Below, one piece after another: positions 1-64,000 of a DNA stretch of 64,000 bases. The notes under the pieces were generated by a model. The model had not been told where the DNA came from. It ran no database searches and worked only from the letters and a program-made list of their open reading frames with translations. The position numbers were made by a program, and so were the translations under genes. Every line of letters starts with the position of its first letter. The first letter of the stretch is position 1. The DNA is taken from positions 311,064-375,063 of the forward strand of contig NZ_QEKO01000002.1 of assembly GCF_003096595.1 (NCBI RefSeq). The letters are read 5' to 3'. The stretch is from Pusillimonas noertemannii (GTDB lineage Bacteria > Pseudomonadota > Gammaproteobacteria > Burkholderiales > Burkholderiaceae_B).

Positions 1-201
1 GGGGAATTGGAACGCCAATTGGAAAGCATGGCGGGTAATGCGTCAGCCACGAAGGGGCCAACCCTCACGGGCTGTTTGATCCGAGTCGTCGGGAATCTCA
101 AACGGATGAAATATTCCGCCGAACCCGAAGAAAAGGGCCTGGCAACAGGCCGCTTTGGTAAGCGCCCGCAATGGGTGCTTACTGAAGCGCAGGCGCGCTA
201 A
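1..201 (+). CDS. Hypothetical phage protein, C-terminal end (partial)
   Basis: The frame is open to the left edge and stops at 199-201, so only the C-terminus (about 66 residues) is visible and the real start lies outside. A TTG at 7 exists but need not be the start. The visible tail is basic and ends in PQWVLTEAQAR. I do not recognise a family. It is co-directional with the phage genes that follow. Confidence 0.45.
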   Translation, partial: GELERQLESMAGNASATKGPTLTGCLIRVVGNLKRMKYSAEPEEKGLATGRFGKRPQWVLTEAQAR

Positions 202-227
202 ACAACCAACTTTTACGTGAGAAAAAT

Positions 228-695
228 ATGGCTGCTTTGATTGTTTTTGGACTTCTGGCCCTGGCCTGCATAGGCATAGCGCTGATTCGCATTTCCTCGG
301 AAGGCGAGGCCGATGGGGTAAGCAAGTCACTCGGCATTGCCGCGCTGGCTCTTGCCATAGCGGCGGTTATTTCCTACCCCTATGTGAATGTCTGGCAACG
401 CTCAATGAGCGGTCAGGCGCAAATGGCCGAGGCCGAAGCAAACAGGCAAATCAAGGTGCGCGAGGCGCAGGCCATCAAGGACTCCGCTCAACTGCTCGCA
501 GACGCCGAGATTGCCCGCGCCCACGGTGTCGCCGAAGCCAACCGTATCGTTGCTGATGGCCTTGGCGGCCCGGAAGGCTACCTTCGCTACCTCTACATCG
601 AGGGGCTGAAAGAGGCGCAACGCCAGGGCGCGCAGATTATCTACGTTCCCACCGAAGCCGGCTTGCCTATCCTTGAGGCGAGCCGCCTGAAATAG
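228..695 (+). CDS. Phage membrane protein with SPFH/prohibitin-like tail
   Basis: This 155-residue protein has two hydrophobic segments (about residues 3-20 and 36-52). An Ala/Glu-rich helical stretch (about 60-115) follows, with repeated AEA and EAQ steps like the C-terminal coiled coil of band-7/HflK proteins. The end (QGAQIIYVPTEAGLPILEA) also resembles the tail of SPFH proteins, but the SPFH domain itself is missing. Similar short proteins in phage genomes are often labelled membrane protease subunit. A role in membrane scaffolding is inference, and no protease residues are present. Confidence 0.6.
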   Translation: MAALIVFGLLALACIGIALIRISSEGEADGVSKSLGIAALALAIAAVISYPYVNVWQRSMSGQAQMAEAEANRQIKVREAQAIKDSAQLLADAEIARAHGVAEANRIVADGLGGPEGYLRYLYIEGLKEAQRQGAQIIYVPTEAGLPILEASRLK

Positions 696-754
696 TCCAC
701 CCACACGCCGCGCCCAGTGCGGCAATCGCCACCCCCAACCAAACAGGAAAAATC

Positions 755-1471
755 ATGGAAATCAAAATCAACCTCGATCTTTCGGCGGCAGTGTCCAATG
801 CGCTGGCCCCTGAAAACCTCGCCCCGATCCTGAACAAGCACGTAACCGAGGCGATCACCAACGCCATACGCACCGCGACCGGCTACCGAAGCGAATTTTC
901 GGAAGCGCTTGAAGCGCAATTTAAGGAGCACATGCCACACGGCCTGGGCCTGGATGACGTTGTGAAATTCCAGCACGTCCTGAATGAAGCGCTGAAAGGG
1001 GCAGTTCACGGCGCAAACTTCGAGACCGTGAACGCAGCCCTGGCCGAAGCCGCAAAATCGGCACTGCCCGAAGTTCCGGCCATGGTGAGCATGTCGGAAC
1101 TCTTGAAAATGGCGCGCGAAAGCCTGACCTATGAAGAGGGTGAGGCCTTCTACGCCCTGTACGAAGAATCCGACCACGGGTACCGCCACCTCTACTTGGA
1201 TAGAAACCCGAAGGTTGGCAGTGCCTCTTTCGGAATCTACACGCGCGAAAGCAACAAATACAGCGCCGACATAGCCCTGTCATTCAACAAAGAGGGTGAG
1301 GTGTACTCGCTCAAATTCCGGGATGGTCATGTGACCCCATCATCCAGGCCGACCGTTATTTCGCGATTCGATTCAATTCTCATGGCTATGTATGTTGGCC
1401 GAACGCGATTGACGGTTGACATGGATGCCGACGAGGTTGAATACGCGGCACAGGAGAAATACGACGATTAA
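755..1471 (+). CDS. Hypothetical phage protein
   Basis: This 238-residue acidic protein starts at an ATG with AGGAA just upstream. The N-terminal half is helical and Ala-rich. The C-terminal half has a mixed alpha/beta look (YRHLYLDRNPKVGSASFGIY, IALSFNKEGEVYSLKF). It has no signal peptide, membrane segment or catalytic motif that I recognise. It is the last gene before a long gene-free stretch. Confidence 0.55.
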   Translation: MEIKINLDLSAAVSNALAPENLAPILNKHVTEAITNAIRTATGYRSEFSEALEAQFKEHMPHGLGLDDVVKFQHVLNEALKGAVHGANFETVNAALAEAAKSALPEVPAMVSMSELLKMARESLTYEEGEAFYALYEESDHGYRHLYLDRNPKVGSASFGIYTRESNKYSADIALSFNKEGEVYSLKFRDGHVTPSSRPTVISRFDSILMAMYVGRTRLTVDMDADEVEYAAQEKYDD

Positions 1472-1811
1472 GGGCAGTTCCCTAGCCGCCGGGGTCGAAA
1501 GATAGGGGCGGACGCAACAGCCGGCGGAGCGCGCTTCACTATCACCGGCAGCCAGAGAGTTACGGGCCTCTGATTTCCACCCGGCCCAACAATCCGTTTC
1601 GCGTGGGTGCCTCATGTGAGGGAAAGCCTGGGCATTCCGAGGGATTGGGTGCTTGATCTGGTGGGCAGCCTGGGAAGACGGGCAACACAATAACGCGAGC
1701 CTGAACGCGCACAGGCCCATGCCGGACATGGTTAAAGCCGAATCCCTTACGGCGGGCAGCCGAGGCCCATGCTTGAGCCTGTCTAACGTGTAATGACGAG
1801 CAAATACAGCA

Positions 1812-1831
1812 GGCCCTGCTTCGGCAGGGCC
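1812..1831 (+). repeat. UUCG tetraloop hairpin
   Basis: GGCCCTGC, then TTCG, then GCAGGGCC form an eight-pair perfect stem closed by a UUCG loop. No T-run follows, so it is unlikely to be a simple terminator. It abuts the left arm of the 1830/1993 inverted pair, so both could belong to one folded RNA of about 200 bases. Confidence 0.6.
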
Positions 1832-2007
1832 ATCACATAGGCGGCGGCGTGGAAAGCTGGGTCGCTCCCTAGAGACACGCACGAACGCATGGGCCTGATA
1901 GAAAGAGGTCGGATGACAAGGGGCACGCCAAGGCCACGCCCCCGAAGCCCGAATACAACCATGTCTCTCGTATAGCTGGGGCAGCGCCCAGCCCGCCTAT
2001 GTGATGG
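1830..2007. repeat. 15-base perfect inverted repeat, 148-base spacer
   Basis: CCATCACATAGGCGG at 1830-1844 is the exact reverse complement of the bases at 1993-2007. The pair could close a long stem around 1845-1992 in a transcript, or be paired binding sites in DNA. Nothing in the enclosed bases looks like a gene. Confidence 0.6.
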
Positions 2008-2027
2008 TCGCAGGAAAGCGTCAGGCA

Positions 2028-2044
2028 CCCGACTTGTAATCGGG
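2028..2044 (+). ncRNA. tRNA-Thr(UGU)-like anticodon hairpin (fragment)
   Basis: CCCGA-CTTGTAA-TCGGG is a five-pair stem with a seven-base loop. T lies at loop position 33, the TGT anticodon at 34-36 and A at 37, exactly as in bacterial tRNA-Thr. It is preceded by AGGCA, which fits the 3' side of a D-stem. I find no T-arm (GTTCRA) or acceptor pairing downstream, so this is a fragment, a degraded tRNA or chance. Confidence 0.3.
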
Positions 2045-2192
2045 CCAGCCAAGGACAAACGCGATGATAAGCCACTGGCCTCGCGCCGACGCCATACGGG
2101 TAGCGCCCGGCGTCCATCTTCAAATTCCCCTCAAAAAACCCCCAAATCGAAAGGCCGGCACTCCGCCGGGCCGATCACATGGAGCGCGTCCT

Positions 2193-2453
2193 ATGAAAAC
2201 CGCAATCAAAACCACCAACGAAATTGCCGCTGCATATGATTCGGCCCCGCTGATGTTCAAGCGCGAATCGACCCGGCACCCCTACAGCCCGAACAGGCGC
2301 TTGAAGCCTTCGCAGGAATATCGCTTCGAGGGCAAGGGCGGATACGCCCCCAACAGCGACAAAATCCCCCTGCTACCGGCCATCGGGTACACGGCGGCAT
2401 TCATCGGCGCTGGCGCTTTCTTCATGTTCGTCGGCGCGGCGGCTGGATTCTGA
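2193..2453 (+). CDS. Small phage protein with C-terminal membrane anchor
   Basis: The 86-residue protein starts at the ATG at 2193, chosen over an earlier in-frame ATG at 2064 because GGAGCG lies six bases upstream. The N-terminal part is basic and polar. The last 25 residues (IGYTAAFIGAGAFFMFVGAAAGF) form one glycine-rich transmembrane helix. Its stop is followed almost directly by the next start. The function is unknown. Confidence 0.55.
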   Translation: MKTAIKTTNEIAAAYDSAPLMFKRESTRHPYSPNRRLKPSQEYRFEGKGGYAPNSDKIPLLPAIGYTAAFIGAGAFFMFVGAAAGF

Positions 2454-2454
2454 C

Positions 2455-2676
2455 ATGGCCGGCAAAACCGTAACCGTGAAGTGCAAGGCATGCCAATCGC
2501 CATTCGAGGCCCGCGTAGCCGACCGCCGGCGCGGCTGGGGCCGATTCTGTTCAAAGTCCTGCAAAGCCATCCATCAAGAGCGGCGCTCCGGGCAGTACCG
2601 GGATTGGCTCAACGGGGCCGACCCGGATCACAACCCTGAATTTTCAAACGCTCACCAGTTCGACAACTGCGAATAG
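2455..2676 (+). CDS. Small zinc-finger protein (phage)
   Basis: The 73-residue protein has a CxxC pair (C10, C13) and a CxxxC pair (C32, C36) separated by an Arg-rich loop. This FCS-type treble-clef pattern is common in small phage proteins next to recombination genes. It probably binds one zinc ion and perhaps nucleic acid. It sits just upstream of the recT-like gene and is likely cotranscribed with it. Confidence 0.65.
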   Translation: MAGKTVTVKCKACQSPFEARVADRRRGWGRFCSKSCKAIHQERRSGQYRDWLNGADPDHNPEFSNAHQFDNCE

Positions 2677-2698
2677 TGACACCACAAGGAAATGAGAA

Positions 2699-3571
2699 AT
2701 GTCTGAACTTCAAACACTCCCCGACCAGGCGCAGTCAAGCACCAGCGCGCTGATCCTCGACCCCAATTCATTCGACAAGGTAATGGCTTTTGCCGACATG
2801 ATGGCAAAAGGCAGCGCCACCGTGCCGCGCCACCTGCAGGGCAACCCAGCAGACTGCGCCGCCGTCACCATCCAGGCGATGCAATGGCAAATGAACCCGT
2901 TTGCCGTGGCCCAAAAGACCCACCTGACCCAGGGCGGCACACTGGGTTACGAGGCCCAGCTTGTGAACGCCGTTGTAATCGCGCGCGCGCCCATCGAGAC
3001 TCGCCCCGAGTTCACCTTCATCGGCGACTGGGACAAGATTCTAGGCCGGGTCGAAGAGCGCAAATCGGACAAGGGCGGGAAATACTACGTGGCCGGCTGG
3101 AAGCCATCCGATGAAATCGGCCTCGGTGTTATTTGCAGTTGCCTGATCCGTGGCGAGGCCGTTCCGCGCGAAATCAAAGTCATGATGACCCAGGCCTACC
3201 CGCGATTCTCAACCCAGTGGGCCACCGACCCGCAGCAGCAGATTACCTACCTGGCTGTGCGCAAGTGGGCGCGCCGCTACGCGCCTGACGTGATCCTCGG
3301 CGTCCACACCAACGACGAACTTGAACCGATTGACGGCTATCAAATGCGCGACATGGGGCCGGCTGAAACCGCCACGCACGAAGAGCCGGCCAGCAAGGAA
3401 CTGCCGCCATATTCCGACCAGAGCATTGAAGAGAACAAGGCCAAGTGGCAAGAGGCAATCGACTCGGGGCGGCTCAAAACGGAGCAGCTTATTGCCAATA
3501 TCCGGTCGAAGTACACGCTAAGCGCCCAGCAACTTCGCACCATTCAGAACATGGAAGCCGTCACGGCATAA
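2699..3571 (+). CDS. recT: RecT-family single-strand annealing protein
   Basis: This 290-residue protein matches the RecT family, which coats single strands and anneals complementary DNA during phage recombination. The core (about 20-205) includes the family-typical stretch MQWQMNPFAVAQKTHLTQGG followed by LGYEAQLVNAVV. A charged variable tail follows. The start is preceded by AAGGA. The gene lies ten bases upstream of the YqaJ-type exonuclease, the usual partner. Together they form a RecE/RecT-like recombination module. Confidence 0.9.
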   Translation: MSELQTLPDQAQSSTSALILDPNSFDKVMAFADMMAKGSATVPRHLQGNPADCAAVTIQAMQWQMNPFAVAQKTHLTQGGTLGYEAQLVNAVVIARAPIETRPEFTFIGDWDKILGRVEERKSDKGGKYYVAGWKPSDEIGLGVICSCLIRGEAVPREIKVMMTQAYPRFSTQWATDPQQQITYLAVRKWARRYAPDVILGVHTNDELEPIDGYQMRDMGPAETATHEEPASKELPPYSDQSIEENKAKWQEAIDSGRLKTEQLIANIRSKYTLSAQQLRTIQNMEAVTA

Positions 3572-3580
3572 GGAAACCAC

Positions 3581-5251
3581 ATGAAAGTCCATAACGTAAT
3601 TCAAGGCTCGCCGGAATGGCTGGCCCTGCGCTTCAAGTGCCTCACCGCCAGCGAAGCCCCGGTAATGATGTCGGCCACCACAAAGATGATGCGCAATGAA
3701 TTGCTGCGCATGAAGGCGACAGGCGCTGAACGCGAATACAGCGACTGGGTTCAGCGCAACCTCTTCGACAAAGGCCACGAATACGAAGCGGCGGCCCGTG
3801 TGATTGTCGAAGAAATGATTGGGGAAGAGCTTTTCCCGACGACCGCCACCGACGACGAAGAACGGATTCTGGCGTCGTTCGACGGAATCACCATGCTCGG
3901 GGAAGTCATTTTCGAGCACAAAATGTGGAACGAGACACTGGCCCAGGCCGTGCGAGAGCGCAACCTTCCGCCGGAGTACTTCTGGCAGCTTGAACAGCAA
4001 CTGCTTGTCAGCAAGGCTGAAAAGGCCATTTTCGTGGTATCGGACGGCACCCGCGAGAAATTCGTCTGGATGGAGTACACGCCGGTCGATGGCCGCGCCG
4101 CCCTGCTGCTGGCGGGCTGGGCGCAGTTTGAGAATGACCTTGCCACGTACGAAGTTGTGGACGAAAAGCCCCAGGCCGTTGGCCGCTCCCCTGAAAACCT
4201 GCCGGCGCTTCGAATCGAAGTCACTGGCATGGTGACGGACAGCAACCTTCAGGCGTTTCGAGAGCATGCCCTAAGCGTCATCGGGGCAATCAACCGCGAC
4301 CTCGTTACCGACCAGCACTTTGCCGACGCCGAAAAGACGGTCAAGTGGTGCAAGGACGTTGAAGACCGGCTCGCGGCTGCAAAACGCCATGCGCTCGCCC
4401 AAACCACCAGCATTGACGAACTGTTCCGCACCCTGGACGCCATCGGCGAAGAGACGCGCAGCACTCGACTGGAACTGGATCGGCTTGTGAAGGCCATGAA
4501 GGAGAACCGCCGGAACGAGATTCTGGCCGCTGGCAAGAAGGCTTTTGCCGACCATATCGCGGCGCTGAATAAGCGGCTCGGAACGGTGCGCATGCCCGAG
4601 GTTTCCTGCGACATTGCCACGGCCATGAAGGGTAAGCGAACCATCGCCACCCTGCAGGACGCGGCAGACAGCACCGTGGCGGCGGCGAAGATCGAAGCCA
4701 GCATGATCGCTGACAAGATTGACGAAAACCTCGAAACGCTCCGCACGGAAGCTGACGAATATTCGTTCCTATTCACCGACGCCCAGCAGCTTGTCATGAA
4801 GGAAAACGCTGACTTGGTGCTGGTGATCAACGCCCGGATTTCCCACCACAAGAAAATGGAGGAAGAAAGGATTGAGCGGGATCGCGCCAAAATCCGCGAA
4901 GAAGAAGCCGAGAAAGCGCGCTTGGCAGCCGCGCCGGCCCCTGTCGCCCAGCCAGCAGCGGCACCAGCCCCGGCACAGAGTCAGGCCGCGCCGGTTCGCC
5001 AGGCCTATCGGCCAGCACCAGCGCCCGCAGCACAGCATGAATACCATGACGCCCCTGATCTTCGGATCGGCAACATTTGCGGGCGGCTGGGTTTCACCAT
5101 GACGGCGGGCTTTCTGGAAGGCATCGGATTCGAGCCGGCAGGGCGAGAGCGCGGCGCGGTTCTGTACCACGAAAGCGACTTCGACCGCATCTGCGTAGCC
5201 CTGATCAACCATATCGAAAGCGTCCGCGTCGAGCATCACGAAATGGCCTGA
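3581..5251 (+). CDS. YqaJ-type viral recombinase exonuclease with long C-terminal extension
   Basis: Residues 1-200 are a YqaJ/lambda-exonuclease-type nuclease. They carry GSPEWLALR (9-17), TASE (22-25), KGHEYE (64-69) and a metal-binding core of D101 in SFDG plus E112 and K114 in EHK. It would resect double-stranded ends to load the RecT protein encoded upstream. The family is usually 200-350 residues; here 556 residues include a helical middle with charged coiled-coil character (about 240-440), a Pro/Ala linker (about 448-490) and a small C-terminal domain. The extension may bind a partner; that is inference. Confidence 0.87.
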   Translation: MKVHNVIQGSPEWLALRFKCLTASEAPVMMSATTKMMRNELLRMKATGAEREYSDWVQRNLFDKGHEYEAAARVIVEEMIGEELFPTTATDDEERILASFDGITMLGEVIFEHKMWNETLAQAVRERNLPPEYFWQLEQQLLVSKAEKAIFVVSDGTREKFVWMEYTPVDGRAALLLAGWAQFENDLATYEVVDEKPQAVGRSPENLPALRIEVTGMVTDSNLQAFREHALSVIGAINRDLVTDQHFADAEKTVKWCKDVEDRLAAAKRHALAQTTSIDELFRTLDAIGEETRSTRLELDRLVKAMKENRRNEILAAGKKAFADHIAALNKRLGTVRMPEVSCDIATAMKGKRTIATLQDAADSTVAAAKIEASMIADKIDENLETLRTEADEYSFLFTDAQQLVMKENADLVLVINARISHHKKMEEERIERDRAKIREEEAEKARLAAAPAPVAQPAAAPAPAQSQAAPVRQAYRPAPAPAAQHEYHDAPDLRIGNICGRLGFTMTAGFLEGIGFEPAGRERGAVLYHESDFDRICVALINHIESVRVEHHEMA

Positions 5252-5309
5252 CGGCCATCATCAACCATGCGGGCGGCCTGGCCGCCTGCGAACCCTCAAG
5301 AGGCCAACA

Positions 5310-5609
5310 ATGGATACCAACATCAAACCCCGCACCCCCATCATTATGGATTCGGTCGAATCGTCGCAAATCGCGGCCATCGGGCATGACCCGGAGACGA
5401 ATACGCTGGCGGTCAAATTCCCCGCCAACAAGCGGGGCATCAGCAGCGTTTACCACTACGCGAACTTCGACGCGGCGCAGTTCGAAGCCTTCAAGCAGGC
5501 TGAGTCCAAGGGGTCGTACTTCGGCCAGAACATCAAGCGCAACGTCGAAGCGTTCCCCTACGAGAACGTGACGGATCTGTATGCCGATCCCGCCCCCGAA
5601 GCTGCATAA
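5310..5609 (+). CDS. KTSC-domain protein
   Basis: This 99-residue protein has the KTSC pattern: SVESSQIAAIGHDPETNTLAVKF near the start as the strand pair, then VYHYANFDAAQFEAFKQAESKGSYFGQNIK. KTSC domains are small folds found in phages and bacteria whose biochemical role is unsettled; some occur near RNA-related genes. It lies between the exonuclease and SSB genes. A G/C-rich inverted repeat around 5268-5290 precedes it. Confidence 0.75.
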   Translation: MDTNIKPRTPIIMDSVESSQIAAIGHDPETNTLAVKFPANKRGISSVYHYANFDAAQFEAFKQAESKGSYFGQNIKRNVEAFPYENVTDLYADPAPEAA

Positions 5610-5622
5610 GCGGGAATGAGCC

Positions 5623-6138
5623 ATGGCATCAGTCAATAAAGTCATTCTCGTAGGCAACCTCGGGCGAGACCCCGAGGTTCGCTATAGCCCGGATGGCGCG
5701 GCCATCTGCAATGTGTCAATCGCCACCACCAGCCAATGGAAGGACAAGGCCAGCGGCGAGCGTCGCGAAGAAACCGAATGGCACCGGGTCGTCTTCTATA
5801 ACCGCCTGGCCGAAATCGCCGGCGAATACCTGCGCAAGGGCCGCTCGGTATACATCGAGGGCCGCCTGAAAACCCGAAAGTGGCAGGACAAGGAGACCGG
5901 CCAGGATCGCTACAGCACGGACATTGTGGCCGACCAGATGCAAATGCTGGGCGGTCGTGGCGATTCCGGCGACGACAACGGGTTTAGCGGCGGCAACAGC
6001 GGCGGGTACGGAGGCAGCCAGCAACGCCAGCAGCCCGCCAGCCGGCAAGGCGGCAGACCAGCACAGCAGCGCCCAGCAGCGCCCAGCGCGCCAGCAACAA
6101 GCCTTGCTGATATGGATGACGACATCCCTTTTGATTGA
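5623..6138 (+). CDS. ssb: Single-stranded DNA-binding protein
   Basis: This is a typical bacterial-type SSB of 171 residues. It has an OB fold (about 1-108, starting [19 protein letters not shown]), a Gly/Gln-rich linker, and the acidic tip DMDDDIPFD that recruits partner proteins. A phage copy would protect single strands during replication and the RecT/YqaJ recombination encoded just upstream. Two hairpins follow its stop codon. Confidence 0.95.
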
Positions 6139-6180
6139 GGGCGCAAGGCCAAGACAGCCGCCAAGCGGTGCCTTGCGCCC
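6139..6180 (+). terminator. Large hairpin directly after ssb
   Basis: An 11-pair perfect stem (GGGCGCAAGGC at 6139-6149 with 6170-6180) starts right after the ssb stop and encloses a smaller CCGC/GCGG hairpin. Only CTCTTC follows, so termination would be weak. It may instead protect the 3' end of the upstream message. Confidence 0.5.
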
Positions 6181-6197
6181 CTCTTCACACTCACACC

Positions 6198-6221
6198 ATG
6201 GACGCTACGGCGTCCATTTTC
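6198..6221 (+). terminator. Rho-independent terminator between ssb and clamp gene
   Basis: ATGGACGC, the tetraloop TACG and GCGTCCAT form an eight-pair stem that runs into a four-T tract (6217-6220). It lies 14 bases before the next start. It should separate ssb transcription from the downstream clamp/rdgC genes or act as an attenuator. Confidence 0.65.
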
Positions 6222-6234
6222 ATGGAAAAAGTCA

Positions 6235-6939
6235 ATGACAAAAATTCAGCTTGACGCGAAGGCGCTCAAAGCCGTTTCGCGCATTGTTCCGGCCTTCGAT
6301 ATTCGCTACTACCTATGCGGCGTCTGCATTGAAGCCACCAAGGACTCAACCACTTGCGTGTCAACAGACGGCCATCGGATCATGGCCGCCCAGCACAAGG
6401 CGAAGAACGACATTCAGGGAGACGTGCGCTTCATCATCCCAAAGGAAATTGTGACGATGCTGACGGCTGGCAAGCGTCCGGCGCAAGCCAAGTCAATCGA
6501 ACTCGAAAAGCACGGGGAAAAGTGGAGCGCCGGCCTGCCGCCAGTGAATGAATTTCAGGCCCAATTCAAGCCGATTGAAGGGAACTTCCCCAACTGGCGC
6601 GCCCTCGTTAAGAAAACAACGAAAGATGGCGTGACGGGCGAGGTCGCCATGTTCAATTCGCGCTACCTGCAGGAAATGTTCGCGATTGCAAAGGAGCTTC
6701 ACCACCCCAATTTACCCGCAGCCACCTTACTGCACAACGGGAACGCGGCAGCCGTCATCCATTTTGGTGACATGCTAAGCGACCTCAATATCTTGGGCCT
6801 TGTGATGCCCATGAAAACCGAACGCGGGCCGGGCCTTCCCGACCTTTCCTGGGCGTACCCGGCGAAAGGCGACGAAGACGAAGACGACGCCCCCAAAGAG
6901 GCCGCCGACTCGCCCACAGCCGAAGAGGTTCCGGCATGA
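6235..6939 (+). CDS. Short DnaN-like sliding-clamp protein
   Basis: The 234-residue protein has the hallmark STDGHRIMAA (DGHR at 45-48) seen in beta-clamp domains, and GNFPNWRALV, which matches the clamp segment YPNWRRVIP. The chromosomal clamp has three such domains in about 366 residues; this one, without its acidic Glu/Asp tail (about 205-234), is long enough for two. It may therefore ring up as a trimer, or compete with or load onto host clamp partners. GGAAAAAG precedes the start. The next gene overlaps by four bases. Confidence 0.7.
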   Translation: MTKIQLDAKALKAVSRIVPAFDIRYYLCGVCIEATKDSTTCVSTDGHRIMAAQHKAKNDIQGDVRFIIPKEIVTMLTAGKRPAQAKSIELEKHGEKWSAGLPPVNEFQAQFKPIEGNFPNWRALVKKTTKDGVTGEVAMFNSRYLQEMFAIAKELHHPNLPAATLLHNGNAAAVIHFGDMLSDLNILGLVMPMKTERGPGLPDLSWAYPAKGDEDEDDAPKEAADSPTAEEVPA

Positions 6940-7136
6940 GCAGCAAGGTAATTGACCACTTCCCCGATATTGACGACTTCGAGGAACTGCTTGAAGACGC
7001 GCGCATGGCCGCCGGCAGCGACTGGGAAGAAACCTTCGTTGCGGACATGAAGGCCAAGTACGAGCGGTACGGCGAAGACATGTTCATCAGCAACGCGCAA
7101 CTCGACAAACTCAACAAAATTGTTAATGAGGATTAA
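6936..7136 (+). CDS. Small acidic phage protein
   Basis: The 66-residue protein is strongly acidic at its N-terminus (DHFPDIDDFEELLEDARMAA) and ends in a short helix. It overlaps the clamp gene by ATGA, suggesting coupled translation, and is followed three bases later by the rdgC-like gene. No family is recognised; an adaptor or DNA-mimic role is only a possibility. Confidence 0.6.
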   Translation: MSSKVIDHFPDIDDFEELLEDARMAAGSDWEETFVADMKAKYERYGEDMFISNAQLDKLNKIVNED

Positions 7137-7139
7137 CCC

Positions 7140-8276
7140 ATGTGGTTCAAAAATCTGAAAGTATTCCGCCTGTCCAACTGGACGCTATCCGCCGACGAAC
7201 TGGCCGAACGGCTCGAAAAAGCCGCCCACAAGCCCATTGGCGCGAGCGAAATGCAAAGCACCGGCTGGGTTCAGCCGCGCGACGGCGAGGGTTTCGTGCA
7301 TGCCCTGGACGGCCAGCTTCTGATCAGCCTGCGGGCGGAGCAAAAGCTGTTGCCAGCATCGGTGGTCAATCAGGTTGCCAAGGCCAAGGCCCAGGAAATC
7401 GAAGAGCAGCAGGGATACAAGCCTGGCCGCAAGCAGATGAAGGAAATCAAGGAGCAAGTCACTGACGAACTGCTACCCAAGGCTTTCAGTTCGTACCGCG
7501 ACACGCGCGCCTGGATCGACACGAAAAACCGCTGGCTTGTCATTGACGCATCCTCTTCGACCAAAAGCGACGAAGTGTTGGGCATGCTGGCAAAGGCCAT
7601 TGATCCCTTCCCCGTGACACCGCTTTACGTCGAACAATCGCCCGCCGCCGCTATGACGAACTGGCTGATTGACGACGAAGCGCCCGCCAATTTCAGCATT
7701 GACCAAGACAGCGAACTTAGCTCCACCAGCGAAAGCCGCGCCGCCGTGCGCTATGTGCGCCAAAGCATTGAAATTGACGATGTACGCAAGCACGTACAGG
7801 CCGGAAAGCAATGCACGCGCCTGGCGCTGACCTGGGCCGACCGAGTTTCGTTCGTGCTGACCGAGGGGCTGGACATTAAGCGCGTGACGCCCCTGGACGT
7901 GCTGCGCGAGAATCAGGACAGCGCGGCACAGAACGAAGTCGAACAGTTCGATTCCGACTTTACGCTCATGACCGGCGAACTGGCCCGCCTGATTGCATCC
8001 CTCGTTGAAGCGCTGGGCGGCGAAAAGGCTACCGACACGCCAGCGGCCACCGTTACAAGCGAAAGCATCGGCGACCCTGACGATGAACCCTATCAGTTGG
8101 CCGTCAATGTCGTTCTGGAAAACAAGGTTGCGTCCATTTCTGCCATTCAACGGCACTTGGCTATCGGATACAACCAGGCAGCCCGGCACCTTGAGCGAAT
8201 GGAGAGGGACGGCATCGTTTCTGCAATGGAACCGAACGGCCACCGTGAAATCCTTTGGGCGAACGCGCCGGCATGA
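7140..8276 (+). CDS. rdgC: RdgC-like protein fused to an FtsK-gamma winged helix
   Basis: Residues 1-300 are RdgC (start [11 protein letters not shown], then [10 protein letters not shown] and LGGE near the end). RdgC is a ring-shaped DNA-binding protein that blocks RecA loading. Normal RdgC stops near residue 300. Here a short linker leads into residues 314-374, which match the FtsK gamma domain closely ([20 protein letters not shown] then [12 protein letters not shown]). In FtsK that domain reads the polar KOPS sites and contacts XerD. The fusion would give RdgC sequence-directed binding. It lies downstream of the recombination genes and overlaps the next gene by ATGA. Confidence 0.87.
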
Positions 8277-8719
8277 AGAAAAAGCGCAGGGATAAGAAAT
8301 ACACCCCGCGCATCGCCAGAATCCCGATCACCAAGCTACGCGACGACATAGCCCTGATCATCCACACAAGCATCGTAAGGCTGGCCGCCGGGCCAGACCT
8401 CGATGCTTACGACAACCTCGCCGAAAACATCAATCTGGTGGGCATTGCCTTGGAGGGCAAGCCCGCGTTTTCGCGCGAGTTCGCCCTGATCGCTGGCGGC
8501 GCGCGGGCAATGAACCAAATCGGCGAGTTAGTGACCGCCGGCCACACCCCAAAGCCACACCACATAGCGCCGATCCGCGTTGCGGTCAACACGATTGACG
8601 CCGTGCTGGGCAGGCTGGACGTGGAAACGCTCTACGTGGCCGAACTGGCCGCACACGCCGCCATGCGGCAAGGATATGAAGATGCAAAAAAAGCAATTCC
8701 TGCTACCAATAGCCAGTGA
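8273..8719 (+). CDS. Hypothetical phage protein
   Basis: The 148-residue protein starts at the ATG overlapping the rdgC stop. It has a very basic N-terminus ([19 protein letters not shown]), then an all-helical body. I do not recognise the family, though the helical body recalls small DNA-associated phage proteins. Its end overlaps the cytosine methyltransferase start by 38 bases. Confidence 0.55.
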
Positions 8720-10595
8720 AATCACGGTTGACCTGTTCGCCGGCGGCGGCGGCTGGAGTAGCGCTTATGAACTGGCCACCGGGCAGCATGTTCATGTGGC
8801 CGTCAACCACGACCCCGATGCAATCAGCATGCATGAGGTCAATCACCCCCAGGCCAAGCACTACAAGGCGGACGTTTTCGAGGTTTGCCCGCACGAAGCC
8901 ACGGGAGGCATGCCGGTAGGCTGGCTGCACCTTTCGCCAGACTGCACCCACCACAGCCAGGCCAAGGGCGGACAGCCCCGAGACCGCAAGATACGGGCGC
9001 TGGCCTGGGTTGGCGCGCGCTGGGCCGGACAAGTCCGCCCCCGCATCATCAGCCTCGAAAACGTCAAGCAAATCCTGAACTGGGGTTCGCTGGTGGCGAA
9101 GCGCGACAAGGCCACCGGACGGGTATTGAAGCTGGACGGCACCGTGGCAGAAAAAGGCGAGCGCGTTCCACTTGACCAGCAATTCCTGATCCCCGACCCC
9201 AAAAAGGCCGGGCAGACGTGGAAGAGGTTCGTGTCCGTGCTGCGAAATATGGGCTACACGGTCGAATGGCGGCGTCTTGTGGCCGCCGACTATGGCGCTC
9301 CGACCACGCGCGACCGGCTGTTCCTCATGGCGCGGTGCGACGGCATGCCGATTGAATGGCCCTTGGCTACCCACTTCGAGAATCCCAAGCGCGGGCAATT
9401 GAAATGGCGTTCTGCAGCCGAGTGCATCGACTGGTCTATTGAAGGCAAGTCCATCTTCAACCGAAAAAGGCCATTGGCGGAAGCCACCATGCGCCGCGTC
9501 GCCCGTGGCGTCGAGCGGTACGTCATCAACAACGCCAAGCCCTTCATCGTTCCCGTGACGCACCAGGGCCAAGTCAGGGTTCACAACATCGACGCGCCAC
9601 TGAAAACTGTAACCGGGGCGAATCGCGGCGAACTCATGCTTGGAACGCCGGTACTGGTTCAGACCGGCTACGGCGAACGCGACGGACAGGCCCCGCGCTC
9701 ACTGGACATGCAAAAGCCGCTGGGAACTGTCGTGGCGGGCGGAACAAAGCATGCCGTGGCAATGCCGATCCTGATCCAGGCCGCGCACGGCGATGGAAAG
9801 CCCGGCGGCGTACAGCGCTGGGGATCTGGCGTAAAGGACATTCAAGGCCCGCTCAACACCATCACAGCAACAGGAAGCGGGGGCCAGGCAGTCGCTACCG
9901 CTTTCCTTGCGCAGATGAACGGCGGGTTCAACAATACGCCAGGACATTCGGCAGAGCGCCCAATGACGACCGTCACGAACACGGGCAGCCAGCAGCAGCT
10001 TGTCACGGCACACCTTGCCCACCTTCGCGGCAATTGCGACGCCAGAGACGTTGACGAACCGCTGCACACCATCAGCGCCGGCGGCCAGCATCACGCCACA
10101 GTAACCGCCTTCCTTACCAGGCAGTTTGGGAATAGCACCGGGCAAAAGCTGGATGATCCGGCTCCGACCGTAGTGGCAGGTGGCGGCGGAAAAACGGCCC
10201 TCACTGAATGCGTGCTGTCTAAAGATGACGAAGCCGGCGCGCTGCGCGTGGCCGCCTTCCTGATCCGGTATTACAGCGAAGGCGGCCAATGGGGAGACTT
10301 GCGCGACCCTATCGACACAATCACTACCCGCGACAGGCTGGCGCTTGTCACGGTGTACATCAAGGGTACGCCCTATGTGATTGTCGATATAAAGCTGCGC
10401 ATGCTTGAGCCGCGAGAACTCTACGCGGCCCAGGGCTTCCACCCCGACTACATCATCACTCACGGCCATGACGGGCGCAAGTTCTCGAAGTCGGCCCAGG
10501 TCAAGATGGTTGGCAACAGCGTAAGCCCGCACCCGGCCCGGGCGCTCATTGAAGCGAACTGGAAGACAAACGAGCCAATGAGGTTGGTAGCATGA
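8682..10595 (+). CDS. DNA (cytosine-C5) methyltransferase with repeated specificity region
   Basis: The 637-residue protein starts at 8682, with AAGGA eight bases upstream; the open frame before it only shadows the previous gene. It shows motif I DLFAGGGGWSS (17-27), the catalytic loop SPDCTHHSQAKGG with C88 (DC rather than the usual PC), motif VI ENV (126-128), a TRDR box for motif VIII, and the final motif KMVGNSVSPHPA. Between motifs VIII and IX, about 280 residues hold repeats of roughly 40 residues built on PL-T(V/I)-AGG. A phage enzyme of this type would protect its DNA from host restriction. Confidence 0.9.
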   Translation: MQKKQFLLPIASEITVDLFAGGGGWSSAYELATGQHVHVAVNHDPDAISMHEVNHPQAKHYKADVFEVCPHEATGGMPVGWLHLSPDCTHHSQAKGGQPRDRKIRALAWVGARWAGQVRPRIISLENVKQILNWGSLVAKRDKATGRVLKLDGTVAEKGERVPLDQQFLIPDPKKAGQTWKRFVSVLRNMGYTVEWRRLVAADYGAPTTRDRLFLMARCDGMPIEWPLATHFENPKRGQLKWRSAAECIDWSIEGKSIFNRKRPLAEATMRRVARGVERYVINNAKPFIVPVTHQGQVRVHNIDAPLKTVTGANRGELMLGTPVLVQTGYGERDGQAPRSLDMQKPLGTVVAGGTKHAVAMPILIQAAHGDGKPGGVQRWGSGVKDIQGPLNTITATGSGGQAVATAFLAQMNGGFNNTPGHSAERPMTTVTNTGSQQQLVTAHLAHLRGNCDARDVDEPLHTISAGGQHHATVTAFLTRQFGNSTGQKLDDPAPTVVAGGGGKTALTECVLSKDDEAGALRVAAFLIRYYSEGGQWGDLRDPIDTITTRDRLALVTVYIKGTPYVIVDIKLRMLEPRELYAAQGFHPDYIITHGHDGRKFSKSAQVKMVGNSVSPHPARALIEANWKTNEPMRLVA

Positions 10596-10822
10596 GCGGG
10601 CAATCCAAGAAAGGCAGCGCCATCGAGGCGATTTTCAATGTGCTGGTGGGATACACCATCAACGTGGTTGCGAATTTCGCCATCTTCCCCCTGTTCGGAT
10701 GGGATATATCCCTTGAGCAAAACCTGCTGATGGGAACGTTCTACACCGCCATATCACTGGCGCGCTCGTACTGCCTGCGGCGGGCATTCAACCGCTTCGG
10801 GCTGCGACGTGGGGGGGGGTAG
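10592..10822 (+). CDS. Small phage membrane protein (DUF7220-like)
   Basis: The 76-residue protein has two hydrophobic segments (IEAIFNVLVGYTINVVANFA and LLMGTFYTAISLARS) and a basic tail. The family occurs beside DNA methylases in phages and has no known role. It overlaps the previous stop by four bases. Its last codons run through a tract of nine G residues that ends at its TAG stop, directly against the start of the adenine methyltransferase. Confidence 0.65.
   Translation: MSGQSKKGSAIEAIFNVLVGYTINVVANFAIFPLFGWDISLEQNLLMGTFYTAISLARSYCLRRAFNRFGLRRGGG
10811..10819 (+). repeat. G9 homopolymer at a gene junction
   Basis: Nine consecutive G residues are followed by TAG and immediately by the ATG at 10823. 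Slippage would change the C-terminus and stop of the membrane protein and could alter translation of the adenine methyltransferase. The tract may also serve as a G-rich ribosome site for that gene. Confidence 0.6.
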
Positions 10823-11665
10823 ATGACGGCAACCCGCCCAATACTTCGATACCACGGCGGGAAGTGGCGGCTGGCTCCCTGGATCATCGGCCATTTCCCT
10901 GACCACAAGGTCTACACGGAAGCGTTTGGCGGCGGCGGTTCCGTGCTTTTAAAGAAATCAAGGTCATACGCGGAGGTCTACAACGACCTTGATGGCGAAG
11001 TCGTCAATTTATTCAGAGTCATGCGCGACAACGGCGACGAACTGCGCGCCAAGCTGGAACTGACGCCGTTTTCTCGGGATGAATTTTCCCTGTCTTACGA
11101 GCCGAGCTCGAGCAGCATTGAGCAGGCAAGGCGCACCGTAGTCCGCTCATTTATGGGCTTCGGATCATCCGCCATCAGCAAACAATCAACTGGGTTTCGG
11201 GCCAATAGCTCACGCTCCTACACCACGCCAGCGCATGACTGGGCGAACTACCCGGACGCGGCCAAGGCCATCGTTGACAGGCTCCGGGGCGTGACTATTG
11301 AAAACCGCGACGCCCTGGCGATCATCAAGCAGCATGACGCGGATTTCACGCTGCATTACGTTGATCCGCCATATCCACACAGCACACGCACCAACGGCGC
11401 ATCGGACGATGTATCGCAGTACCGATACGAAATGACGGACGAGCAGCACCGCGAGTTGGCGGCACTGCTTCATTCGGTCAAGGGCATGGTGGTTCTTTCT
11501 GGCTACCCATGTGACCTGTACGACAAAGACCTCTACCCAGGCTGGAAGCGAATTGCCCGCAAGGCGTTCGCGGACGGCGCGCGAGAGCGCACAGAGGTTA
11601 TCTGGCTTAACGACGCCTGCGCAAGCGGGCTAAATCAGCACGACTTATTTAGGAGAATTGCATGA
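10823..11665 (+). CDS. dam: DNA adenine-N6 methyltransferase (D12 class, Dam-like)
   Basis: The 280-residue enzyme carries the D12-class motifs: RYHGGKWRLAPWI near the start, the SAM-binding loop EAFGGGGSVLL (33-43) and the catalytic DPPY (181-184). It transfers a methyl group from SAM to adenine, probably to protect phage DNA or tune phage gene expression. The start abuts the upstream stop behind the G9 tract. The stop overlaps the next start by ATGA. Confidence 0.92.
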   Translation: MTATRPILRYHGGKWRLAPWIIGHFPDHKVYTEAFGGGGSVLLKKSRSYAEVYNDLDGEVVNLFRVMRDNGDELRAKLELTPFSRDEFSLSYEPSSSSIEQARRTVVRSFMGFGSSAISKQSTGFRANSSRSYTTPAHDWANYPDAAKAIVDRLRGVTIENRDALAIIKQHDADFTLHYVDPPYPHSTRTNGASDDVSQYRYEMTDEQHRELAALLHSVKGMVVLSGYPCDLYDKDLYPGWKRIARKAFADGARERTEVIWLNDACASGLNQHDLFRRIA

Positions 11666-12861
11666 GCAACACAGCTACCCCGGTTGACAGCATCAAGAAC
11701 AAGGTTTCCACCTTCATCGAACTGATGGCCGAAGCCGCCCAGGCCGGGTACTGCGGATCATCGCTTGAAATCAAGAACACCGATGGCCGCCTGAACCTTC
11801 GTTTCACGTACTGCGCGCCGCTGGATATTCTGCATGCGGCAGAGGTCAACGGAACGCCCAGCACCATCCTGGGCGTGGCCCTGGTGAAGGCCGGCAAAGG
11901 CTACGAATGGCAGCGCATCGACGCCAACGGCAACAAGGCAGACAACCCGGGCAAGGCGTTTTTCGACGCGCACCCGGTATTCGGGCAAATCAAGGACGTT
12001 CAGATTGACGGGCAACACATGGTTGTGGTGCCGCGTTTCTACGTCAAGCGCGCCCGCCTTGCGACCGGCCCCTACGCTGGCAGCCAGGCATGGTTCATCA
12101 GCGAAACGGAGCAGCCCGGATTTGCCCCTCACTCTGCCTTCAAGACCGCCGGCCAGCCGGACAAGGGCTTTTATGTCGGGAAATATCAGGCCAGCCTGTG
12201 CGACAAGAAGCTGGCCTCATTGCCTGACACCGTGCCAGCCGTGGGCTTGAGCCTGAACAAGTTCCACGCATGCGCCGTGTCGCGCAATGATACGGTTGGT
12301 GAAGATGGCTGGATGCAATGGATCGCCTACCAGCTTGCGGCCATCCAGTGGCTGTATCTCATTGAAAACGCCTCCATGGACTCCATAAGCACTACCGGGC
12401 GCGGGCGGATTGATGAAAGCAGCAAGGCCAAAGTGGACGCCAGCGACGTAACCCAGGCCTCGTACCGTGGCATTACTGGGCTTTGGGGCAATGTCTGGCA
12501 ATGGCTTGGCGGGCTGAAACTGGTTGACGGGGTTGTGCATGTTGCCGATCCGGCCAACCCCAGGGCATGGATCAATACCGGCCACACGCCCCCGTACGAC
12601 GAATACTACGCAACCGAGTTTGCCGAAGGCGAGCATATCGGCGACCTGTTCATTGCCAGCAAGAGCGTCGATTACCAGTCGCAGGCGGCGACACCGAGCA
12701 TCCACTACTACCGCGAAAGCACAGGCGAGTTTTTCTCGCTTGTGGGCGGGACTTGGACGAGCGCGTCCACTGCGGGGCTGTGGTGCCTGCACCTCGGCAA
12801 CCCCGCGTCCAACTCGAACACGGCCGTCGGCGCTCGCCTCGCGAAGCGTTTTGTGTCTTGA
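11662..12861 (+). CDS. C-type-lectin-fold variable protein of a DGR (candidate)
   Basis: The 399-residue protein ends like the targets of diversity-generating retroelements. GNVWQW (276-281) is the conserved core of the formylglycine/C-type-lectin fold. The last 38 residues (from about 362; bases about 12745-12861) include GNPASNSNTAVGAR, the Ser/Asn-rich, Gly-Ala-Arg-ending pattern of variable repeats such as that of Mtd in Bordetella phage BPP-1. Sixteen bases after the stop lies a hairpin with a GATA loop, matching the GRNA hairpin needed for retrohoming. No reverse transcriptase or template repeat was seen in the window. In other phages such proteins bind receptors; here it sits among early genes after two methyltransferases. 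Confidence 0.75.
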   Translation: MSNTATPVDSIKNKVSTFIELMAEAAQAGYCGSSLEIKNTDGRLNLRFTYCAPLDILHAAEVNGTPSTILGVALVKAGKGYEWQRIDANGNKADNPGKAFFDAHPVFGQIKDVQIDGQHMVVVPRFYVKRARLATGPYAGSQAWFISETEQPGFAPHSAFKTAGQPDKGFYVGKYQASLCDKKLASLPDTVPAVGLSLNKFHACAVSRNDTVGEDGWMQWIAYQLAAIQWLYLIENASMDSISTTGRGRIDESSKAKVDASDVTQASYRGITGLWGNVWQWLGGLKLVDGVVHVADPANPRAWINTGHTPPYDEYYATEFAEGEHIGDLFIASKSVDYQSQAATPSIHYYRESTGEFFSLVGGTWTSASTAGLWCLHLGNPASNSNTAVGARLAKRFVS

Positions 12862-12876
12862 AACTTGCGTTGTGAT

Positions 12877-12898
12877 GCAACGGGCGATAGCCCGTTGC
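12877..12898 (+). repeat. DGR-type GRNA tetraloop hairpin after the variable region
   Basis: GCAACGGGC, loop GATA and GCCCGTTGC form a nine-pair perfect stem starting 16 bases after the stop of the variable-protein gene. In characterised DGRs a 7-10 pair hairpin or cruciform with a GRNA loop just downstream of the variable repeat promotes retrohoming; stem length, loop and position all fit. A plain terminator is less likely because no T-run follows directly. Confidence 0.65.
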
Positions 12899-12923
12899 TC
12901 ACCGCATTTTTTCACCCATCCCA

Positions 12924-13415
12924 ATGAAAGAATATTCAATCCGCCTGCCGGGCGACATAGTGCGCTCCATCATCGACGGCGACCGCACCAGCCTGATTCA
13001 TCCCGCCGCGCCGCCGGCACTTAAATGCCCGTTCGGCCAGGTGGGCCAGCCCATTTGGGTGAAAGAAACCTACACCCCCATGCATGAGGGCGTAACCACC
13101 CGGGAGGGCATCGCGTACCGCGCCGATTTTCTGGACGATCCGCACGGCCCCGATGGCGAGCTTTCCCGGGAGGGCAAGTACCGATTCTGGAAGCCATCTT
13201 CGACCATGCCGAAGTGGGCCAGCCGCCTCATTCTGTACCCGACCCGAATCCGCGCCATGACTTTGAGCGCCGTCGCCAAGGAAGACGGATACGGGGAAGA
13301 CCTCATTTCACCCGAACCCAAAATACCGCCCACCGGCTCCCTATTCGAGAGCGAACCCGAGGATGACCCGCTGGTTTGGGCGGTCGATTTCACCAAGGAA
13401 CTACTAAAGCCATGA
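12924..13415 (+). CDS. ASCH-like phage protein
   Basis: The 163-residue protein follows the pattern of phage ASCH-domain proteins: YSIRLPGDIVRSIIDG at the start, then CPFGQVGQPIWVKETYT and YRADF, and WKPSSTMPKWASRLILYPTRIRA. ASCH domains are beta-barrel folds related to PUA and are thought to bind RNA or modified bases. The usual Arg-rich segment after IIDG is replaced here by TSLIHP. It starts 25 bases after the DGR hairpin and overlaps the next gene. Confidence 0.7.
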   Translation: MKEYSIRLPGDIVRSIIDGDRTSLIHPAAPPALKCPFGQVGQPIWVKETYTPMHEGVTTREGIAYRADFLDDPHGPDGELSREGKYRFWKPSSTMPKWASRLILYPTRIRAMTLSAVAKEDGYGEDLISPEPKIPPTGSLFESEPEDDPLVWAVDFTKELLKP

Positions 13416-13807
13416 GCAAAAGCAAATTTCACGCCATCACAATATCCGCCGGCCAAATCCTGAAAGAGGTTTGCCACACCGCATCGGTGGATGCCGGATG
13501 GTGGCAAGACCGCGACGGGAAGCCACTCACTGACAACCCGTACTGTTTCAGCAACAAGCTGATGCTGTCCGTATCGGAACTGTCCGAGGCCATGGAAGGC
13601 GACCGCAAGGGCCTCATGGATGACCACTTGCCGCACCGCCCCATGCGAGAGGTTGAACTGGCCGACGCCGTTATTCGCATCTTCGATCTGGCCGGGGCCT
13701 ACGAACTGGACATTGCCGGGGCCATTGCTGAAAAGCTGGCCTACAACCAGCAGCGCGCTGACCACAAGCCCGAGAATCGCGCCAAGGTCGGCGGCAAGTC
13801 CTACTGA
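13412..13807 (+). CDS. MazG-like NTP pyrophosphohydrolase
   Basis: The 131-residue all-helical protein has the family's acidic helices: LSVSELSEAMEGDRKG, then VELADAVIRIFDLAG, then AIAEKLAYNQQR. The EExxE/ExxD-type residues in these helices bind magnesium and hydrolyse NTPs or related nucleotides. Phage members can clean the nucleotide pool or lower ppGpp-type alarms. The start at 13412 overlaps the previous stop; an upstream in-frame ATG at 13376 lies inside the previous gene. Confidence 0.8.
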   Translation: MSKSKFHAITISAGQILKEVCHTASVDAGWWQDRDGKPLTDNPYCFSNKLMLSVSELSEAMEGDRKGLMDDHLPHRPMREVELADAVIRIFDLAGAYELDIAGAIAEKLAYNQQRADHKPENRAKVGGKSY

Positions 13808-13809
13808 TC

Positions 13810-14238
13810 ATGCGGTTTCCATTCAACCAGACCACCATAACCCAGCGCGCGCAACGCGCGTATTTGCAGAAGGCAGAGAAAGCCATGAATCAAGTTTTAT
13901 CCCGAGCCGAGGCGAAGGCCGCCGACCCCGTGGACATTGCCCGCGCAGACCCGAACTACAACAGCCTGCGCGACGTGCTGGACGCCGCCTTGCTGCAGGC
14001 CCAGGGCGGCAAAGGTGCCGAGCGCCACGCCAAGGGCGATCCGTTCGAAAGCCAGCGCATGCAGTCCATATCCCGCCTGCTGGGTTCGGAACGAGGCATG
14101 GCCTATCAGGCATGCAAGAAAGTGGCCGAGGGCCTTGATCTTCCGACCCACCAGGCGCGCGTGAAGGAACTGCTGGGCGCGATCAACTACATCGCCGGCA
14201 TCGTGATTTATCTGGAAGCCGACCAGAAAGGAGATTGA
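13810..14238 (+). CDS. Hypothetical phage protein, helical
   Basis: The 142-residue protein contains HAKGDPFESQRMQSISRLLG and a helical C-terminus that predicts no catalytic site. It is typical of phage early operons, often beside MazG-like enzymes. Neither possible start (13810 or 13885, the latter beginning MNQVLSRAEAK) has a strong ribosome site. It is followed one base later by the next gene. Confidence 0.55.
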   Translation: MRFPFNQTTITQRAQRAYLQKAEKAMNQVLSRAEAKAADPVDIARADPNYNSLRDVLDAALLQAQGGKGAERHAKGDPFESQRMQSISRLLGSERGMAYQACKKVAEGLDLPTHQARVKELLGAINYIAGIVIYLEADQKGD

Positions 14239-14239
14239 T

Positions 14240-15562
14240 ATGCCAACCGATAACAAGGAACTGCGCCTGTCTGCGCCCGCGCAAGTGGGCGGCATCCGAT
14301 TCGGCGTCAATGTCGCTTGGCGCACGGTAATTGAGGCGGCGCAGCGCCATTACAAATACATGATGGAGCCGGAGCGCGAAGAGGCGCGTATCAAGGTCGC
14401 TGGCGAGTTCGTGAAAAGGCTACGTGAGTCCGCAACAGCATATGCGCCCCCGATCACTCCCCAGGAATCGGATGCACGGGAGCTTCAAGCAGCCCGCGAC
14501 ATGCTTGAATCCGCCCGACAGGAGCTGCGGGAGATTCGCGCGGCGCTAGGTGTTTCGTATGAGCCTCACCAGAACCTGCACGAACGAACCCTTGACGCCG
14601 CCCGGCGCGGCGCGCCTGATGGCGATATTGTGGACAGCCAAGAGCGGATACTTGACGCGGCCAAGCATTGGGCGGAACAGCGAGACATTGGCCCGGCGCA
14701 TGCAAAAGCGGCATGGGCGGACTTTCAGCTACGTGTTCAGGCGGAATTGAACTACACCCATGCCATCGCATCAGATCCACAGGAAGAGGTGGGCGAAGAG
14801 CGCCGCGACGAGCACCCCGATGATGTTGCCGTGCAAGCCTTCGCCCAGGCAATGAAGTCCAAACTGGCAAAGAAGCGCGCCGATGGGCGCGGCGGCTGGC
14901 AACAATGCGACGCCAACACCCTGTCATCCATGCTTTCCGATCACGTCGCAAAGGGCGATCCCGTTGACGTGGCGAACCTTGCCATGATGCTGCACCAAAA
15001 CGGGCAGTCGATTTGCCGCACCAGCGATTTTTCAGAAGGCGTGAATATCGAAAGGTTGCGCCGCGCTATGGCCGCGCAAGGCATTGCCGCGCCGGAATCT
15101 CTGGAAGAGTTGGCCGCCACCCTGGCTAGGCACGTCAACGCACTGACACTGGCGATTGCCGAGAAAAAGCACAAGTGCGACGGCAACCACGGCGGCCCAC
15201 GCTGCGCAGACCCTGAATGCTGGAACGACAGCCCGGCTGATCCGATGTTCTGGTACCGCCCGCGATCTGACGGCGGGTATGAGGGGCCGCTGCACAACTC
15301 AAGCATTGAAGAAGTGCGCAAGCGGTCTGGCGCATGGGTTCCGCTGTTCGCTGGTCGCGCGCCAGGAACAGCGCCAGACAGCGGCACTGACTCCCTGAAA
15401 TCCGCGCTGCGGCCTTTCTCGGAAGAATTCAAGCAGTGGGATGGCGTCGGCTGCTGGGATTCCATGACGCTTGATGAAATGTTCAGCCACGCACCAGGGG
15501 AAACCGCCGGCATAACCTTCGCGGACTTGAGACGCGCCAACGAGCTACTGGAGAAATCATGA
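14240..15562 (+). CDS. Large modular hypothetical phage protein
   Basis: The 440-residue protein is a string of short helical modules with a His/Cys-bearing stretch (KKHKCDGNHGGPRCADPEC). The segment MKSKLAKKRADGRGGW followed by LADHV-like and HQNGQ-like steps occurs widely in phage early-region proteins of mixed architecture. It has no membrane segment or known catalytic motif. Its last bases overlap a 31-residue membrane peptide. The function is unknown. Confidence 0.6.
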   Translation: MPTDNKELRLSAPAQVGGIRFGVNVAWRTVIEAAQRHYKYMMEPEREEARIKVAGEFVKRLRESATAYAPPITPQESDARELQAARDMLESARQELREIRAALGVSYEPHQNLHERTLDAARRGAPDGDIVDSQERILDAAKHWAEQRDIGPAHAKAAWADFQLRVQAELNYTHAIASDPQEEVGEERRDEHPDDVAVQAFAQAMKSKLAKKRADGRGGWQQCDANTLSSMLSDHVAKGDPVDVANLAMMLHQNGQSICRTSDFSEGVNIERLRRAMAAQGIAAPESLEELAATLARHVNALTLAIAEKKHKCDGNHGGPRCADPECWNDSPADPMFWYRPRSDGGYEGPLHNSSIEEVRKRSGAWVPLFAGRAPGTAPDSGTDSLKSALRPFSEEFKQWDGVGCWDSMTLDEMFSHAPGETAGITFADLRRANELLEKS

Positions 15563-15654
15563 GCGAAGCTATCGCCTGGGCGAATGCCCTTTCTTTGCCG
15601 GGAGCCATTGCCGTAGCCGGCGCACTAATCGCCCTGGCGATACTCCTAAAGTAG
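15559..15654 (+). CDS. 31-residue single-span membrane peptide
   Basis: This very short gene overlaps the preceding stop by ATGA, so it is probably translationally coupled. It encodes MSEAIAWANALSLPGAIAVA followed by GALIALAILLK: a polar head and one hydrophobic helix ending in Lys. Such peptides in phage operons are often membrane-active or regulatory. I cannot assign a role. Confidence 0.45.
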   Translation: MSEAIAWANALSLPGAIAVAGALIALAILLK

Positions 15655-15658
15655 CCTG

Positions 15659-15820
15659 TCAATCGGGCTGTGCCAGCACGATGCTGTCGTTTCCCGAGAC
15701 GTTGGCTAGCGGGTTTCTGCCCTCGCATCCGGGGCAGATGAAATGGCAGCCGTCATTGTCCACTTCCGGCTCTACGGCCTGGAACATCACTTCAAGCCCG
15801 CAGTGCATGCATTTCCACAT
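15659..15820 (-). CDS. Small zinc-ribbon protein on the opposite strand
   Basis: The 53-residue product has two CxxC pairs (MHCG preceded by KC, and CPGC). The spacing KCMHCGLEVMFQ...HFICPGCEG is typical of a zinc ribbon. GGGGGA lies just upstream of its ATG. It is the only convincing minus-strand gene in the phage block. Similar small ribbons in phages are annotated as hypothetical. Confidence 0.6.
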   Translation of the reverse strand: MWKCMHCGLEVMFQAVEPEVDNDGCHFICPGCEGRNPLANVSGNDSIVLAQPD

Positions 15821-15869
15821 AGCAATCCCCCGAAGTAGGGGGATCATCATAGCGCCATCGAGGTAAACC

Positions 15870-16265
15870 ATGAAAGCCCTTTCCATACGCCAGCCCTGGG
15901 CCTGGCTGATTGTCCACGGCCACAAGCCAATCGAAAACCGATCATGGCGGACTACCTACCGTGGCCCGCTGCTTATTCACGCCGCCCAGGGCATGACACG
16001 CGCCGAATATGAAGACGCCCGAGACCTGGCCGAACAGCTTGGCATCACGATCCCGGCGTTTGACGCCCTTGAGCGCGGCGGGATCGTCGGGCAGGCCACC
16101 GTTACTGGGTGCGTGGATGACAGCGAATCGCCCTGGTTCTTCGGCAAGTACGGGTTTGAACTGGCTGATGCAAAGCCGCTTCCATTCACGCCAATGCGTG
16201 GCCGCCTAAGCATTTTTGAAGCGCCTGGCAGTGCGCCAACGCACGGAATGGAAACAAACGGATGA
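15870..16265 (+). CDS. ASCH-domain protein
   Basis: The 131-residue protein opens with the ASCH signature ALSIRQPWAWLIVHGHKPIENRSW, with ENRSW as the conserved loop, and RGPLLIHAA as the following strand. It continues with GGIVGQATVTGC. The fold is a PUA-like barrel expected to bind RNA or nucleotides; some relatives hydrolyse N4-acetylcytidine. It is the second ASCH-type gene of this phage. It overlaps the next gene by ATGA. Confidence 0.85.
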   Translation: MKALSIRQPWAWLIVHGHKPIENRSWRTTYRGPLLIHAAQGMTRAEYEDARDLAEQLGITIPAFDALERGGIVGQATVTGCVDDSESPWFFGKYGFELADAKPLPFTPMRGRLSIFEAPGSAPTHGMETNG

Positions 16266-16552
16266 AAAATTCAGACAGAAACCACCTCCGACGCCTGCTT
16301 GGCTGGGTGCGCTGCGAGATAGGTCAATCACCGGACGAGTTGGTGGCAACGGTTAAATCCATAGCGCCCGCTATCGGTGACATTGACGACGCCGCCAAGC
16401 GCCGCATGGTCGAAGCCCATGACAAGGCCCGGAATGTTCCGATCTATGTCCGCCAGGCCGTCAAGCAACTGGATAGATATGTAAACAAAATCGGGGAGGT
16501 GGTCGATTCCCCGGAACTGGGCCGGATAGCGCCGCCGGAGAAAGAAAAATGA
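16262..16552 (+). CDS. Hypothetical phage protein
   Basis: The 96-residue protein has a basic N-terminus and helical body (NHLRRLLGWVRCEIGQ, then DELVATVKSIAP). Its ends overlap both neighbours by four bases, as in a coupled operon. The family resembles small phage early proteins with no known role. Confidence 0.55.
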   Translation: MKNSDRNHLRRLLGWVRCEIGQSPDELVATVKSIAPAIGDIDDAAKRRMVEAHDKARNVPIYVRQAVKQLDRYVNKIGEVVDSPELGRIAPPEKEK

Positions 16553-16899
16553 TCAACACCAATTTTCTGAAACACCAAATCGGGAATGCCCTGCGCGCGA
16601 ACAAGGAGATTCAAGACACCCTCAAATGCCTTGAATCTCTGGTGGACAGCATCCGACCCGACGATATGGCCGCCGTCATTATTGAAATGCAGCGCCTGCT
16701 CATGCCGCTGGGGCTGTGCATCATCCACAGACACACCCTGGCGGACATTGCCACCATCGTCACATACGCCGAAGAAATGGATGAAGAGGGCTTGAGCACT
16801 ACCGAACTGGCGCAAATATCCGAGCGAGTTGAAAAATCGCTGCGGCCGGAATTCCCCGAAGCCCTGTTGACGCAACCAAGAAAACAAGGAACAGCATGA
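16549..16899 (+). CDS. Hypothetical phage protein
   Basis: The 116-residue protein is entirely helical in appearance and mildly acidic, without motifs I can name. It overlaps the preceding and following genes by four bases each. Confidence 0.5.
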   Translation: MINTNFLKHQIGNALRANKEIQDTLKCLESLVDSIRPDDMAAVIIEMQRLLMPLGLCIIHRHTLADIATIVTYAEEMDEEGLSTTELAQISERVEKSLRPEFPEALLTQPRKQGTA

Positions 16900-17321
16900 A
16901 AAACAATCCCCAAACGCTGCACGTAATGCGCAGCGATGCCGACGCCATGAACGCCCGCACCGAGGTGGTTCTGGCCGCCGTGGACGGCGCAATCGCCTTC
17001 GGACGGCTCAATGTCAACCAGCCGCCCAGCGGCACGCACTGGCTGGCGCGATTCTGGAACATGGGCCGAAAGCTGGCCGAACTGGAAGGCGAAAAGCAAC
17101 CGCCTGCCGAAGAATGCGCAGCCACCGGGCAGGGCTGCTCAACCGGCCCCCATGGGCCAAACGGTGAAGAGCAATGCCGGTACTGCGGCGAAGAGTCAGA
17201 CGCCGAGGCCGCATGCCGGGAAGCCTACGACAACACCTATCACAAGGTGCCGGCTGAAATCAGCTACGACCGCTGGCGCTACGTCTGGATGAAGGCCCGC
17301 GAATCGCTGGCCAGGAAGTAG
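16896..17321 (+). CDS. Hypothetical phage protein with Cys cluster
   Basis: The 141-residue protein carries a Cys-rich middle (CAATGQGCSTGPHGPNGEEQ then CRYCGEE) that could bind one metal ion. A C-terminal helix WRYVWMKARESLARK is a common ending in phage hypothetical proteins. Residues 1-60 resemble phage early modules with a THWLARFW-type segment. No function is assigned. Confidence 0.5.
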   Translation: MKNNPQTLHVMRSDADAMNARTEVVLAAVDGAIAFGRLNVNQPPSGTHWLARFWNMGRKLAELEGEKQPPAEECAATGQGCSTGPHGPNGEEQCRYCGEESDAEAACREAYDNTYHKVPAEISYDRWRYVWMKARESLARK

Positions 17322-17325
17322 CGAC

Positions 17326-17622
17326 ATGGCGGACAGCAACAAAAAACACTATCCGAGGCTGTACCGCGAAGAATTCGAGCTGGCCCGCGCAACCCTTTCC
17401 CCGCGCAAGGGCGCGCTGGAATGGAGCCGGGCCGACTACGAGGCATTCACCTATGTGGAGCCAGGCGTTCGGCTGGTTTTCTACCCGCACCGCACCAGCG
17501 CCGGGAATTACCACATTCGAATCCGCGACAGCAACAGCAAAGACGCCGCGCTGGCCGACCGGCTCATGCGAGAACTGGACAAGGCAGCGGGATACAACCG
17601 CACATTCAGCAGGAAAATGTAA
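17326..17622 (+). CDS. Hypothetical phage protein
   Basis: The 98-residue basic protein has alternating strands (VRLVFYPHRTSAGNYHIRIR) and a C-terminal helix. Its TAA shares an A with the next ATG, so the two are probably coupled. No family is recognised. Confidence 0.5.
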   Translation: MADSNKKHYPRLYREEFELARATLSPRKGALEWSRADYEAFTYVEPGVRLVFYPHRTSAGNYHIRIRDSNSKDAALADRLMRELDKAAGYNRTFSRKM

Positions 17623-18038
17623 TGGAACAAACAACGAAAGCAGCGCTGGTCGCGCCAGACTGCTATAGCCTGAACGGCGAAGATTATCACCACGGGGGTA
17701 TTGGCGATGCCCTGGATAGCATGGCAAGCGACGAGGGAGGCTTGGTAGTCGGGCGCGTGTACTGGCTCGCGGTATCCAAATCCCCAAAGCCATCCAGTTT
17801 TTTCAACGTCGATACACTGCTCGAAGACATACAGTGCCGGGCCTGCGACGAAGGCGGGGAATACGCGGAAGATTTCCTAACCGACCTGCCTGACGAAAAG
17901 GCAGAGGAACTACGCGCCCTGGTGTCAAACTGGCTTGATGCCAATGTCACGGTTGGGTTTTTCACCGTGACAAACGCCACTGAACAGACAGTCACGCCCG
18001 AGGACATTAAGGAAATGGAGTGCGCCAATGGAAAATAG
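17622..18038 (+). CDS. Hypothetical phage protein
   Basis: The 138-residue acidic protein begins at the ATG sharing its A with the preceding stop. It contains a GRVYWLAVSK strand and helical acidic segments, and ends overlapping the next gene by 11 bases. I do not recognise a family, though comparable proteins occur near phage integration modules. Confidence 0.5.
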   Translation: MEQTTKAALVAPDCYSLNGEDYHHGGIGDALDSMASDEGGLVVGRVYWLAVSKSPKPSSFFNVDTLLEDIQCRACDEGGEYAEDFLTDLPDEKAEELRALVSNWLDANVTVGFFTVTNATEQTVTPEDIKEMECANGK

Positions 18039-18405
18039 CATCACGCCCGGCAGCACCTTCGAAGTCGCCTATCCGTTTGTTCGCTGCGAGGTTGAAGTCA
18101 TGACAGATGACGGCCTGAACACCATCCAAAGCTGGAAGCCGGGCCACCAAGAGGATGAATACGGCGAACCGTTCGCTCACGGCGAAGGGAAGATGATTCT
18201 CGATGTGGTGGACGTGTTCCAGCCAGGCCTGCGCACCGACATACCCGGATACCCGCACAAGAAGTACCCAAAGCGGGTTTTCTACCTGCGGCGGTTCGTG
18301 ACGCCGGACGGGGTTGAGTTCGGCAAGACCGGCCTGCGGATAGCTACGGAAGCGGTATTCAAGCGGATTGCCGGCGGCTACATGCATGAATACGAGGTGG
18401 CCTGA
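18028..18405 (+). CDS. Hypothetical phage protein
   Basis: The 125-residue protein is rich in beta strands (FEVAYPFVRCEVEVMTDDG, RVFYLRRFVTPDG) and in aromatic residues. It is the last gene before the terminator at 18500. No known family or motif was recognised. Confidence 0.5.
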   Translation: MENSITPGSTFEVAYPFVRCEVEVMTDDGLNTIQSWKPGHQEDEYGEPFAHGEGKMILDVVDVFQPGLRTDIPGYPHKKYPKRVFYLRRFVTPDGVEFGKTGLRIATEAVFKRIAGGYMHEYEVA

Positions 18406-18499
18406 CCGGATGCCGCCGAAGAAGGAAAAGGCGGGGCCGGCCACGGGGTCTGATCGACTCTACTGGACATGGGGCCTACGCCAACACACAGACACACCA

Positions 18500-18520
18500 A
18501 GCGCCCGCCCGGGCGCTTTT
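18500..18520 (+). terminator. Rho-independent terminator
   Basis: AGCGCCC, a GCCC loop and GGGCGCT form a seven-pair stem followed by TTTT. It closes the long early operon and lies 20 bases before the excisionase-like gene. Confidence 0.7.
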
Positions 18521-18539
18521 CAATTCATGGAGTCTTGCA

Positions 18540-18824
18540 ATGCAAGTTGAAGACGTGCAAAGCCTTGCGAGAGAAATTGCCGCCCGCATGGCTCCCGACG
18601 CCCTGCTGGACGCCGAAGACGTTGCGGCGATCCTGAAATGCACCGCCAAGTACGTTACCTCGCAGTACGCCATCACGCCGGGCTTCCCCGGAGCCATTCG
18701 CCTTACCGGCCCTGGCGACCGGCGCAGCAAGCCGCGCTGGAAGCGTAGCGATATAATGGCCTGGATCGACTCCCATCAGGGCGGCAGGTCGAAGCGCGGC
18801 GGCAGGCCAAGGAATGCAGACTAA
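18540..18824 (+). CDS. AlpA/excisionase-like helix-turn-helix protein
   Basis: The 94-residue protein has a MerR/AlpA-style pattern: LLDAEDVAAILKCTAKYVTS as the recognition helices, and KPRWKRSDIMAWIDSHQG as the wing and trailing helix, then a basic tail. This layout is typical of phage excisionases and AlpA regulators. Its place at the end of the phage block, next to host-like DNA, fits an excisionase. No integrase gene accompanies it, so the integration module looks incomplete. Confidence 0.7.
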   Translation: MQVEDVQSLAREIAARMAPDALLDAEDVAAILKCTAKYVTSQYAITPGFPGAIRLTGPGDRRSKPRWKRSDIMAWIDSHQGGRSKRGGRPRNAD

Positions 18825-18885
18825 AAACGCGGGGTGTCACAAAACGTCCCCAAACCTCTGCAAAGCCTTTATTCATGCGGCTTGG

Positions 18886-18904
18886 GGTGCCGGCCCCGGG
18901 CACC
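18886..18904. repeat. Inverted repeat near the phage edge, possible att region
   Basis: GGTGCC and GGCACC flank a GC-rich seven-base centre just after the excisionase-like gene, followed by ACTCC. GGGCACCA recalls a tRNA 3' end, but no T-arm is present. It may be part of an attachment site or a weak terminator of the gene at 18540. Confidence 0.3.
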
Positions 18905-18989
18905 ACTCCTACCGCGCAGGGCCAAGACCCTTAGGCGCTAATTCTCAAAATTTCTGAATCCGTACGCTCTGCGTGAGAGCATTTCCATC

Positions 18990-19448
18990 TTGGTATGGAA
19001 CCCTTCAGTGCCATCGTTTGGCTACCGCACCGTCACGGCGTTGCTGGGCATGAACAAGAACACCGTCCAGCGCATCTTTCACCTCAAGGGCTGGCAGCGC
19101 CCTGGAACATGCTTTAATCGCTCGCTTCGGAACGCTGGGCCGTGTGCAGAGCCGTTCCTGCTTCGGTCGGATAACGGGCTCGTTTTTACCAGTCGTAGCC
19201 ATACCGCGATGGTTCGCAGCTACCGATTACGCCAGGAGTTCATCACGCCGCATCGCCCACAGCAAAACGGCATGGTCGAACGTGTCATCAGAACGCTTAA
19301 AGAGCAATGTGCCCATCGGCAGCGCTTTGAAACCTTGCAGCATGCCAGCCGCGTGATCGGCGACTGGATATACTTTTACAACCACCGGCGCCCACACCAG
19401 GCGTTGAATATGAAAACCCCGGCTGAGGCCTTTGCATTAGCCACATGA
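18990..19448 (+). pseudogene. IS3-family transposase remnant with internal deletion
   Basis: The product starts like an IS2/IS1404-type OrfB (FGYRTVTALLGMNKNTVQRI). After FHLKGWQRPG it jumps to the catalytic C-terminal part (LLRSDNGLVFTSRSHTAMVR, then ITPHRPQQNGMVERVIRTLK, RRPHQALNMKTPAEAFA). The middle of the integrase core, including the first catalytic Asp, is missing. It therefore cannot be active. It marks the junction between the prophage and the following region. Confidence 0.88.
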
Positions 19449-19490
19449 ACTGGGCAGATTCCGCTGGGTCATTACAAGCTTGCGGAGGCC

Positions 19491-19676
19491 ATGAATCAGC
19501 GACGCGCTATCCACTAGGCAAAAAGCTGGTCGGTCTTCGCGCTGATACCGCTGACGGCGCTGATCTGGCTGGTCGCACCGCTTCGGATGCCGGTGTACTG
19601 GATTTTTACACCCGTGCTGTTTGCATGCGCTTGGTCAGTGTCGACCATGGCGAAGTATTACAAGAAATATGCCTGA
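19491..19676 (+). pseudogene. Small membrane protein interrupted by an amber codon
   Basis: A ribosome site (GGAGG at 19483-19487) and an ATG at 19491 lead into eight codons and then TAG at 19515. The same frame continues for 53 codons with two hydrophobic helices (WSVFALIPLTALIWLVAPLR and YWIFTPVLFACAWSVS) and ends KYYKKYA. A TGG-to-TAG change would explain it. The ribosome site and unbroken frame argue that it was a real gene. Confidence 0.5.
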
Positions 19677-19816
19677 GTCTTGACGGTGCGCGGCAAAGGG
19701 GTGTCTTAGGAAGCCGGTCGATCGCGCCATCCAAGTCTTGATTAACGCATCAACTCTCTGGCGCCGGTTGCATCCGGCACTTCGGTTGTCCATCAAGGTC
19801 GCAGCAGTCCATCTTG

Positions 19817-20440
19817 TCAAAGCGCCTGAAGGTAGGCGCAGAACATGTTGGCCATCGCATCGGCGTAGGCTTTGATCTCGGCCTTGGTCCGCCGTGTCTG
19901 TGAAAAGCTGCTGCCCACGGTGCTAAGCGTCGTGAAAATTAGATCGCCCGCAAGCTCGCGTGAAGCAGCGGACGCCTTTGGCAAAGCCTGCACCATGAAG
20001 GCATCGATCATCTGATCGCCTTCGGCCCGGGCCTTGCGCGCCTCCGGGCTGTCGCGATAGAGCGGGGCCGCGTCATTGAGCGCACCGCGAACCTCGGCTT
20101 CTTCGCACTCGGAGCGAAGGAAGGCATGCACGAGGGCACGTAGGCGCTCCAGATGCGGCGTGCCGGCATCTTCAAGGATGTTTCGCAACATGCGGGTCGT
20201 CTGCATCCACTCATCGACCTGGAGACGGAACAGGATCGAGGCCTTGTTGGGGAAATACTGATAGATCGACCCGACGCTGACGCCGGCCTTCTCGGCGACG
20301 CGCGCCGTGGTGAATCGGGTGACGCCTTCCTGGGCCAAAACCTGGGTGGCGGCTTCCAGGATGGCGGCGACCAGTTCGGTCGAGCGCGCCTGTTGGGGTT
20401 GTTTGCGCGAGGCAATCTGGGGACGGCGGCGGGTAGTCAT
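19817..20440 (-). CDS. TetR-family repressor
   Basis: The 207-residue protein starts at the ATG at 20440 (MTTRRRPQIASRK); an upstream in-frame start would include the operator. Residues 25-65 form the TetR helix-turn-helix (FTTARVAEKAGVSVGSIYQY, FPNKASIL), and the rest is the helical ligand-binding domain. The divergent methyltransferase operon and its own promoter share a 20-base near-palindrome. It therefore probably represses both and releases them on binding a small molecule. Confidence 0.88.
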   Translation of the reverse strand: MTTRRRPQIASRKQPQQARSTELVAAILEAATQVLAQEGVTRFTTARVAEKAGVSVGSIYQYFPNKASILFRLQVDEWMQTTRMLRNILEDAGTPHLERLRALVHAFLRSECEEAEVRGALNDAAPLYRDSPEARKARAEGDQMIDAFMVQALPKASAASRELAGDLIFTTLSTVGSSFSQTRRTKAEIKAYADAMANMFCAYLQAL

Positions 20441-20501
20441 AGTGGTGTGGCGATGCAAGGGCCCGGAGCACGGAAACACGATCTGATTACCGCGCTCTTC
20501 A

Positions 20502-20521
20502 ATGCGATGAATTATTCGCAT
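20502..20521. promoter_or_regulatory. TetR operator, proximal copy
   Basis: ATGCGATGAATTATTCGCAT is a near-perfect palindrome 62 bases upstream of the tetR start. A closely matching site lies at 20866-20885. Two such copies bracketing a divergent region is the usual layout for TetR autoregulation. Confidence 0.6.
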
Positions 20522-20865
20522 ATTAGCGCGGCATGGGCTATTGCCTCAACTCTTGATTGATAGTTTGCCTGGCCGCTGTGGTCACCGGGGCACGCAAATA
20601 TTGTCGGTCTCCGATATCTCCCTTAGGTGAACTCCTCATAAGTAGGCCGGTTAAATGACCCCTCTGCGCTGCAACGAAGCTTCCGTTTTCCTGATGAAAA
20701 ACCTGAATCTTCGGCGACCCCTGAGCTTCTGGGGACTCGAATGGATCAACAAAACCACCGTGTTTTCAAGGGAAAGACAACGAGTCGCGCCTCGACCCCG
20801 CGTGGATGAAACGCGAACTCAAATGCGAATTGAGAACATGACTAATTCATCATATTATTTCATAA

Positions 20866-20885
20866 ACGCGATGAATTAATCGTAT
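20866..20885. promoter_or_regulatory. TetR operator, distal copy
   Basis: ACGCGATGAATTAATCGTAT matches the tetR-proximal site in 16 of 20 positions, including GCGATGAATTA. It lies 55 bases before the methyltransferase start. An inverted half-site TAATTCATCA at 20843-20852 adds to it. It likely controls the operon at 20940-22493. Confidence 0.58.
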
Positions 20886-20939
20886 TTTTACCACCTTATC
20901 GTAAGGCCCTATCCCCTCAATCTAGAACTGGAAAACTCC

Positions 20940-21599
20940 ATGACCTCAACATTGATCAACGAACCGCTGGCTTCATTGCTGGATCGCCTGTTCGAGCAGG
21001 CCGATCAGGCCACCAGCCCGGCAATGGCTGGCCTTGCCCACGAGGAAAGCGAGCGCATGATGCGCAGCAAGACCGAATACATCGACTTCTACAGCCGCGC
21101 CAAGGAGCTGTGGCTGCCGGTTTCGCGCGAGACCGGCGTGCTGCTGTATCAACTGGCACGCAGCATGGACGCACGCAACATCATCGAGTTCGGCACCTCG
21201 TTCGGACTCTCGACCCTGTACCTGGCGGCGGCGCTGCGCGACAACGGTGGTGGCCGCCTGATCAGCAGCGAGTTCGAGCCGTCCAAGGTCGCCAAAGCTC
21301 GCCGACATCTTGTCGAAGGCGGTGTGGACGACCTGATCGAAATCCGCGAAGGCGACGCCCTGAAAACGCTGACCACCGGTCTTCCCGAGTCCGTCGACCT
21401 GTTGCTGCTCGATGGCGCCAAGTCGATCTATTGCGAAGTGCTCGATCTGGTCGAGAACCATCTGCGGCCCGGCGCACTGATCGTCGCCGACAACGCCGAC
21501 TGCAGCCCGGAGTACCTGGCGCGCGTGCGCTCCCCCGAAAACGGCTACCTGTCCGTGCCGTTCGGCGAGGACGTGGAACTATCGATCCGGCTGGCCTGA
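20940..21599 (+). CDS. SAM-dependent O-methyltransferase (family 3)
   Basis: The 219-residue protein has the class I SAM-binding loop IIEFGTSFGLSTLYLAAAL, the acidic end of strand two (SSEFEPSK) and VDLLLLDGAKSIY, which matches the metal-binding catechol/caffeoyl-CoA methyltransferase family. The substrate is probably a catechol-like or other hydroxylated small molecule. It leads a two-gene operon with the epimerase-like gene, likely under the TetR encoded upstream. Confidence 0.87.
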   Translation: MTSTLINEPLASLLDRLFEQADQATSPAMAGLAHEESERMMRSKTEYIDFYSRAKELWLPVSRETGVLLYQLARSMDARNIIEFGTSFGLSTLYLAAALRDNGGGRLISSEFEPSKVAKARRHLVEGGVDDLIEIREGDALKTLTTGLPESVDLLLLDGAKSIYCEVLDLVENHLRPGALIVADNADCSPEYLARVRSPENGYLSVPFGEDVELSIRLA

Positions 21600-21626
21600 A
21601 TCAACATCCAAACAGGAGATTTTGCA

Positions 21627-22493
21627 ATGCACATATTTGTCACTGGTGCCACGGGTTGGGTGGGCTCGGCCGTGGTTGAAGATTTGCTCGCTGCCGGACA
21701 TCAAGTCACGGGCCTGGCTCGTTCCGCTGACAAGGCGGCCTCACTTACTGCCAGCGGAGCGAAAGCCGTCCACGCCACACTCGATGATCTGGACGCTCTG
21801 CAGGCAGCCGCTTGCGCAGCAGATGCGGTAATCCACACCGCATGGGGCAGCGACTACTCCAAATTCATCGAGAACTGCGAACAGGACCGCCGTGTCATCG
21901 ATGCACTGGGCGCCGCGCTGAAGGGCTCGAACCGCCCGTTGCTCGTAACATCCGGCCTGCTGGGTCTGCCGCGCGGGGCCACGGAATCGGATCTGCCCAA
22001 CCCGGCCTCCCCACGCAAATCCGAGGTCACCGCACGCGCATGGACCGAGCGCGGCGTGCGCGCGGCGACGGTGCGCCTGGCTCCGTCGGTGCACGGCCTG
22101 GGCGATCACGGCTTCGTGCCGATCCTGATCCGCATGGCGAAACAGACGGGCATATCCGCCTACCTGGGCGACGGCCAGAACTGCTGGGCCGGCGTGTACC
22201 GGCTGGATGCCGCACGTGTCTTTCGTCTTGCACTCGAACAGGGCGTCACCGAATCGGTCTATCACGCCGTCGCGGATGAAGCGGTCCCTTTCAAAGCAAT
22301 CGCCGAAGTCATCGGTAGCCGCCTGGACCTGCCGGTCGAACTGTGCGAACCCGAGCACTTCGGCTGGTTCGCCCACTTTGCCGGCGCAACCATGTCGGTG
22401 TCCAGTGCCCGTACGCGCGAACTGCTCGGCTGGAAGCCCCAAGGTTCGAGCTTGCTTGTTGATCTGGATCGGCCCGGCTACTATACCGGCTGA
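21627..22493 (+). CDS. NAD-dependent epimerase/dehydratase-like protein (atypical SDR)
   Basis: The 288-residue protein has the Rossmann start VTGATGWVGSAVVEDLLAAG (GxxGxxG) and the extended-SDR layout, with LLVTSGLLGLPRG near the active site and no classic YxxxK. It resembles NmrA/atypical SDRs that act as reductases or redox sensors. AGGAG precedes the start. It is the second gene of the TetR-linked operon. Confidence 0.85.
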   Translation: MHIFVTGATGWVGSAVVEDLLAAGHQVTGLARSADKAASLTASGAKAVHATLDDLDALQAAACAADAVIHTAWGSDYSKFIENCEQDRRVIDALGAALKGSNRPLLVTSGLLGLPRGATESDLPNPASPRKSEVTARAWTERGVRAATVRLAPSVHGLGDHGFVPILIRMAKQTGISAYLGDGQNCWAGVYRLDAARVFRLALEQGVTESVYHAVADEAVPFKAIAEVIGSRLDLPVELCEPEHFGWFAHFAGATMSVSSARTRELLGWKPQGSSLLVDLDRPGYYTG

Positions 22494-22603
22494 TTCGTTA
22501 TGCTCAATTCCGAGTGTGTCCATGTCTCAGGAACCGCTGGCCCTTAGTCCTATCCTGACTGGAAGTGGAAAGTCCCGTCGCTTAACTTGGCTCTTCTCAA
22601 TTA

Positions 22604-23752
22604 TTACTGCACCAGTAGATCCACGTAGGCTTGATAGCTGTAGCTGCGGTTCTTCTTCTGACCAGTCATTTCAACCACAATGCCCAGACTCTCCAAGACC
22701 TGCACCGCTGAGTTCGCTGTTGGAAAGGTGGTGTCGAGTTGCTGACGCGCACGCTCCACGGTAAAGCGCGGCATCATGGGCAACTGTTCGAACAGTCGAT
22801 AGCTAGCGGGACTGGACTTAGGCGACTGAAGCAGCTTGCGCCGGTCAGCAGCAACCAGGCTCGCAATCGCGATGATATTTTGCTCGGCTTCTGCGGCAGC
22901 CACAGCAACGCCTTCGAGAAAGAACGACACCCATGCCTCCCAGTCACCTTCGGTACGGATTACCGACAGACGTCGGTAATATTCGAGCTGGTAGCGCTTC
23001 AGGTAGCCACTAAGGTACAGCAACGGCTCAGGAAGCAAATTCCAATACTCCAGCAACGCCGAGATCAGCAGGCGGCCGATGCGCCCATTCCCATCCAGAA
23101 ATGGATGGATAGTCTCGAACTGCACGTGAACCAGTGCGACTTTGACCAAAGGAGGAAGGTCAGCTGATTCGTCGTGGATAAATCGCTCGAGATTTGACAA
23201 CAGTTCTGGCACTCGCTCAGGCGGTGGCGGCACAAAGACAGCATTACCCGGCCGGGCACCACCAATCCAATTCTGCGATTGTCTCAGTTCCCCTGGCTGC
23301 TTACCCGCACCCCGTGCACCACCAAGCAGCAATCGATGCGCATCGCACAGAAGGCGCACACTGATGGGGAGCCCCTTGGAATCACGCAGCTGCCCCTGTA
23401 CCAACCGAAAGGCCTGCAAATAGTTGGTGACCTCAGCTACGTCATCCACGTTGCTGACTTTGAAGCCCGCTTCCTCGTCAAACAGATCTGTCAGGGTGGC
23501 CTGGGTACCCTCCAGCTGCGAAGTCAGCAAGGCCTCCTTTCGTACGGCGCTATAAAGCAGCCAATCCACCGATGGCACGAGCCCAGATACGCCAGACAAC
23601 CTGGCCAGCGCCAATTCCGCCTGTCGATTCAACTCGGTAAACGACACTATCTCTAAAGGGGGATCGACGGGCGGTAATGGATGCGGCACAAAGGCGCGCA
23701 CTGCTTCGCCCAGCGTGGTGGAAGTCGCGTATGTCCCTGTCATCCGTTTCAT
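22604..23752 (-). CDS. Fic-family AMPylase-type protein with own winged helix
   Basis: The 382-residue protein holds the full Fic motif HPFLDGNGRIGR (216-227) with catalytic His. It also holds the N-terminal inhibitory helix TSQLEG (77-82, the S/TxxxE motif) that blocks ATP binding until displaced. The C-terminus (RFTVERARQQLDTTFPTANS, AVQVLESLGIV) is a winged helix. The ATG at 23752 is chosen because the longer frame starts with TTG inside the operator. It would transfer AMP to a target protein; the target is unknown. Confidence 0.9.
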   Translation of the reverse strand: MKRMTGTYATSTTLGEAVRAFVPHPLPPVDPPLEIVSFTELNRQAELALARLSGVSGLVPSVDWLLYSAVRKEALLTSQLEGTQATLTDLFDEEAGFKVSNVDDVAEVTNYLQAFRLVQGQLRDSKGLPISVRLLCDAHRLLLGGARGAGKQPGELRQSQNWIGGARPGNAVFVPPPPERVPELLSNLERFIHDESADLPPLVKVALVHVQFETIHPFLDGNGRIGRLLISALLEYWNLLPEPLLYLSGYLKRYQLEYYRRLSVIRTEGDWEAWVSFFLEGVAVAAAEAEQNIIAIASLVAADRRKLLQSPKSSPASYRLFEQLPMMPRFTVERARQQLDTTFPTANSAVQVLESLGIVVEMTGQKKNRSYSYQAYVDLLVQ

Positions 23753-23762
23753 TCTAACGCTC

Positions 23763-23833
23763 GCTTTAATACACAACAACCATATTAAAGCAATGCTTAA
23801 TGTGAATCAAAGGTTTGAAAGAGAGCTTTAATA
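23763..23833. promoter_or_regulatory. Candidate Fic autoregulatory operator
   Basis: GCTTTAATA (23763-23771) and TATTAAAGC (23783-23791) form a perfect nine-base inverted repeat with an 11-base spacer, just upstream of the fic start. A third copy GCTTTAATA lies at 23825-23833. The Fic C-terminal winged helix could bind here. This is inference from position and symmetry. Confidence 0.5.
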
Positions 23834-23888
23834 CGAACTGCTAACCGAACCAAGGCCCGCACCGAAAAAGTTCAGATACGTAACATCG

Positions 23889-25322
23889 CTACAGTATCGG
23901 ACTAAGCATAGCCATTGCATTATTGCGAAGCCTGTAAAGCCGAGTCCATGCGGCCACATCCGCAGCGTTAATCTGTGTAGACTGACCAATGTAATCCTCT
24001 TGCCTACAACGAATGGCCTGCGTCAGCACAGAGTCTTGGAACAGGATGTTGTTTTCGAAGTTAAGCTCAAAACTGCGCCTGTCCATATTTGCAGAGCCGA
24101 TCAGGGTTATCTCGCCGTCAACGGTCAGGGTCTTGGCATGCAACAAGCCACCCACATATTCGTAAATACACACGCCCGCTTCCAATAATTCGGCATAACA
24201 GCTACGACTGGCAGCGCCCACGAACCAGCTGTCATTTCTGGCCGGCAAAACAATCGTCGTTGCAATGCCGCGCCGGGCACTGGCGCATAGCGCGGCTTGC
24301 ATGGTCGCATCGGGAACATAATAGGGCGTGGTAATTACCAGTTCGCGTCGGGCACTAAACATCAATGTGGCAAAGAGCTCTGGCATTGCCGAATAATGGT
24401 TCTCGGGGCCGGTCGCAATGACCTGGGCCCGGAAGCCTTCTCCAGACTGCCTCACGGGGTGTTGCAACAACTGACGCAAGTCTTCTTGAGTGGTAAGGAA
24501 CCAATCCTCTAGGAATAGGTGCTGGTTTTGACTTGCAATCGGGCCTTCAAAACGAACTACGGCATCAACCCACGGTGCATACTTGGGTTTGACGGCAAAC
24601 TCGGGGTCCGCGCAGTTTTGGCTGCCGCAATAGGTAATGTAGTTATCGATCACCACGACTTTACGGTGATTACGAACGTCGACTCGCCCCTTCAAAATAC
24701 GCACCAAGACGTTGCCAATGGCTTGGGCCCGTGCCAGGCTCACTCCTGCACGACTCATGTTTGACCAATACTCGCTACGGATAAAGTCTCGTGACCCGAG
24801 ATCATCGACAATCACGCGGCAGGCAACACCGCGCTGCGCCGCGCGCGCCATGGCTTCAGCCACCTTCCGTCCGTTGTTATCGGCAAGCCAGATATAGAAA
24901 AGAAGGTGAACGTGCTCGGTTGCCGCGTCGATATCCCTGACCATCGCCTCAATAGTCGCGTTCGAATCATCAAGCAGTTCCCCTGTGTTTCCGCCTACTG
25001 CAGTGAATCCACTAAGAGATTCGCCTATGGAAAAGCCAGGCGCAGCGACCGTAGCTATGCCGGCTTGCTTCTGTTGCGGTTGAAAAACGAGGGATCGATC
25101 CTTCGTCGCGCCACGAGGGTTTGCACTTCGGGACAAGCGAACCTCGCCCAGCATCAAGTAGGCCAGCGCACCGACATAAGGTAGGGCGGCGATGAACAGA
25201 ATCCATGCAATACGTGATGCCGGGTCGCGCCGTGGCCGCAGCAAAACACGGATGGAAAGGCCAATAATGATTAGAAAGTGGGCTAACAGCCACATGACAA
25301 TACCCTTGTTGTAACGATGCAT
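23889..25322 (-). CDS. cls: Cardiolipin synthase (two HKD motifs)
   Basis: The 477-residue protein has two N-terminal membrane helices (about 9-27 and 36-58). It has two phospholipase-D HKD motifs: HRKVVVID (H219, K221, D226) and HAKTLTVD (H395, K397, D402). It condenses two phosphatidylglycerols to cardiolipin at the inner membrane. Length and motif spacing match ClsA/ClsB-type enzymes. It lies alone on this strand between fic and the lysozyme-inhibitor-like gene. Confidence 0.93.
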   Translation of the reverse strand: MHRYNKGIVMWLLAHFLIIIGLSIRVLLRPRRDPASRIAWILFIAALPYVGALAYLMLGEVRLSRSANPRGATKDRSLVFQPQQKQAGIATVAAPGFSIGESLSGFTAVGGNTGELLDDSNATIEAMVRDIDAATEHVHLLFYIWLADNNGRKVAEAMARAAQRGVACRVIVDDLGSRDFIRSEYWSNMSRAGVSLARAQAIGNVLVRILKGRVDVRNHRKVVVIDNYITYCGSQNCADPEFAVKPKYAPWVDAVVRFEGPIASQNQHLFLEDWFLTTQEDLRQLLQHPVRQSGEGFRAQVIATGPENHYSAMPELFATLMFSARRELVITTPYYVPDATMQAALCASARRGIATTIVLPARNDSWFVGAASRSCYAELLEAGVCIYEYVGGLLHAKTLTVDGEITLIGSANMDRRSFELNFENNILFQDSVLTQAIRCRQEDYIGQSTQINAADVAAWTRLYRLRNNAMAMLSPIL

Positions 25323-25397
25323 AGCCTCGCCACGGGTGTGCGCGCTGGGGCGCTTGCCCGTGGCAGATAAGATGAGTGCTACCGGCCGCTCTTGCGC

Positions 25398-26408
25398 TTA
25401 GCTTTTTGTTGCCGTGTCGATAGCCTGCCACAGCAATTCGCCCTTCTCGGTCTTGAGCACAAGCGCACCCTGATCGTCAAAGGCAAAACCGCGTACGCCA
25501 GACAAATACTGGTCGACTGTGTCGGCCAGCGTCATGACGGCAGGTTCGCAGGCCATGCGCGTACTTGCCAGCTTTGAAAAGCTCAGGCCTTCGCCACTAA
25601 GCGCATAGCTGCCCATAATACGGTTGCATCCGTTGGAACCCGCCACACGGTTATCGGCAAGAAATTCGAGCGAGGCTTGTGTCGTCACTGCTTTGCCGTC
25701 GATGGCTTTCAACTGCCAGCGTACGCCTTGCAGCAGACGCGCCGGGTCGCCCCCGCAGCCCTGCATAGTTTGTTCATTTAAGGTCATACTCACTGTATAG
25801 GGACGCGGCTGCCCCGACATATTGTCTACGCACAGCTGGGGGTTGATATCAAGATAAAGATTGGCCTGGCCTGATTCGGCCTGTATGCGCCACCCATCGC
25901 CCTGCGGGCTTTGCCCCTTTACATCGAAACTGCGGGGCGGCTTCCCTGGCTCGCTTAGGGTTACGCTCCAACGATCATAATCGACTGCCCAGAAAGATTC
26001 GTTACCGCTGGCGCGCATGGGCACCATAAGCGTGCCGTCTTCCACGCAAACCGGAAGTTCGGTTCCCGACCATGTAACGTTGGCTTGGCCGCCTTTACTC
26101 CAGAACTCGGTGCCGGGGTCGTTGGGCGCCACGTAGCGGGCACCCGAGGCCGAGACGGCCTGTCGCAGAATCTGGCTGCTGCCCCCGACCACGACTTCCA
26201 TGAACTGACCGACCATGCGCACCTGAATGGGCTGGCGCGCGCAATGCCAAGTGGTGAAGGGATGACTGTCCTGCGAGATTTCCGTAACACGCACGCCTTG
26301 GGGCGCTTGCGATTGCGCCGCACCGACTGCCGGCGTAGAGAGGCATAGAGCCACCATTACGGACGCAGGAAGTTGCAGAGAACTATTGAATAAGCTCTTG
26401 AGAAACAT
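25398..26408 (-). CDS. Exported protein with MliC, COG3650-like and META domains
   Basis: The 336-residue protein begins MFLKSLFNSSLQLPASVMVA with a signal peptide cleaved near GAAQS. Residues about 50-135 follow the MliC lysozyme-inhibitor pattern (two Cys, SASGARYV, FWSKGGQANV). The middle resembles the COG3650 lipoprotein domain. Residues about 230-330 are a META domain (SNGCNRIMGSY, TRMACEP). The start at 26408 is chosen because it gives the signal peptide; the upstream frame crosses the LexA box. It probably resists host lysozyme or responds to envelope stress. Confidence 0.82.
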   Translation of the reverse strand: MFLKSLFNSSLQLPASVMVALCLSTPAVGAAQSQAPQGVRVTEISQDSHPFTTWHCARQPIQVRMVGQFMEVVVGGSSQILRQAVSASGARYVAPNDPGTEFWSKGGQANVTWSGTELPVCVEDGTLMVPMRASGNESFWAVDYDRWSVTLSEPGKPPRSFDVKGQSPQGDGWRIQAESGQANLYLDINPQLCVDNMSGQPRPYTVSMTLNEQTMQGCGGDPARLLQGVRWQLKAIDGKAVTTQASLEFLADNRVAGSNGCNRIMGSYALSGEGLSFSKLASTRMACEPAVMTLADTVDQYLSGVRGFAFDDQGALVLKTEKGELLWQAIDTATKS

Positions 26409-26470
26409 GGGTGCTTTCCTACGGTTTAGTTTGTGGGAAACCAGTATGATCCGAAACGAGGACTTTTGAT

Positions 26471-26498
26471 AGAATGCTGTGTTTATACACAGCATTCT
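26471..26498. promoter_or_regulatory. LexA/SOS-type box in a perfect palindrome
   Basis: The bases 26477-26492 read CTGT-GTTTATAC-ACAG, the exact proteobacterial SOS box spacing. They lie in a perfect inverted repeat with arms AGAATGCTGTGT and ACACAGCATTCT around TTAT. It sits 174 bases before the DUF2130 start and 63 bases before the exported protein's start. LexA control of either gene is inference. Confidence 0.65.
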
Positions 26499-26671
26499 GA
26501 AAACGGGGCACAGTATGCGGCGCAGGTGCCCAATTATGTGTTCCAGGCGGGCGCGCGCAGCGCCCCCGGCCACACCGGCAGCCCGCCTGTTTGTCGGGGC
26601 AGTTCATTGAGGCCGAGAGGCGATAGGTGCTGCACACCCTTACCACCCGTCACTAGCACTGATAATTAGAT

Positions 26672-28078
26672 ATGCACGAAATCATTTGTCCACACTGCAA
26701 CAAGGCATTCAAGATCGATGAAGCCGGATACGCAGACATTCTGAAGCAGGTACGCGACAGCGATTTCGAAAAACAGTTGCACGAGCGACTTGAGTTGGCC
26801 GAGCAAGACAAGCGCAATGCGGTGGAGCTTGCCCAAGCCAAGGTCGCGGGCGAACTGCAAAAGGCTGCGTCGGCCAAAGACGCCGAAATTCAGGAACTGA
26901 AGGCCAAGCTGGACGCCAGCGAGGTGGCCCGCAAGCTGGCCCTGGCCGAAGCCTTAAGCGCTGTAGAAAAAGAGCGCGACGCACTGGCCAACGAACTGGA
27001 ACACGCCCGACATCAGCAGCTGGCCGCGTCCAAGTTGGCAGAATCTACACTGCAAAGCGAACTGCATAAGGTTGCTACTGCCAAAGAAGTGGAAATCAAT
27101 GAACTGAAAGCCAAGATCGCCGCTGACGGCACGGCAAGGCAACTGGCCATTACCCAGGCCGTTAACGCGGCCGAGAAGGAGCGCGACGAGCTGAAGAACG
27201 GCCTGGAAACCGCCAAACTGGAAAAGCAACTTGCCGAAAAATCGCTGAAGGACAGGTACGAAGCGCAACTGAAAGATCGCGACGATCAGATCGAGCGGCT
27301 TCGCGACATGAAGGCGCGGTTGTCTACCAAGATGGTGGGCGAAACGCTGGAACAGCATTGCGAAACCGAATTCAATCGCCTGCGTGCCACCGCGTTTGCG
27401 CGTGCCTACTTCGAGAAAGACAACGATGCCAGCGGCGGCAGCAAGGGCGACTATATCTTCCGCGATCACGATGATCAAGGCACCGAGATCGTGTCGATCA
27501 TGTTCGAGATGAAGAACGAGGCCGACACCACGGCCACCAAGAAACGGAACGAGGATTTCTTCAGGGAACTGGACAAAGACCGCCAGGCCAAGGGCTGTGA
27601 ATACGCCGTGCTGGTGTCGCTTCTGGAAGCCGACAGCGAACTGTACAACACGGGTATTGTCGATGTGTCGTACCGCTACCCCAAGATGTACGTGGTGCGT
27701 CCGCAGTTTTTTATTCCCATGATCACCTTGCTGCGCAATGCTGCGATGAACTCGTTGCAATACAAGAATGAACTGGCGTTGGTCAAGGCCCAGAACATTG
27801 ATATCACCAATTTTGAAAGCAAGCTGGAAGCTTTCAAGACCGGGTTCGAACGAAACTACGAACTGGCCTCCAAGCAGTTTACAAAGGCCATCGACGAGAT
27901 CGACAAATCTATCGACCACCTGCAAAAAACCAAAGACGCCTTGTTAAGCGCAGACCGCAACCTACGCTTGGCCAACAACAAGGCGCAAGACGTAACTATT
28001 AAAAAGCTGACACACGGCAACCCCACCATGAAGGCCAAGTTTGCCGAGATAGAAATTTCCGAAGATTCGGTTGATTAA
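26672..28078 (+). CDS. DUF2130/COG4487 protein with zinc-finger head and coiled coil
   Basis: The 468-residue protein starts with ICPHCNKAF, a one-pair zinc-knuckle-like motif. It then has a long Ala/Glu/Lys coiled coil (about 20-210) and a C-terminal domain with [17 protein letters not shown] and [21 protein letters not shown]. The latter layout (an acidic residue followed by an E-x-K pair, FEMKNE) is like PD-(D/E)XK nucleases. A SOS box lies upstream. A DNA-repair or nuclease role is plausible but unproven. Confidence 0.85.
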
Positions 28079-28086
28079 CACCTGCT

Positions 28087-28107
28087 AGTTCCGATCTGAT
28101 CGGAACT
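28087..28107. terminator. Palindrome between convergent genes
   Basis: AGTTCCGATC, one T and GATCGGAACT form a 21-base perfect inverted repeat nine bases after the DUF2130 stop and 16 before the convergent gene's stop. It could end transcription from both sides, though T-runs are weak. Confidence 0.5.
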
Positions 28108-28123
28108 ACTGCAGATCATGGCG

Positions 28124-29056
28124 TCAAAGCCGAGGAATCACCTCTTCTCCCAACTCTTGAACCACCTCTTCCACAGGCCGGCCGCCGGACAGGTTGAACA
28201 GCACATGCCCCACGCCAAGTTCTTTCAGGCGCAGCAGGTAATCGATCAGGGCCTCTCGGCCGGTGCGCATGCCCAGTTCCAGCGGTTCAGGCTGGGCCGA
28301 AAGCGATTCAAGCAACTCTAGTTGCATCGATTGTATGAAGGGCTTGTCGGCGCCCTGGGCGCTTTGCTGCAGTGCGCCGCGCCACAAGCTGATACGGCTC
28401 TGCTGCCGGGCTTCGGGGCGATGATAGGTGGCCCAGGCATCGCCGTGCGCGGCAATCCACTGCACCGATTGGCGGGCCGACCCGACCACAATCATGGGAA
28501 TCTGGCGTTGCGGCACCGCCATGAGCTCGTAGCCTTCAGTCGACTCCAGCAAAGGCCCGCGTTCTTGTGGCAGGGGCGACAAGGCAGCACGCACCACCTG
28601 CCAACGTTCGCGAAAGGCTTCGCGGCGCGCCTCAAGGTCTTGGTCGAACGAGGCGAACTCGGCCGGCCTATCGCCGGAACCCACGCCCAAGATAAAGCGC
28701 CCCGCGCTGAGGCGGTCGAGGCTTAACGCAGCCTTGGCCACGTGCAAGGGATGCCGCAAGGGCAACACAATGGCGGCGGCGCCCAGCGCGATGTGTGTGG
28801 TGGCGCCGGCAAGGCCGGCCAGCCATAGAAAGGGGTCATCGAGCGCGCTGGTGGAATTGTCGCTACCCTGGGGAATCATCAACGGCACATCGCGCGTCCA
28901 CAACGCGGCGAAGTTCAGCTTGTCGGCCAGCGCGGCCTGCCGGAAAGCCTCGTCAATACGGGCCATGCTTCCCTGGCGGGCCAGCGGGGTCATCAGCCCC
29001 AGGGTTAGCTGATTCGGCCGGAAAACCTTCTGGTAGGCAATATTAAATCCAGACAC
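28124..29056 (-). CDS. LLM-class (luciferase-like) flavin oxidoreductase
   Basis: The 310-residue protein has the luciferase-like barrel: LGLMTPLARQGS at the first strand, FAALWTRDVPL, and the family-typical PLRHPLHVAKAALSLDRLS, SAGRFILGVGSGDRPAEFAS. Members use FMN with a reduced flavin partner to oxidise small substrates. It ends close to the DUF2130 gene in convergent orientation. No partner reductase is adjacent, and the substrate is unknown. Confidence 0.88.
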   Translation of the reverse strand: MSGFNIAYQKVFRPNQLTLGLMTPLARQGSMARIDEAFRQAALADKLNFAALWTRDVPLMIPQGSDNSTSALDDPFLWLAGLAGATTHIALGAAAIVLPLRHPLHVAKAALSLDRLSAGRFILGVGSGDRPAEFASFDQDLEARREAFRERWQVVRAALSPLPQERGPLLESTEGYELMAVPQRQIPMIVVGSARQSVQWIAAHGDAWATYHRPEARQQSRISLWRGALQQSAQGADKPFIQSMQLELLESLSAQPEPLELGMRTGREALIDYLLRLKELGVGHVLFNLSGGRPVEEVVQELGEEVIPRL

Positions 29057-29120
29057 CTTACATACCCCACTGTTTGGAATTGGCGATAATGCCCATGCTA
29101 TTTACTACCCTTATTGAATC

Positions 29121-29852
29121 ATGCTGAACGTTCTGGAAAGCGATGGCGTACGTACCTTGCACTTTGGCACCTTGGCCGTACAGGGCGCCATGCGCATTGC
29201 GCAGCCCGACGACATTGAACTGGAATACGTGCAGCAAATGATGATGTGGCTGCTGTTTCGCGACCACGCCACGCATGTTGTGCAGCTTGGCCTGGGCGCG
29301 GCCGCGCTGACCAAGTTCTGCCGCAAGCGCCTGCCGTCGGCCAAGGTGACCGCCGTGGAACTTGATTCGCGGGTCATCGACATTTGTCGCAGCCACTTCA
29401 ACCTGCCTGCCGACGATGAACGCCTTACCGTATTGAACATGGACGCCCTGGACTACGTACAGGATTTTTCGCGTCGTCGTTCGATCGACGTGCTGCAGGT
29501 TGACTTGTACGACGCCCAGGCGAAAGGGCCGCTATTAAGCACCGAGGCATTTTATGCCGCCTGTGCCAATTGCCTCAGCCCGCAAGGCATGATGACCATC
29601 AACCTGTACTGCGACTGGCCCGAACACCTGCAGCATCTTCAAATGATCGAAAACGCGTTCGAGGCCGTGGCGTGGCTGCCCGAAGTCCACGATGGCAACA
29701 TGGTGGCCATCGCCTTCAAGCAGTCGCCTTCGGTCGACTTTGATGCGCTCTATGCACGCGCTGCCAATATACAGGCCACGTTGGGGCTACCCGCCGAAAC
29801 CTGGGTCAACGGCCTGCACAGCTGGATGAGCCACGGCACCGAGCCGCAGTAA
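29121..29852 (+). CDS. SpeE-like methyltransferase-fold protein
   Basis: The 243-residue protein has the polyamine-synthase-type core: VVQLGLGAAALTKFCRK as the nucleotide loop, VTAVELDSRVIDICRSHF as the acidic strand, and IDVLQVDLYDAQAKGP near the active site. It lacks the classic N-terminal SpeE strand domain length, so it may act on another substrate. It lies divergent to the oxidoreductase and convergent with the CobN-like gene. Confidence 0.82.
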   Translation: MLNVLESDGVRTLHFGTLAVQGAMRIAQPDDIELEYVQQMMMWLLFRDHATHVVQLGLGAAALTKFCRKRLPSAKVTAVELDSRVIDICRSHFNLPADDERLTVLNMDALDYVQDFSRRRSIDVLQVDLYDAQAKGPLLSTEAFYAACANCLSPQGMMTINLYCDWPEHLQHLQMIENAFEAVAWLPEVHDGNMVAIAFKQSPSVDFDALYARAANIQATLGLPAETWVNGLHSWMSHGTEPQ

Positions 29853-29912
29853 AACCCGGGCGCTTAGCGGCGCCTCGCCTCATCAATTCCCCAAAGCAGC
29901 CAAGCCCAGCTG

Positions 29913-32900
29913 CTACCAACGCGGACGACGCACCCATCCCCCCGCGACAAACACTGCCATGGCCAACAGCCAGAGCCAAACCCCTTTTTGCACCGGTTGA
30001 ACCGGCGTGGCGACACGCGGCTCTAGAGCGTAGCCCTCCACATTCGCTGCCGTCGGCGACGGTTCAGCAGCCGGTTCGGCGGCAGCACCCGGCGGTGCGA
30101 CGACAGGCGCCGTGGCAGAGGCAGGCGCCGGCTGGTCCATACTCACAAGTTTCGTGGCCTGGCATGATGGCAACGCGCAGTCCGACCCGTGCCGGGCTAC
30201 GCTCTCGGCCAGTGCCTGCTCCAGTTGCGCACGGTCGGCCTCATTGGCTTGCCAGGCGCCGCGATCTATGGCGTCCAGCAAGGTTTCCAGCAGATGCTGG
30301 CGCGCATGGGGGTTGTGCTGTTCGAAGTAAGCGTCCAAATCCAGGCCGTACTTGTCTTCGACATACACTTCCTTAACCTCGGCCCAGTCGGCGTCGGCGA
30401 CGAGCTGCGGCGTGGTCACATCCCACAGCAGCATGTGGGCTGGCAAGTCGGCCATGTAGCGTGCGCCGTTGTAGCCACTTTTCTGCATGGCGCGTATCCA
30501 CTCTGGGTTGAAGTAGCGCGACTGCAGCTCCCGGCCGAAGGTGCGTGCCAGGGGCTCCAGGTGCGCTTTGCCGGTTTGCGAGGCTTTCAGGTCGGCCACG
30601 TAGTTGCTCACCTGTCGCCCCGTATGCTCGCGCACCGCCATGCCGATGCCGCCCAGGTAGGCGGCGGGCATGCTGGTGTCCAGCAAGCCATAGGCGTTCG
30701 AGCTGCGACTGAAGACGGCGGCCTCGACGGACGACAACTGGGCGACGAAGCCTACGGCGTCCGCCGCGCCGTCATCGTTTTCGCCATAGGCATGGCCCAG
30801 CCGATCCGTGTAAAGCCGGGACAGGCGGGCGTCATCCCATTCTGCGCCGGCGTGGATGGCGAACTGAGTCGAAGGCGAATACGCGCCCGGCGCCGTCGAG
30901 TAAATGCGCCGCTGCGACCGTTGCGCGGCGGTGTCGGCGTCCATGCCCTCGGCGCTCAGGCGCTGGGCTTCCGACTGGCTGTATAGAAAGACGGGGTTGT
31001 CGTCTTCGCGCGCCTGCGCAGCCAGCCGAGCGGCCTTGGCCAGCATGGCGATCTTGTCGCGGAAGTGGTCGCGGTAGGTGCCCGAGGTCGTCACCAGCAC
31101 GTCCACTCGGGGCCGGCCCAATGTTGCCCGGTCATCCAGTGTCACATCGACGACTTCGCCGCGCGGATTCCACACAGGCCTGGCGCCCAGCAGGCGCAAA
31201 ACCTGGGCTTCTATAGCCGCCTCGTTCTGCGTGGATTCGCCCGACCACAGCACGAAGGCCACCTTGCGCGGCATGACGCCGTGCTCCTGGCGGTGGGTAT
31301 CGATCAGCTCGTCGGCCAGCCTGGCGCCGATCTCCCAGGATTCGGGCGTCGGCAGGCGGCGCGTAGCCAGCGCATATGGATTGCGTCCCGGTGGCAGAGC
31401 ATGCGGGTTGCGCACGGCGTCGGCCATGGGGCCGGGTTCGATGTAGCCACCCGACAGGGCTTGCATTACCGCGGCCATTTCGCGCGGTGCGGCAGCGATA
31501 CGGGCCGCGTAGTCACGAATGCGCGCCAGCTGGCCGGGCGCCACCCGGGCAAAATCGCCGCGCAACACCGCGCGCACGGTTTCTTCGTCCGGCGCATCGG
31601 CATCGTCGCCAGCCAGCATGGCGTGCACCATGCCCGCGGTCGTACCCTCGTCGGGCGCCTGGCCCAGCACATGGCCCCCGACCGGCATGACGGCGTCAGC
31701 CACTTCGCCCAGATAAGCGCCCAGCGCGGCTTCCAGCTTCGGCCACGGCGCCGAGGCGGGATCGAGGTCCAGCGCCCGCCCATAGGCTACGGCGGCTTTG
31801 CGCACGGCCTGCCGGGCCGCTTCCTGGTCCGCAGCGGATATCGTCCCATCCGCCGTCCGGGCCAAGTCATTACGCAAGTCCGTCAATGCCGGCGACAAGC
31901 CGCTCTGCCTCAACGGCGGCATGAAGCCCAATGTCACCGCGTGAGCACGCCGCTTGTTGCCGATGCCGCCGTTGGCCTGCAAGGGCGTGGGCTGTATATG
32001 CGGCAAACCCCCGATCAAAGTGCCTATCCAATCATCCCGCGCGGGCCCCTGCTGCTTGCCTGGCATGAGCGATAGCTGGGTGAAGAACGGCACATAGGCG
32101 TCGGCGTGCCAACCCCGGGCCATCCATAGATAGAAGGCGATGTACTGGTGGTGCGGCGGCAAGGCGCCCGTGGAAGACAAGGCATCCGCATCCTGCAGAT
32201 ACCCCCAAACTGGGTGCGGTGCCAGCGCCACCTTGCCGAAACGCAGCAAGGGGATGACGATGGAACGCGCGCCCGATTCATCGACGCGCACCATCAATCT
32301 GCCCGGCGGCGGTCCCCAGTGCGCTTCGGTCTGCTCGCGCAAGGCCGTTGGCAACTGCGCATACCATTCCAGGTACTGCGCCTCGGGAACAGCTACAGCG
32401 TTGCCCTCTTTCAGGCGCCTCTCCAATTCGGCCTGCGCATTTGCCGCTTGTGCATCGTCTTCGCCCCGATGGCCGGTAGCGCCCCACATGCCCGCGCTGA
32501 CATTCGTGCCATCGAGCGCCATGCGCCGTGCCAACTCTTGAGCATCGGGCAAGGGGCCGTCTCCCACGTCATAGCCTTCGTCCCTGAGCCGGCGCAATAA
32601 CGCCGCTAGGCTGGCCTGGGCGTCCAGATACGTGTCGGGATCGCTGCCGACGTCGGCCCGATCAGCCGCTTCGCTGTGATAGGTGATCACTAGGCGTTTT
32701 CCGGCGTTGGGCATGCGATGCAATCGCGCCCAAGCCACGGCCCGCTCCACGCGCCAGGCCACCTGCCCCGGCAGCGCCTCATGCCGTACGGCGCCGTCGC
32801 CATGCACCACACGGGCGCCGACCATCATGGGCTCGACGATGCCGCTGGCTTCGCTCATGGCGAGCTGGCCGCTGCGATCGGGCGCAAAGCCGCCCAGGTC

Positions 32901-33866
32901 GGCACGCCACTCTTGCGGACTGCGGCTGTAGTCGGTCGTGCAATTGAGCACGGCCACGCCAAGCGCCTTGGCTTCCTCTACCCCTGCACGATGGTCGGCA
33001 TAGTCGATCTGGCTGGCGCACAGAATCAAGGCGTCGACCGCGGGATGGCCATCCCGGCCGTGCAGGCCGCGCAGGGAATCGCGGCTGCCGCTGCGCCAGA
33101 GCGCAATGGGCAGACCGCCCTGGCGCTCTGTTTCCTCGATCAGCGCATCGATTACGGCGGTGTTGCCGCCCAGCGCCAGGCTGCGGTAGAACACGATGCC
33201 CACGCGTGGGCGTTCGGCGGCGTCGACATGGCGCCGCCCCATCCAGCCCAGATAGGTTTGCAGATCAGTGAAGCCCTCGGGATGGCCGGGATGATAATAG
33301 GCGTGGTCAGGGTACTCGACCGGCGCAGCAACCGGCCTGTCCAGGTCCAGCAGCCGCACGCCCAGGTAGTCGAACAGGTAGGTATAGTTGTCCGCGGTGG
33401 CGTTGCGCCAGTATTTGATGGCGTCCGGCACCGAGGCCGGGTCCACGTTGCCGCTCACCCATTCATGCCCGTTCAGCACCAGCACCTTGGTATGCCGCGC
33501 GGCTTCGTCCAGGCGCGCGCGATATTGCGCCAGCCTTGGGCCTATGCCTTCGACCACGACGAGGTCGTAGCCGGACAGATCCGCCTCGTTCACCGAAGGC
33601 AAATGTCCACCTCCCAAGCCGAACAGGTCGATTTGCATGGTGGGCGCCTGGCGTGCCGCCGCCTCGCGCATCAAGGTGGGCTGCTGCGCCAGCTCTATGG
33701 AAATGACGGCAATACGCGGGCGGGAGGCCTGAGCCGCATTCGCCTCCATGGGCCAAAGGCATAACAAACACAGCAGGCAGGCCCATATGCATCCATCTCG
33801 CATCCGCCGTTGGATCTGGCGACCGCTTCGTTCATGTGCGCCGTGGAGGTTCAGATCATGGATCAT
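29913..33866 (-). CDS. Exported, membrane-anchored CobN-like chelatase
   Basis: The 1,317-residue protein resembles the large subunit of cobalt/magnesium chelatases (CobN/BchH). It has a signal-like segment (WACLLCLLCLWPMEANAAQA) and one C-terminal membrane helix followed by Arg (VWLWLLAMAVFVAGGWVRRPRW). It is therefore predicted to act outside the cytoplasm, unlike cobalamin CobN. The start at 33866 is one base after the DUF2149 stop; MRDGCIW at 33803 is an alternative. Relatives beside ExbB-like and DUF2149 genes occur in haem (hmu) and zinc-starvation loci, where they may move metals in or out of tetrapyrroles. Confidence 0.88.
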   Translation of the reverse strand: MIHDLNLHGAHERSGRQIQRRMRDGCIWACLLCLLCLWPMEANAAQASRPRIAVISIELAQQPTLMREAAARQAPTMQIDLFGLGGGHLPSVNEADLSGYDLVVVEGIGPRLAQYRARLDEAARHTKVLVLNGHEWVSGNVDPASVPDAIKYWRNATADNYTYLFDYLGVRLLDLDRPVAAPVEYPDHAYYHPGHPEGFTDLQTYLGWMGRRHVDAAERPRVGIVFYRSLALGGNTAVIDALIEETERQGGLPIALWRSGSRDSLRGLHGRDGHPAVDALILCASQIDYADHRAGVEEAKALGVAVLNCTTDYSRSPQEWRADLGGFAPDRSGQLAMSEASGIVEPMMVGARVVHGDGAVRHEALPGQVAWRVERAVAWARLHRMPNAGKRLVITYHSEAADRADVGSDPDTYLDAQASLAALLRRLRDEGYDVGDGPLPDAQELARRMALDGTNVSAGMWGATGHRGEDDAQAANAQAELERRLKEGNAVAVPEAQYLEWYAQLPTALREQTEAHWGPPPGRLMVRVDESGARSIVIPLLRFGKVALAPHPVWGYLQDADALSSTGALPPHHQYIAFYLWMARGWHADAYVPFFTQLSLMPGKQQGPARDDWIGTLIGGLPHIQPTPLQANGGIGNKRRAHAVTLGFMPPLRQSGLSPALTDLRNDLARTADGTISAADQEAARQAVRKAAVAYGRALDLDPASAPWPKLEAALGAYLGEVADAVMPVGGHVLGQAPDEGTTAGMVHAMLAGDDADAPDEETVRAVLRGDFARVAPGQLARIRDYAARIAAAPREMAAVMQALSGGYIEPGPMADAVRNPHALPPGRNPYALATRRLPTPESWEIGARLADELIDTHRQEHGVMPRKVAFVLWSGESTQNEAAIEAQVLRLLGARPVWNPRGEVVDVTLDDRATLGRPRVDVLVTTSGTYRDHFRDKIAMLAKAARLAAQAREDDNPVFLYSQSEAQRLSAEGMDADTAAQRSQRRIYSTAPGAYSPSTQFAIHAGAEWDDARLSRLYTDRLGHAYGENDDGAADAVGFVAQLSSVEAAVFSRSSNAYGLLDTSMPAAYLGGIGMAVREHTGRQVSNYVADLKASQTGKAHLEPLARTFGRELQSRYFNPEWIRAMQKSGYNGARYMADLPAHMLLWDVTTPQLVADADWAEVKEVYVEDKYGLDLDAYFEQHNPHARQHLLETLLDAIDRGAWQANEADRAQLEQALAESVARHGSDCALPSCQATKLVSMDQPAPASATAPVVAPPGAAAEPAAEPSPTAANVEGYALEPRVATPVQPVQKGVWLWLLAMAVFVAGGWVRRPRW

Positions 33867-33867
33867 G

Positions 33868-34224
33868 TCAGGGCTTCCCATTCTCTTGTTCCGGCACATA
33901 TACGACCTGCCCGTCCGGCAGGCGGTAGGCCGTGCCCAGGCGCTCGCCCTGCCCCGACAGCTTGCGGTCGGACACGCGCTCGACCTTGATCTGCTGCTGC
34001 GTCTTGCTGACGACCTCCAGTTCGCCGTCGGTGGTCATGCGCGTCAGTGTCCAATTGGCGTCGGCGCTGAGCATATCGGTCGAACCCATCACTGAAAACA
34101 GCGCCAGCGCCATCGCCACGATGAAAGCCAGGCTGGCATCGAAAAGATTGGCCACGCCGGACAAGGGGTCGTCGTGGCGGCTCGTGTCCAGCCTTGAGCG
34201 GGAAAAGCGCAGGCGCGGTCTCAT
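33868..34224 (-). CDS. DUF2149 protein (membrane-anchored)
   Basis: The 118-residue protein has a basic N-terminus, one transmembrane helix (ASLAFIVAMALALFSVMG) and a small outer domain (QQQIKVERVSDRKLSGQGER). DUF2149 genes accompany ExbB-like and CobN-like genes in TonB-linked clusters; they have an ExbD-like topology and may energise the receptor. It overlaps the ExbB-like gene by ATGA, so translation is coupled. Confidence 0.87.
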   Translation of the reverse strand: MRPRLRFSRSRLDTSRHDDPLSGVANLFDASLAFIVAMALALFSVMGSTDMLSADANWTLTRMTTDGELEVVSKTQQQIKVERVSDRKLSGQGERLGTAYRLPDGQVVYVPEQENGKP

Positions 34225-34856
34225 GCGCCCTCCCGTGCCACTGCGGCCGGGCTGGCCGGCTGTTTCGCGGCAGCGGCCTCATATCTTCGCAGCACGCGTT
34301 CGGCATGCAGGCGGATGTCGTCCAAATCCTGGCGCAGCCAGCCTTCGCGCACCATCGCGATCACGTGCGCGACGACGCCGATCGCGATGCCGACAATCGT
34401 CGCGGAGAAGGCCACCACCATGTGCTCGGCCAAGGCGGGCAAATCGCCGCGTGCCAGGCCGCTCAGCCCCGCCGCCATCGGAATGAGCGTCCCCATCAAG
34501 CCCAGTGAGGGACCGGCACGCACCGCGAAGCGCACGCTGTTCAGACTGCGCAGGCTGTCATGCTCGGCTTGCGCCAGCAGTTTCTCGATGCGCAGGTCCA
34601 GGTCGGGCGCCGCCCCGGCCTCGGCTGCCGGCCCCGCCCCGGCGCCGGCGGGCAGATTCATCGCGTCGCCGGCCGCCTCGTCGATCAGCTGCGCAAACCG
34701 GCCGACCGCCGGCCTTCGCCCGCGCCGCCGGCCCACGAAGCTGCGCAAAAACATGCCCAGTGCCACCAGCGTCCATATCACCAGCGCCACCAACAAAGCC
34801 AGCACCGGCTGGAACATCAATTGGGAAACCTGCTCCAGTATGAGCTTCAACATCAT
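34221..34856 (-). CDS. MotA/TolQ/ExbB proton-channel family protein
   Basis: The 211-residue protein has three membrane helices and the family core RFAVRAGPSLGLMGTLIPMAAGL, then MVVAFSATIVGIAIGVVAHV. It would use the proton gradient to drive the TonB receptor encoded two bases upstream, together with the DUF2149 protein in place of ExbD. It lies in the order receptor, ExbB, DUF2149, CobN. Confidence 0.9.
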   Translation of the reverse strand: MMLKLILEQVSQLMFQPVLALLVALVIWTLVALGMFLRSFVGRRRGRRPAVGRFAQLIDEAAGDAMNLPAGAGAGPAAEAGAAPDLDLRIEKLLAQAEHDSLRSLNSVRFAVRAGPSLGLMGTLIPMAAGLSGLARGDLPALAEHMVVAFSATIVGIAIGVVAHVIAMVREGWLRQDLDDIRLHAERVLRRYEAAAAKQPASPAAVAREGA

Positions 34857-34858
34857 GA

Positions 34859-37000
34859 TTACAGCGTCCTTGTGTAGCGCAGATAGAAGGCGCGGCCCGG
34901 CATGGTGTAATCAGCCTTCTCGTAGTAGTCGCGATCGAACAGATTGGAAACGTCGAAACGCAGCGTGTCATTGCGCGTGAGCTTCCAGCGGGCGCTGAAA
35001 TCCACCACCGTAAAGGGCTCGTTCTCGAACAGCCCGCCCTGGCCGCCTGTATAGATGCGGCCCTGGCTGTTGTCGTTGTCGTAGCGCACGCCCACATGGC
35101 GCGCCGTTAGCGTGGCCCACCATGCCCGGCCATCGCTGACCGTAACGGACACATTGCCCTTCCACTTGGCCACATTGCGTATCGGCACCGGCCCGCTGGC
35201 GTCAAAATCCTCGGCTTGTATCAGCCGCGTCAGGCTGGTGGACAGGCCAACCCGGCCAGCAGGCAGGCCGAACAGCCGGCCGGCATCCAGCGCAAGCCTG
35301 GCCTCGATGCCGCGCATACGCGAGTCGTCGGCGTTCTCGTAGCTGCTGATGCGTTCGGTCGGTGTTTCACTGACAATGACCGAGCGGATGCGGTCACTGA
35401 TGTTCGCCTGGAAATAGGTCAAGTCCACGTCCAGGTAGCTGTCGGCATAACCCACCCCTAGATCCCAGCTTTTGCTGCGCTCGGGATTCAGGCCCGCATT
35501 GCCGATGCTGACCCGCCGCTGGATGCCCGCATACTCTACGTTCTCGCCCGCCAGCTCATTGCCTTGCGGTGGCGCGAAGGCCGTGCCGGCCGAACCGTGC
35601 ACGCGCCAGTTATCGTTCAGCTTGTAGACCACGCCGCCCCGCGGGTTGAAGCTCGTGAAACTGGAGGAACCCGGAGTGAAGGTGTCCTTGTAAGGCGTGA
35701 CAAGCGTGCTGGCCTCGATCCAGTCCACCCTGCCGCCCAGGGTCAGGATCAGGCGCTCGTCCAGCCACTTGCTGCCCCATTCGGCGAAAATTCCCCGGCT
35801 TTCGCGCCGCTCGTTGGGGCTGTAGGGCGCCAGACTCTCGCCCGCCGCATTGAAGGAAAAACGGTCGGCTTCGACGCGCTGCCAGTCCAGGCCATAGGTC
35901 AGCGTCATCCGTTCATTCAGGCTCCAGACGTCTTGAAGCTGCAGGCCCACGTAGCTCGACTCGGTGCGGCTGGAACGATAGCGCGGCGCCTGCGCGGGCA
36001 CGGTGATGTAGTTGTAGGTTTCCCGGGAAGCGTAGGCTACCGCTGTGATCTCATGATCCCGGGGCGTCAGCATGAGCCTGACGTCGCCGCCGAAACGGCT
36101 GGTTTCATTGGCCGATGCGTTGGGCGGATCGTAGCTGAGCGGGCCGGGCGCATTGTTGTTCAAGTCCGCCCAGTCCAGGGTAACGTCCACCCTGGCCATA
36201 TCGGTCAGGTCGCTGCCCAGTCGCGCCTTGCCTGACACACGGCGAAAATCGCTGTTGGGCCGCGTGTCGCCGGCCCCCGTGCGAAAGTCGTCATGCTGGT
36301 TCACATAACCCACAGCCAGATCAAAATCCGTCCTGTCGGACAAAGAGCCGCCCAGTGCCACGTCGGCCTGGCGGGTATCGAACGAGCCATGGCCCAGGCT
36401 GACACTGCCGCCGATGGGGCCGGTGGAACGGCGCGTGATGATGTTGACCACGCCGCCAATGGCCGACGCGCCATACAGGGACGAGGCCGGCCCCTTGAGC
36501 ACCTCGACGCGCTCGATGCTTTCCGGCGACAGCGTGGTGAAGCTGGTCGAGCCCGACGGCCGCCCGTCGATCAGTATCAAGGTGCGCGGATTGATGGTGA
36601 ACTCGAAGTTCGGCCGCATGCCGCGCAGGCCGACGCCGGCCAGACCGTTCGGATACTGGATGACGTCCACACTGGCGTTTTTCTTGAGTTGGTCGAGGAA
36701 GGTATTGCCAACCGTCTCGTCCAGGACGTGGCCTTCGACGACCTCCATTGAGGACGCAACCTCGTCGCGGCGCTGGGTGTTGCGTGTTGCCGTGATCACG
36801 ATCGGATTCAATTCCACCGGTCGAGCCTGACTGGAAACGGCAGCGTTTGATTGCGGCGCGGCAGCCAGGCTACCCGCTGTCACCTTCGTGTCCGTCTCTG
36901 CGGCCTGCGCCCCAAAAGCCGCGCATAGTGCGGCGGCCAACGCTCCCACCCGCCTCTCGATACGCATGTTCCGACGCAGTTTGGCGGCTTGCGTTTCCAT
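34859..37000 (-). CDS. TonB-dependent outer-membrane receptor
   Basis: The 713-residue protein has a signal peptide (VGALAAALCAAFGAQA), the TonB plug (about 60-185, with TLILIDGRPSGSTSFTTLSP and GPASSLYGASAIGGVVNII), and a barrel ending in the aromatic tip YLRYTRTL. It should import a scarce metal or metal complex. It is the first gene of the operon and faces a Zur-like palindrome, so zinc or a zinc-bearing compound is the best guess. A haem or cobalamin substrate is not excluded. Confidence 0.93.
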   Translation of the reverse strand: METQAAKLRRNMRIERRVGALAAALCAAFGAQAAETDTKVTAGSLAAAPQSNAAVSSQARPVELNPIVITATRNTQRRDEVASSMEVVEGHVLDETVGNTFLDQLKKNASVDVIQYPNGLAGVGLRGMRPNFEFTINPRTLILIDGRPSGSTSFTTLSPESIERVEVLKGPASSLYGASAIGGVVNIITRRSTGPIGGSVSLGHGSFDTRQADVALGGSLSDRTDFDLAVGYVNQHDDFRTGAGDTRPNSDFRRVSGKARLGSDLTDMARVDVTLDWADLNNNAPGPLSYDPPNASANETSRFGGDVRLMLTPRDHEITAVAYASRETYNYITVPAQAPRYRSSRTESSYVGLQLQDVWSLNERMTLTYGLDWQRVEADRFSFNAAGESLAPYSPNERRESRGIFAEWGSKWLDERLILTLGGRVDWIEASTLVTPYKDTFTPGSSSFTSFNPRGGVVYKLNDNWRVHGSAGTAFAPPQGNELAGENVEYAGIQRRVSIGNAGLNPERSKSWDLGVGYADSYLDVDLTYFQANISDRIRSVIVSETPTERISSYENADDSRMRGIEARLALDAGRLFGLPAGRVGLSTSLTRLIQAEDFDASGPVPIRNVAKWKGNVSVTVSDGRAWWATLTARHVGVRYDNDNSQGRIYTGGQGGLFENEPFTVVDFSARWKLTRNDTLRFDVSNLFDRDYYEKADYTMPGRAFYLRYTRTL

Positions 37001-37027
37001 GTGATGCCCCTCAATCTTTATTCAAAG

Positions 37028-37047
37028 TGTTATGTTATAACATAACA
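37028..37047. promoter_or_regulatory. Zur-type operator
   Basis: TGTTATGTTATAACATAACA is a perfect 20-base palindrome and contains the Zur core TGTTATA...TATAACA. It lies 28 bases before the receptor gene and 41 before the znuA start, in the divergent promoter. Zur would shut off both arms when zinc is plentiful. Fur boxes have a different core, so Zur is preferred. Confidence 0.72.
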
Positions 37048-37087
37048 TTTAATGGCTTTATTACCCCGTGTCCGAGAAAGGCATCTC

Positions 37088-38092
37088 ATGTCCATATCAA
37101 CGAAGCGCGCTGCTATGGCCAGTGTCGCCACGCTGGCTTTACTGGCGTGGCCACCGGCCAACGCCCGCGAACTGCAAGTCGTCTCCACGTTTTCCATCAT
37201 CAGCGATTTCGCCAGGAACGTGGGGGGTGAACGGATCGCGCTGACCACACTGGTCGGCCCGAACGGCGACACTCATTCGTATGAACCCAAACCGGCTGAC
37301 GCCGTCGCCGTGGGTCGGGCGGATGTGGTACTGGCAAACGGCCTGCATTTCGAAGGTTTTGTCGAGCGCCTCGTCCAGGCTTCCAACAGTACGGCGCCAG
37401 TGATTGCGCTTACCCAAGACGTCGAGCTGCTGCGCAATGCCGGGGATGAACACCACAGCCACGAAGGCCACGATCATGACGACCACGACCATCATCATGC
37501 GCAGGAGCACGCCGGCTTGCACGATCACGACCATGCGAAGGAGCGTGCCCACCACCATGGCGAATATGACCCGCATGCATGGCAGTCTGTGCGTAATGCG
37601 CAGGTTTACGTGCACAACATTGCAAAGGCCTTTTGCGCCGCCGATGCGACGGGTTGCCCCAGCTATCAAGCCAATGCCAAGTCCTATGATGAGAAGCTTC
37701 AAGCACTGGAAACCGAGCTTAAGGCCGCAGTGGCCCAGATCCCAGCCAGCCAGCGCACGGTGATCACCTCTCACGACGCCTTCGGCTATCTGGGACGTGC
37801 ATACGGTCTTCAGTTTTTGGCGCCACAAGGCGTCAGCACCGGATCAGAAGCTTCGGCCGCGGGTGTCGCCTTATTGATTCAGCAGATAAAGACCCAAAAG
37901 GCGTCCGCCATCTTTCTTGAAAACGTCAGCAACCCTCGGCTGATCCAGCAAATAGCCAACGAAACGGGCATGAGGATTGGCGGCAAGCTTTATTCCGACG
38001 CCCTGTCGCCTGCCGATGGCCCCGCTTCTACCTATATCGATATGATGCAGCATAATGTCAGCACGATCCGGGATGCCGTGCTGGGGCGATAA
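37088..38092 (+). CDS. znuA: Zinc ABC-transporter binding protein (ZnuA-like)
   Basis: The 334-residue protein has a signal peptide (AMASVATLALLAWPPANA), then the cluster-9 solute-binding fold with LVGPNGDTHSYEPKPAD and a zinc site. A His/Asp-rich loop (about 123-160; HHSHEGHDHDDHDHHH) is typical of zinc binding. The start at 37088 has GAGAAAGG upstream; the earlier ATG at 37052 gives no signal peptide. No ZnuB/ZnuC genes are in the window, so it must pair with permease genes elsewhere. Confidence 0.9.
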   Translation: MSISTKRAAMASVATLALLAWPPANARELQVVSTFSIISDFARNVGGERIALTTLVGPNGDTHSYEPKPADAVAVGRADVVLANGLHFEGFVERLVQASNSTAPVIALTQDVELLRNAGDEHHSHEGHDHDDHDHHHAQEHAGLHDHDHAKERAHHHGEYDPHAWQSVRNAQVYVHNIAKAFCAADATGCPSYQANAKSYDEKLQALETELKAAVAQIPASQRTVITSHDAFGYLGRAYGLQFLAPQGVSTGSEASAAGVALLIQQIKTQKASAIFLENVSNPRLIQQIANETGMRIGGKLYSDALSPADGPASTYIDMMQHNVSTIRDAVLGR

Positions 38093-38168
38093 TGAGCTGT
38101 CGACCCACAAGCCGCCCGCTCACTTGAAAGCGGAGTGCGGTTCAGGTCCGCTGTAAGGTTCAGAAAAC

Positions 38169-38795
38169 GTGAATAGACAACTCGCTGCGCTGACGCTGGC
38201 GCTTGCACCCTTTAGCTTGTACGCCCATCCGCATGCCTGGATCGACGTGCGCAGCACGATCGTCCTGTCGGCTGATGGGTTGATTCCAGCCATTGAGGAA
38301 GAGTGGCTGTTCGACGATTTGTACAGTGCGGCCATAATCGAAGGCCTGAAGGAAGACAGCCCCGAGAAAAAGGCGGTGCTGGGCGACTTTGCCGCCGAGG
38401 TCATCGAAAACCTGGGCCCGTATGGCTATTTCATGCACATCACAGCCAATGGCCGTCCGATCAAATTGAACACCGTCACCCAGTTCAAAAGTGAAATGAA
38501 GGGCCGGCAGTTGCAATTGTCTTTCACCGCACTCCTTGCCGAACCTGTGGACCCCATGCGTCATGACGTCGGTTTCTCTGTGTACGACCCTACTTACTTC
38601 ATTCAAATGACGCATCGCCCGCAGGACCCGCCCACCATCAGAAGCGAGAAAAGCCATTCTTGCCGGGTGCAGGTGCAGCCGCCCAATCCGACCCCTGAAG
38701 ATATTGCGCGCGCATTCGCCCTGGATCGCGGCACGACGCCCGAAGAAGGCCTGGGCGACATCTTCGCCGAAAAGGTGTATATCCAATGCGATTGA
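38169..38795 (+). CDS. DUF1007 family exported protein
   Basis: The 208-residue protein starts with GTG and carries a signal peptide (MNRQLAALTLALAPFSLYAH). The mature protein opens with HPHAWIDVRS, typical of the family. DUF1007 genes commonly precede NicO-type transporters and fall in zinc/cobalt/nickel regulons; it may deliver or sense a metal. It overlaps the NicO gene by 10 bases. Confidence 0.87.
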   Translation: MNRQLAALTLALAPFSLYAHPHAWIDVRSTIVLSADGLIPAIEEEWLFDDLYSAAIIEGLKEDSPEKKAVLGDFAAEVIENLGPYGYFMHITANGRPIKLNTVTQFKSEMKGRQLQLSFTALLAEPVDPMRHDVGFSVYDPTYFIQMTHRPQDPPTIRSEKSHSCRVQVQPPNPTPEDIARAFALDRGTTPEEGLGDIFAEKVYIQCD

Positions 38796-39769
38796 TACGC
38801 GGGCCATCTGTGCGCCTGCTGACTATTTGCATGCTTGCGGGCGCATTGCTGTTTTTCATGTGGGGCTGGTTGAATCACTACGCCGCCTGGAGCCGGCTTC
38901 TGGCCTGGATCATGACCACCCAGGCCGGACTGCACCAGCAACTGGCCTCGACCATGCGCCTGGTGGCGGAGCAAGGCTGGATGGCAACGTGGCCGCTCAT
39001 CGGCATCAGCCTGCTCTATGGCATCTTCCATGCGGCGGGGCCCGGCCATGGCAAAGCAGTGATCACGACCTACCTGGGCACAAGCAGAACGCGGCTGCGA
39101 CGCGGTCTGTTCTTGTCGCTATTGTCGGCCCTCGTCCAAGGCTTGACGGCGGTGCTGCTTGTCGAAGTGGCGGCAAATGTGCTGGGCTATTCTCTGCGGC
39201 GCACCCAGGGCGCCGCCGGCCAGTTGGAAAATATCAGCTTTGCTCTGGTCGCACTGCTGGGCGCGGTGCTTGCGTTGCGCGGCGCAAGAGGGCTGTATCG
39301 CCGCTGGCGCAAACCGAAACACGGCACGGGTTCGCTGTTTTCAAGCGGCGGCAAACTCCAGCCATATTGCGCCGACTGCGGCGGCCCGCACCAGTTAAGT
39401 CGAGACCATCTGAATCAACCCCTGACCTGGCGTACAGCACTACCCATCATCCTGGCCATTGGAATGCGGCCCTGCACAGGGGCCATTCTCGTGCTGCTGG
39501 TTGCTTACTCGCTCGGCTTGCGCTGGGTCGGCATTGCCGCCGTGCTGGCCATGTCGCTTGGCACCGCGGCAACCGTCAGCCTGCTGGCGACCTTTGCCGT
39601 GTCGTTTCGGCATATTGCACTGCGATTTTTCCAGCGCCGCCATGCCGCTTCACATCGTACAGACATAGTCTTTGATGTAATGGGTCTGATTGGCGGCTTG
39701 GTGATAGGTCTTATGGGCGCTGGCCTCCTCCAACAAGGGTTGACCGCCGCCCCGCACCCCATCTTGTAG
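38786..39769 (+). CDS. NicO/RcnA-type nickel-cobalt transporter
   Basis: The 327-residue membrane protein carries the family core GIFHAAGPGHGKAVITTYLG and a second motif AIGMRPCTGAILVLLVAYSL. About six to seven helices are expected, with a cytoplasmic Cys/His segment (CADCGGPHQL). It moves Ni, Co or a related metal, either in or out. Its coupling to the DUF1007 gene and nearness to znuA suggest that it acts in metal balance under zinc limitation. Confidence 0.88.
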   Translation: MRLIRGPSVRLLTICMLAGALLFFMWGWLNHYAAWSRLLAWIMTTQAGLHQQLASTMRLVAEQGWMATWPLIGISLLYGIFHAAGPGHGKAVITTYLGTSRTRLRRGLFLSLLSALVQGLTAVLLVEVAANVLGYSLRRTQGAAGQLENISFALVALLGAVLALRGARGLYRRWRKPKHGTGSLFSSGGKLQPYCADCGGPHQLSRDHLNQPLTWRTALPIILAIGMRPCTGAILVLLVAYSLGLRWVGIAAVLAMSLGTAATVSLLATFAVSFRHIALRFFQRRHAASHRTDIVFDVMGLIGGLVIGLMGAGLLQQGLTAAPHPIL

Positions 39770-39900
39770 CTTACAAATTCGATTACGTTTGGCTGAACGC
39801 TTTAAGCCGTAAGCGGCACGCCAAGTGCTGCACGTTCCCGCCGCGATCGCCGGGCCAAGCGTCCGTGCCGATCTTTACCCTTTCGTGCGCGAGAATGCTT

Positions 39901-40875
39901 ATGAAACCCGATTCCGCCCAGCCACCGCATCCTTCTACCGACGCGAAGGGTTCGCGGCGAGTGGTCTACGCGGCGGTGGGGGCGAATCTGGCTATTGCGG
40001 TGTGCAAGTTCATCGCCGCGGCCGCTACCGGCAGCGCCGCGATGCTGGCGGAAGGGGTGCATTCAATCGTGGATACGGGCAATGAACTCTTGCTGCTGCT
40101 GGGCATGCGGCGCAGCAACCGGCCGGCCGATCCGTCTCACCCCTTCGGATATGGCAAGGTTTTGTATTTCTGGGCCTTAATAGTGGCGGTATCGCTCTTT
40201 TCGCTGGGCGGCGGGGTGTCTATTTATCATGGCATTCTTACCTTGCCTCACCCGCCCAAGCTGGAAAACCCGGGCTGGAACTATGCTGTTCTGCTGGCTG
40301 CCGCCGTGTTCGAGGGCTATAGCTGGAATGTGTCCCGCCTGGAGCTCAACAAACGCCGGCGGGCGGGCGAGTCGCTTTGGACGACCATGCGCCGCAGCAA
40401 GGATCCGGCGGTGTTTACGATTCTGGTCGAGGACTCGGCCGCGCTGATCGGAATCTCGGTGGCGCTGCTTGGCATCTGGCTGGGGCATCTGCTGAACAAC
40501 CCCTTTATCGACCCGGCTGCGTCGATTGTGATCGGCCTGGTGCTGGTGGCGGCTGCGATGGTGCTGGCGTATGAGACAGGCAGCCTGCTGGTGGGCGAAA
40601 GCATAGACCGCGAGCAGATCGCGCTATTAAGGAAATTGCTTGAAGAGGACCCCTCTATTGACCGCGTCGATCGCCTTTTAACCATGCAACTGGGCCCCGC
40701 GCAGGCGCTGCTGACAGCTTCGGTGCGGTTCAGGCAAGACATGCATATCAGCGAAGTCGAGCAAGCCATGGAACGCCTGGAGCGCAAGATTTCCAGCCAG
40801 TGCCCAACGATCCAGCACATTTTCTTTGAATCCAGCTCACTAGGTGTCAACGCCGGTCGAACAAGGCGGCGGTAA
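39901..40875 (+). CDS. Cation diffusion facilitator (CDF) metal exporter
   Basis: The 324-residue protein has six predicted helices with the CDF metal-site helices (AEGVHSIVDTGNELLLLLGM and FTILVEDSAALIGI), and a cytoplasmic C-terminal domain. It would export zinc, cobalt or similar ions. The 88 bases before its start and parts of its coding region are copied, with a deletion, at 46406-46615. The ATG at 39901 is preferred over 39895, though neither has a strong ribosome site. Confidence 0.9.
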   Translation: MKPDSAQPPHPSTDAKGSRRVVYAAVGANLAIAVCKFIAAAATGSAAMLAEGVHSIVDTGNELLLLLGMRRSNRPADPSHPFGYGKVLYFWALIVAVSLFSLGGGVSIYHGILTLPHPPKLENPGWNYAVLLAAAVFEGYSWNVSRLELNKRRRAGESLWTTMRRSKDPAVFTILVEDSAALIGISVALLGIWLGHLLNNPFIDPAASIVIGLVLVAAAMVLAYETGSLLVGESIDREQIALLRKLLEEDPSIDRVDRLLTMQLGPAQALLTASVRFRQDMHISEVEQAMERLERKISSQCPTIQHIFFESSSLGVNAGRTRRR

Positions 40876-40933
40876 GCGTTTGGTGTCCGGCATTCGGCCT
40901 GTCCTTGAACCCAACCGACTTGAGTCAATCGCC

Positions 40934-41077
40934 ATGTCCTTGAAACCCATCTCTCCCCCAGCAGCGCATGCCCTTGTGAAGCAAGGCCTCATCTTCCACT
41001 GCCGGTCCGGCAAATCGGATTACGGTACCCGGCCCTTAGCTCCATGCGCGTGGCCTCGGGCTGCGCCTGACTGGTAA
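40934..41077 (+). pseudogene. Rhodanese-domain remnant
   Basis: The frame begins MSLKPISPPAAHALVKQG, the usual N-terminus of a small rhodanese, then joins directly to LIFHCRSGKSD, which matches the active-site loop HCRSGxR. The intervening 60 or so residues are absent and the reading frame ends soon after, inside the AraC gene. An internal deletion of a rhodanese gene is the simplest explanation. Confidence 0.55.
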
Positions 41078-41838
41078 GTGCGGGGGCTGCCCTTCATCTC
41101 GGTTCTGAATGCATATGTGAAAGCCGAGACCGAGCTGTACCCCAGCTCTATCGCTGTAGCGGTTACCCCCATGCCGCTTTCCAGAAGCTCGATAGCCCTA
41201 AACAACCTGAGGCGGCGGCGCCAGGAACGAAGAGAGGTTCCTGTTTCGGCATGAAAACGGCGCGCAAGAGTTCGGCCCGACATGCCCAAAGTGTTGCCCC
41301 ACTCTTCGATGCCACGCTGATCTGCCGGATTCTCAAAGAGTTCTTGGCAAAGTTTCGTCAGCCCTTCACTTATAGGCCATGGAAGGGCACTGGCAACGGG
41401 GTCCGCCCGGCGTAATTGGTCGATAATCAATTGAAAAACCCGGTCGCGATAACCGTCGGCATCGCGCTTTATATCGAGCCCTGCCGCTTCGATAATCAAC
41501 GCCTTCAACAAAGGAGAAACAGCGAAAACCGCCACCCCACCTGAAAAAAGACTTTCGCCGAGATCGTCACGCACCCATACGCTTCGGAACTCTGCACCAA
41601 GAAGCGAACCGACCCTGTGCACGTTGCCAGTGGGCAGCCACGCGGCCTGGCTCGGTGAGATCAAAAAAGAACGCCCTTCCGCAACAACAGTAAGGACACC
41701 AGAAATCGCGTAGACCATCTGGTTCCAGTGATGAAAATGGTCAGAAAATTGGTGTTGGGGCGGAATAGACTGCACCCGCATCGTCATCGGATTCGGAGGC
41801 AGCACATTCAAGGGAGCGGCAAGAGGGATCCATTGCAT
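41020..41838 (-). CDS. AraC-family transcription regulator with cupin sensor
   Basis: The 272-residue protein has an N-terminal cupin (SDHFHHWNQMVYAISGVLTV) and a C-terminal AraC pair of helix-turn-helices (IEEWGNTLGMSGRTLARRF, VTATAIELGYSSVSAFTYAF). It is divergent from an MFS transporter across an 81-base gap and probably activates or represses it on ligand binding. Confidence 0.88.
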   Translation of the reverse strand: MQWIPLAAPLNVLPPNPMTMRVQSIPPQHQFSDHFHHWNQMVYAISGVLTVVAEGRSFLISPSQAAWLPTGNVHRVGSLLGAEFRSVWVRDDLGESLFSGGVAVFAVSPLLKALIIEAAGLDIKRDADGYRDRVFQLIIDQLRRADPVASALPWPISEGLTKLCQELFENPADQRGIEEWGNTLGMSGRTLARRFHAETGTSLRSWRRRLRLFRAIELLESGMGVTATAIELGYSSVSAFTYAFRTEMKGSPRTYQSGAARGHAHGAKGRVP

Positions 41839-41919
41839 AAGCTTGATTTTTGTCTTTTATTCTACATTAAACAGCATTTAGTCGACAGACAACATTCTAT
41901 TTGTGCGCTGCAATAGCGT

Positions 41920-43134
41920 ATGACTTCGATAAGCAACCCCTCTTTGGTCTTGCCCGAGCGAACCCAAAGGGCAAACATATGGCGGCTCTCCGTCGCCCAG
42001 GCGTTGGCAGGCGCGAACTCAGTGGTGGTCTATGCCACCGGATCCATTGTGGGCAGCATGCTGGCTCCCACAGCGATGCTGGCGACCTTGCCCATTTCCA
42101 TTTTTGTGGTGGGCATGGCCGCATGCACCCTTCCCGTTGGAGCTTTCGCGCGACGCTACGGCCGTCGGGCTGCTTTTCTGCTGGGGACAGGGGCTGGCGT
42201 GCTCACCGGGTTGCTGGCCATGATCGCAGTCATCATGCAAGGATTCTGGCTTTTCTGTCTGGCTACGTTCTTCGGCGGGGTCTATGCCGCGGTCGTGCTG
42301 TCCTTCCGCTTCGCAGCGGCCGATGGCGTAGAGCCGAAACGAAAGGCTCGTGCGCTATCGCTCGTAATGGCCGGCGGCGTTGCCGCCGGCGTCGTGGGAC
42401 CGCAACTCGTCAGTTGGACGATGGATCTCTGGCCACCCTATATGTTCGCGGCTACTTACCTGGCACAGGCGGTGGTGGCGGCAGCGTCGGCATTCATTTT
42501 GCTCGGCGTCCAGCTACCCGCGCCCACACCGGCGGAAATGGCTGGTGGGCGGCCGCTTAGCGTGATCGCGTTGCAGCCGCGCTTTATCTCAGCAGTAATT
42601 GCCGGCGCTGTCTCCTACATGCTGATGAACTTCCTCATGACAGCGGCGCCACTGGCTATGCACATGTGCGGACATTCCCAGGAGTCAGCCAACCTGGGCC
42701 TGCAATGGCATGTCATTGCCATGTACGCCCCGAGTTTCTTCACGGGCAGCCTGATTTCACGTTTTGGCGCAGGAAGAATAGCAGCGGTGGGCCTGGGCCT
42801 GATTGGCCTGTCTGCCGCAGTTGGACTAGGCGGCATCGAGATTATGCATTTCTGGTGGTCGCTGATTCTGCTTGGCGTCGGATGGAACTTCGGGTTCCTG
42901 GGCGCCTCTGCTCTGGTTCTGGAGTGTCATCGGCCTGAGGAGAAAACGCGTGTCCAATCATTCAACGATTTCATTGTCTTCGGCCTGATGGCCGTTGGGT
43001 CATTCCTGTCCGGGGGGCTGCTGTCCGCCTATGGCTGGGATACAGTACTCTGGGTGTCTTTCGTTCCCCTTGTCTTGTCGGTTGTCGCACTAGGATTGGC
43101 CACCCGCAAGAAGACATCTGCCTTGGCTAAATGA
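41920..43134 (+). CDS. MFS transporter
   Basis: The 404-residue protein has 12 predicted helices and the MFS loop GAFARRYGRRAAF between helices 2 and 3. Its regulator is the divergent AraC-type gene; drug or metabolite efflux is likely. The end of the gene lies next to a deleted flavoprotein gene on the opposite strand. Confidence 0.87.
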   Translation: MTSISNPSLVLPERTQRANIWRLSVAQALAGANSVVVYATGSIVGSMLAPTAMLATLPISIFVVGMAACTLPVGAFARRYGRRAAFLLGTGAGVLTGLLAMIAVIMQGFWLFCLATFFGGVYAAVVLSFRFAAADGVEPKRKARALSLVMAGGVAAGVVGPQLVSWTMDLWPPYMFAATYLAQAVVAAASAFILLGVQLPAPTPAEMAGGRPLSVIALQPRFISAVIAGAVSYMLMNFLMTAAPLAMHMCGHSQESANLGLQWHVIAMYAPSFFTGSLISRFGAGRIAAVGLGLIGLSAAVGLGGIEIMHFWWSLILLGVGWNFGFLGASALVLECHRPEEKTRVQSFNDFIVFGLMAVGSFLSGGLLSAYGWDTVLWVSFVPLVLSVVALGLATRKKTSALAK

Positions 43135-43344
43135 AGCAAGGAACCGATCAAAGACCGTCGGCCAGTTCGCTATATTTGCGTGTTGCACAAAGCAATTGAG
43201 GCCGAGGCTGTCGATAAGGCGCTCGAGTTTCCGCTGATAGACCGGCCAGAACCATGTCGGCCCCAAATCGAAACGGTCAAGCAGCCGAGCCGCATACAGC
43301 CCGGCCACGCCGTCGCCCACGATAGCGATGCGTGCCGTCCGCAT
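43135..43344 (-). pseudogene. Flavin amine-oxidase remnant with internal deletion
   Basis: The product begins MRTARIAIVGDGVAGLYAAR, an FAD-binding GxGxxG start of monoamine-oxidase-type proteins. It then jumps from AARLL to DRFDLGPTWFWPVYQRKLER, which in full-length homologues lies well after the first motif. It then loses similarity. The enzyme cannot work. It stands two bases before the cupin gene's end, so both may have been one operon. Confidence 0.65.
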
Positions 43345-43346
43345 AC

Positions 43347-44018
43347 TTATCCCCCTGCCGGCATGCCGGCCAAGTGGCCGGTCTTGAGATAGAGGGTAGC
43401 TCCATGTGTCTTGTCCGCGGCGATTTGCGGGCTCTGGCCCAGCGGCACGCGCATCCAGCTACCGCCTTCATAGCGTTGGCCGTCCACCATCACAATGCCA
43501 GCCAGCACCAAAAACTCGGCGCCTTTTGCCGGGTCGACAAAAAGGGCTTCTGCCGGCACCAGCCGCCGCAGGCTGACCTGCTCGGTTTCATCGGAGAACA
43601 GAGGGCAGATTTCACCATCGCCGTGACGGTGCCAAGCCGATGCCACCTGTGTGTCAATCCGCACAATGCGCTGTTCGCTTGGTTGCATCTGCTGAAGTTT
43701 GACGAAGATGATGCACCCTTCCCGGCTGGAGGGCTGGTGGCCCGAACCCGGCGGGCTGCGCAGGTACCAGCCCGCCGGGTAATGCGTGCCGTCCTCGGAG
43801 AAGGTGCCGGACAGCACCAGAAGCTCTTCACCGCGAGGATGCTGATGGCGCGGAAAACAAGAATCGGGGGCGTATCGCACAATACTGGTTGCGCGGGCTT
43901 GTTCCCCGCCCACCCGGTCGAGCATCACTCGCTCGACGCCTCGTTGAGGCGAGGAAACCCATTCATATTGCTGCGGCGTTACGCTAACGCGCCGGGAAAA
44001 ATCTGCGTTGATAAGCAT
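43347..44018 (-). CDS. ChrR-like double-cupin protein
   Basis: The 223-residue protein has two cupin halves; the first carries the metal-site cluster FPRHQHPRGEELLVLSGTF, and the second carries AWHRHGDGE. Such ChrR-type cupins bind Zn or Fe and can sense oxidants or act as dioxygenases. The start at 44018 has AGGAA upstream. No partner sigma factor is next to it, so an anti-sigma role is doubtful. Confidence 0.83.
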   Translation of the reverse strand: MLINADFSRRVSVTPQQYEWVSSPQRGVERVMLDRVGGEQARATSIVRYAPDSCFPRHQHPRGEELLVLSGTFSEDGTHYPAGWYLRSPPGSGHQPSSREGCIIFVKLQQMQPSEQRIVRIDTQVASAWHRHGDGEICPLFSDETEQVSLRRLVPAEALFVDPAKGAEFLVLAGIVMVDGQRYEGGSWMRVPLGQSPQIAADKTHGATLYLKTGHLAGMPAGG

Positions 44019-44330
44019 GGCATTATTCCTGTCGCGGCTTAGCACAGAGTGCCCTGGACCAGGGCTACTCCGCCTATGCCCGCGTGACTCATTTTTTGGG
44101 TAGTTGTGCATGAGCGTCAGGCACATGGGCTGAATAGGCCAGCGCGAACTACGCTACCGCACAAAGAAAATCTTTCGAATCATCAGCATTTAATGATTTC
44201 TCGTGGCAACGGGCTATCCGAAGCGTTTGCCTGAGATAAGTCTAATTTTCCCCTCGATTCTCGGCGGTGACAAATGAGATTGAGGAATGACTCGGCCCCC
44301 CTGTGTCCATTCGGGATACCAGTGGAAGTC

Positions 44331-44359
44331 TTGACAGTCATCCACAAATAGAACATCAT
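44331..44359 (+). promoter_or_regulatory. Sigma-70-like promoter
   Basis: TTGACA at 44331 and CATCAT 17 bases on (44354-44359) match the -35 box fully and the -10 box in four of six positions. It lies just upstream of the Rrf2-type gene at 44367, whose transcript would then be nearly leaderless. Confidence 0.45.
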
Positions 44360-44366
44360 AAGTTAC

Positions 44367-44825
44367 ATGAAACGCGACAGCCGACTTTCCTCCGTCCTGC
44401 ACGCCTTGCTCCACATGGCCGAGCGCCAGGGAGCCATGACCTCTGCCGCCCTGGCTCAGTGCCTTGGCACCAACCCGGTCGTCGTCCGGCGCACCATGGC
44501 GTATTTACGAGAGGCGGGGCTGGTGGCCTCGGATCGCGGCCATGCCGGCGGGTGGCGCATCACGGCAGACCTGTCGGCCATCACCCTTCGCCAGTTGCAC
44601 GAGGCGCTGGGCGAACCGGCCGTCTTTGCCATAGGCAACCGCAACGAGACACCTGGCTGCCTGGTGGAGCAATCTGTGAACGCCGCGCTTGGAAACGCAT
44701 TCGCCGACGCTGAGGCTTTGCTCTTGGCGCGGTTCTCGGAAATCACGCTCGCCGACCTGGCCGCCGATTTTGCGCGGCGTCATGAACAACGGCGGCGCTC
44801 AAAAGGAATCGACTATGCACTATGA
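44367..44825 (+). CDS. Rrf2-family transcription regulator
   Basis: The 152-residue protein has the Rrf2 winged helix (MTSAALAQCLGTNPVVVRRT, AYLREAGLVASDRGHAGGWR). The Fe-S Cys triad of IscR/NsrR is absent; only single Cys residues remain (one in PGCLVE). It therefore probably senses thiol or other stress rather than iron-sulfur clusters. It is the first gene of a three-gene operon with a flavoprotein and a methyltransferase. Confidence 0.88.
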   Translation: MKRDSRLSSVLHALLHMAERQGAMTSAALAQCLGTNPVVVRRTMAYLREAGLVASDRGHAGGWRITADLSAITLRQLHEALGEPAVFAIGNRNETPGCLVEQSVNAALGNAFADAEALLLARFSEITLADLAADFARRHEQRRRSKGIDYAL

Positions 44826-45711
44826 CGTAATCATTATTGGGGGCAGCTATGCGGGAATGGCCGCGGCCCTCCAGCTTGTCAGGGCGCGAAGGCCTGTGCT
44901 GGTGATCGACGCGGGTGAGCGGCGCAATCGCTTCGCGAGCCATTCGCACGGGTTTCTCAGTCACGACGGCACCGATGCCGGTGAAATCGCCCTGAACGCG
45001 CGCTCGCAGCTCCAAACCTATCCGGCGCTGACGTGGCTTGACGGTCGGGCCGAAGCCGTTACAGGGCAATTCGATGATTTCACCGTCTTGACGGCCAATG
45101 GACAAACATGCCAAGGCCGACGTGTCCTTTTCGCCACTGGCGTAGCCGACCAACTGCCTCCGGTCCCCGGAATTGCCGAACGCTGGGGCAAAACGGTTTT
45201 TCACTGCCCCTATTGCCATGGGTACGAACTCGGCCGCGGGCGGATCGGCGTCATTGCCACCGGGCCGATGTCGGTGCACCAAGCCGAACTGCTCACCGAA
45301 TGGGGCGACGTGACGCTGCTGGCCAACGGCACAATCGATATCGACGCACAGGCGCGGCAGACACTCCTCGCTCGGGGGGTGTTCATCGAGGAAGCCGGGA
45401 TCGCCCGCGTTCACCGGGATGCGGACGTCCAACTTTCGGACGGAAGGGGCTTGTCGTTCGCGGGGCTGTTCGTGGCCTCTCGATGCGAACCCGCCAGCGA
45501 ACTCGCAGCAGAGAGTGGCTGCGCACTGGAGGAAACGCCGATAGGGCTTCAGGTCCGTACGGACGAGGCCAAGCAAACGACCGTGCCGGGCATCTTTGCG
45601 TGTGGGGATCTGGCGCGCGCGCCGCACTCTGTCTCCTTTGCCGTTGCCGATGGGGTGATGGCCGGCATCCAGCTGCACCGTTCATTGGTCTGGCCCGACG
45701 CAAGCGCATGA
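44815..45711 (+). CDS. Thioredoxin-reductase-like flavoprotein
   Basis: The 298-residue protein has the FAD loop IIIGGSYAGMAAALQL and a redox pair CPYC (HCPYCHGYEL). The NADPH loop and a closing FAD segment (IFACGDLARAPHSVSFAVAD) are present. It is a TrxB-type disulfide oxidoreductase, slightly short. It overlaps the Rrf2 gene and, by ATGA, the methyltransferase gene, so the three are coupled. The Rrf2 protein likely regulates it. Confidence 0.9.
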   Translation: MHYDVIIIGGSYAGMAAALQLVRARRPVLVIDAGERRNRFASHSHGFLSHDGTDAGEIALNARSQLQTYPALTWLDGRAEAVTGQFDDFTVLTANGQTCQGRRVLFATGVADQLPPVPGIAERWGKTVFHCPYCHGYELGRGRIGVIATGPMSVHQAELLTEWGDVTLLANGTIDIDAQARQTLLARGVFIEEAGIARVHRDADVQLSDGRGLSFAGLFVASRCEPASELAAESGCALEETPIGLQVRTDEAKQTTVPGIFACGDLARAPHSVSFAVADGVMAGIQLHRSLVWPDASA

Positions 45712-46397
45712 CGGGAACCACAATGACATCCTTTTCCGATCCAAAGAGCGTCGACGCTTATGCGAAAATGGCGGAACGCAATGTTCCCGCCCTGCACGAT
45801 CTCCACCGGATGGTGGGTGTGCTTCTTGCGGAGAAGGTGCCGGCAGATGGCCGCGTCCTGGTTTTGGGTGCGGGCGGCGGACTGGAACTACGCGCCATGG
45901 CCAGCATGCATACGGGCTGGCGTTTCGACGGCATTGATCCTTCCACGCGGATGCTCGACCAGGCGCGCGTAACCACGCGCGACTTCACAGACCGCATAAT
46001 GCTTCACGAAGGCTATATCGACGACGCGCCCCAAGGCCCTTTCGATGGCGCGACCTGCCTCCTGACACTGCACTTCCTTGCACAAGAAGAACGGGTTCAC
46101 ACGCTAAAAGAGTTATATCGGCGGCTCGAACCCGGCGCCCCGCTCGTAACCGTTCACCACAGCTTCCCGAATGATGATGCGAGCAAGGACAAGTGGCTCG
46201 CGCGCTTCGCCGCGTACGTCGCGGCGTTTGAGATCGACGGTGTCCAGTCCAGCCTAAATATTCAGGCCATGAAGGAGCGCTTGCCGATCCTTTCACCCGA
46301 GCAAGATATTGCCGCCTTGCATGCCGCCGGCTTCTCCCAAGTAGAACTCTTCTACGCCGCCCTTACGTTCAAGGGCTGGGTGGCATACAAGGGCTAG
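45708..46397 (+). CDS. Class I SAM-dependent methyltransferase
   Basis: The 229-residue protein has the motif VLVLGAGGGLELRAMA and the acidic partner FDGIDPSTRMLDQAR, then DGATCLLTLHFL. The substrate is unknown. The start overlaps the flavoprotein stop (ATGA); a second ATG at 45723 is also possible. It completes the Rrf2-linked operon. Confidence 0.85.
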   Translation: MTGTTMTSFSDPKSVDAYAKMAERNVPALHDLHRMVGVLLAEKVPADGRVLVLGAGGGLELRAMASMHTGWRFDGIDPSTRMLDQARVTTRDFTDRIMLHEGYIDDAPQGPFDGATCLLTLHFLAQEERVHTLKELYRRLEPGAPLVTVHHSFPNDDASKDKWLARFAAYVAAFEIDGVQSSLNIQAMKERLPILSPEQDIAALHAAGFSQVELFYAALTFKGWVAYKG

Positions 46398-46405
46398 AAA
46401 CCACC

Positions 46406-46615
46406 AGCGGCACGCCAAGTGCTGCACGTTCCTCGCGCGGTCGCCGGAGGAAGTGTCCGGGCCGATCTTTACCCTTCCATGTGCGAGGATGTTTATGAGA
46501 CCCGATTCCGCCCAACCACCGCATCCTTCAACCGATGCGAAAGGTTCGCGGCGGGTGAGTCGCTCTGGGCGACCACGCGCCGCAGCAAGGACCCGGCCGT
46601 ATTACGATTCTCGTC
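46406..46615 (+). pseudogene. Deleted duplicate of the CDF gene and its leader
   Basis: Positions 46406-46555 match 39813-39962 closely, covering the leader and first codons of the CDF gene. Positions 46551-46615 match 40363-40429 of the same gene. About 400 bases between these blocks are gone and one base is lost near the end (GTATTACG for GTGTTTACG). It is a broken duplicate copy located directly upstream of an MFS gene. Confidence 0.83.
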
Positions 46616-46625
46616 ACGCGTTCCC

Positions 46626-48008
46626 ATGACCTCCACTGCTGCAACACCCGTCCGCCGGAATACTGTTTTTCTTATCGTTGGCGCCGCGCTGCTGATGATG
46701 TCGATCGATTCGACCATCGTCGCCATTGCGTTGGACGCCATTCAGCAAGGCCTGCATACCTCGATCAATCTGGCGGGCTGGACACTGACCGCCTATTCGT
46801 TCGGCTTTGTGCTGATGCTGCCGATCAGCGGCAAACTGGCCGAGCGCTTCGGGCGGCGCCAGGTCTTCCTGGCCTCCGTCGCCGTGTTTACGCTGGCCTC
46901 GCTCGGCTGTGCAATGGCCAACGACATCTACGCCCTGATTCTGCTCAGGGCGTTGCAGGCGGCCGGCGGCGCGGGCTTCACGCCCACCGCCACGGGCATT
47001 ATCGTGGACCACTTCGGCCCAGCGCGTGATCGCTATGTCAGCCTCTTTGGAAGCATTTTTCCGATCGGAGCGATGATCGGCCCGGTTTTCGGAGGCTATT
47101 TCGTAGGCTATTGGTCGTGGCGCGACGTGTTCTATGTCAATGTGCCGATCGGGCTGCTCATTATCGCGCTTGCGCTGCGCTTTGTGCCACGCGACCCCAC
47201 GCGGACTCGCCGACGCCCAAAAAGCATGGACGTCGCTGGCGTGGCGCTTTTGGGCGGCGGCCTCCTGGCCGGCATGCTGGCGGTCAGCATATTGGGGGAA
47301 AGGCAGCCCTCCGAAGCGCTGTGGCCTCCTCTGGCGCTGCTGGCCTTCGCGGCCGCGCTGGTCGGGGCGTTCTTTCGCCACATCCGCCGCACCCGGACGC
47401 CCTTCATCGCCCCGCGCCTCATCTACGGCCCCGATTTCGGCGTGGTGAATCTGGTCAACATGACCTACAGCGGCATCGTCATCGGAGCGCTGGCATTGAT
47501 ACCGCTCTACGCCACCAGCCGCTACGGCATCGACGCCTTGCGGTCGGGTACCCTTCTTACCGCGCAGGGCGTTGCCGCACTGGTCTTTTCCCTGCTCGCC
47601 GTGGCGGTGCTGCGCCGTAGCGGCTACCGCCTGCCCCTGTATGCGGGAAGCGCTGTCACGGTGGCAGGATTCGTCCTGCTTGCGCTGCCTCCGGCGTGGG
47701 ACGCATCGCCGTATGCATGGCTCGCTTTCGCGACGTTTTTGCTGGGCGCAGGCGCAGGCGTCATCAACCCGGCGATGCGCAATGCGGGGTTGCAACTTGC
47801 GCCGGAGTCTTCCTCGATGCTGGCGGCGCTGCGTACGCTGTCGCTGCAGATCGGCACCATCGGCACTGTCTCCATCGTGACGGCGGTTTTGTCGCAGCAG
47901 CACGACGCGGGCCGGACGCTGGCCTGGACCTTCGCCTTTCTGGCGGTATTTCGAGTACTGATCATGCCGCTGGCCCGATGGGTGCCTGAGCAGCGCGGGG
48001 CCTGGTAA
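46626..48008 (+). CDS. MFS transporter of the DHA2 (14-helix) type
   Basis: The 460-residue protein starts MTSTAATPVRRNTVF at 46626, so the longer upstream frame is only the deleted CDF remnant. It has the MFS signature GKLAERFGRRQVFLAS and the DHA2-type VGYWSWRDVFYVNVPIGLL. It probably exports toxic organic compounds. The remnant upstream may have brought a promoter. Confidence 0.88.
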   Translation: MTSTAATPVRRNTVFLIVGAALLMMSIDSTIVAIALDAIQQGLHTSINLAGWTLTAYSFGFVLMLPISGKLAERFGRRQVFLASVAVFTLASLGCAMANDIYALILLRALQAAGGAGFTPTATGIIVDHFGPARDRYVSLFGSIFPIGAMIGPVFGGYFVGYWSWRDVFYVNVPIGLLIIALALRFVPRDPTRTRRRPKSMDVAGVALLGGGLLAGMLAVSILGERQPSEALWPPLALLAFAAALVGAFFRHIRRTRTPFIAPRLIYGPDFGVVNLVNMTYSGIVIGALALIPLYATSRYGIDALRSGTLLTAQGVAALVFSLLAVAVLRRSGYRLPLYAGSAVTVAGFVLLALPPAWDASPYAWLAFATFLLGAGAGVINPAMRNAGLQLAPESSSMLAALRTLSLQIGTIGTVSIVTAVLSQQHDAGRTLAWTFAFLAVFRVLIMPLARWVPEQRGAW

Positions 48009-48131
48009 GGCCTTGCGATCACGGGAAACGCCCATGGCCGACATCGCTTCGGAACAGCCGTTTGACCGATAGCGCGTTCGCGAATCCCGCGTTAGCCTTC
48101 GCTTAATAAAGTCAAAAAGGGGGAGGCGCTC

Positions 48132-49187
48132 GTGCGAGTAGTCATTTCTGTTCTTCTGGGCCTGGCCCCATTGTCCTGCCTGGCGCAGATGTATGGCCCA
48201 GACTACGAACAATGCAACCAGGACGCCACGGTCGACATTGTGAACTGCGTCGACCGGCACGCCAAGCGCTGGGATGCCGAACTGAACCGTGCCTACAAGG
48301 CACTGATGAGCCGCGCGGAAGAGGGCCAGCGGGCGCCCTTGAAGGCCGCGCAGCGATCATGGATCAACTATCGGGATGCCAACTGCGCGTTCTACGGCTC
48401 GGCCTCGGGCAGCCTGAGCCGGATAGAAGCGGCCGAATGCCTGCGCGCCATGACACAGGCGCGGGCATGCGAACTGAAGTCCGCCAGCCTCGCCGAGGCG
48501 CCTTCGGATCCGCCCTGCGAGGCCGCACCGCGCAGCGTCCAGGCCAGCAGCCAGGATGCGGCGCCGCCCGCAGCGCGCTCCCCCGCCGGCGCACAGCAGG
48601 ACGAAGACAAAGCGCCCGCGCAGCCGCCCGCAACGGTGCCGCCGGCGTCGATGGCCGGTACGCTGGACAATCGTGACCACACCAGTCGCGGCTCGTTCTT
48701 TGGCATGTATAGTGAAACGGACAAGGAAAAAGGCAGCTATCAAGCCGACCTGCGCGCCTACATTCAGTTTGCCGAGCCTGTGGAAGCGGCGGGGGGAACG
48801 GCAGTGTTCGGCTGGCTCGAGGCCTCGGACGAGGTCGTACTGCTGAACTATGCGAAGTATCTGCCCTCTTTGTCCTTGGCCGAAACCACCCGTAGTCTTG
48901 CACTGCGCAAGCCGCTCATGGACGTGAACGCGCTGCCCCGCTATTTAATGCAATGTATCTGGGAAACGGACGAAGCCAAGGTTGCCCCGGCCCTGGCGGT
49001 GTACGCCGAGCGCGACGACGCCAACTCGCAAAGCAAACGCTCCAAGACGCTGGACAGCCTGATCGTGACGTGGGTCAACATACCGCATGCAAGAGCGGAA
49101 AAGAAATTTGCGGCCTTCGACTACTGCGCTGAAATCTCGCGTACAGGGCAAACGCATGCCAAGCTGTTTCTGGGTGAGAAGCTATAG
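48132..49187 (+). CDS. LprI-type exported protein with added C-terminal domain
   Basis: The 351-residue protein starts with GTG, has a signal peptide (SVLLGLAPLSCLAQ), and residues 20-115 form an LprI/DUF1311 domain with paired Cys and AAQRSWINYRDANCAF. A Pro/Ala linker (about 125-170) leads to an unknown C-terminal domain. LprI relatives inhibit lysozyme. The extra domain is unusual; I cannot assign it. Confidence 0.83.
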   Translation: MRVVISVLLGLAPLSCLAQMYGPDYEQCNQDATVDIVNCVDRHAKRWDAELNRAYKALMSRAEEGQRAPLKAAQRSWINYRDANCAFYGSASGSLSRIEAAECLRAMTQARACELKSASLAEAPSDPPCEAAPRSVQASSQDAAPPAARSPAGAQQDEDKAPAQPPATVPPASMAGTLDNRDHTSRGSFFGMYSETDKEKGSYQADLRAYIQFAEPVEAAGGTAVFGWLEASDEVVLLNYAKYLPSLSLAETTRSLALRKPLMDVNALPRYLMQCIWETDEAKVAPALAVYAERDDANSQSKRSKTLDSLIVTWVNIPHARAEKKFAAFDYCAEISRTGQTHAKLFLGEKL

Positions 49188-49322
49188 CCGCCAGGCTCAG
49201 GTGGGCTAGGGCGTACTGCAAGCGGGTTTCGAGAGCGCCGGCTGACCGCGCTTGCGTTGGGCGGTGGTGGCGTGTTCTTATTGTTGTATCGCCACCGCCC
49301 ACCCCCGCTCGCCGAGATTGAA

Positions 49323-49628
49323 ATGACCGACAAGCCCGCAGTTCAAGTTTCATACGAAGACCACGACCAGAAAGGCCGTTTCGTTGCCCGCATGGAAGGC
49401 ATCGACGAAGAAGGCGAACTCACGATCTCGAAAGTTTCAGAAACATTGGTCATCGCCGACCATACGTTCGCGCCCGATGCGATGCGCGGCACGGGCGCGG
49501 CCTTGGCCATGGTGAACGCGCTGATCGCCGACGCCCGCGCCAAGGGCTACCGCATCGTGCCGCTGTGCCCCTATGTGCGGGCGCAGTCGCAGAAGCATCC
49601 AGAATGGGCCGACGTCATTCAGCTTTGA
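49323..49628 (+). CDS. Small GNAT-type acetyltransferase (YidJ-like)
   Basis: The 101-residue protein ends with the YidJ pattern: HTFAPDAMRGTGAALAMVNA as the acetyl-CoA loop and YRIVPLCPYVRAQ as the last strand. It is a minimal GNAT fold. The downstream pirin gene lies 31 bases on and may be in the same operon. Confidence 0.83.
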   Translation: MTDKPAVQVSYEDHDQKGRFVARMEGIDEEGELTISKVSETLVIADHTFAPDAMRGTGAALAMVNALIADARAKGYRIVPLCPYVRAQSQKHPEWADVIQL

Positions 49629-49659
49629 GAAAGACGGCGCGCCTTGCAAGGAGCACGAC

Positions 49660-50553
49660 ATGATTGAAATGGTTATCGAGCAGCGGCGCCGCAACCTGGG
49701 CGGCGGATTCGAGGTAGGCCGCATTCTGCCGTTTGCAAAGCGGCGCATGGTGGGCCCCTTTATCTTCTTCGACCACATGGGGCCTCTTAGCATTGAGCCC
49801 AGCCCCGACCACAAGCTGGATATCCGCGCTCATCCGCACATCGGCCTTTCCACTGTCACCTATCTGTTCTCGGGCGAGGTCATGCACCGCGACAGCCTGG
49901 GCTACGAACAGGCCATCCGGCCGCATGAAGTGAACTGGATGACCGCGGGCAGCGGCATTACGCACAGCGAGCGGTTCGAGCGCGCGCGGGTGCAGGGCGA
50001 CCACCTGCACGGTATCCAGGCCTGGGTGGCGCTGCCCACGGAACTGGAAGAGACCGCTCCTTCCTTCTCGCATCATGCCGGCGCCGACTTGCCCACATGG
50101 AGCGACGCAGGCGTAAAAGGGCAGTTGATTGCCGGCAGCGCCTACGGTCTTACGGCGGGCACCGAAACGCATTCGCCGCTGTTCTATGCCCATCTGGACA
50201 TGGCGCCGGCCTCCACAGCCGAGATTCCCAACGAACACAGCGAGCGGGCGCTTTACATCGCCACCGGCGCGGTAGAGGTCGACGGCACCCGCTACGAAAG
50301 CGGCAGGATGCTGGTGCTGGGCGCTGGCGCCTCGCGCGTACGGGCCCTGGAGCAATCCGCCGTGATGGTTCTGGGGGGCGAACCACTGGGGGAACGATTC
50401 CTTTACTGGAACTTCGTGTCTTCTTCGAAAGACCGGCTGGCGCAGGCGGCCTCTGATTGGAAAGCCGGAAGAATGAAGCTGCCCGATGCCGACAACAAAG
50501 AGTTCATCCCGCTGCCCGACGACCCGGCGCCGCCGGCACCGCCGATGTCCTGA
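49660..50553 (+). CDS. Pirin-family protein
   Basis: The 297-residue protein has the pirin metal-binding residues: FFDHMGPL, HPHIGLSTVTYLFSG and the second strand set to RPHEVNWMTAGSGITHSE. Pirins are iron-binding cupins with quercetinase or regulatory activity. AAGGAG lies just before the ATG at 49660. The gene is probably cotranscribed with the GNAT gene. Confidence 0.9.
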   Translation: MIEMVIEQRRRNLGGGFEVGRILPFAKRRMVGPFIFFDHMGPLSIEPSPDHKLDIRAHPHIGLSTVTYLFSGEVMHRDSLGYEQAIRPHEVNWMTAGSGITHSERFERARVQGDHLHGIQAWVALPTELEETAPSFSHHAGADLPTWSDAGVKGQLIAGSAYGLTAGTETHSPLFYAHLDMAPASTAEIPNEHSERALYIATGAVEVDGTRYESGRMLVLGAGASRVRALEQSAVMVLGGEPLGERFLYWNFVSSSKDRLAQAASDWKAGRMKLPDADNKEFIPLPDDPAPPAPPMS

Positions 50554-50741
50554 TGCTGCAATAAGCCCGAAGCTCGCCTGGACCGGCCTTGGCGGCCCCC
50601 TAGTTGCCACTGCTTGAACGAGCATCGCCTCAGCAAACCGCTGCCGACCGAGCGGGCCGTCACCCCTGGGCGCACCAACGTCGCCTCGCCGCCCCCTATC
50701 GCCCAAGCGAACCGCCATTACCCGGGCCGCTTCGCTCCTGC

Positions 50742-51629
50742 CTACAGCGAAGTGCGCCGCAAATGGCGCCTTGCCACCTCGACAAAGGCGCGCACGTTCG
50801 GGTGCCCCTTGCGTCCGCTTTGAAACAACAGCGAAATGGGCAGCACGGGCGCGTCGTCGCCGGGGAACAGAGGCTCGAGCCGGCCGTCGGCGATCTGGCC
50901 GGCCACCTGGTATGAAAGCGTACGCACCACGCCCAGCCCCGCCACCGCGGCGGACACGGCCGCATCCATGTTATTGACCGAGAAGCGCGCCGCGCGACCG
51001 GAGCGCTTGACCGCGCTCAGCCCCCAGCCCCGGTGCTGGCCGTATTCGTCTTCTATCCAGATAATGTCGTGGTCGCGCAGATCGGCCAGCGAGGCGGGCC
51101 GGCCGCGCGCCGCCAGGTAGGCCGGGCTGGCGCTGAAGACTCGACGCACCTCGCCCAGGCGCAGCATATGAAGCGAGCTGTTGGGCAGATCGGCAATGCG
51201 CACGGCGACGTCGACGCCTTCGTCCACAAGATGCACGACGCGGTCCAGCAACAGCAGCCTGACTTGAAGTTCGGGATGGCGCTGCGACAGCTCGGCAACG
51301 ACCGGCAGCACGTGCAGCCGGCCGAACATGACCGGCGCCGTGACGGTAAGCGTGCCGCTAGGTACTGTTTGGCCGCTGCGCGCGGTGGCGAACGCCCCGT
51401 CGATCTCGGCTATGCCTGCCCGGCATCGCGCCAGAAAATCGCCGCCTTCGTCGGTAAGCCGTACGCTGCGGGTGGTTCGCCTTAACAACTGCACGCCCAC
51501 TTCGGCCTCGAGCGCGGCAATGGCGCGTGACACGGTGGTGGGCGACATGTTCAGTTGGCGCCCCGCCTCGGCAAAGCTGGCGTGCTCGGCCACGTGGATA
51601 AAGGTGTTGAGCATCCGCAGCCTGTCCAT
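50742..51629 (-). CDS. LysR-family transcription regulator
   Basis: The 295-residue protein has the LysR helix-turn-helix (ASFAEAGRQLNMSPTTVSRA) and the co-inducer domain. The start at 51629 (MDRLRMLNTF) is preceded by GAGGGGAC. It diverges from a glutathione transferase gene across 113 bases and is likely its regulator. A gene of this layout would respond to an electrophile. Confidence 0.9.
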   Translation of the reverse strand: MDRLRMLNTFIHVAEHASFAEAGRQLNMSPTTVSRAIAALEAEVGVQLLRRTTRSVRLTDEGGDFLARCRAGIAEIDGAFATARSGQTVPSGTLTVTAPVMFGRLHVLPVVAELSQRHPELQVRLLLLDRVVHLVDEGVDVAVRIADLPNSSLHMLRLGEVRRVFSASPAYLAARGRPASLADLRDHDIIWIEDEYGQHRGWGLSAVKRSGRAARFSVNNMDAAVSAAVAGLGVVRTLSYQVAGQIADGRLEPLFPGDDAPVLPISLLFQSGRKGHPNVRAFVEVARRHLRRTSL

Positions 51630-51742
51630 TGCCGTCCCCTCTTCATTATCTTCAAACAACGCAATAGTGAAGTTCCAATTTAACGGATTCTAAATAGATT
51701 TGATAGCAGTCATACTGGACGCCAAGCCACTGAAGACAAAGG

Positions 51743-52366
51743 ATGACGGCCATGAAGCTTTACCATTACCCCCTGTCTGGACACGCGCATCGCGTGGCCC
51801 TTTTTCTTTCGGTCGTCGGCATTGACCACGAGCTGGTCAACGTCGACATGGCGGCCGGCGCCCACCGCCAGCCAGGGTTTCTTGCCCTGAATGCCTTTGG
51901 CGAGATCCCGGTGCTGGACGACAACGGCATCATCATCGCCGACTCGCTGGCCATACTGGTCTACACAGCCCGAAAAGTGGGGCCCTCTCACTGGCTGCCC
52001 ACCGACCCCGTGGCCGAGGCACGCGTACAGCGGTGGCTTTCGGTCGCCGCCGGAAAAATCGCCTACGGCGCCTCTGCCGCGCGGCTTATTACCGTATTTG
52101 GCAAGAGCTTCAACGCTGAAGAGGTGATCGGGCGCGCGCACGCCACGCTGGCTGTCATGGAGCAGGCCCTTCAAGACCAGCGCTGGATAGCCGAAACCGA
52201 AGCGCCCACGATTGCCGACATTGCCTTGTACAGCTATGTAGAGCGGGCGCCCGAGGGCAATGTGGATCTGTCCGGCTACCCCGCCGTTCGGGCCTGGCTG
52301 CGGCGGGTCGAGACGCTGCCTGGTTTTGTCCCGTTCCAGCGAACCCCGGCCGGGCTTGAAGCCTGA
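51743..52366 (+). CDS. Glutathione S-transferase
   Basis: The 207-residue protein has the thioredoxin-like N-terminus ([20 protein letters not shown]), the glutathione-binding stretch [20 protein letters not shown], and a helical C-terminus with [13 protein letters not shown]. It would conjugate glutathione to electrophiles. The divergent LysR gene is the probable regulator. Confidence 0.92.
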
Positions 52367-52378
52367 AACCTCCCATAC

Positions 52379-52397
52379 AGCGCCCGCATGGCGCTTT
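52379..52397 (+). terminator. Short hairpin between GST and VOC genes
   Basis: AGCGCC, a CGCAT loop and GGCGCT form a six-pair stem followed by two more T. It may end the GST transcript. The T-tract is short, so function is uncertain. Confidence 0.4.
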
Positions 52398-52435
52398 ACC
52401 CTGATTCATCAGCCTTATTCAAGCAGGAGATAGAC

Positions 52436-52846
52436 ATGCGCTTTGACACACTGCGCCTGGACCATGTGGGCATTCGCGTCAGCAACCTGGCCGTGGCCGA
52501 GGCCTTTTATGCCAAGTTGGGCTTTACCCGCGACCCCGATGAGTTTTCACCCCAGGCCAAGGCCTGCGGCCTGGTGCACCCTACGGGCCTGAGGATTCAT
52601 CTTATCTACAACGGCGAGCCTGCCCGCGAAGGCAATGTGCTGCTTGACGCGCCCGTGAAGCGGCCCGGCTACACGCACGCCGCTTTTATTGTCGACAGCA
52701 TGAAGGACCTGGTGGCGTGGCTGGCGCAAGAGAACATCCGCATCAGCGAAGGCCCGGTAACAATGGGCCACGGTCGCCGCAATGTCTGCTTCATTCGAGA
52801 CCCCGATTTGAACGTACTGGAGTTCAACGAGATACTGGCGGGCTGA
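52436..52846 (+). CDS. VOC-family (glyoxalase-like) protein
   Basis: The 136-residue protein has two VOC beta-alpha-beta modules: LDHVGIRVSNLAVAEAFYAK and HAAFIVDSMKDLVAWL, with RDPDLNVLEFNE at the end holding the metal Glu. AGGAGA precedes the start. It probably opens or isomerises a small substrate with a divalent metal. It follows the GST gene by about 70 bases. Confidence 0.88.
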   Translation: MRFDTLRLDHVGIRVSNLAVAEAFYAKLGFTRDPDEFSPQAKACGLVHPTGLRIHLIYNGEPAREGNVLLDAPVKRPGYTHAAFIVDSMKDLVAWLAQENIRISEGPVTMGHGRRNVCFIRDPDLNVLEFNEILAG

Positions 52847-52904
52847 TACACCAGGACACGCGCGGGGCCTGAGGCATAAACGCTGCCCCGCCCGGTATGG
52901 GACA

Positions 52905-54545
52905 ATGAAACACGTCCATTTTGCCAGGCGCCCCATGAAGCAATTTTCCGCCTCGTCCCTCCTGTTCAGAATCTTGGCCTTATGTACCCTTTGCCTGTTT
53001 ATCCAGCAGCCGGCCTTCACGCAAACCACCCCGCCCCCACCCCCAGCCGGCCTTCAGCTTGAACCGCTGGCGCCCATGCCTTCGTGGTTCGACGATGGCC
53101 AGCCTGTCGACAACGCCTGGGTGGCCCTGGATGTACTGGTGAACGCGGCCTCTCAGGGCCTGGATCCGAATGACTACCGGGCTCAAGAGCTGACGCTGGC
53201 GTTCGAGTTCGAGCAGGATCAAGGCGCCGGGCCAGCGCCCGATGCCATTGCCCGGATGGATGCCGAGCTGACCGCGGCGCTGGAGCTTTACCTTTCCGAC
53301 CTGAACAATGGCCGGCTCAGCCCCGAAGTGCTGAAGCATCGCTTCAAGGCGCCCTCTGACCAGCGCTTTGATGCGCGCGGCTATTTGATGCGGGCGCGCC
53401 AGTCGGGCGACCTGGCCCAGGCGCTGAAGGCCGCCCAGCCGCAGGTGCCCATGTACGAGGCCATTCGCTCGGCGATGGATGCCTATCGGGGCATGGGCGA
53501 CCATGCGGCATGGAAGACGCCCCTGCCAGCGCTGCCCGCACGTTCCCTGAAGCCTGGCGAAGCCTGGGAAGGCCTGGCCCTGATGGCCCAGCGTCTTGCA
53601 GCCCTGGGCGACCTTCCGGCCGATACGCCCGTTGCCGGGCTTTATGACGACGCACTGGTCGAGGCGGTAAAGCGCTTCCAGGCGCGCCACGGCCTGGACG
53701 CCGACGGGGTGGTGGGGGCGGCCACCCTGGCGCAGCTGAATGTGTCGCCGGCGCAGCGGGTGGGGCAGATGGCGCTTACGCTCGAGCGCCTGCGCTGGAC
53801 GCCGCTGCTGTATGGGCCGCGCATGATCGTGGTGAATATTCCTGAGTTCGTCTTGCGCGCATACGAAAGTAAGGGGTCGCAAGTACAGCTCGACCTGGAG
53901 ATGCGCGTGGTGGTGGGCCGGGCGCTTGACACGCGCACGCCCATCTTCCTGGAAGACATGCGCTTTATCGAGTTCAGCCCCTACTGGAACATACCGCCGT
54001 CGATTGCGCGCGGTGAGACTTTGCCCCGTCTGCGGCGCGACCCGGCCTACTTCGATCAGCAGGGGCTTGAGTTCGTCGGCAAGGACGGCTCGGTAAGCAA
54101 TACGCTTACGGGCGAAGCCATTGACGCGGTGCAAAGCGGGCAATGGCGCATTCGCCAGCGCCCGGGGCCGCGCAATGCGCTGGGCGACATCAAGTTCATC
54201 TTCCCCAACGACCAGAATATCTACCTGCACCATACGCCGGCGCCGCAGCTTTTTTCTCGGGCGCGGCGCGACTTCAGCCACGGCTGCATCCGCATCGAGC
54301 ATCCGGTCCAGCTTGCGCAATTTGTCTTGCAGAACAAACCGGAATGGACACGTGAGCGCATCGAAGAGGCCATGGGCGGCGGCAAGTCTCGCACCCTGCG
54401 GCTGGACGAACCCATTCCCGTTCTCATCGCCTACAGTACCGTTGTTGTAAAGGATGGTGGTAAGGTGTACTTTTTTCCCGATATCTATCAGCAGGATGCG
54501 CGGCTGGAGCAGGCCTTGCGCAGCGCGCGCCCCACTCGATCGTGA
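52905..54545 (+). CDS. ldtD: L,D-transpeptidase (YcbB/LdtD-like)
   Basis: The 546-residue protein has a signal peptide (about 18-40), a peptidoglycan-binding domain (LYDDALVEAVKRFQARHGLD), and a YkuD catalytic domain with HHTPAPQLFS followed by the SHGCIRI box (C461). It makes 3-3 crosslinks in peptidoglycan. It overlaps the DUF882 gene by ATGA, the same arrangement as ycbB-ycbK in E. coli. Confidence 0.92.
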   Translation: MKHVHFARRPMKQFSASSLLFRILALCTLCLFIQQPAFTQTTPPPPPAGLQLEPLAPMPSWFDDGQPVDNAWVALDVLVNAASQGLDPNDYRAQELTLAFEFEQDQGAGPAPDAIARMDAELTAALELYLSDLNNGRLSPEVLKHRFKAPSDQRFDARGYLMRARQSGDLAQALKAAQPQVPMYEAIRSAMDAYRGMGDHAAWKTPLPALPARSLKPGEAWEGLALMAQRLAALGDLPADTPVAGLYDDALVEAVKRFQARHGLDADGVVGAATLAQLNVSPAQRVGQMALTLERLRWTPLLYGPRMIVVNIPEFVLRAYESKGSQVQLDLEMRVVVGRALDTRTPIFLEDMRFIEFSPYWNIPPSIARGETLPRLRRDPAYFDQQGLEFVGKDGSVSNTLTGEAIDAVQSGQWRIRQRPGPRNALGDIKFIFPNDQNIYLHHTPAPQLFSRARRDFSHGCIRIEHPVQLAQFVLQNKPEWTRERIEEAMGGGKSRTLRLDEPIPVLIAYSTVVVKDGGKVYFFPDIYQQDARLEQALRSARPTRS

Positions 54546-55102
54546 CCAGAATAGACCCCACACGCCGGCGGCTGCTAATGGCCGCCTCGGGCGCCACAAG
54601 CCTGTGCGCTTTTCCCATGGTGGCCAAGGCCATTACGCTTGGCAGCCACGCCGAACGCGATCTGTCCATGGACCACACGCACACGCTCGAGAAGATCCAG
54701 CTTACCTACGCGGTGGGCAGCCGGTACTTGCCAGAGGCCTTGACGGGCCTCGATCATTTTCTGCGCGACCATTATTCGGGCCTTGTCGGCCACATGGACC
54801 CGGGCCTGTACGACATTATGTATGCGCTGCGCGCGTCGTTGAAGGTGCGGTCGCCCTACCAGATTATTTCGGGCTACCGTTCGCCCAAAACCAATGAGCG
54901 CCTGCGCGCCAAGGGTGGCGGCGGCGTTGCAAAGCACAGCCTGCACATGGACGGCAAGGCGGTAGACCTGCGCATACCGGGCGTTCCGCTGAAGGAACTG
55001 CGCGATGCCGCGCTGGAGCTCAAGGCCGGCGGCGTAGGCTACTACCCGGGCAGCGATTTCGTGCACGTGGATACGGGCAGGGTCCGCTCCTGGAAGGGCT
55101 AA
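54542..55102 (+). CDS. DUF882/YcbK-like peptidase, Tat exported
   Basis: The 186-residue protein has a twin-arginine signal (RRRLLMAASGATSLCAF) and the M15-like catalytic residues: QIISGYRSPKTN, AKHSLHMDGKAVDLRI and HVDTG. It probably trims peptidoglycan together with the L,D-transpeptidase encoded upstream, to which it is translationally coupled. Confidence 0.9.
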   Translation: MTRIDPTRRRLLMAASGATSLCAFPMVAKAITLGSHAERDLSMDHTHTLEKIQLTYAVGSRYLPEALTGLDHFLRDHYSGLVGHMDPGLYDIMYALRASLKVRSPYQIISGYRSPKTNERLRAKGGGGVAKHSLHMDGKAVDLRIPGVPLKELRDAALELKAGGVGYYPGSDFVHVDTGRVRSWKG

Positions 55103-55171
55103 GCGCCACGCTTTAGCGAAAACATAGCGTATTCTTCGCAAACGCAATTGTTTTGCCCTTTGTGGGAAACT

Positions 55172-56392
55172 ATGTCCACACCTCCACCATCGTCGTCTTC
55201 TTTGCCTATCTCGCCAGCAAGCCGCCTGTCTCAGCGCCGTCCTCCCGGCAAGGCCACCTTGGCCTTGTATGCCTCTATCCTGCTGGCGTTCGTGGCCGCG
55301 TCCAGTTCCCCCTCGCCCTTGTATCGCCTTTACCAAAGCGCGTGGTCGTTCGGCTCGACCTGGCTTACCGTGGTGTTTGCCGTCTACGCCTTGATGCTGC
55401 TGGTCTCTTTGCTGATCACGGGCCGATTGTCCGACCACCTTGGACGCAAGCCCGTCATGGCGGTGGCCCTGGTGATGGAAATCGTGGCCATGAGCATATT
55501 CTGGAATGCCGGCAGCCTGGTCGACCTGATTACGGCGCGCATGCTGCAAGGCTTTGCGACCGGCATGGCGACAACATCGGTGGGGGCGGCGCTGATCGAT
55601 CTCAACAAAGAGCGCGGCGCCTTCATCAACAGCATGGGGCCCATGTGCGGCACGGCGCTGGGCGCCCTGGCCACGACGGCGCTGATGGTGTACTTTCCGG
55701 CCCCCACCCAGACGGTGTTCGGGGTGTTTCTGACGGTGTTTTGCTTGCAGTTGATCGCCTTGTGCTTCGCGCCCGAAACGGGCCAGCGCCACCCGGGCGC
55801 CTGGGCCAGCCTGCGGCCCCGCATTGCGGTGCCCCCGCAGGTAAGGGGCGCATTGCGGGCCGTCAGCCCCAGCAATATGGCCGTGTGGATGCTGGGCGGC
55901 TTTTATCTTTCGCTGATGCCTTCGCTGGCGCTGGGCGTAACCCAGGTGCGTACGCCATGGCTCAGCGGCCTGGTGATCGCCGCCCTGACGCTAAGCGGCG
56001 CGATCAGCATCATCTGCGTGCGGGACAAGCAACCGGGATGGCTGCTTCGCATGGGCCAGCGGACGCTTATTTCGGGTATTGCGGCCATTCTGCTTGGCGC
56101 CAATTTCAGCCAATCGAGCTTGCTGCTCGTGGGCTCCCTGGTAGCGGGCTGTGGGTTCGGAATGACCTTTCTGGGCGCATTGCGCAGCATATTGCCCCTG
56201 GCGCGGCCGCATGAGCGTTCCGCCTTGATGGGCGTGTTCTACGTTCAAAGCTACCTGGCCCACAGTGTGCCCACCATTGCGGCCGGCTATCTGGCGCAAC
56301 GCACCAACCTGCTTACCGCCGCCAATGTGTATGGGGCTGTCATTGTCGCGCTGGTGCTGTGGACTTACGCCCGAACGAGCCGCGCGGCCTGA
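55172..56392 (+). CDS. MFS transporter
   Basis: The 406-residue protein has about 12 helices with the motif ITGRLSDHLGRKPVMAVALV. The N-terminal Ser/Pro-rich stretch (MSTPPPSSSSLPIS) is unusually long and polar. The substrate is unknown, and no adjacent regulator points to one. Confidence 0.87.
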   Translation: MSTPPPSSSSLPISPASRLSQRRPPGKATLALYASILLAFVAASSSPSPLYRLYQSAWSFGSTWLTVVFAVYALMLLVSLLITGRLSDHLGRKPVMAVALVMEIVAMSIFWNAGSLVDLITARMLQGFATGMATTSVGAALIDLNKERGAFINSMGPMCGTALGALATTALMVYFPAPTQTVFGVFLTVFCLQLIALCFAPETGQRHPGAWASLRPRIAVPPQVRGALRAVSPSNMAVWMLGGFYLSLMPSLALGVTQVRTPWLSGLVIAALTLSGAISIICVRDKQPGWLLRMGQRTLISGIAAILLGANFSQSSLLLVGSLVAGCGFGMTFLGALRSILPLARPHERSALMGVFYVQSYLAHSVPTIAAGYLAQRTNLLTAANVYGAVIVALVLWTYARTSRAA

Positions 56393-56433
56393 GGCGGCAT
56401 TGGGCGCCCTGAAGGAAAGCGAGGAAAGCCATT

Positions 56434-57654
56434 ATGAATCTGCTGGCCCTGACCTACGGCACCGAAGGCGACACGCGCCCTGTCGCGGCGCTTTGCCACG
56501 CCTTGATGAAGGCCGGGCATGAGGTGCTGCTGCTTGCTGAAGAAAATTCCCTTGGCAGCGCGCGGAGTCTCGGGGTGCCGCACGCCGCTTTGAGCGGGAA
56601 CATGCGTAAGGATCTGGAAGCCCTGGTTTCGCAAGGGAAAGGGGTTAATGCCACTGTGACGGCCTTGTCGGGCATTGCCAATGCCCAGGCCGAAAGCTGG
56701 ATGCGCCAGGCTGCGGAAGCGGCGGCGGGCCGCGATGGAATCATCGTCTCCGGCTTGGCGGCGTTCGTGGGGCTTTCCGTAGCCGAGTCTCTCGGTATTC
56801 CCCTGGTTGGCGCGGGCATGATTCCCATTTCTCCGACAAGCGCATTTCCGTCGCCATTTCTTCCTGGAAAGCTGCCGGCGCGATTGAACAAGGCCAGCCA
56901 TCACCTGGTCAACTGGATGCTGTGGCTCGCATTCAGGAAGTCCATCAACCGGGCAAGAAGGCGGGTGCTGGGACTGCCGCCGCGCCATATGCTTTGGACC
57001 GGGCATCCCATGCTGTATGGCGTCTCTGGGGCATTGCTGCCCCAGCCAAAGGACTGGCCGGCCAACGCAAAACTGTGCGGGCAATGGCTTGCGCCGGCCG
57101 ACGCGTGGAAGCCCCCGCCCGAGCTACAGGCTTTTCTGGATGCCGGTGAACCACCCATATATGTAGGGTTCGGCAGCATGACGGGCTTTGACCGAGAGGC
57201 CTTGCTGCATACGCTGCTTGACGCCTTGGAGGGCGAGCGCGTCCTCTTTCATCCGGGCTGGTCCGGCCTGCCGGAAGCTTCATTGCCTGGCAATTTTCTT
57301 GTTATCGACGACACCCCTCATGACTGGCTCTTTCCACATGTGTCGATGGCCATTCACCATGGCGGAAGCGGCACCACGCATTCTGCCTGCCGCGCCGGTG
57401 TTCCGTCTGTGGTCCTGCCTTTCGCGGGAGACCAGTTTTTCTGGGCGAATCAACTGGCCCGCAGGGGCTTGGCCGGTGTACCCATCTCCACCAAGAAGCT
57501 GAGTGCGGATGCCATCAGGCAAGCCCTGCAGTTCGCGCGCTCCACTGAGGCAAAGGCAAATGCCGCTGCCATGGCGGGAGCGATGTTGCTCGAGCACGGC
57601 ACGGCTGCAGCGGTAGAGGAAATTGAATCGATCCTGTCCGGGCGTAGCGGCTAA
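56434..57654 (+). CDS. GT1-type glycosyltransferase
   Basis: The 406-residue protein has the GT-B fold with IHHGGSGTTHSACRAGVPSV as the nucleotide-sugar site and PFAGDQFFWANQLARRG at the C-terminus, as in MGT-type enzymes. It transfers a sugar to a small acceptor, perhaps an antibiotic or lipid. It follows the MFS gene by 41 bases and may form a resistance or export pair with it; this is inference. Confidence 0.88.
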   Translation: MNLLALTYGTEGDTRPVAALCHALMKAGHEVLLLAEENSLGSARSLGVPHAALSGNMRKDLEALVSQGKGVNATVTALSGIANAQAESWMRQAAEAAAGRDGIIVSGLAAFVGLSVAESLGIPLVGAGMIPISPTSAFPSPFLPGKLPARLNKASHHLVNWMLWLAFRKSINRARRRVLGLPPRHMLWTGHPMLYGVSGALLPQPKDWPANAKLCGQWLAPADAWKPPPELQAFLDAGEPPIYVGFGSMTGFDREALLHTLLDALEGERVLFHPGWSGLPEASLPGNFLVIDDTPHDWLFPHVSMAIHHGGSGTTHSACRAGVPSVVLPFAGDQFFWANQLARRGLAGVPISTKKLSADAIRQALQFARSTEAKANAAAMAGAMLLEHGTAAAVEEIESILSGRSG

Positions 57655-57742
57655 GTCGTGCCGGTTAGTGCGTACAGAGTGCTTGCGCGCGCATAGTCCC
57701 GCAGTTATCGTCACGCATATTTCTTCGCTTTAGGAACCTGCC

Positions 57743-58210
57743 ATGCAGCTCGCTGCGATCATTCTTTTGATGGTGGTGCTGCCCATCATTTCCATTGTCC
57801 AGGACTTGGCTACGAACCAAGTGCTCTTGGTCGAAGCATTGGGCAAATGGTTCGTGTTCTGGGCCGTGGGATGGCGCCTTGTCAGCGCGGCACTGCACCA
57901 GATGCTGCGGCCCGCCTATACCGCGAAGGATATCTTTGAAATAGACGACCCGGCGGCCGGCAAGCTTGTTTTGGAGATCGGCTTCGGCAACCTGGCGATA
58001 GGCATTCCTGCAATTGCCAGCCTGTATTTTCCGGCCTGGGTGCCCGCCCTGGCGTTGGCAGGCTGCATCTTCTTTGGCCTGGCCGGCCTGCAACACATCA
58101 GGAACAAGCCGACAACCCGCGCCGAGATCGCCGCCATGGTGTCCGACCTGGGCCTGGCTGCGGTGCTTATTGTTTACCTTGTGTGGCATGCCCTGCTGTC
58201 TGCGCAATGA
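57743..58210 (+). CDS. DUF6790-like inner-membrane protein
   Basis: The 155-residue protein has about four membrane helices (AAIILLMVVLPIISIV, FVFWAVGWRLVSAAL, FGNLAIGIPAIASLYF, LGLAAVLIVYLVWHALL) and a short conserved loop VLEIGFGNLAIG. Family members are uncharacterised. It lies 88 bases after the glycosyltransferase gene. Confidence 0.72.
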   Translation: MQLAAIILLMVVLPIISIVQDLATNQVLLVEALGKWFVFWAVGWRLVSAALHQMLRPAYTAKDIFEIDDPAAGKLVLEIGFGNLAIGIPAIASLYFPAWVPALALAGCIFFGLAGLQHIRNKPTTRAEIAAMVSDLGLAAVLIVYLVWHALLSAQ

Positions 58211-58295
58211 ACACTCCAGCAGCGCAACGCTGTCTATGACGGCGGATGTGCAACGGCAGCCCCGGCGCCGCCGGCTGCAGCGGCAATCGCAGGCG

Positions 58296-59537
58296 CTAGC
58301 CGCCCAGCCGCAGCCAATCGTGAACGCCCGCTCCCGCCCACACGCCCTGGGCCAGGCAGGCGGTCAACAAATACCCGCCGGTCGGCGCTTCCCAGTCCAG
58401 CATTTCGCCAGCCACGAATACACCGGGCAGCGCCTTGAGCATCAATCGCTCGTCCGCGTCTTCGAAGCGCACGCCGCCCGCGGTGCTGATGGCTTCGTTC
58501 AAAGGGCGCGTCGCGGTCACTGTAATGGGCAAGGCCTTGATGGCACCAGCCAGCCGGGCGGGATCGGCGCCCGCTTCCTTGCCCAGGGTCTCCCATAGCA
58601 AAGCCGCCTTCACGCCGGAAATATTGAGCCTGCCTTTCAGGTGGCTGGAGAGCGAACGCGCGCCGCGCGGATGCTGCACGGCCGCCAGCACTTGTGCTGC
58701 GCTGCGGTCCGGAAGCAGGTCCAGTGTGAAAGTGGCGCTGCCCTTGGCCTCGATGCTTTCGCGCAACTGCCGCGAGTAGGCGTATATCAGGCTGCCCTCG
58801 ACGCCGTACCGGCTGATGATGAGTTCCCCACGGCGCAGGTCTGTGTGGCCATGCATATCGGTGAAGCGCAAAGCCACGGATTTCAGATGCGCGCCGGCAT
58901 GATGCTGGCGCAGGTGTTCGCTCCAGGCCGCATCGAAGCCGCAGTTGGCGCTTTTCAATGGCGCGACACCCACTCCCTTTGCCTGCAGCCAGGGCGCCCA
59001 CGCGCCGTCGGAGCCCAGCTGCGGCCAGCTGCCGCCGCCCAGGGCCAGCACCGTGGCGCGCGGCCTCGTTTGGAGCTCGCCTGTTGGCGTGTTGAAAATC
59101 AAGGCCTCGTCTTCGTCCCACCCCAGCCACCGATGCCGTAGCTGGAACTGCACGCCCAGCCCGCGCAAACGCTGCACCCAGGCCCGCAGCAGGGGCGCCG
59201 CCTTCATGCCTTCTGGAAATACACGGCCCGAAGAGCCGGCGAAGGTGGTTACGCCCAGCGACTCTACCCAGGCCCTCAGGGTCGAGGGCGGGAAATGATC
59301 GAGCATGGCTTGCAGGCTGGCCTGGCGATTTCCATAGCGGGTACAGAACAGCTCGTATTCTTCGCCATGGGTGATGTTGAGCCCGCCGATGCCGGCCCTT
59401 AGGAATTTGCGCGCCACGGAGGGCTTGGCCTCGTACACCACCACGGCGTGGCCGCCGCGTGCAAGCACCTCGGCCGCCATCAGACCCGCCGGCCCGCCTC
59501 CAACGATGGCAATGTGGTCGTGAGCGGGGTCGGTCAT
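58296..59537 (-). CDS. HI0933/BaiN-type NAD(P)/FAD oxidoreductase
   Basis: The 413-residue protein starts MTDPAHDHIAIVGGGPAGLM at 59537, with FAD loop GGGPAGLMAAEVLARGG and typical HI0933 segments (FLRAGIGGLNITHGE, VLALGGGSWPQLGS, GVFVAGEMLDWEAPTGGYLL). The family reduces flavin-bound substrates, and some act in tRNA or secondary metabolism. It is convergent with the DUF6790-like gene. Confidence 0.9.
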   Translation of the reverse strand: MTDPAHDHIAIVGGGPAGLMAAEVLARGGHAVVVYEAKPSVARKFLRAGIGGLNITHGEEYELFCTRYGNRQASLQAMLDHFPPSTLRAWVESLGVTTFAGSSGRVFPEGMKAAPLLRAWVQRLRGLGVQFQLRHRWLGWDEDEALIFNTPTGELQTRPRATVLALGGGSWPQLGSDGAWAPWLQAKGVGVAPLKSANCGFDAAWSEHLRQHHAGAHLKSVALRFTDMHGHTDLRRGELIISRYGVEGSLIYAYSRQLRESIEAKGSATFTLDLLPDRSAAQVLAAVQHPRGARSLSSHLKGRLNISGVKAALLWETLGKEAGADPARLAGAIKALPITVTATRPLNEAISTAGGVRFEDADERLMLKALPGVFVAGEMLDWEAPTGGYLLTACLAQGVWAGAGVHDWLRLGG

Positions 59538-59599
59538 GGGCGGTAGGTAAGTGCGCGCGGCTCGCGCCGTGCGGGCGGGTTCGGAAGTAGACCGGCTCA

Positions 59600-59656
59600 A
59601 ATTAAACCGGAAAACGGCCCTAATTAAACCGGAAACGGATCAAATTAAACCGGAAA
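59600..59656. repeat. Three direct repeats spaced about two helical turns
   Basis: AATTAAACCGGAAA occurs at 59600-59613, 59622-59635 and 59643-59656, so the spacing is 22 and 21 bases. It lies just upstream of a flavoprotein gene and beside the deleted prophage. Multiple repeats of this size are seen at ends of IS21-like elements and at regulator sites. It could be either. Confidence 0.65.
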
Positions 59657-59679
59657 ACACTAAGTAGGGGGATGGCTTC

Positions 59680-59701
59680 AGGCAATCATACTTGATTGCC
59701 T
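59680..59701. repeat. Nine-pair inverted repeat near the prophage edge
   Basis: AGGCAATCA, loop TACT and TGATTGCCT form a perfect hairpin without a T-run. It lies 24 bases after the triple repeat and 161 bases before the next gene. It might be an operator, a terminator core or part of the phage junction. Confidence 0.45.
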
Positions 59702-59861
59702 TGGGGCGTCAGCACGGGCACGCGGAGAGCGCTCCAGCAGCACAGCGGAGCCACGCCCTTGCCAACAGCTTCTCGACGTTTCCCAGCAAGCTCCAGCCTC
59801 AATCATGAACATCACCCCATGCGTTACACTCTCTCACAGTTAGACAAGAGGAGAAGGAACC

Positions 59862-60611
59862 ATGGCCAATCTGTTTTTGATCGTTTTGCTATTGTCGCTT
59901 ATAGCGCTGGTACTTGGCATCATTAAACCCAAATGGAGTATGCCGTGGGCTCAAGCTCCCAAGCGCTGGAAGTCGTCCGGGCTCTACCTGCTCGTAGCCG
60001 CAGTGTGCTTCGTAGGCTTTGGAGTAAGCACAGATAATGAAGGCTCTCAAGCTCCCGGCGCGGCATCAACCGCCTCGATTGCAGCTACCGCACCGGTAGG
60101 AGCAAAATCAGCCAACACCCCAACCAAGCCGAAACCGCTCACAGCAAAGGAGCTAGTCGCCCTGCGAATGCCTGACGCACAAAAGGGATTTCTTGGGGTT
60201 ATGGCTGCCGCAGCCGTGGCATACGATGATGCTCCCAATGAGCTGGTAAAGTCCAAGATTGCCAAGCAGCGCAAGATTGATTCGCGAGAATTTACACCCG
60301 GCAGCAAGCTAGAAAACTGGACCGGTGTTATAGAAGGGTTGCAAACGAACGGCGACGGGAAAGCAATCGTATCCATCCGGGCAAACGCGACGACGACATT
60401 CAAAACATGGAACAATGCCTTTTCGGACATCAAGGACGGCACCCTCATCCCCCAGGCTTCACCGTTGTTTGATGTGCTAGCTGGGCTCTCCGAGGGCACG
60501 CCAGTAAGCTTCTCTGGCTTTCTCGCCTCGGAGGGTAGCGCAACGGAACAGGGCTCTGTTCGGAAACCGGAATTTATCGTCCGATTTGAGAGCATTGAGC
60601 CTCTGCTCTAA
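59862..60611 (+). CDS. Membrane-anchored hypothetical protein at the prophage end
   Basis: The 249-residue protein has two membrane helices (about 3-20 and 41-56) and a large outer domain after an Ala/Thr/Pro linker (EGSQAPGAASTASIAATAP). Its base composition is less GC-rich than the surrounding host DNA. Its end overlaps that of the tape-measure gene in convergent direction. The position suits a phage-borne accessory gene; superinfection exclusion is possible, not shown. Confidence 0.55.
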   Translation: MANLFLIVLLLSLIALVLGIIKPKWSMPWAQAPKRWKSSGLYLLVAAVCFVGFGVSTDNEGSQAPGAASTASIAATAPVGAKSANTPTKPKPLTAKELVALRMPDAQKGFLGVMAAAAVAYDDAPNELVKSKIAKQRKIDSREFTPGSKLENWTGVIEGLQTNGDGKAIVSIRANATTTFKTWNNAFSDIKDGTLIPQASPLFDVLAGLSEGTPVSFSGFLASEGSATEQGSVRKPEFIVRFESIEPLL

Positions 60612-62584
60612 CCGGCCATACCCAGGATGCCCGAATCCACATCAAAATCCATTCCGCCACGGCTGCGCGCCTCTTGAACGCGCGCACGCCCCTCTGAATC
60701 AATCTTGATTTTCAGCTGACCGCCCACGTCCACCTGGCTGCGCTGGGCCGCAAGGCCCGGCACCGAGCCAGGGGTGGCCACCGGCGCGCCCAGGGCAGCC
60801 TCGGGCGAACCGCCCGCCGCCGGTGCGGCCATCGACGCGATACCCAGGCGACCCTTTGCCCAGTCAGGCATCCAACTGGTCAGGTCCGCGACGCTGGTGC
60901 GCAGCCAGGCGGTTAACTGGCCCCAGCGCGCCTTAATGCCATCCCACAGGCCGCTGATCCACTTGGTGCCGGTCTCGGTCAGCGACTTGGTTTCAAACAT
61001 GCCAAATACCGCATCAACCCCCTGGCCCAGCAGCGTAGCAGGGTTAAAGCCCACCAACTGCTTGACCAGCTCGCCGATGCCCTGGGTGAAGAACGTTTTG
61101 ACGCCTTCCCACATCTGGCCGAACCAGGTCGTAATACCGCTCCAGTTCCGGTAGATCAACATGGCCGGACTAAATGAAGCGAGCTGCTGGGCAATTTGTC
61201 CAGGGCTTTGGCTAAAGAACCGCTTAATCCCTTCCCACATCTGGCCAAACCAGGCCGCAACACCATCCCAGTTTTTGTAAAGCAGGAACGCAATACCCGC
61301 CACGGCCGTGATGCCGGTAATGATCCAGCCTATGGGCGTAGTCAACAGCGCCAACGACATAGCGCGTATAGCACCAATCACCGCCGGCACGGCACGCGCC
61401 GCCAAGCCAAGCAGCCCTCGAGACAGCGACACCAGTGACGTAGCCGCCATAGCCACGCCACCCACCGCGAACCTCACCAAACCCGCTCCAGCGAGCGCCA
61501 CACTTCGCCCTAACCGCAGAAGCCCCGCTGCCGACCAAACAAGCGCGTTCTTTGCAAAGACACCCAGGCGCCAAACCGCTAAACCGACAGAGAGCACAAA
61601 CTTTCCCGCCATGATTCCCGCCACACCAATAAGCAGATTCCCAAAGCCGCCGATCCGATCAGCGACAAAGGATACCGCCCGCCCCACCATTTTCAGAACA
61701 TTCCAAATACGCGCTAAACCTTGGTTTATGCCACCACTAATCATTGCTTTGTTGGCGCTTATCAGACTCGAAACTCTCAGCAACCAGTTATTGATAGCGG
61801 GTAGCACACCTCCCACAATCACTGATTGGATACCAAAGAATCGGCTTTGAAGGTCGCCCAGTTGGCGGCTATATTCGCGGGACTGCTCAATCTGCTCGGG
61901 AGTCAAGATGCCGCCCGCATCATGCGCGGCCCGCTTCATCTTCTCGATTTCCTCCGTAGTCATGCTGACCATAGCAGCCATTTGCTCACCGCCAGATCCT
62001 CCAAAAAGCTCATCAACCAGGCGCTGACGCGCGGCGAAGTTTGTTACGCCGCGAAGACGCGACATGACCAGGTCAAACATGGCTTCGGTGTTGCCCTTGG
62101 TTTTGCGTAGATCTGTATGATCTATCCCCAGACGTTTGAACGCCTCGGCCGCAGGCCCCCCGGCTGTCATAATGAATTCGTCAGCGCGCAGGCCCAACTC
62201 TTTTAGCCCATCAACCATGGCGTCGTTCTGCACACCAAACTGGCGACCGACGTAAATCCATTCCTGCAACCAGGTACTGCCCACACCCAGCCGCTCGGAC
62301 GATTCCTTTATGGCTTTGCCCACATCGGTGACCCGGCCCACCAGCCGACTGACCCCCCAGGCCCCCGCCACCGCGACCGCCCCCAGCGCTGCCGTACGCA
62401 TCGCCAGCGCCTTCGCCTGCTGGACTGCAAAGCCCATTTGCACACCGAGCTGCCGCGCCGAGCGGCTAAGTCTGTCAAACCTGGCGTTTTGGCTCAATCT
62501 CGCCATGGTTTGCTGGATACGGCGAATTGGGCTTGTAACCCGATCCACCAACTGCATCACGATGCTTGTAGTCATTCCAGCCAT
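60608..62584 (-). CDS. Phage tail tape-measure protein
   Basis: The 658-residue protein has the tape-measure layout: a helical N-terminus with SRSARQLGVQMGFAVQQAKA, and the TP901-type module LGVGSTWLQEWIYVGRQFGV, MVDGLKELGLRADEF. A hydrophobic middle follows (about 300-440), with tandem near-repeats WFGQMWEGIKRFFSQ and WFGQMWEGVKTFFTQG. Tape measures set tail length. At 658 residues it is short for a siphovirus of normal tail length, so it may be truncated. Confidence 0.86.
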   Translation of the reverse strand: MAGMTTSIVMQLVDRVTSPIRRIQQTMARLSQNARFDRLSRSARQLGVQMGFAVQQAKALAMRTAALGAVAVAGAWGVSRLVGRVTDVGKAIKESSERLGVGSTWLQEWIYVGRQFGVQNDAMVDGLKELGLRADEFIMTAGGPAAEAFKRLGIDHTDLRKTKGNTEAMFDLVMSRLRGVTNFAARQRLVDELFGGSGGEQMAAMVSMTTEEIEKMKRAAHDAGGILTPEQIEQSREYSRQLGDLQSRFFGIQSVIVGGVLPAINNWLLRVSSLISANKAMISGGINQGLARIWNVLKMVGRAVSFVADRIGGFGNLLIGVAGIMAGKFVLSVGLAVWRLGVFAKNALVWSAAGLLRLGRSVALAGAGLVRFAVGGVAMAATSLVSLSRGLLGLAARAVPAVIGAIRAMSLALLTTPIGWIITGITAVAGIAFLLYKNWDGVAAWFGQMWEGIKRFFSQSPGQIAQQLASFSPAMLIYRNWSGITTWFGQMWEGVKTFFTQGIGELVKQLVGFNPATLLGQGVDAVFGMFETKSLTETGTKWISGLWDGIKARWGQLTAWLRTSVADLTSWMPDWAKGRLGIASMAAPAAGGSPEAALGAPVATPGSVPGLAAQRSQVDVGGQLKIKIDSEGRARVQEARSRGGMDFDVDSGILGMAG

Positions 62585-62665
62585 TTGCGTGTCATCCTAT
62601 TGTCTCGTTGTATATGCACTTCAGTAGTCTTGCGCTGCTCGCGGAAGTGTCGGCTTTGAGCATTA

Positions 62666-62878
62666 CTAATCAGCCTCGTCGATGATTTGAAACAGCTCGC
62701 GCTTGAGGCTGTTGAAGTATCCGGCCGATTGCGGTCTCACTTTTCCCGCAACCCTCTGCGCCGCCCAAGCACGGCGGATCGAAATCTTTCGCAAACGCGC
62801 ATTAACCTTTGTGCGTAGCCGCTCCATCTGCCCCATGTCGTTGATGCCATCCATACGAAACGTCTGGTCCGTCTTCAT
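62666..62878 (-). CDS. Small phage protein
   Basis: The 70-residue basic protein (MKTDQTFRMDGINDMGQME) is helical and ends IIDEAD. It lies between the capsid and tape-measure genes, where head-tail genes are normally found, but no family is recognised. It may be a chance remainder of a deleted gene. Confidence 0.5.
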   Translation of the reverse strand: MKTDQTFRMDGINDMGQMERLRTKVNARLRKISIRRAWAAQRVAGKVRPQSAGYFNSLKRELFQIIDEAD

Positions 62879-62918
62879 GTTTGCCCTCGCTCAAGGCCGA
62901 TATCTTCGTTTTAAACGC

Positions 62919-63128
62919 CTAGCGGAAGGTTTCAACAAAGACCACCACGCCAGCATCCGCGGGGCCAACCGACTCAGCGAATGCGGCATTGCGCTGCTCA
63001 AGCCGTCTCATTGCCACCTCATGAATCCAGGCGCTGCGCTGCGCGAGACGGCGAAGCTCACCCCCGGTAAGGCCCTCCAGCTGCGCTAAATCGACGCTGG
63101 TCAGCACACGTAAAAGTCGCTTCGCCAT
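62919..63128 (-). CDS. Small phage protein
   Basis: The 69-residue protein (MAKRLLRVLTSVDLAQLEGL) has two helices and no catalytic motif. It lies 18 bases after the capsid gene in its transcription direction, so it was probably cotranscribed. Confidence 0.5.
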   Translation of the reverse strand: MAKRLLRVLTSVDLAQLEGLTGGELRRLAQRSAWIHEVAMRRLEQRNAAFAESVGPADAGVVVFVETFR

Positions 63129-63146
63129 CTTTTCACCCTCTCTTCT

Positions 63147-64000
63147 TTAGGCCAGGTTCTGAATTAGAAAACCCGCGTCGATACCGGACAGTACGGGCGC
63201 GCGATCGTAGGTGACTGGGTAAATCCAGCTCTTCGCATTGCGCTCAAAATAGGACTCTTCAGCTAAGGGATGATCTTTTAGGGTATATGTGTAGCCAAAT
63301 GAAGGTGCGCGCAGCGACGTAACTTGCTCAGGCACGTACGCAAGCACCGCCGAGTTGCCCCAAACGTCCTGCATGTCGTCTGCGTTTTGCTCCAAATACA
63401 CCGCCTCGCCAACGGCCACCCGCCGCACGTTGAACAGCTGTGCCAGCATCTCAGTAGTGATCGACGCGCTGGATGTGTACTTAAATCGTTCAATGATCTT
63501 CGGATGATCGATCAACGCGTTAAATCCGGACGCGGAAACCAACAGAACATTAGGTCGCGTGCCAATTCGGCCTCGGACCGCTTCACCGTATTGCCTCACC
63601 TGTTGAGCAGGATCTGAACTTGGATCGCTCCATCGGTCGGAGCCGGCAAGTGCAACCTTGTTATTGGCGCTATATTTGCTGGCATCGGTTGCCAGTTGCG
63701 CCTGTTCGATCTCAAGGCCCAAACTTAGAATATCCATAACCTCGGTGACAGCCGCCTTGCCCAGATCGAGACCTGGAACCTGGGCAGCATCTTCTACATG
63801 CTCTATGGGAACCATACCCTCAAGGGCGTCCTGAGTCAGAACGAATGGCTGACCGCGATACCCAAACTGAAGGCGTTTAGTGTTTGTTCCTGGTGCGCGG
63901 CGGGTTTTATAGCGCAGGAATGATTCCTTGCCGAACTCGATAATCTGACCACCCCGCGCAAGAACCGGAACGTGCGGGAAGAGCACATGACCGACTCGAT
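63147..64000 (-). CDS. Phage major capsid protein (partial, N-terminus outside window)
   Basis: The visible 284 residues run open to the right edge (a GTG at 63986 is not the start). They show the HK97-type capsid features: FPHVPVLARGGQIIEFGKES at the start, a middle with ALEGMVPIEHVEDAAQV, SADKYSANNKVALAG-like helices, and a late strand AKSWIYPVTYDRAPVL. Capsid genes of this type normally sit several genes before the tape measure; only two small genes separate them here. Confidence 0.8.
   Translation of the reverse strand, partial: RVGHVLFPHVPVLARGGQIIEFGKESFLRYKTRRAPGTNTKRLQFGYRGQPFVLTQDALEGMVPIEHVEDAAQVPGLDLGKAAVTEVMDILSLGLEIEQAQLATDASKYSANNKVALAGSDRWSDPSSDPAQQVRQYGEAVRGRIGTRPNVLLVSASGFNALIDHPKIIERFKYTSSASITTEMLAQLFNVRRVAVGEAVYLEQNADDMQDVWGNSAVLAYVPEQVTSLRAPSFGYTYTLKDHPLAEESYFERNAKSWIYPVTYDRAPVLSGIDAGFLIQNLA

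Follow-up and report, generated by a model that had tools for sequence, protein, structure and literature searches.

The DGR of Bordetella phage BPP-1 and its variable protein Mtd combine a reverse transcriptase (RT), Avd, a template repeat (TR), adenine-specific change, a target gene whose 3' end holds a variable repeat (VR) followed by a hairpin, and a lectin fold (PMC6642488, PMC12875486), all of which recur at the locus described here. The hairpin behind the VR of a DGR typically has a GRNA loop (PMC4372165). TaqVP (PDB 5vf4), the variable protein of a DGR in a prophage of Thermus aquaticus, is similar in size to the protein of this locus, VP2. VRs far from the RT were described in the cellular genomes of Treponema denticola, Thiohalocapsa PB-PSB1 and cyanobacteria (PMC10907252, PMC4891356, PMC7517822); two Thiohalocapsa VRs agree with a TR located elsewhere at every site that is not an adenine. 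One DGR with two variable regions was described for tentaclins (PMC10743442) and for the Faecalibacterium phages Lelie, Lagaffe_CP and CP11 (PMC11792537), with adenine-linked variation at both regions in Lagaffe_CP and CP11. Remote targets in bacteria and two-target phage DGRs are already known. Statements about published systems, here and below, follow the available text of the papers cited.

The stand-alone gene and its DGR

The window, the whole 64-kb stretch of DNA that was analysed, corresponds to G000:C2:311064-375063, where G000 is the P. noertemannii genome and C2 the contig; positions without a prefix are those of the window. The stand-alone DGR variable protein gene VP2 is located at 11662..12861 (+) and encodes a 399 aa protein of lectin-type fold, assigned from phrog_5302 (tail protein, E 1e-40) and from fold matches. 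The ORF translation contains the GNVWQW motif and ends in VGARLAKRFVS, consistent with an earlier note on this DNA, which had described a 399-residue protein with this core and a Gly-Ala-Arg-containing end. VP2 had no match in Pfam, NCBIfam or PADLOC. A DNA search against 50,697 phage records gave zero matches, and a protein search of phage records matched 13, all distant (24-34% identity) and none reaching 80% query coverage. For the first 69 residues no relative was found among phages; an N-terminal extra of ∼70 residues is common to VP2 and the Castellaniella form.

The variable repeat of VP2 (VR2, 12725..12845, +, 121 nt) matches a TR at C2:258330-258470. The earlier note had placed a repeat at 12745-12861; the repeat exists, with its real bounds slightly upstream. 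Over the 121 nt there are 10 mismatches, 10/10 at TR adenines, and all 96 non-adenine TR positions are identical. In an alignment of 128 nt, 11/13 mismatches are at TR adenines (Fisher p 1.9e-7). Zero mismatches occur where the VR carries A. Eight VP2 codons are altered with respect to the TR (residues 360, 364, 367, 370, 377, 379, 388 and 389), six of which are AAY in the TR. Searching the genome with the TR gave 18 matches. Three of them are long, namely the TR itself, the VR of a fibre-type gene (VR1) and VR2; the remaining 15 are of only 14-22 nt. VR1 differs from the TR over 121 nt at nine positions, 9/9 at TR adenines.

An inverted repeat of 9 bp with a GATA loop, GCAACGGGC-GATA-GCCCGTTGC, is located behind VR2 at 12877..12898 (+) and starts at the 16th base after the VP2 stop, where the earlier note had reported a nine-pair hairpin. 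No other perfect hairpin with a GRNA loop and at least 8 bp occurs on either strand of the 64-kb window; by comparison, 47 of 2000 85-nt segments drawn at random from the window contain a hairpin with any loop of 3-5 nt and at least 8 Watson-Crick pairs. The hairpin of the fibre-type target has another sequence and the same shape, with 9 pairs (one G-T) and a GAAA loop.

The DGR cassette was located on the same contig, with VR2 ∼65 kb downstream of the TR. The RT ORF (C2:257122-258534, minus; PF00078, RVT_1, E 1.1e-20) contains YMDD (L035 9122-10534). Against NCBIfam no DGR-specific RT model passed, and other RT families were below their cut-offs. The Avd gene is at C2:258488-258889 (minus; PF22296, bAvd, E 5.6e-22; NF033474 95.2 bits, cut-off 80), the TR falls in the interval separating the Avd gene from the RT domain, and a tail-fibre-like gene of 857 aa, the fibre-type target, is at C2:258891-261464 (minus). 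RT, Avd, TR and tail-fibre-like target together make up a complete set of DGR parts. The VR1 and VR2 targets are on opposite strands. A search of the genome for RVT_1 gave a single match, outside the window. The earlier note had called VP2 an orphan and had raised two options, targeting in trans or a stranded target. The orphan description holds for the window and fails for the replicon, where RT, Avd and a near-copy with adenines at the differences were all found on the same contig; these parts and the 10/10 adenine mismatches of VR2 support targeting in trans.

Judged from sequence, VP2 is very probably an additional, distant target of the DGR that this prophage itself carries. The RT-Avd pair would copy TR RNA with errors at adenines, and the mutagenic cDNA would home to two sites, the 3' end of the 857-aa gene and the 3' end of VP2, each marked by the shared repeat and the hairpin behind it. 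VP2 would be reached in trans, homing needing the repeat, the 3' end of the repeat and the hairpin; we infer that retrohoming occurs in the window prophage. A DGR reconstituted in E. coli is active when encoded on separate plasmids (PMC12875486), which in principle removes distance as an obstacle. The orientation of the target with respect to replication was also reported to matter (PMC12875486), which makes the opposite strands of the two targets here a testable asymmetry.

Genomic setting, domain layout and fold

VP2 is located among phage early genes after two methyltransferase genes, as the earlier note had stated. Pfam matches in the early arm identified RecT (2699-3571, +), a YqaJ-like nuclease (3581-5251, +), RdgC (7140..8276, +), a C5 cytosine methyltransferase (8580..10595, +; PF00145, E 8.3e-23) whose true start is probably downstream of 8580, and a D12-class adenine methyltransferase (10823..11665, +; PF02086, E 1.3e-20). 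The RdgC gene carries an FtsK-gamma domain fused at the C terminus. An SSB, from reading of its translation, appears to be among the neighbours too. Rfam placed a Proteo-phage-1 RNA (RF03044) in the early arm at 1480-1553 (+) (45.3 bits; gathering score 42). The start codon of VP2 overlaps the stop of the D12-class methyltransferase gene by 4 nt; the two genes likely form one operon, and this overlap suggests that VP2 would be expressed together with the early genes. The most hydrophobic 19-residue stretch of VP2 has a Kyte-Doolittle mean of 1.02, and the protein, having no strongly hydrophobic stretch, is predicted to be cytosolic.

The neighbours of related genes were counted by tblastn within 6 kb, leaving out L110, L117, L125, L130 and L131 of one 47-locus set and L010, L031, L032 and L033 of one 24-locus set. 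Early queries were found near 24/27 stand-alone and 0/44 fibre-type genes, and late queries near 2/27 and 42/44; because the early queries were partly chosen after the loci had been inspected and many loci are near-copies, these counts are a description and no independent test. No early neighbour was present within 6 kb at L114 (cut off), L127 and L129; at L127 the stand-alone gene is beside its own Avd. VP2 has early queries and no late query within this distance. In Mu-like phages the stand-alone gene is between Gam/HU and Mor. In G209, G126 and G088 it is near an integrase gene (G209 by PHROGs, with no match in Pfam), with a primase also nearby in G209 and G126. In the window, G197, G202, L086-L088 and L090-L095 it is among relatives of RecT, YqaJ, SSB, RdgC or the C5 methyltransferase.

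In the set of loci compared for domain layout, the part ahead of the lectin domain is 0-68 residues long in stand-alone forms (∼70 in VP2) and 502-532 in fibre forms, except L115 with 313; L130, with 228, was left unclassed. VP2 has neither the place in a tail cluster nor the long virion-attachment region expected of a tail receptor-binding protein. In a tree built from 29 of 30 alignment rows, one duplicate being left out, the stand-alone and fibre labels need at least two changes; as the tree has no root, it fits two gains as well as one gain with one loss.

The AlphaFold model of VP2 (pLDDT 78.7, pTM 0.76) was compared with the PDB. Eight chains had E ≤ 0.001, all of them TaqVP or Mtd. TaqVP was the best PDB fold, matching over nearly the full length (E 1.1e-15, TM 0.52, rmsd 6.7), and phmmer also matched VP2 to 5vf4 with E 1.3e-8. 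Matches to Mtd had E values of 3e-4 to 1e-3 and poor superposition, with TM about 0.3 and rmsd about 17. As modelled, the fold of VP2 is nearest to DGR variable proteins.

The early neighbours, the absence of a long attachment region and of an evident export signal, and the diversified binding fold lead us tentatively to regard VP2 as a possible intracellular phage binding protein, whose diversification could be aimed, for instance, at proteins of the host or of rival phages. DNA ends are protected by Mu Gam, and methyltransferases help phages to escape restriction; Gam and methyltransferase neighbours would hint at a counter-host role. More broadly, it is conceivable that temperate phages of different kinds, both Mu-like and integrase-type, acquired, perhaps more than once, a cytosolic, early-made lectin-fold binder that is hypermutated by the tail-fibre DGR, antibody-like, and counters host defence proteins or rival phages, so that DGR-driven adaptation would have a second front in addition to adsorption; we advance this with reserve.

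The main alternative is that VP2 is a second virion receptor-binding protein or a released adhesin that is encoded out of place, so that the DGR would diversify two adsorption proteins. The 857-aa protein, whose lectin domain is homologous to that of VP2, is encoded near baseplate genes. PHROGs files the family as a tail protein, and the two-target phage DGRs of tentaclins concern receptor-binding proteins (PMC10743442). A role in adsorption is harder to reconcile with the short pre-lectin part of the stand-alone forms (0-68 residues versus mostly 502-532 in fibre forms) and with the early genes near 24 of 27 stand-alone genes; this alternative is possible, at less than an even chance.

Recurrence and variation in relatives

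A relative of VP2 was found in 9/268 genomes of the window's family, its own genome included. All eight other genomes also contain an RT match to the prophage RT at E ≤ 1e-5. The stand-alone gene is present in five of these (G088, G209, G126, G197 and G202), and three (G121, G194 and G235) show the fibre-type gene only. In G235 the RT is 97% identical and the TR is without change at any adenine, yet only the fibre-type gene was found, in an assembly 81% complete; the G121 assembly is 78% complete.

Stand-alone targets away from the RT were scored in 16 phages, with G274, which is the phage of G088, counted once, and with TR matching in virus records confined to the sequence that separates Avd from the RT. 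In 12/16, TR adenines accounted for at least 75% of the TR/VR mismatches, 75% being the line used for secondary targets in PMC8144416. The fractions were 10/10 in G000, 9/9 in G088, 13/16 in G209, 16/19 in G126 (one an indel), 15/19 in G197, 12/16 in G202 (RT on another contig), 13/14 in L005, 12/12 and 15/15 for the two copies in L012, 12/13 in G276, 12/16 in G278, 21/27 in G282 and 13/13 in G284. Lower fractions were obtained for G281 (6/10), G275 (9/20) and G296 (7/16), and the stand-alone target of G283 gave no TR match. No RT match was found in 7/26 virus records searched. Two tandem RT genes are present at G197:C43:198894-201628, at G202:C7:11307-14072 and in the records of G275 and G283, with 56-57% and 38-45% identity to the RT used as query. 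The stand-alone gene of G284 is ∼6 kb from the RT; in this record the fibre gene and the RT occupy opposite ends, which reads as a circle opened between the two. The stand-alone target is ∼27 kb from the RT in the Mu-like record IMGVR_UViG_3300032155_000021.

The window prophage was represented by one genome, and natural variation was scored in its relatives. The VRs of L011, L014, L015, L017 and L018 were compared with the TR of L006, which is on another contig, and had 11/11, 16/17, 12/12, 11/11 and 13/13 mismatches at TR adenines, respectively. L021 has two differences from the TR of L020, one at an adenine, and is almost the template itself. The metagenomic loci L014, L015, L017 and L018 have 0 differences over the 900 nt before the VR, and within the VR any two of them differ by 12-19 nonsynonymous and 0-1 synonymous changes. 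For seven relatives pooled, excluding both L012 copies, pN/pS was 0.17 outside the VR and 12.3 inside. The identity over 900 nt, the replacement changes in the VR and the pN/pS values together indicate that the remote genes are working targets with the remaining protein under purifying selection. The earlier note had proposed that homologues be compared for adenine-directed variation; a TR and an adenine bias were both found.

L012 carries two remote stand-alone targets in tandem (1284-3562), both adenine-mutated with respect to one TR, the first of which is a chimera whose second half is like the fibre-type gene of its phage group (L006 row). Such a chimera would be expected if VP2 were a reservoir, with diversified lectin domains exchanged with the fibre gene by recombination. 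We consider this unlikely, as the lectin domains of VP2 and of the 857-aa protein have only ∼50% of residues in common over 68-395, VR included, and the pN/pS of 0.17 outside the VR in relatives fits an expressed protein and not a silent store.

In L007 (7938-9176, Castellaniella sp. S9) the VR of the remote target differs from the TR by a one-base length change in addition to adenine changes, which puts its ending out of frame. This frame may be real or an assembly error; if real, it would mean that the stand-alone gene can be lost. VP2 might likewise be a stranded relic, diversified once and now unused, in line with the out-of-frame Castellaniella relative, the absence of the RT from the window and the single genome by which the window prophage was represented. 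The conservation of 96/96 non-adenine TR positions in VR2, the open frame and intact hairpin of VP2, and the fresh hypermutation of its relatives make this quite improbable.

The putative prophage and comparison with known systems

A 16-bp repeat, CCGGCCCCGGGCACCA, was found at C2:250654 and C2:329953, and the pair encloses both DGR targets. A tyrosine integrase gene is beside the left copy, which reads as a tRNA 3' end; ARAGORN detected a complete tRNA neither in the window nor in C2:228001-328000. The right copy (18890..18905, no strand assigned) is a putative attR. It follows an excisionase/HTH-like gene at the right end of the prophage (18540..18824, +), whose best match was phrog_4996 (E 4.8e-11), a family of unknown function; it also matched the excisionase family phrog_66 (E 7.7e-6) and had no Pfam match. 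A transposase-like ORF, from reading of its translation, is directly beyond the putative attR at 18990-19448. Between the repeats are leftward baseplate, sheath and terminase genes and the rightward early arm with RecT, YqaJ, RdgC and the two methyltransferases. Both targets would be in one putative prophage of ∼79.3 kb, contractile-tailed because of its sheath gene, and the TR-VR2 distance of ∼65 kb in the prophage would be ∼14 kb in the excised circle defined by the putative ends. That each target has its own prophage, the two sharing a DGR family by chance, is highly unlikely. In its favour, the element predicted by IMG/VR is 97 kb and begins before the integrase (inferred from L010 coordinates), and a second integrase-like gene (C2:249104-250441, by reading) is just outside the left repeat. 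Against it, integrase, baseplate, sheath, terminase and early genes are all within a single pair of repeats, inspection of the gene listing showed no further set of tail or packaging genes, and the two-arm layout recurs in other phages.

With VP2 as the remote target of the prophage's own DGR, the layout can be set against published systems. A survey of >30,000 DGRs used an approach that would miss targets away from the RT (PMC8144416), and no description of a remote early-arm DGR target in phages was found in the available text of the open-licence PMC literature. Phage DGRs are mostly read as devices altering tail receptor-binding proteins; the recurrence of the early-arm layout in several kinds of virus suggests diversification beyond tails. 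If early-arm targets are regular, targeted hypermutation in phages acts on a protein that possibly never leaves the cell, and what VP2 binds becomes an answerable question. The loci also provide natural cases of a single TR feeding two sites, which in this prophage are on opposite strands.

Among two-target phage DGRs, both targets of tentaclins are presented as one cassette (PMC10743442), and the target genes and distances of the Faecalibacterium phages are not named in the available text of PMC11792537. The remote targets of cellular systems are in bacterial genomes, whereas the target here is a phage early-arm gene found in several phage types. The DGR of TaqVP is described as resembling that of BPP-1 in genetic structure (PMC6328139). 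In BPP-1 the elements are described as adjacent, whereas here the second target is ∼65 kb away, in the early arm.
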